10,014 bases of DNA. It comes from Halieaceae bacterium. Its GTDB lineage: Bacteria > Pseudomonadota > Gammaproteobacteria > Pseudomonadales > Halieaceae. The stretch is from NCBI GenBank assembly GCA_018666055.1, contig JABJAS010000362.1, positions 1 through 10,014 of the forward strand, given 5' to 3'. Below, piece by piece: positions 1-10,014 of this stretch. Position 1 is the stretch's first letter. Every line of letters begins with the position of its first letter. Below the pieces are notes generated by a model. It was given only the letters and a program-made list of their open reading frames with translations. It searched no databases and was not told the origin of the DNA. The position numbers and the translations under genes were made by a program.

Positions 1-156
1 AAATATAATGGGGGATGAAGACCAGCCCAGCCACTCTGGAATGCCCGCATTGGCAACCACCACACCAAACACGAACGCGAAGGGAATCGCGGGAATAAAC
101 AGCGGCAGGGCGCCCAAGGCGCCGCTGATCACGGGGGATGATCGCTCAGTGCTCAT
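1..156 (-). CDS. AzlC-family branched-chain amino acid exporter subunit, N-terminal fragment
   Basis: The ATG at 156 opens a frame of exactly 52 codons that runs off the left edge without a stop. The visible part has a short hydrophilic start, then hydrophobic sequence around 'ALPLFIPAIPFAFVFGVVVA' (residues 16-35), a Gly-Ile-Pro turn and 'SSSPIIF' at the edge. This matches the start of AzlC/YgaZ proteins: a Pro-containing first helix ending in PFAFxFG, then the Ser-rich stretch before the AGASQ motif, which would lie just outside the window. In the family, the large subunit AzlC (YgaZ) pairs with small AzlD (YgaH) to export branched-chain amino acids across the inner membrane; azlD is often the next gene, here beyond the left edge. 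No strong ribosome binding site is seen upstream. The gene is divergent from the DUF418 gene at 708. The family call is fairly secure from the motif, but the substrate is inferred. Confidence 0.72.
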   Translation of the reverse strand, partial: MSTERSSPVISGALGALPLFIPAIPFAFVFGVVVANAGIPEWLGWSSSPIIF

Positions 157-267
157 GGTGTCAGACCGGCAACATGCAGTGATAGCAGGCTGGGTGTTAA
201 TAGGGGAGGCAAAGAGTGCGTCATGGGTTTCCTATCTGGGCGAACCGTCGTAAATAGTGAGGTCGTC

Positions 268-324
268 TTATGACGGCACAGACGGGGTAAGCGCCAGAAT
301 AGAGCGATGCAGCGGATGACGCAT
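268..324 (-). other. Possible 18-codon leader peptide or truncated gene start
   Basis: An ATG at 324 is preceded by a good Shine-Dalgarno sequence, AGGAAGG at 338-332, with a 7-base spacer. The frame encodes MRHPLHRSILALTPSVPS and then stops. A basic start followed by a short hydrophobic run resembles the first residues of a secreted or outer-membrane protein. It may therefore be the surviving 5' end of a lost gene. A leader peptide upstream of the AzlC-like gene, whose start is 111 bases downstream on the same strand, is also possible. It is too short to judge by coding statistics; the ribosome binding site is the main support. Confidence 0.25.
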
Positions 325-353
325 GATAATACCTTCCTACAGAGTTGGATGTT

Positions 354-370
354 GGCCGTGAGGTACGGCC
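354..370. repeat. Small perfect inverted repeat (hairpin)
   Basis: GGCCGT (354-359) and ACGGCC (365-370) form a perfect 6-bp stem with a 5-base loop. It sits about 15 bases upstream of the Shine-Dalgarno of the 18-codon ORF on the minus strand. No T-run follows on either strand, so it is not a typical intrinsic terminator. It could be a leader RNA hairpin, a protein-binding site or chance. Confidence 0.3.
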
Positions 371-707
371 CTGTTTGCTTGAAGTAGAGCAGCATAGGGG
401 CAGCGCCCACGCGGTATTCGAACACGATCATCATAGTGCAAACAAGCCCAGCACGATGGGCGGTTGATTAAGTTGCTCCGCCGCTGGCACGGCTTGTGAA
501 ACCAACGCCGAGATACCATGATGCAACGACGAGTGGCGGCTCGATCAAGTGGTCGGCCACTGCCTGGCTGTCCCGGCTTCTTGCGCTGCCACATAGTTCG
601 GCTGGATGGCGTTGGAGGGTAAAGTGATTGAGCACAGGCCAAACAGTGGGGTTGTTAAGAGGATGGGAAATAATGTGCGGGTCTGAGCGAAAAGTGCGTG
701 ACTTACG

Positions 708-1886
708 GTGGTAACGACTGCCAACGAGCGGATCGCCTTTTTTGATGTGCTCAGGGGTGTCGCGCTATTTGGCATCTTAATCGTCAACGTATTCAGTTTC
801 GGCGCTGACGCTACCGTGTGGACAGACCCCCTGAACCGAACTTTCTGGGCGCTCAAGCACATTCTTTTTGAGTCCAAGTTCTGGGCACTCTACAGTTTAT
901 TATTCGGCATGGGCTTTTACTTACAGAGCCTGTCCCCCGGTTATACGCTGGGGCGCGCCGTTCGAAGACTGCTGGTTCTGATGGCTTTGGGCTGCCTGCA
1001 TGGTCTGTTGTTTGAGGGCGATATCCTCATGTTGTATGCGGAACTTGGCCTACTGTTATTGGTGCTCAATCGCCTTCCCAATCATTGGCTTGTGTGTGTG
1101 GGTGTTGTGCTCAGTCTCAGTTTTCCTTTGGGGCATTTATTAGGGGGTGATCGTGGCGACGAATGGCCGCCAGAGGACAGAGACGAGGCCATTGAATGGC
1201 TTGAAAACGACCTGGCGCACTCACCGTTATCAATCGGTGATTTTGCCGACGTGCTCACTTACCATCGCGAGAACATCCCAGAGTTGTTTTGGGCCGACTG
1301 GCAATATCCCGATTCAGGATTGCTGGTACTGTCCTTCTTTTTAGGCGGCGTTGTTTTCATGCGCGTTGGGTGGCCTCGACTGCAATCGCTGTCGATGTCA
1401 TCTTGCTGTCGCGTGGCGGCGAGTTGTTGGCTGGCGGGCTTTTTATTAATGGGAGTTGAGCGCTACTTAGCGGCAACGATGGGCTACCAGGTGTTTGGCA
1501 AATCAACTGCGTCAGCGCTCGGTGTGCTGGTCGGAGATGTGGTCTATCTGTGCGCCACGATATCCTTAACGGGTGCTTGGTTTATCAGTGTCTGGTGCTG
1601 GACCCGAAGCGATCGCTTTATCGCCCTTCGTACGCGTGTTGCCAGCGCAGGACGCGTGAGTCTATCGGCATACCTCAGCCAGACCCTTGTTTTCACGACG
1701 GTATTTTATGGCTACGGCCTCGGCAAAGCTTTCCAATGGGGGCCCTTCGCGGTGTGCTGCTTTGCGGTAATGGTTTACCTCACGCAGTTGGTGGTCTGCC
1801 ACTGGTGGTGTCAGCGATTCCGCCTCGGACCAATGGAGTGGCTATGGCGCTCTCTCACCAATCTTCGCTGGGAGTCGATTCGGTAG
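708..1886 (+). CDS. DUF418 domain-containing multi-pass inner-membrane protein
   Basis: This 392-residue protein has the usual length and layout of DUF418 (YeiB-like) proteins. Residues 11-31 carry the typical opening 'FFDVLRGVALFGILIVNVFS'; 'LYSLLFGMGFYLQ' lies at 61-73. An Arg-rich connector with 'LLVLMALGCLHGLLF' follows at 88-102. The C-terminal DUF418 region (about 307-384) has 'AGRVSLSAYLSQTLVF' and ends with 'RFRLGPMEWLWRSLT', the family hallmark GPxEWLWR. About eight to ten hydrophobic segments alternate with a hydrophilic loop at 147-200 rich in Asp, Glu and Trp. The biochemical role of the family is not established; transport or acyl transfer has been proposed because of its likeness to membrane acyltransferases. 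The start is GTG 708, because a TGA stop lies in frame just upstream at 699-701 and the family motif begins eight codons later. No clear ribosome binding site is seen. The gene is convergent with the synthetase gene and appears monocistronic. Confidence 0.9.
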   Translation: MVTTANERIAFFDVLRGVALFGILIVNVFSFGADATVWTDPLNRTFWALKHILFESKFWALYSLLFGMGFYLQSLSPGYTLGRAVRRLLVLMALGCLHGLLFEGDILMLYAELGLLLLVLNRLPNHWLVCVGVVLSLSFPLGHLLGGDRGDEWPPEDRDEAIEWLENDLAHSPLSIGDFADVLTYHRENIPELFWADWQYPDSGLLVLSFFLGGVVFMRVGWPRLQSLSMSSCCRVAASCWLAGFLLMGVERYLAATMGYQVFGKSTASALGVLVGDVVYLCATISLTGAWFISVWCWTRSDRFIALRTRVASAGRVSLSAYLSQTLVFTTVFYGYGLGKAFQWGPFAVCCFAVMVYLTQLVVCHWWCQRFRLGPMEWLWRSLTNLRWESIR

Positions 1887-1941
1887 GTGCGGTCGCGTGA
1901 CCTGGTATGACCTGCAGGTGCTGCTCCGCCGGTTGCCCTAG

Positions 1942-1975
1942 CTAAGACAATTCACTGAAAAGGCGCCAGTCTTAG
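1942..1975. repeat. Interrupted inverted repeat at a convergent gene junction
   Basis: CTAAGAC (1942-1948) pairs with GTCTTAG (1969-1975) across a 20-base loop that contains the palindrome GGCGCC (1962-1967). The right arm overlaps the TAA stop of the minus-strand synthetase gene. The junction with the DUF418 gene (stop at 1886) lies just left. No T-run follows on either strand, so a terminator role for the two convergent genes is only a guess. A 10-bp palindrome, ACCTGCAGGT, is nearby at 1910-1919. Confidence 0.25.
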
Positions 1976-4900
1976 TGTGACAGGGGCTCGGGGTTGACGG
2001 GTTGAGTCGGGCTGCCTGTGTGCAGTCCGGGCGGGAGCTGCATCGCCTTTAGGATCAATGACTGCGGAGACACCGTTACATTGTCTGCCAGCGTGGCGCC
2101 TCCCATCAGCATTGAGCCATGGTTGATCACGGTGTTGTTACCAATCTTAGTTCGCGTCACGTTCAGTATGCGATGCTCAAAGCTGTGGAGCTGCATTTGC
2201 CCATTTATCACGCAGTCATCACCAATGTCCACGGCGTGCCAGTCAGAGAGCTGGATGGGTAGCCCGATCAGGCTTCGTTGGCCGATTCGACAGCCAAACC
2301 GCCGCAACAAGGGGTTAGCCAGAGCGGTTCCTGCGATGGTACTCATAAAGCTCGACATGAGCCTAAAAAAGCAATCTTGTGCGAGAAAATACGCAAAGTG
2401 GCGCACCGACCAAAAAGGCGCACTGTTTTTTCCTCCCCAGGAATTGCCCACGAGCAGATACTTAATGAGCAGTGCGAGGAGCGGCAAGCTAATCGGGAAC
2501 AGGATGCTGGTGATCAGTGCCGCCCCAATATTGCTGAAACCCAGGGCATTGAGGGATACCAGCAGCGTGGTGGCGAGAAAGACGGTGATACTGGGTACAA
2601 CACCAACCGAGGCAAAATCATTCAACACAAAACGCATCATGAAGACCCACCAGGATGGCTTAGGGTGAACAGGTTGTGCCGCCTGCAGCGCCGCGCCAAG
2701 GGATAATGCTGGATTTCCTGCGAGAACCCGCGGCAGGTCTGGACGATCTGTGTACTGTTCGCGGTAGTCGTGGGGGCCAATTGGCGTCGACACTCCTAGC
2801 AGCAAATTGCCGGGCAACGCGCCAGGTTCAATCATGGCGTTATTACTGGCGAAGAAACCCGCGGGTAAACGCAATGGCTTCACTAAAAGAAATGCGCCGT
2901 GTTCATCTAACACGTTGCAGTAGCACCCTTGAGCGATAAAAATATTGGCATCGGCGTCGAGTTGTTCGGGTAATACATTCACCAGCGCGTCGCATTCTGA
3001 GGCTCCGACTCGAGAGAATTTCACGCCGGCCAGTGCTCGCAGATACTGCCCCGTCAGACTCCAACCCCACATTTGCTGAATTTGATTCATTTTGGTTTGT
3101 CGATATCGGGCCAGTGTGCCCGTGAGGCTGAAGGCGCTAATCCATCCCGGCGGAGTAGGCGTTAGCCGAAGAAAGACGCAAAGCAGAAGCGAACTAGACA
3201 ACACGCCGATCCAGATGCCGGCAATGCCAGCGCCCCCTATTTTGAGAATGTCACCGAAGGTGAGCACGGCATCGTCCGCACTGAGCGTATTGAGCGCGTC
3301 TAGGCCGAGAAAAAAAGACGCGATGAGCGCGATAAACGCGCCGGGGATTACCACCAATGACAGTTCGAGTGCCAGCTGCAGCAGGACATTGCGCACGTCG
3401 ATGGCGGCCATGATGAGCCGGCTGCGCTGCGGCTGATTGGGCGTTTTCACTTGATGAAACGTGCCCACCACGGTGCCTGGAACACCACTGACTTGTGAAT
3501 AGGCGTCGCACGCGCTTTGTAGCGAAGACAGGGGCGTTAACCACGAACCCTCTCCAAGAGTGCCGCCCGCGGATACCATGGCTCGACTCCCCACTCGAGC
3601 GCGGGGGCCAATGTGTATGGGTTTTAGCGTAAAGACGGAAGATGCCCATTCGATCGTGCTGATTTGTGCGCCTGCCTGAATCACCGCGCCTTCCCCAATC
3701 GTCATCAGAGAGAGCGGGCCATACCATTCGGTGCTTTGCGCAATGAAGGTGCCCGGGTGAATGTGCGCGCCAAGACGACGTAAAGCCCAATTAAAAAGGT
3801 TCGGACTTCTCAGGCCATTCACCAGTGGCCTCAAGACAAAGCCCGCTTGTTGTTCCATCCACCAGACCTGTAGGTGATGACTGGAATATTTTTGATAGCG
3901 TCCGGGCTCCAATGTGGCTTCTATCCCCATTCCACGTTGCATCAAACGGAGGAGAACGACCCAGCTCAAATTCACGAAGGGCACAATCATGTAGAGGCAG
4001 TAACTAATAATGGTGGCGCCTAAAAAGCCCAGTACATCGCCCGCAAGCAGCAGGACCTCTGGATCAATAATCGCCAGTCCCAGTCCTGCAACGAGCACCA
4101 GCGGAACGCGCAGTAAAATGGAGGCACTCGCCTGTAAGGCACTGAAAGTGCGAAATGAGTACATCCTGCTCTCTACATCAGTGTCGTCCAAAGTCGATGG
4201 GTTGGGATGACTGCTAGCGGATTCTGCTGCCGGTTGAATCGTGCAATGGAGTGCCGCGATGTCTGCGGCGCAGCGATATTCGCTCAGCAGAGCTCGGACG
4301 GTCACGGGGTAGCCGGCCGCCTGCAAAGTTTGCGTGAGCTGCGCAATGGCAATCGAATGAGCACCCCACTCAACAAAGTCGTCGTGCCAACCAAGTTCGC
4401 TTCCCAATTGTGCCCGGCACAGCGCCAGCACGCCGACGTCCAGCGATTCGTCCACGGCGTCATCGTGTTGCGGGCTAAGTACCGGTCTCTGGTTGGATGT
4501 ACTGGCAAGCGCGGTAACTTTCGGTAACGCGCGCCGATCGATCTTGCCCGACGTGGCGAGGAGATCGAATTGGTCGATCAGGAACACCCGGCTGGGTACG
4601 GCATAGGGAGGGAATTTTTGTCCCACGAGGGTCTGCGCCTCAGCCAGCAGTGGTTGCTCAAGTAGCTGCACATTCGAGTTTGTGTGGGTTTGAGGCCATA
4701 GCGATGGCGCGCGAATAAAGGCGATCAGCTCGTTGTTTTGACAATCGAGTACCGCAGTTTCGAACTCGGTAAAGTGATCTTGCAGCAGCGATTCAATCGG
4801 CTGCGCTTCGACGCGAAATCCCCGAACCTTGAGCTGTGCATCGAGACGACCGTGAAAATGAACTCTCAGTGTTATGGGATCAACATGGCATCGATCACCC

Positions 4901-6255
4901 GATCGATACAGGCGACCGAATTGGGTGTGGGTGAAAAACTGTGCTGCGGTCGCGTCCGGTCGGTTACGGTAGCCCTGTGCCAGCTGACAGCCGCCAATGC
5001 AGAGCTCGCCTTCTGTGCCATGGGTCATCAGTTCCAATGTGGCGGGATCCAGAATGAAGTAGCTTACCCCTGCAAAAGGACTGCCAATCGTGACCGGTTC
5101 GTTGGGCCGTAACAGTTGCCGACTGGTGTCCGTACTGACCTCGGTGGGACCATAAGTATTGATGATCTGTCGGCGCGCCCGTGACCAGGGCTCAACCAGT
5201 GAGGCGGGAAAGGCCTCTCCTGCGGGCACGATATAGCGACAAATAGGATAGGGCAGGTCGATTTCAGGATTGGCGGTTAAAGTGGAGAGCAGCACGGGTG
5301 GGCAAAACAGCGCGGTTACAGAGTGGTCCCTTAAAATGGGGAGTAGCTCCGGACCAGAGCGTAAAGCCGCTTTTGTGAGTAAGACGACTTCACAACCAGC
5401 GACCCAGGCGCTATATAGTTCAGAAATGCTGCCGTCATAACCGAGTGAAGAAGTGAGCGAGCTCGCGTCACTCCCGGGTACAAAATCGTAATAGGTCGCA
5501 TAAGATTGCACGAGATTGATGTATCCCGCATGAGCGCATTCAACCCCCTTGGGTGTGCCAGTGGTGCCGCTGGTATAAAAGAGAGCGGCGATTCGCTGAG
5601 AGGGTGAATCCTCATAAGCGCTGGGGTGAGATGACGATTCGGCTTGAGAAGACGGCATAGCCTGTGGCGCGATAGCGTGTTTATGGGCGATTTTTAGTGA
5701 TTCGAGAGAGCGTATCGTCATGCCCGTCGCGGTAAGAGGGGCGTCAGTGAGAAATGTCAGTTCCGCTTCAGTGATCAACACCGTGGGCGCTGCATCCGCC
5801 AGGATCTGTTGGTAAAGGTGGCTGGGTGACTCCGGGTCAATAAAGACTTGCGTCGCTCCGGCTTTCAGAATTGCAAGGTGCAGTGCGACGATATCGGCAG
5901 AGTCTTGCCGCAAGTGCACCGCCACGACCTCATCGTTTCCAATCAGGTGCTGACGGAGATGGCCCGCGAAGTGGTTGGCTCTGGCGTCGAGCTCGGAGTA
6001 GCTGAGAGACTCCCCCGATTCGGGAACGGTTAGCGCAATCAGATCAGGGAACCGTGCCGCTGAGCGTTCAAAAATTTCGTGTAGCCAACGCGCACCCATT
6101 TGATGGTGATGAGATCCCCAGATGTCTCTCGGTGCAGGCTGACTGAGTACGGTTTTGGTCGGTAAGGGCTCAGCGCTTTCCGCCGCGATAGTGCAGTAGC
6201 GTAACCAGGCAGCGGTCAGTAGTAGGAGGAGAAGCGTTATCCATAGGAGTGTCAT
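1972..6255 (-). CDS. Pls/PosA-type membrane-bound single-module nonribosomal peptide synthetase
   Basis: A 1427-residue protein. Residues 3-18 form a hydrophobic N-terminal anchor. Residues 55-580 are an AMP-binding adenylation domain: A3 'FYTSGTTGTPKG' (226-237), A4 'GYDGS' (272-276), A5 'NTYGPTE' (366-372), A7 'YRSGD' (450-454), A8 'VRGFRVE' (477-483) and A10 'SGKID' with catalytic Lys571. A carrier domain follows (about 600-670); its phosphopantetheine Ser634 lies in 'GAHS', where most carriers have GGHS. The C-terminal half has three helix pairs (about 710-770, 955-1031, 1205-1270) separating three soluble domains. Left-handed beta-helix hexapeptide patterns of acyltransferases appear near 830-900 and 1319-1400. 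There is no condensation or thioesterase domain. This is the architecture of epsilon-poly-lysine synthetase Pls, in which the tandem C-terminal domains join monomers. The product here is unknown, and an extra N-terminal anchor is added. It lies 33 bp downstream of the amidinotransferase gene and is probably cotranscribed. No strong ribosome binding site is seen; Met53 is an alternative start that would drop the anchor. Confidence 0.9.
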   Translation of the reverse strand: MTLLWITLLLLLLTAAWLRYCTIAAESAEPLPTKTVLSQPAPRDIWGSHHHQMGARWLHEIFERSAARFPDLIALTVPESGESLSYSELDARANHFAGHLRQHLIGNDEVVAVHLRQDSADIVALHLAILKAGATQVFIDPESPSHLYQQILADAAPTVLITEAELTFLTDAPLTATGMTIRSLESLKIAHKHAIAPQAMPSSQAESSSHPSAYEDSPSQRIAALFYTSGTTGTPKGVECAHAGYINLVQSYATYYDFVPGSDASSLTSSLGYDGSISELYSAWVAGCEVVLLTKAALRSGPELLPILRDHSVTALFCPPVLLSTLTANPEIDLPYPICRYIVPAGEAFPASLVEPWSRARRQIINTYGPTEVSTDTSRQLLRPNEPVTIGSPFAGVSYFILDPATLELMTHGTEGELCIGGCQLAQGYRNRPDATAAQFFTHTQFGRLYRSGDRCHVDPITLRVHFHGRLDAQLKVRGFRVEAQPIESLLQDHFTEFETAVLDCQNNELIAFIRAPSLWPQTHTNSNVQLLEQPLLAEAQTLVGQKFPPYAVPSRVFLIDQFDLLATSGKIDRRALPKVTALASTSNQRPVLSPQHDDAVDESLDVGVLALCRAQLGSELGWHDDFVEWGAHSIAIAQLTQTLQAAGYPVTVRALLSEYRCAADIAALHCTIQPAAESASSHPNPSTLDDTDVESRMYSFRTFSALQASASILLRVPLVLVAGLGLAIIDPEVLLLAGDVLGFLGATIISYCLYMIVPFVNLSWVVLLRLMQRGMGIEATLEPGRYQKYSSHHLQVWWMEQQAGFVLRPLVNGLRSPNLFNWALRRLGAHIHPGTFIAQSTEWYGPLSLMTIGEGAVIQAGAQISTIEWASSVFTLKPIHIGPRARVGSRAMVSAGGTLGEGSWLTPLSSLQSACDAYSQVSGVPGTVVGTFHQVKTPNQPQRSRLIMAAIDVRNVLLQLALELSLVVIPGAFIALIASFFLGLDALNTLSADDAVLTFGDILKIGGAGIAGIWIGVLSSSLLLCVFLRLTPTPPGWISAFSLTGTLARYRQTKMNQIQQMWGWSLTGQYLRALAGVKFSRVGASECDALVNVLPEQLDADANIFIAQGCYCNVLDEHGAFLLVKPLRLPAGFFASNNAMIEPGALPGNLLLGVSTPIGPHDYREQYTDRPDLPRVLAGNPALSLGAALQAAQPVHPKPSWWVFMMRFVLNDFASVGVVPSITVFLATTLLVSLNALGFSNIGAALITSILFPISLPLLALLIKYLLVGNSWGGKNSAPFWSVRHFAYFLAQDCFFRLMSSFMSTIAGTALANPLLRRFGCRIGQRSLIGLPIQLSDWHAVDIGDDCVINGQMQLHSFEHRILNVTRTKIGNNTVINHGSMLMGGATLADNVTVSPQSLILKAMQLPPGLHTGSPTQPVNPEPLSH

Positions 6256-6288
6256 AAGTCTGGGGAGTGCGCGAACAACCTGCGCAGC

Positions 6289-7338
6289 TTAGTCGAAATA
6301 CGACTCCATCTTACCGCGGCGGCGCGTGTCCAGGGTGACACAATGAAAGCCACCACCCATCATGCGAGAGTGCCTGAGCTTTAAGGGGATTACCTCCATT
6401 TGGTGGCTTTCTAATAATCTAATCAGCGCCGTTTGATCGCGGTCCACGACGACTGTCTCGGGGCCTAAGCTAAAAAGGTTCATGTCAATCCACTCGCTGC
6501 CGATCGCTTGCTCTAAATACTCGGTACTGTAGCGATCCTGATTTTCCATGGGGGGGCTGAAGAGTATCTCCCACTGTTTTAAAAATGGTGGGATGGTATC
6601 TGATGATAATCGAGCGGGATTGGCGAGTAACAGACCGGGCTTGAGCGCGACCAAGGTCGAGTCAATGTGGCTGCCATAGTAGACGTCTTTCATAAAGTGC
6701 ACGGTAAACTCGTTTCCTAAGACGCGTTGTAACCAGCGTCCTCCCAGTTCATTGCCCGTTGCACTCACGAGGTACAGCAAATCGCGACCAAATCGTAATA
6801 CATTGGCCGCATCAAAGGCGGGCTCGATATTGCGAGGCGTCGGTGCTGATACGTCGTACTCAAATAACCGGTCCTCGAGCATGGGCTTGGGGGCTGCGAA
6901 CCAATTCGCGCCCTCTTCGAGATACTCCATGAGCAAGCGACGGTAGGAGCCCGTTTCGAGAGATCGGCCCCTGATGACGTTGGGTGTTTCGATAACGGTA
7001 TCGCCAATAACGAGCAGTACGTCTCTGGGACAATAGTTGTAATACCCTTGGCACTCCCAATGGGGGGTCTTGATGACCCGATCATGCGGCCAGTCATCGG
7101 GCCTATTGACAGTGATCCCCCTTGCTTCGAGTGCTTGAATAAACACCTGCAAATCTTCTTCGGTTTCTTCAATAATTTGATCAGGAAAAACACCCTGGGG
7201 CAGCGCATCGAGCGCACGATCAGGGTATTCCGCTAGTCGAGTGCTCGGGTCGGCAAAGGGAAAACGGGCACCCAAAGGATTCCCCACAACGACCTCTTCT
7301 AGCGGATCCCACTCGTTGCAACTCCAGACTCTGGGCAT
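6289..7338 (-). CDS. AGAT-family amidinotransferase (arginine:amine amidinotransferase)
   Basis: This 349-residue enzyme resembles L-arginine:glycine amidinotransferase and its bacterial relatives (StrB1, CyrA, SxtG). These cytosolic enzymes move the amidino group of arginine, through a Cys-bound intermediate, to an acceptor amine and release ornithine. All three catalytic positions are visible: Asp176 in 'FDAANVLRFGRD', His224 in 'GSHIDST' and Cys333 in 'GGGFHCVTLDTRRRG'. Their spacing is close to that of human AGAT (Asp254, His303, Cys407). The opening 'NEWDPLEEVVVG' (8-19) and 'CPRD' (103-106) are also family motifs. Human AGAT has Met302 just before the His; here it is Ser223, and the position of Asn300 is Tyr221. 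The acceptor is therefore probably not glycine, though that is inference. The ATG at 7338 fits the family N-terminus; no strong ribosome binding site or promoter is seen. The gene heads an operon with the Pls-type synthetase, suggesting it supplies a guanidino building block, supplies ornithine, or modifies the product. Confidence 0.92.
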   Translation of the reverse strand: MPRVWSCNEWDPLEEVVVGNPLGARFPFADPSTRLAEYPDRALDALPQGVFPDQIIEETEEDLQVFIQALEARGITVNRPDDWPHDRVIKTPHWECQGYYNYCPRDVLLVIGDTVIETPNVIRGRSLETGSYRRLLMEYLEEGANWFAAPKPMLEDRLFEYDVSAPTPRNIEPAFDAANVLRFGRDLLYLVSATGNELGGRWLQRVLGNEFTVHFMKDVYYGSHIDSTLVALKPGLLLANPARLSSDTIPPFLKQWEILFSPPMENQDRYSTEYLEQAIGSEWIDMNLFSLGPETVVVDRDQTALIRLLESHQMEVIPLKLRHSRMMGGGFHCVTLDTRRRGKMESYFD

Positions 7339-7400
7339 CAGTGCTTACTCAAGGTTAAATTTAAAGAGAACTCGATCAGTTGGGAGGAGCGATGCGTCAC
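7339..7400 (-). promoter_or_regulatory. Probable promoter region of the amidinotransferase-synthetase operon
   Basis: Only 62 bases separate the upstream gene's terminator T-run from the amidinotransferase ATG, so an operon promoter should lie here or overlap the terminator. An AT-rich perfect palindrome, TTAAATTTAA, occupies 7355-7364. It could hold a -10 element or an operator. No properly spaced sigma-70 -35/-10 pair was found by eye, so this rests mainly on position. Confidence 0.3.
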
Positions 7401-7424
7401 AAAAAAGGCCACCTTTAGGTGGCC
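7401..7424 (-). terminator. Rho-independent terminator of the small secreted protein gene
   Basis: On the minus strand a perfect 7-bp stem, GGCCACC / GGTGGCC (7424-7418 with 7413-7407), closes a 4-base loop and is followed directly by six Ts (7406-7401). It begins 22 bases after the stop of the 126-residue protein gene. It should insulate the amidinotransferase operon from that gene. The plus strand lacks a T-run after the stem, so termination is one-directional. Confidence 0.9.
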
Positions 7425-7446
7425 CTGACAATACTAAGCACGGTGC

Positions 7447-7827
7447 TTAAATGTCGTCAGCTTCCCACAGGGCAGAGCCGTGACACGTCAGCGTTTCACG
7501 CTCCATTTGTGCGACGTCTGATCCAGGATAGGCATCCCACCATTCGCCGAAGTCCCCAAAGGAACCCCAAGACACAACATACTGTACGTCGGTACCGTCA
7601 CCGTCTGCACCCACTGCTACGGGAAACAGGACGTGAACGTCCATATCACCGCCGCCGGGCAGCTTAGACGCCGCTTTTTTCCAGTTGCCCGCCTGCTCAA
7701 TCACGGACTCTTCTGAGACGTCACCGTTAATATTGCATTTCCACATTTGGACTGGATCACCCGCAGAGGCGAATGGGGACAACAACATCAAAGCGCTAAC
7801 TGCCGATACAAAACCTTTCGTTTTCAT
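7447..7827 (-). CDS. Small secreted acidic protein of unknown function
   Basis: A 126-residue protein with a clear Sec signal peptide: basic 'MKTK', a hydrophobic core at 6-17 and an Ala-Ser-Ala cleavage site at 20-22. The mature protein of about 104 residues is acidic and Trp-rich. It has exactly two cysteines, Cys31 in 'MWKCNINGD' and Cys115 in 'TLTCHGSALW', which could form a disulfide linking its two ends in the periplasm. The middle, 'DVHVLFPVAVG' followed by 'QYVVSWGSFGDFGEWWDAY', suggests alternating beta strands. I do not recognise the family and assign no function. The start at 7827 is well supported by GGGAG at 7838-7834, six bases upstream. A strong terminator follows, so it is probably transcribed alone. 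It lies between two operons on the same strand with no evident functional tie to either. Confidence 0.85.
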   Translation of the reverse strand: MKTKGFVSAVSALMLLSPFASAGDPVQMWKCNINGDVSEESVIEQAGNWKKAASKLPGGGDMDVHVLFPVAVGADGDGTDVQYVVSWGSFGDFGEWWDAYPGSDVAQMERETLTCHGSALWEADDI

Positions 7828-7855
7828 AGGGATCTCCCAGTTATAAGTCCGCGGT

Positions 7856-7884
7856 AAGGTATCAAGGGCTGTTGCTCAGTGCAA
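7856..7884 (-). promoter_or_regulatory. Candidate sigma-70 promoter for the small secreted protein gene
   Basis: On the minus strand TTGCAC (7884-7879) and TACCTT (7861-7856) are separated by 17 bases. Each matches three of six consensus bases, keeping the key TTG and TA. Initiation just downstream would leave a short leader that includes the GGGAG ribosome binding site at 7838-7834. The match is modest; spacing and position are its main support. Confidence 0.3.
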
Positions 7885-7968
7885 AGTAATTGCCATTAAT
7901 TGGGTCGCGGTGTCACTTTTTGCTAAATTGGACGCCAAAATCCGCCCAAAAACAAAATCCGTCGTCTT

Positions 7969-9480
7969 CTAGGCTGCAGCCTGTCCCGAAGCGAGCCGCT
8001 GGCCTAACAAGCGCCCAAAGGTAATCGCGGGCGTCACCAGCATGCCATTGGTATAAGCCGCCCCAGACGTGGCGCCTGCGCCAATCACTTCGCCAATGGC
8101 ATATAAATTTGGGATCGGTCGTGCTTCGCGATCGAGCACCCGCAAACTGCCATCGATGCTCAGACCCGCAAAGGAGACCAAGGTCCAGCCTTGCATGGCA
8201 ATGCTGTAGAACGGCGGCTTAACTAGGGGTGAGGGTCGGAATACACGGCCATAAGCGTCTGTGCCGCCAATGGCGATGCTGTGATTGTAATCATTGACCG
8301 TTGCGGCGACCGTGGAGGGATTCAGGCCCGCTCGAAAGGCGAGTTCATTTAACGACATGGCACTGTGGAACATGGGGTTACTTTGATGCTCTTTAGCGAT
8401 TCTCTCCCGGGTCCAGTCGGGAATAATGGGGGGCGATTTTTCAAGCATGTCAGCGTCGAAAATAGCCCAGTGCCGATGACCCGGTTGCCGATAGATACCT
8501 CGCTCAATCTGATGCACGCTAGGGTGATCTTCCCTCACAAAACGCTCGCCTCGGGCGTTGACGACGATTTCCCAAGGGGATCGAGCCGCAGGGTTTAAGG
8601 GTGCATAAGCAAACATCTGGCAAGGGTAGCGATAGGCATCTGGAATGAGCCCCGGTAAGCAGGCGTACTTTTCGGCGCCGACGATCGCCGCGCCGGCAGA
8701 CATTCCTAACAGCAGGCCACTGCCCAGTGATGTTGGGTAGGCCGTCTGCGCATACAGCGGCACGCCATGTAGCTCCTCGAACAATCTTGGATTGGCAGCG
8801 CAGCCACCCGTGGCAACGACGACATGGGACGCTTTTACGTCTTGACGGCCAAGCGGTCCATCTACCGTAACGCCTGTGATGGCGCCGGAGGGTTGCTGCA
8901 GCAGGGCCGTTGCCGACGTGCCCGTGAGCAGGGTGACCTGCTGGTTGCTAATGGCCTGATTGAGGCTCGGCAGCAGTGCGTCAAGAATTGACAGCCCGCT
9001 TTTGGTCCCTTGTTGATATCGACGCGTCGTAAAATGATCGTGGCCGATCCCGGTGACCGGATGTCCGTCCATGACTTCGAAGCCTTGTTGGGCCAGCCAG
9101 TTGATGGTAGTTCCCGCATGATCGACGGTTAAGCGGGTGAGTGCGGGGTCCGCGGTAGCGCCATTGATGCGCATGCAATCGGCAAAATGCGCATCAGGGC
9201 TGTCCTCGATACCGAGCCGTTGCTGAAAAACCGTACCGGAACCTGCAATCTGGCCAGTAGACCAAAACAACGTGCCGCCCAATGAGGGGCTCTTTTCAAC
9301 CAGCAGCACGCGGGCTCCACCGAGTGCGGCAAAGAGCGCGCAGGGGATCCCTGCGGTACCGCCACCAATAACGATGACATCGTAGTGATCGGCTGGCTTG
9401 GCATGACCGGTGGCGGCGCCCCACAGCGGGATGGAAGCGGCCGCGAGCAGTGTGTCTCGTCTACTCAGTTTCAGGCTCAC
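7969..9480 (-). CDS. Tat-exported FAD-dependent oxidoreductase (FAD_binding_2 / KstD-like)
   Basis: From GTG 9480 this encodes 503 residues. The N-terminus carries a twin-arginine signal, 'SRRDTLLAAA' (6-15), with likely cleavage after Ala27 (Gly-His-Ala), so export of the folded flavoprotein to the periplasm is expected. A Rossmann FAD motif follows: 'DVIVIGGGTAG' (34-44) ending in Glu62 of 'LLVEK', then 'SLGGT'. 'NARGERFVRED' lies in the central substrate-domain region. The C-terminal FAD motif is 'LYAIGEVIGAGATSGAAY'. This is the fumarate reductase flavoprotein / 3-ketosteroid dehydrogenase superfamily. The substrate cannot be read from sequence. No cytochrome domain is present, so it would need a separate electron acceptor. 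GTG 9480 is chosen because AAGGGAGG lies five bases upstream and the Tat motif follows at once. An ATG at 9594 is in frame but would overlap the dehydrogenase gene by 70 bases and bury the Tat signal. It follows the dehydrogenase gene by 44 bp, probably as an operon. Confidence 0.88.
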   Translation of the reverse strand: MSLKLSRRDTLLAAASIPLWGAATGHAKPADHYDVIVIGGGTAGIPCALFAALGGARVLLVEKSPSLGGTLFWSTGQIAGSGTVFQQRLGIEDSPDAHFADCMRINGATADPALTRLTVDHAGTTINWLAQQGFEVMDGHPVTGIGHDHFTTRRYQQGTKSGLSILDALLPSLNQAISNQQVTLLTGTSATALLQQPSGAITGVTVDGPLGRQDVKASHVVVATGGCAANPRLFEELHGVPLYAQTAYPTSLGSGLLLGMSAGAAIVGAEKYACLPGLIPDAYRYPCQMFAYAPLNPAARSPWEIVVNARGERFVREDHPSVHQIERGIYRQPGHRHWAIFDADMLEKSPPIIPDWTRERIAKEHQSNPMFHSAMSLNELAFRAGLNPSTVAATVNDYNHSIAIGGTDAYGRVFRPSPLVKPPFYSIAMQGWTLVSFAGLSIDGSLRVLDREARPIPNLYAIGEVIGAGATSGAAYTNGMLVTPAITFGRLLGQRLASGQAAA

Positions 9481-9485
9481 AGATC

Positions 9486-9493
9486 CCTCCCTT
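9486..9493 (-). promoter_or_regulatory. Ribosome binding site that fixes the GTG start of the flavoprotein
   Basis: AAGGGAGG on the minus strand lies five bases before GTG 9480. It is the strongest Shine-Dalgarno match near this reading frame and sits in the gap after the short-chain dehydrogenase stop. It supports GTG 9480 over the longer ATG 9594 frame. Confidence 0.8.
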
Positions 9494-9524
9494 AACCTTA
9501 ATGACAATTGGCAGTGCGTAGCGC

Positions 9525-10014
9525 TTAATCGGGTCGTGCCTTGATGCGTAGAAACCGTCTTGTCCAAACGGACTGAAAAATGGGATCGAGCCAACGATAC
9601 AGGCGACCCGACACGACGACAGGCTTTCCGTCTTCAACGCCGTTGATGCCATCGCAGACCACCACTTTGGCCTCGTACCACAGCCACTTAGCCATCTTGT
9701 TTTTCATATCCATGAGCCCAGCGGTCTCATGGAATTCGGTGTGGGTGAATCCAGGGCACAACGCCGACACGTTGACGCCCTGTCCGGCCACGCTCAAATG
9801 GAGCTCTTCAGACAGTGCAACAACGTAGGCTTTAGCGGGTCCATAGTTACATCCCCCAGAGCGCGGCACACGCGCTGCAACCGACGCAATGTTGATCACG
9901 CGGCCCTGTCCACGCTCTACCATTGACGGAATAAAAAGGTGACACATTTCGGCGACTGAGAGCATCATCAGCTGGTAAAAAGCGTATTGATCAGACCAAT
10001 CTCGGTCTTTGAGC
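9525..10014 (-). CDS. Short-chain dehydrogenase/reductase (SDR), C-terminal part
   Basis: The frame is open to the right edge; the N-terminal part with the NAD(P)-binding TGxxxGxG motif lies outside the window. The visible 162 residues contain the classical SDR catalytic set, numbered from the edge: Ser44 in 'GRVINIASVAA', Tyr57 and Lys61 in 'YGPAK', with the usual 13-residue Ser-Tyr spacing. 'CPGFTHTEFHE' follows, the PG motif after beta-6 with its T/E cofactor-loop region. The protein is thus an intact NAD(P)-dependent alcohol/ketone oxidoreductase as far as it can be seen. The C-terminus has an extra basic tail, 'RLYRWLDPIFQSVWTRRFLR', which is amphipathic and could touch a membrane. The substrate is unknown. 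It precedes the Tat flavoprotein gene by 44 bp on the same strand, suggesting coexpression. An internal ATG near 9968 is not the start, because the frame and homologous sequence continue upstream. Confidence 0.88.
   Translation of the reverse strand, partial: LKDRDWSDQYAFYQLMMLSVAEMCHLFIPSMVERGQGRVINIASVAARVPRSGGCNYGPAKAYVVALSEELHLSVAGQGVNVSALCPGFTHTEFHETAGLMDMKNKMAKWLWYEAKVVVCDGINGVEDGKPVVVSGRLYRWLDPIFQSVWTRRFLRIKARPD

Follow-up and report, generated by a model that had tools for sequence, protein, structure and literature searches.

The cationic homopolymers named in the cited part of a study of their synthetases are made from plain diamino acids (PMC10522769). One of the enzymes described for this purpose, the poly(L-diaminopropionic acid) synthetase of Streptomyces albulus PD-1, is laid out like the synthetase described here, A-PCP-membrane with three soluble domains in tandem at the C-terminus (PMC4668381). 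Its monomer, L-2,3-diaminopropionate (Dap), is made from serine and ornithine by NjxA and NjxB, cysteine-synthase-like and ornithine-cyclodeaminase-like enzymes as with SbnA and SbnB, and the genes for this supply do not lie near that of the synthetase (PMC4668381). The portion of that report used here mentions no amidinotransferase, unlike the operon that we describe. Epsilon-poly-L-lysine synthetase (Pls) and PosA have a terminal domain homologous to that of our synthetase, which differs from both in its N-terminal hydrophobic helix, its lack of the PosA-type Glu, its conserved amidinotransferase partner and its low family score. The amidinotransferase (AMT) is homologous to StrB1, HsvA, SxtG and AGAT and has the Asp-His-Cys triad in common with them; its family is set apart from these enzymes, and from AmtA and CyrA, by its acceptor flap and by its operon partners, SbnA/SbnB and a membrane synthetase. 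A search of the open-licence literature by title and abstract opening found no published description of the AMT-synthetase pair, or of the pair with Dap genes. If the operon links the synthesis of Dap and the transfer of an amidino group to a membrane synthetase, it would add a guanidinylated class to the cationic homopolymers.

The window, by which we mean the whole analysed stretch of 10,014 nucleotides from a Halieaceae bacterium, carries the AMT gene at 6289-7338 (349 aa ORF) and the synthetase gene at 1972-6255 (1427 aa ORF), both on the (-) strand and separated by 33 bp (6256-6288). The earlier note had described an AGAT-family enzyme with an intact triad 33 bp upstream of a synthetase on the same strand, and coordinates, gap and residues agree with this: the triad consists of D176 (in EPAFDAAN), H224 and C333 (in GGGFHC). 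All three residues are kept in 181/181 aligned AMT sequences, the window's own included. Over nearly its whole length the AMT matches the solved structures of StrB1 (1bwd, 369 bits), HsvA, SxtG and AGAT, the best match being StrB1, named inosamine-phosphate amidinotransferase. By this near full-length homology and the triad, the AMT is classed as an AGAT/StrB1-type amidinotransferase. Source records annotate one of its relatives as inosamine-phosphate amidinotransferase and many as N-dimethylarginine dimethylaminohydrolase, names that would mislead.

We observed a same-strand synthetase within 1.5 kb downstream of the AMT in 46 of the 57 AMT loci that have at least 1.5 kb of sequence downstream; in two of these 46 (L069 and L088) an S41 gene lies between them. 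The records are labelled Alpha-, Gamma- and Deltaproteobacteria, Acidobacteria, Planctomycetes and Verrucomicrobia, and the adjacency, which the earlier note had proposed to look for, extends over several classes and phyla and is not confined to close relatives. Five loci have an AMT of 64-68% identity and room for a synthetase but none there, and in three of them (L054, L066 and L073) the synthetase is on another contig. Among 58 related genomes, the two genes co-occur in 16 of the 17 that have either (AMT at least 68% identity, synthetase at least 43%), and in the 17th the synthetase runs off the contig end. AMT and synthetase distances correlate across 38 loci (r 0.87; 0/2000 permutations as high), a correlation that would also arise from shared descent alone. 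Together, these comparisons support the view that AMT and synthetase belong together. A sample of 397 further genomes, taken evenly across the phylum, yielded no AMT at E 1e-100, and the system is therefore patchy. Named, non-metagenome carriers are HTCC2148, HTCC2080 and Zhengella mangrovi, which we take to be in culture.

Both sbnA and sbnB, the 2,3-diaminopropionate synthase genes, lie near the AMT in 30/71 loci, one of which (L031) has a broken sbnB. Across several phyla, 19 loci in all have sbnB as the immediate upstream neighbour of the AMT, in the same orientation, and a PPTase gene is present in 24/71. We scored the Dap genes of two loci, L032 and L036, with the NCBIfam models TIGR03944 and TIGR03945: SbnB is over the cut-off in both, and SbnA is over its cut-off of 349.95 in L036 (372.2) and under it in L032 (280.2). 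The best solved match of SbnA is 5d87, named SbnA. That of SbnB is 4m54 (239.7 bits), listed as a putative ornithine cyclodeaminase, which we take to be S. aureus SbnB; ornithine cyclodeaminase 1u7h scores only 30.4. These scores weaken the idea, modelled on the use of ornithine by NjxB, that ornithine release is coupled to SbnB.

Within the fetched stretch, sbnA/sbnB are absent in 41/71 loci, some of them contig ends. The window has no trace of either gene: between the DUF418 gene and the next gene (157-707), where sbnB and sbnA stand in the relatives L028 and L078, tblastn gave no match to them at E up to 1. Neither the window's own genome (66% complete) nor a near relative (97% complete) has a match to SbnB or a SbnA above 40% identity, and in the genome of L035 the best SbnB score, 74.8 bits, stays under the cut-off. 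In the window's lineage, where these genes were not found, Dap must therefore be imported or made otherwise. The 41 loci speak against a Dap-guanidino pathway, as do L053 and L074, which have the AMT but in whose genomes no synthetase was found.

We infer all substrates and the product of the pathway that follows. The favoured reading, to which we give a probability of about 0.48, is that AMT and synthetase form the core of a small operon for a guanidine-bearing, Dap-derived product at the inner membrane. SbnA and SbnB would supply Dap, and the AMT would move the amidino group of arginine to its side-chain amine, giving L-2-amino-3-guanidinopropionate and ornithine. The A domain would load this guanidino amino acid, or less likely Dap itself, onto a carrier domain primed by the PPTase. 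The Pls-homologous membrane terminal domain would then couple it, probably to further units via alpha-peptide bonds, which we favour because guanidinylation leaves the side chain unable to form the isopeptide bond seen in known members. Finishing or export of the product may fall to a TraX or DUF418 membrane protein, joined in some lineages by an S41 peptidase. In general terms, arginine and Dap are probably the starting materials from which a gene set common to distantly related bacteria makes a guanidine-bearing compound with a membrane-bound peptide synthetase. The earlier note had offered a guanidinylated amino acid, homoarginine-like or shorter, as the monomer. The shorter kind fits best because sbnA/sbnB bring Dap into the operon, and lysine/homoarginine becomes less likely because the acceptor flap of the AMT, VYYGS (residues 219-223), differs from the DMHPM of AmtA; the flaps of AGAT and CyrA are DPNPM and DIFPS (PMC4887976). 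A point against the favoured reading is that AmtA, which is related to the AMT, does not accept L-Dap, according to the cited part of the same paper (PMC4887976).

The A-domain code of the window synthetase is DGSFVATTDK, and DGSF(V/I)ATTDK occurs in 162/165 synthetase sequences. Gene content, gene order and their conservation, the presence of the catalytic residues and this near-invariant code were all observed directly. Pocket position 3 is Ser in 164/164 readable sequences and Glu in 20/20 Streptomyces TIGR02353 proteins compared, and the predicted building-block pocket is thus unlike those of the compared relatives. The code is unchanged in the window's lineage, which lacks sbnA/sbnB, and this argues that the substrate there is the same. 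Known cationic homopolymer synthetases (CHPA) are recognised by a Glu that binds the side-chain amine; the quoted codes, among which that of the poly-Dap enzyme does not appear, all have Glu at position 3, and Glu221 is essential in PosA for ornithine (PMC10522769). With Ser in all 164 readable sequences, the synthetase is judged not to be a canonical Pls/PosA enzyme, and the earlier note's second model, in which the ornithine by-product is polymerised in the PosA manner, finds no support since the Glu is missing from the whole family. A Glu-type synthetase of Bdellovibrionales has modest activity with arginine, so a guanidino substrate does not demand the DGSF(V/I)ATTDK pocket (PMC10522769). 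Nor does the code, as read from sequence, discriminate between guanidino-Dap, Dap and other small polar amino acids. In a search of Streptomyces for an independent pocket code for Dap, 0/20 stretches had a sbnA/sbnB match, the 20 being chosen from 75 matches listed over the TIGR02353 cut-off.

Dap itself might be loaded and polymerised, the AMT later capping or decorating Dap units of the oligomer or amidinating only a side pool, but AGAT-family enzymes are known to act on small free amines, and we consider this course of events unlikely. It would accord with the Dap genes in 30 loci and with the Dap-polymerising S. albulus enzyme of like layout (PMC4668381). Ser in place of the Glu of the quoted homopolymer codes argues against it (PMC10522769).

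The synthetase is predicted to be a single-module A-T enzyme with a Pls-like membrane terminal domain. It matches AMP-binding (62-429, the single A domain), PP-binding (610-668) and hexapeptide models, and carries the carrier motif GAHSI from residue 631 and a QLHSFE motif from residue 1355. Hydropathy alone indicates a hydrophobic helix at the N-terminus and, further on, three hydrophobic stretches (~704-772, 952-1034 and 1209-1271) that surround three soluble parts. The 'Pls/PosA family' model TIGR02353 aligns over the whole extent of the terminal domain (67-687 of 695 positions, E 1.6e-35) at 122.7 bits for the whole protein and 125.0 for the C-terminal part, under the curated cut-off of 423.1. 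The 'Pls architecture' of the earlier note thus holds as distant homology; family membership does not follow, because the score is far under the cut-off, and on these matches we class the enzyme as a distant homologue of Pls outside the Pls/PosA family. Viral contigs searched with synthetase patterns gave no match.

Instead of making a polymer, the terminal domain may pass a single carrier-bound guanidino-aminoacyl group to an acceptor in the form of a lipid, a sugar or cell-wall material, the product being modified by TraX/DUF418. Its hexapeptide acyltransferase-like parts (WcaF-family matches in 29/29 members), the TraX or DUF418 membrane protein near the AMT in 38/71 loci and the spread over many bacterial groups are consistent with this. 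We nevertheless think a single transfer improbable: enzymes proven to polymerise have the same arrangement of three soluble parts in tandem, set between TM stretches (PMC4668381), TIGR02353 matches 29/29 members, though the window's lies far under the cut-off, and the C3 histidine lines up with its counterpart in all 8 aligned Streptomyces Pls-family proteins. Under the favoured reading of an operon for a guanidine-bearing, Dap-derived product, a speculative and somewhat doubtful candidate is an oligomer of 2-amino-3-guanidinopropionic acid assembled non-ribosomally at the membrane. This natural short-side-chain relative of oligo-arginine, joined through alpha-peptide bonds, would come from a subfamily of synthetases that has a distinct pocket and occurs in marine and soil bacteria of different phyla, some lineages having lost Dap synthesis and relying on neighbours for the monomer.

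Very doubtful is a scheme in which the AMT acceptor is not Dap (but glycine, an aminosugar or a polyamine, for example) and in which Dap and the guanidino compound serve as separate building blocks: StrB1 is the closest solved relative, the flap (aromatic + Ser) resembles that of the glycine enzyme CyrA (PMC4887976) and the pair is kept in lineages without sbnA/sbnB, but sbnB directly precedes the AMT in 19 loci of several phyla and only one A domain is present in the synthetase.

Convergent with the synthetase lies a gene for a DUF418 (YeiB-like) membrane protein (708-1886, (+) strand). DUF418 occurs near the AMT in 27/71 loci and is absent from all 11 loci with TraX; 33/71 have neither, some of these being short contigs. 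A single DUF418-TraX superfamily was rejected, as the profile comparison covered 24 columns at a probability of 0.8%, and we therefore claim that no locus has both, and not that the two are related. An Rfam scan of the window at gathering scores gave no match. On the promoter side of the pair, where the earlier note had placed a terminator, there is an intrinsic-terminator-like hairpin (7405-7426, (-) strand; a stem of 9 pairs with a T run after it). The terminator scan found 9 such sites versus 9.3 expected in shuffles, so this hairpin is supported by its strength alone. It separates the AMT from an upstream gene for a small protein, sp126 (7447-7827, (-) strand), with a signal-like N-terminus by eye. 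Pfam and NCBIfam searches with sp126 gave no match, and its profile found one solved structure at E 0.15, which is not significant. It lies near the AMT in 37/71 loci, and its cysteines C31 and C115 are invariant in 23 aligned members.

The earlier note described an amidinotransferase gene beside a Pls-type peptide synthetase gene, and we recovered both in the window, at 6289-7338(-) and 1972-6255(-), respectively. The amidinotransferase (AMT) matches solved structures over about its full length, with StrB1 (1bwd) at 369 bits, and also HsvA, SxtG and AGAT; D176, H224 and C333 are kept in it and in 181/181 aligned sequences. The synthetase shows AMP-binding, carrier and hexapeptide domain matches, and its hydrophobic regions comprise an N-terminal helix and three further stretches. 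The Pls/PosA terminal domain aligns almost end to end with the C-terminal half of the synthetase, although the score, 122.7 bits, is below the 423.1-bit cut-off. The adenylation (A) domain of the synthetase scores 137 bits against its solved Pls counterpart (7wew), to which it is no nearer than to ordinary synthetases such as tyrocidine synthase 1 (209 bits). The window is a single contig of an incomplete genome (65.7% complete) with an even GC content of 0.52-0.58, and its best-matching named loci are uncultured Luminiphilus and Halieaceae records. An FAD-dependent oxidoreductase (7969-9594(-); closest to flavocytochrome c among NCBIfam models, at a score under the cut-off) and a short-chain dehydrogenase truncated by the window end (9525-10013(-)) are probably outside the operon, since they adjoin the pair in the closest relatives only. 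At the other end, the start of a gene judged by eye to encode an AzlC-like permease (1-156(-)) precedes a DUF418 gene (708-1886(+)); the same gene lies beyond DUF418 in two other AMT loci, L020 and L031.

We scanned 84,980 species, one genome each, with exact peptide patterns from the window's AMT. This yielded 72 loci, 71 of which retained the AMT match on comparison, a lower bound because the patterns were exact. The pairing on which the earlier note built its pathway is conserved: a synthetase gene is found no more than 1.5 kb away, in the same orientation, in 46 of the 57 loci with at least 1.5 kb past the AMT gene, and in 54/71 when available room is ignored. An S41 peptidase gene sits between the two in L069 and L088. 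The 11 remaining loci are L053, L054, L066, L073 and L074 (AMT identity 64-68%), the divergent L075 (Streptomyces, 62%) and L077 (Hyalangium, 55%), and four from Patescibacteria-type records (35-39%). In L054, L066 and L073 the synthetase is on a different contig of the same genome, and the end of a synthetase is also present where L066 starts; a search of the L053 and L074 genomes turned up no synthetase. Among 58 related genomes, an AMT of at least 68% identity was present in 16 (two further genomes have matches at 36%), a synthetase of at least 43% in 17, and both in 16; in the 17th (G023) the synthetase is truncated by a contig end. Pairwise AMT and synthetase distances across 38 loci correlate (r 0.87, equalled by 0 of 2000 permutations), which shared descent alone could explain. 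Phylum labels were taken from the records, mostly metagenome bins and possibly misassigned; the records of HTCC2148, HTCC2080, Zhengella mangrovi and NaphS2 carry no bin label. The system is patchy, since among 398 genomes sampled evenly across the phylum only the window's own carries the AMT at E 1e-100.

Recurrent partners were found by clustering the open frames of the AMT loci and matching examples to families. The 2,3-diaminopropionate (Dap) synthases SbnA and SbnB occur together in 30/71 loci, and in 19 sbnB is immediately upstream of the AMT gene on the same strand. In the two loci tested, SbnB passed the curated threshold each time; SbnA did so once and fell short once. Among solved structures, SbnA scores best against 5d87, itself named SbnA, and SbnB against 4m54, tabulated as a putative ornithine cyclodeaminase, which we take to be S. 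aureus SbnB. Other partners are a small protein encoded at 7447-7827(-) in the window (37/71), a PPTase (24/71) and an S41 peptidase (12/71). DUF418 is found in 27 loci and TraX in 11, never together, and 33 have neither. Synthetases that run to ~1700 aa and end in a TraX-like part occur in L037, L047, L069 and L088, all from Acidobacteria-type records; Pfam, applied to L037 and L069, identified TraX fused to the synthetase C-terminus in both.

The simplest reading, each chemical step of which we infer from gene content and family, is that arginine and Dap would give a guanidino amino acid, which would be loaded by the synthetase and then coupled in the membrane. The closest published case is poly-Dap synthesis in Streptomyces albulus, where the Dap genes are not near the synthetase gene and, unlike in the AMT-synthetase pair, no amidinotransferase is described in the portion of the source cited (PMC4668381).

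The residues preceding the catalytic His are DPNPM in AGAT, DMHPM in AmtA and DIFPS in CyrA, and AmtA is described, in the sections cited, as accepting lysine and ornithine and refusing Dap and glycine (PMC4887976). This flap is VYYGS or VYFGS in 168/181 aligned AMT sequences, unlike that of AmtA, and therefore no lysine enzyme is predicted; nor does the flap prove a Dap enzyme. We located the ten A-domain specificity positions by motif and residue numbering, not from a structure; 162/165 sequences have DGSFVATTDK or DGSFIATTDK at these positions, the exceptions being NGSFVATTDK, DGSFVSTTDK and one cut short. In PosA, the side-chain amine is bound by the Glu at position 3, and mutating this residue left no activity; the other codes printed in the excerpts used likewise have Glu there, among them that of a Bdellovibrionales enzyme modestly active with arginine (PMC10522769). 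All 20 Streptomyces TIGR02353 (Pls/PosA family) proteins compared carry it, as DAESIGTVVK (16), the same with the last position unread (1) or DFECLSVVTK (3); one DAESIGTVVK protein scored 662 bits against the solved A domain of epsilon-poly-lysine synthase. The window's synthetase family, which lacks this Glu, thus retains the terminal domain but appears to read its substrate differently. The Asp near the code end could hold a positive charge.

In L028 and L078, sbnB and sbnA adjoin DUF418. The sbnB of L031 (16643-17162) is in two pieces with an internal stretch gone, and the sbnA next to it is intact, which may represent a stage in losing Dap synthesis. A search of window positions 157-707 for sbnA and sbnB gave no match to either, and genome G004 (97% complete; AMT 95% identical) gave no SbnB match and no SbnA above 40%. 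Lineages without these genes must get Dap another way or use a different acceptor; we favor the former because the pocket code is unchanged.

Among the distant relatives, the Streptomyces AMT (L075:8528-12608) is beside an aldehyde dehydrogenase and an ATP-grasp-type protein weakly similar to the dapdiamide synthase DdaF, perhaps a separate guanidino pathway. The Hyalangium AMT (L077:8622-11041) adjoins a PLP enzyme for which GntC (guanitoxin biosynthesis) is the top family match, with a score below cut-off. In Patescibacteria-type records, the distant AMT matches of L085 and L086 have DMHPM as their flap, as does the lysine enzyme AmtA.
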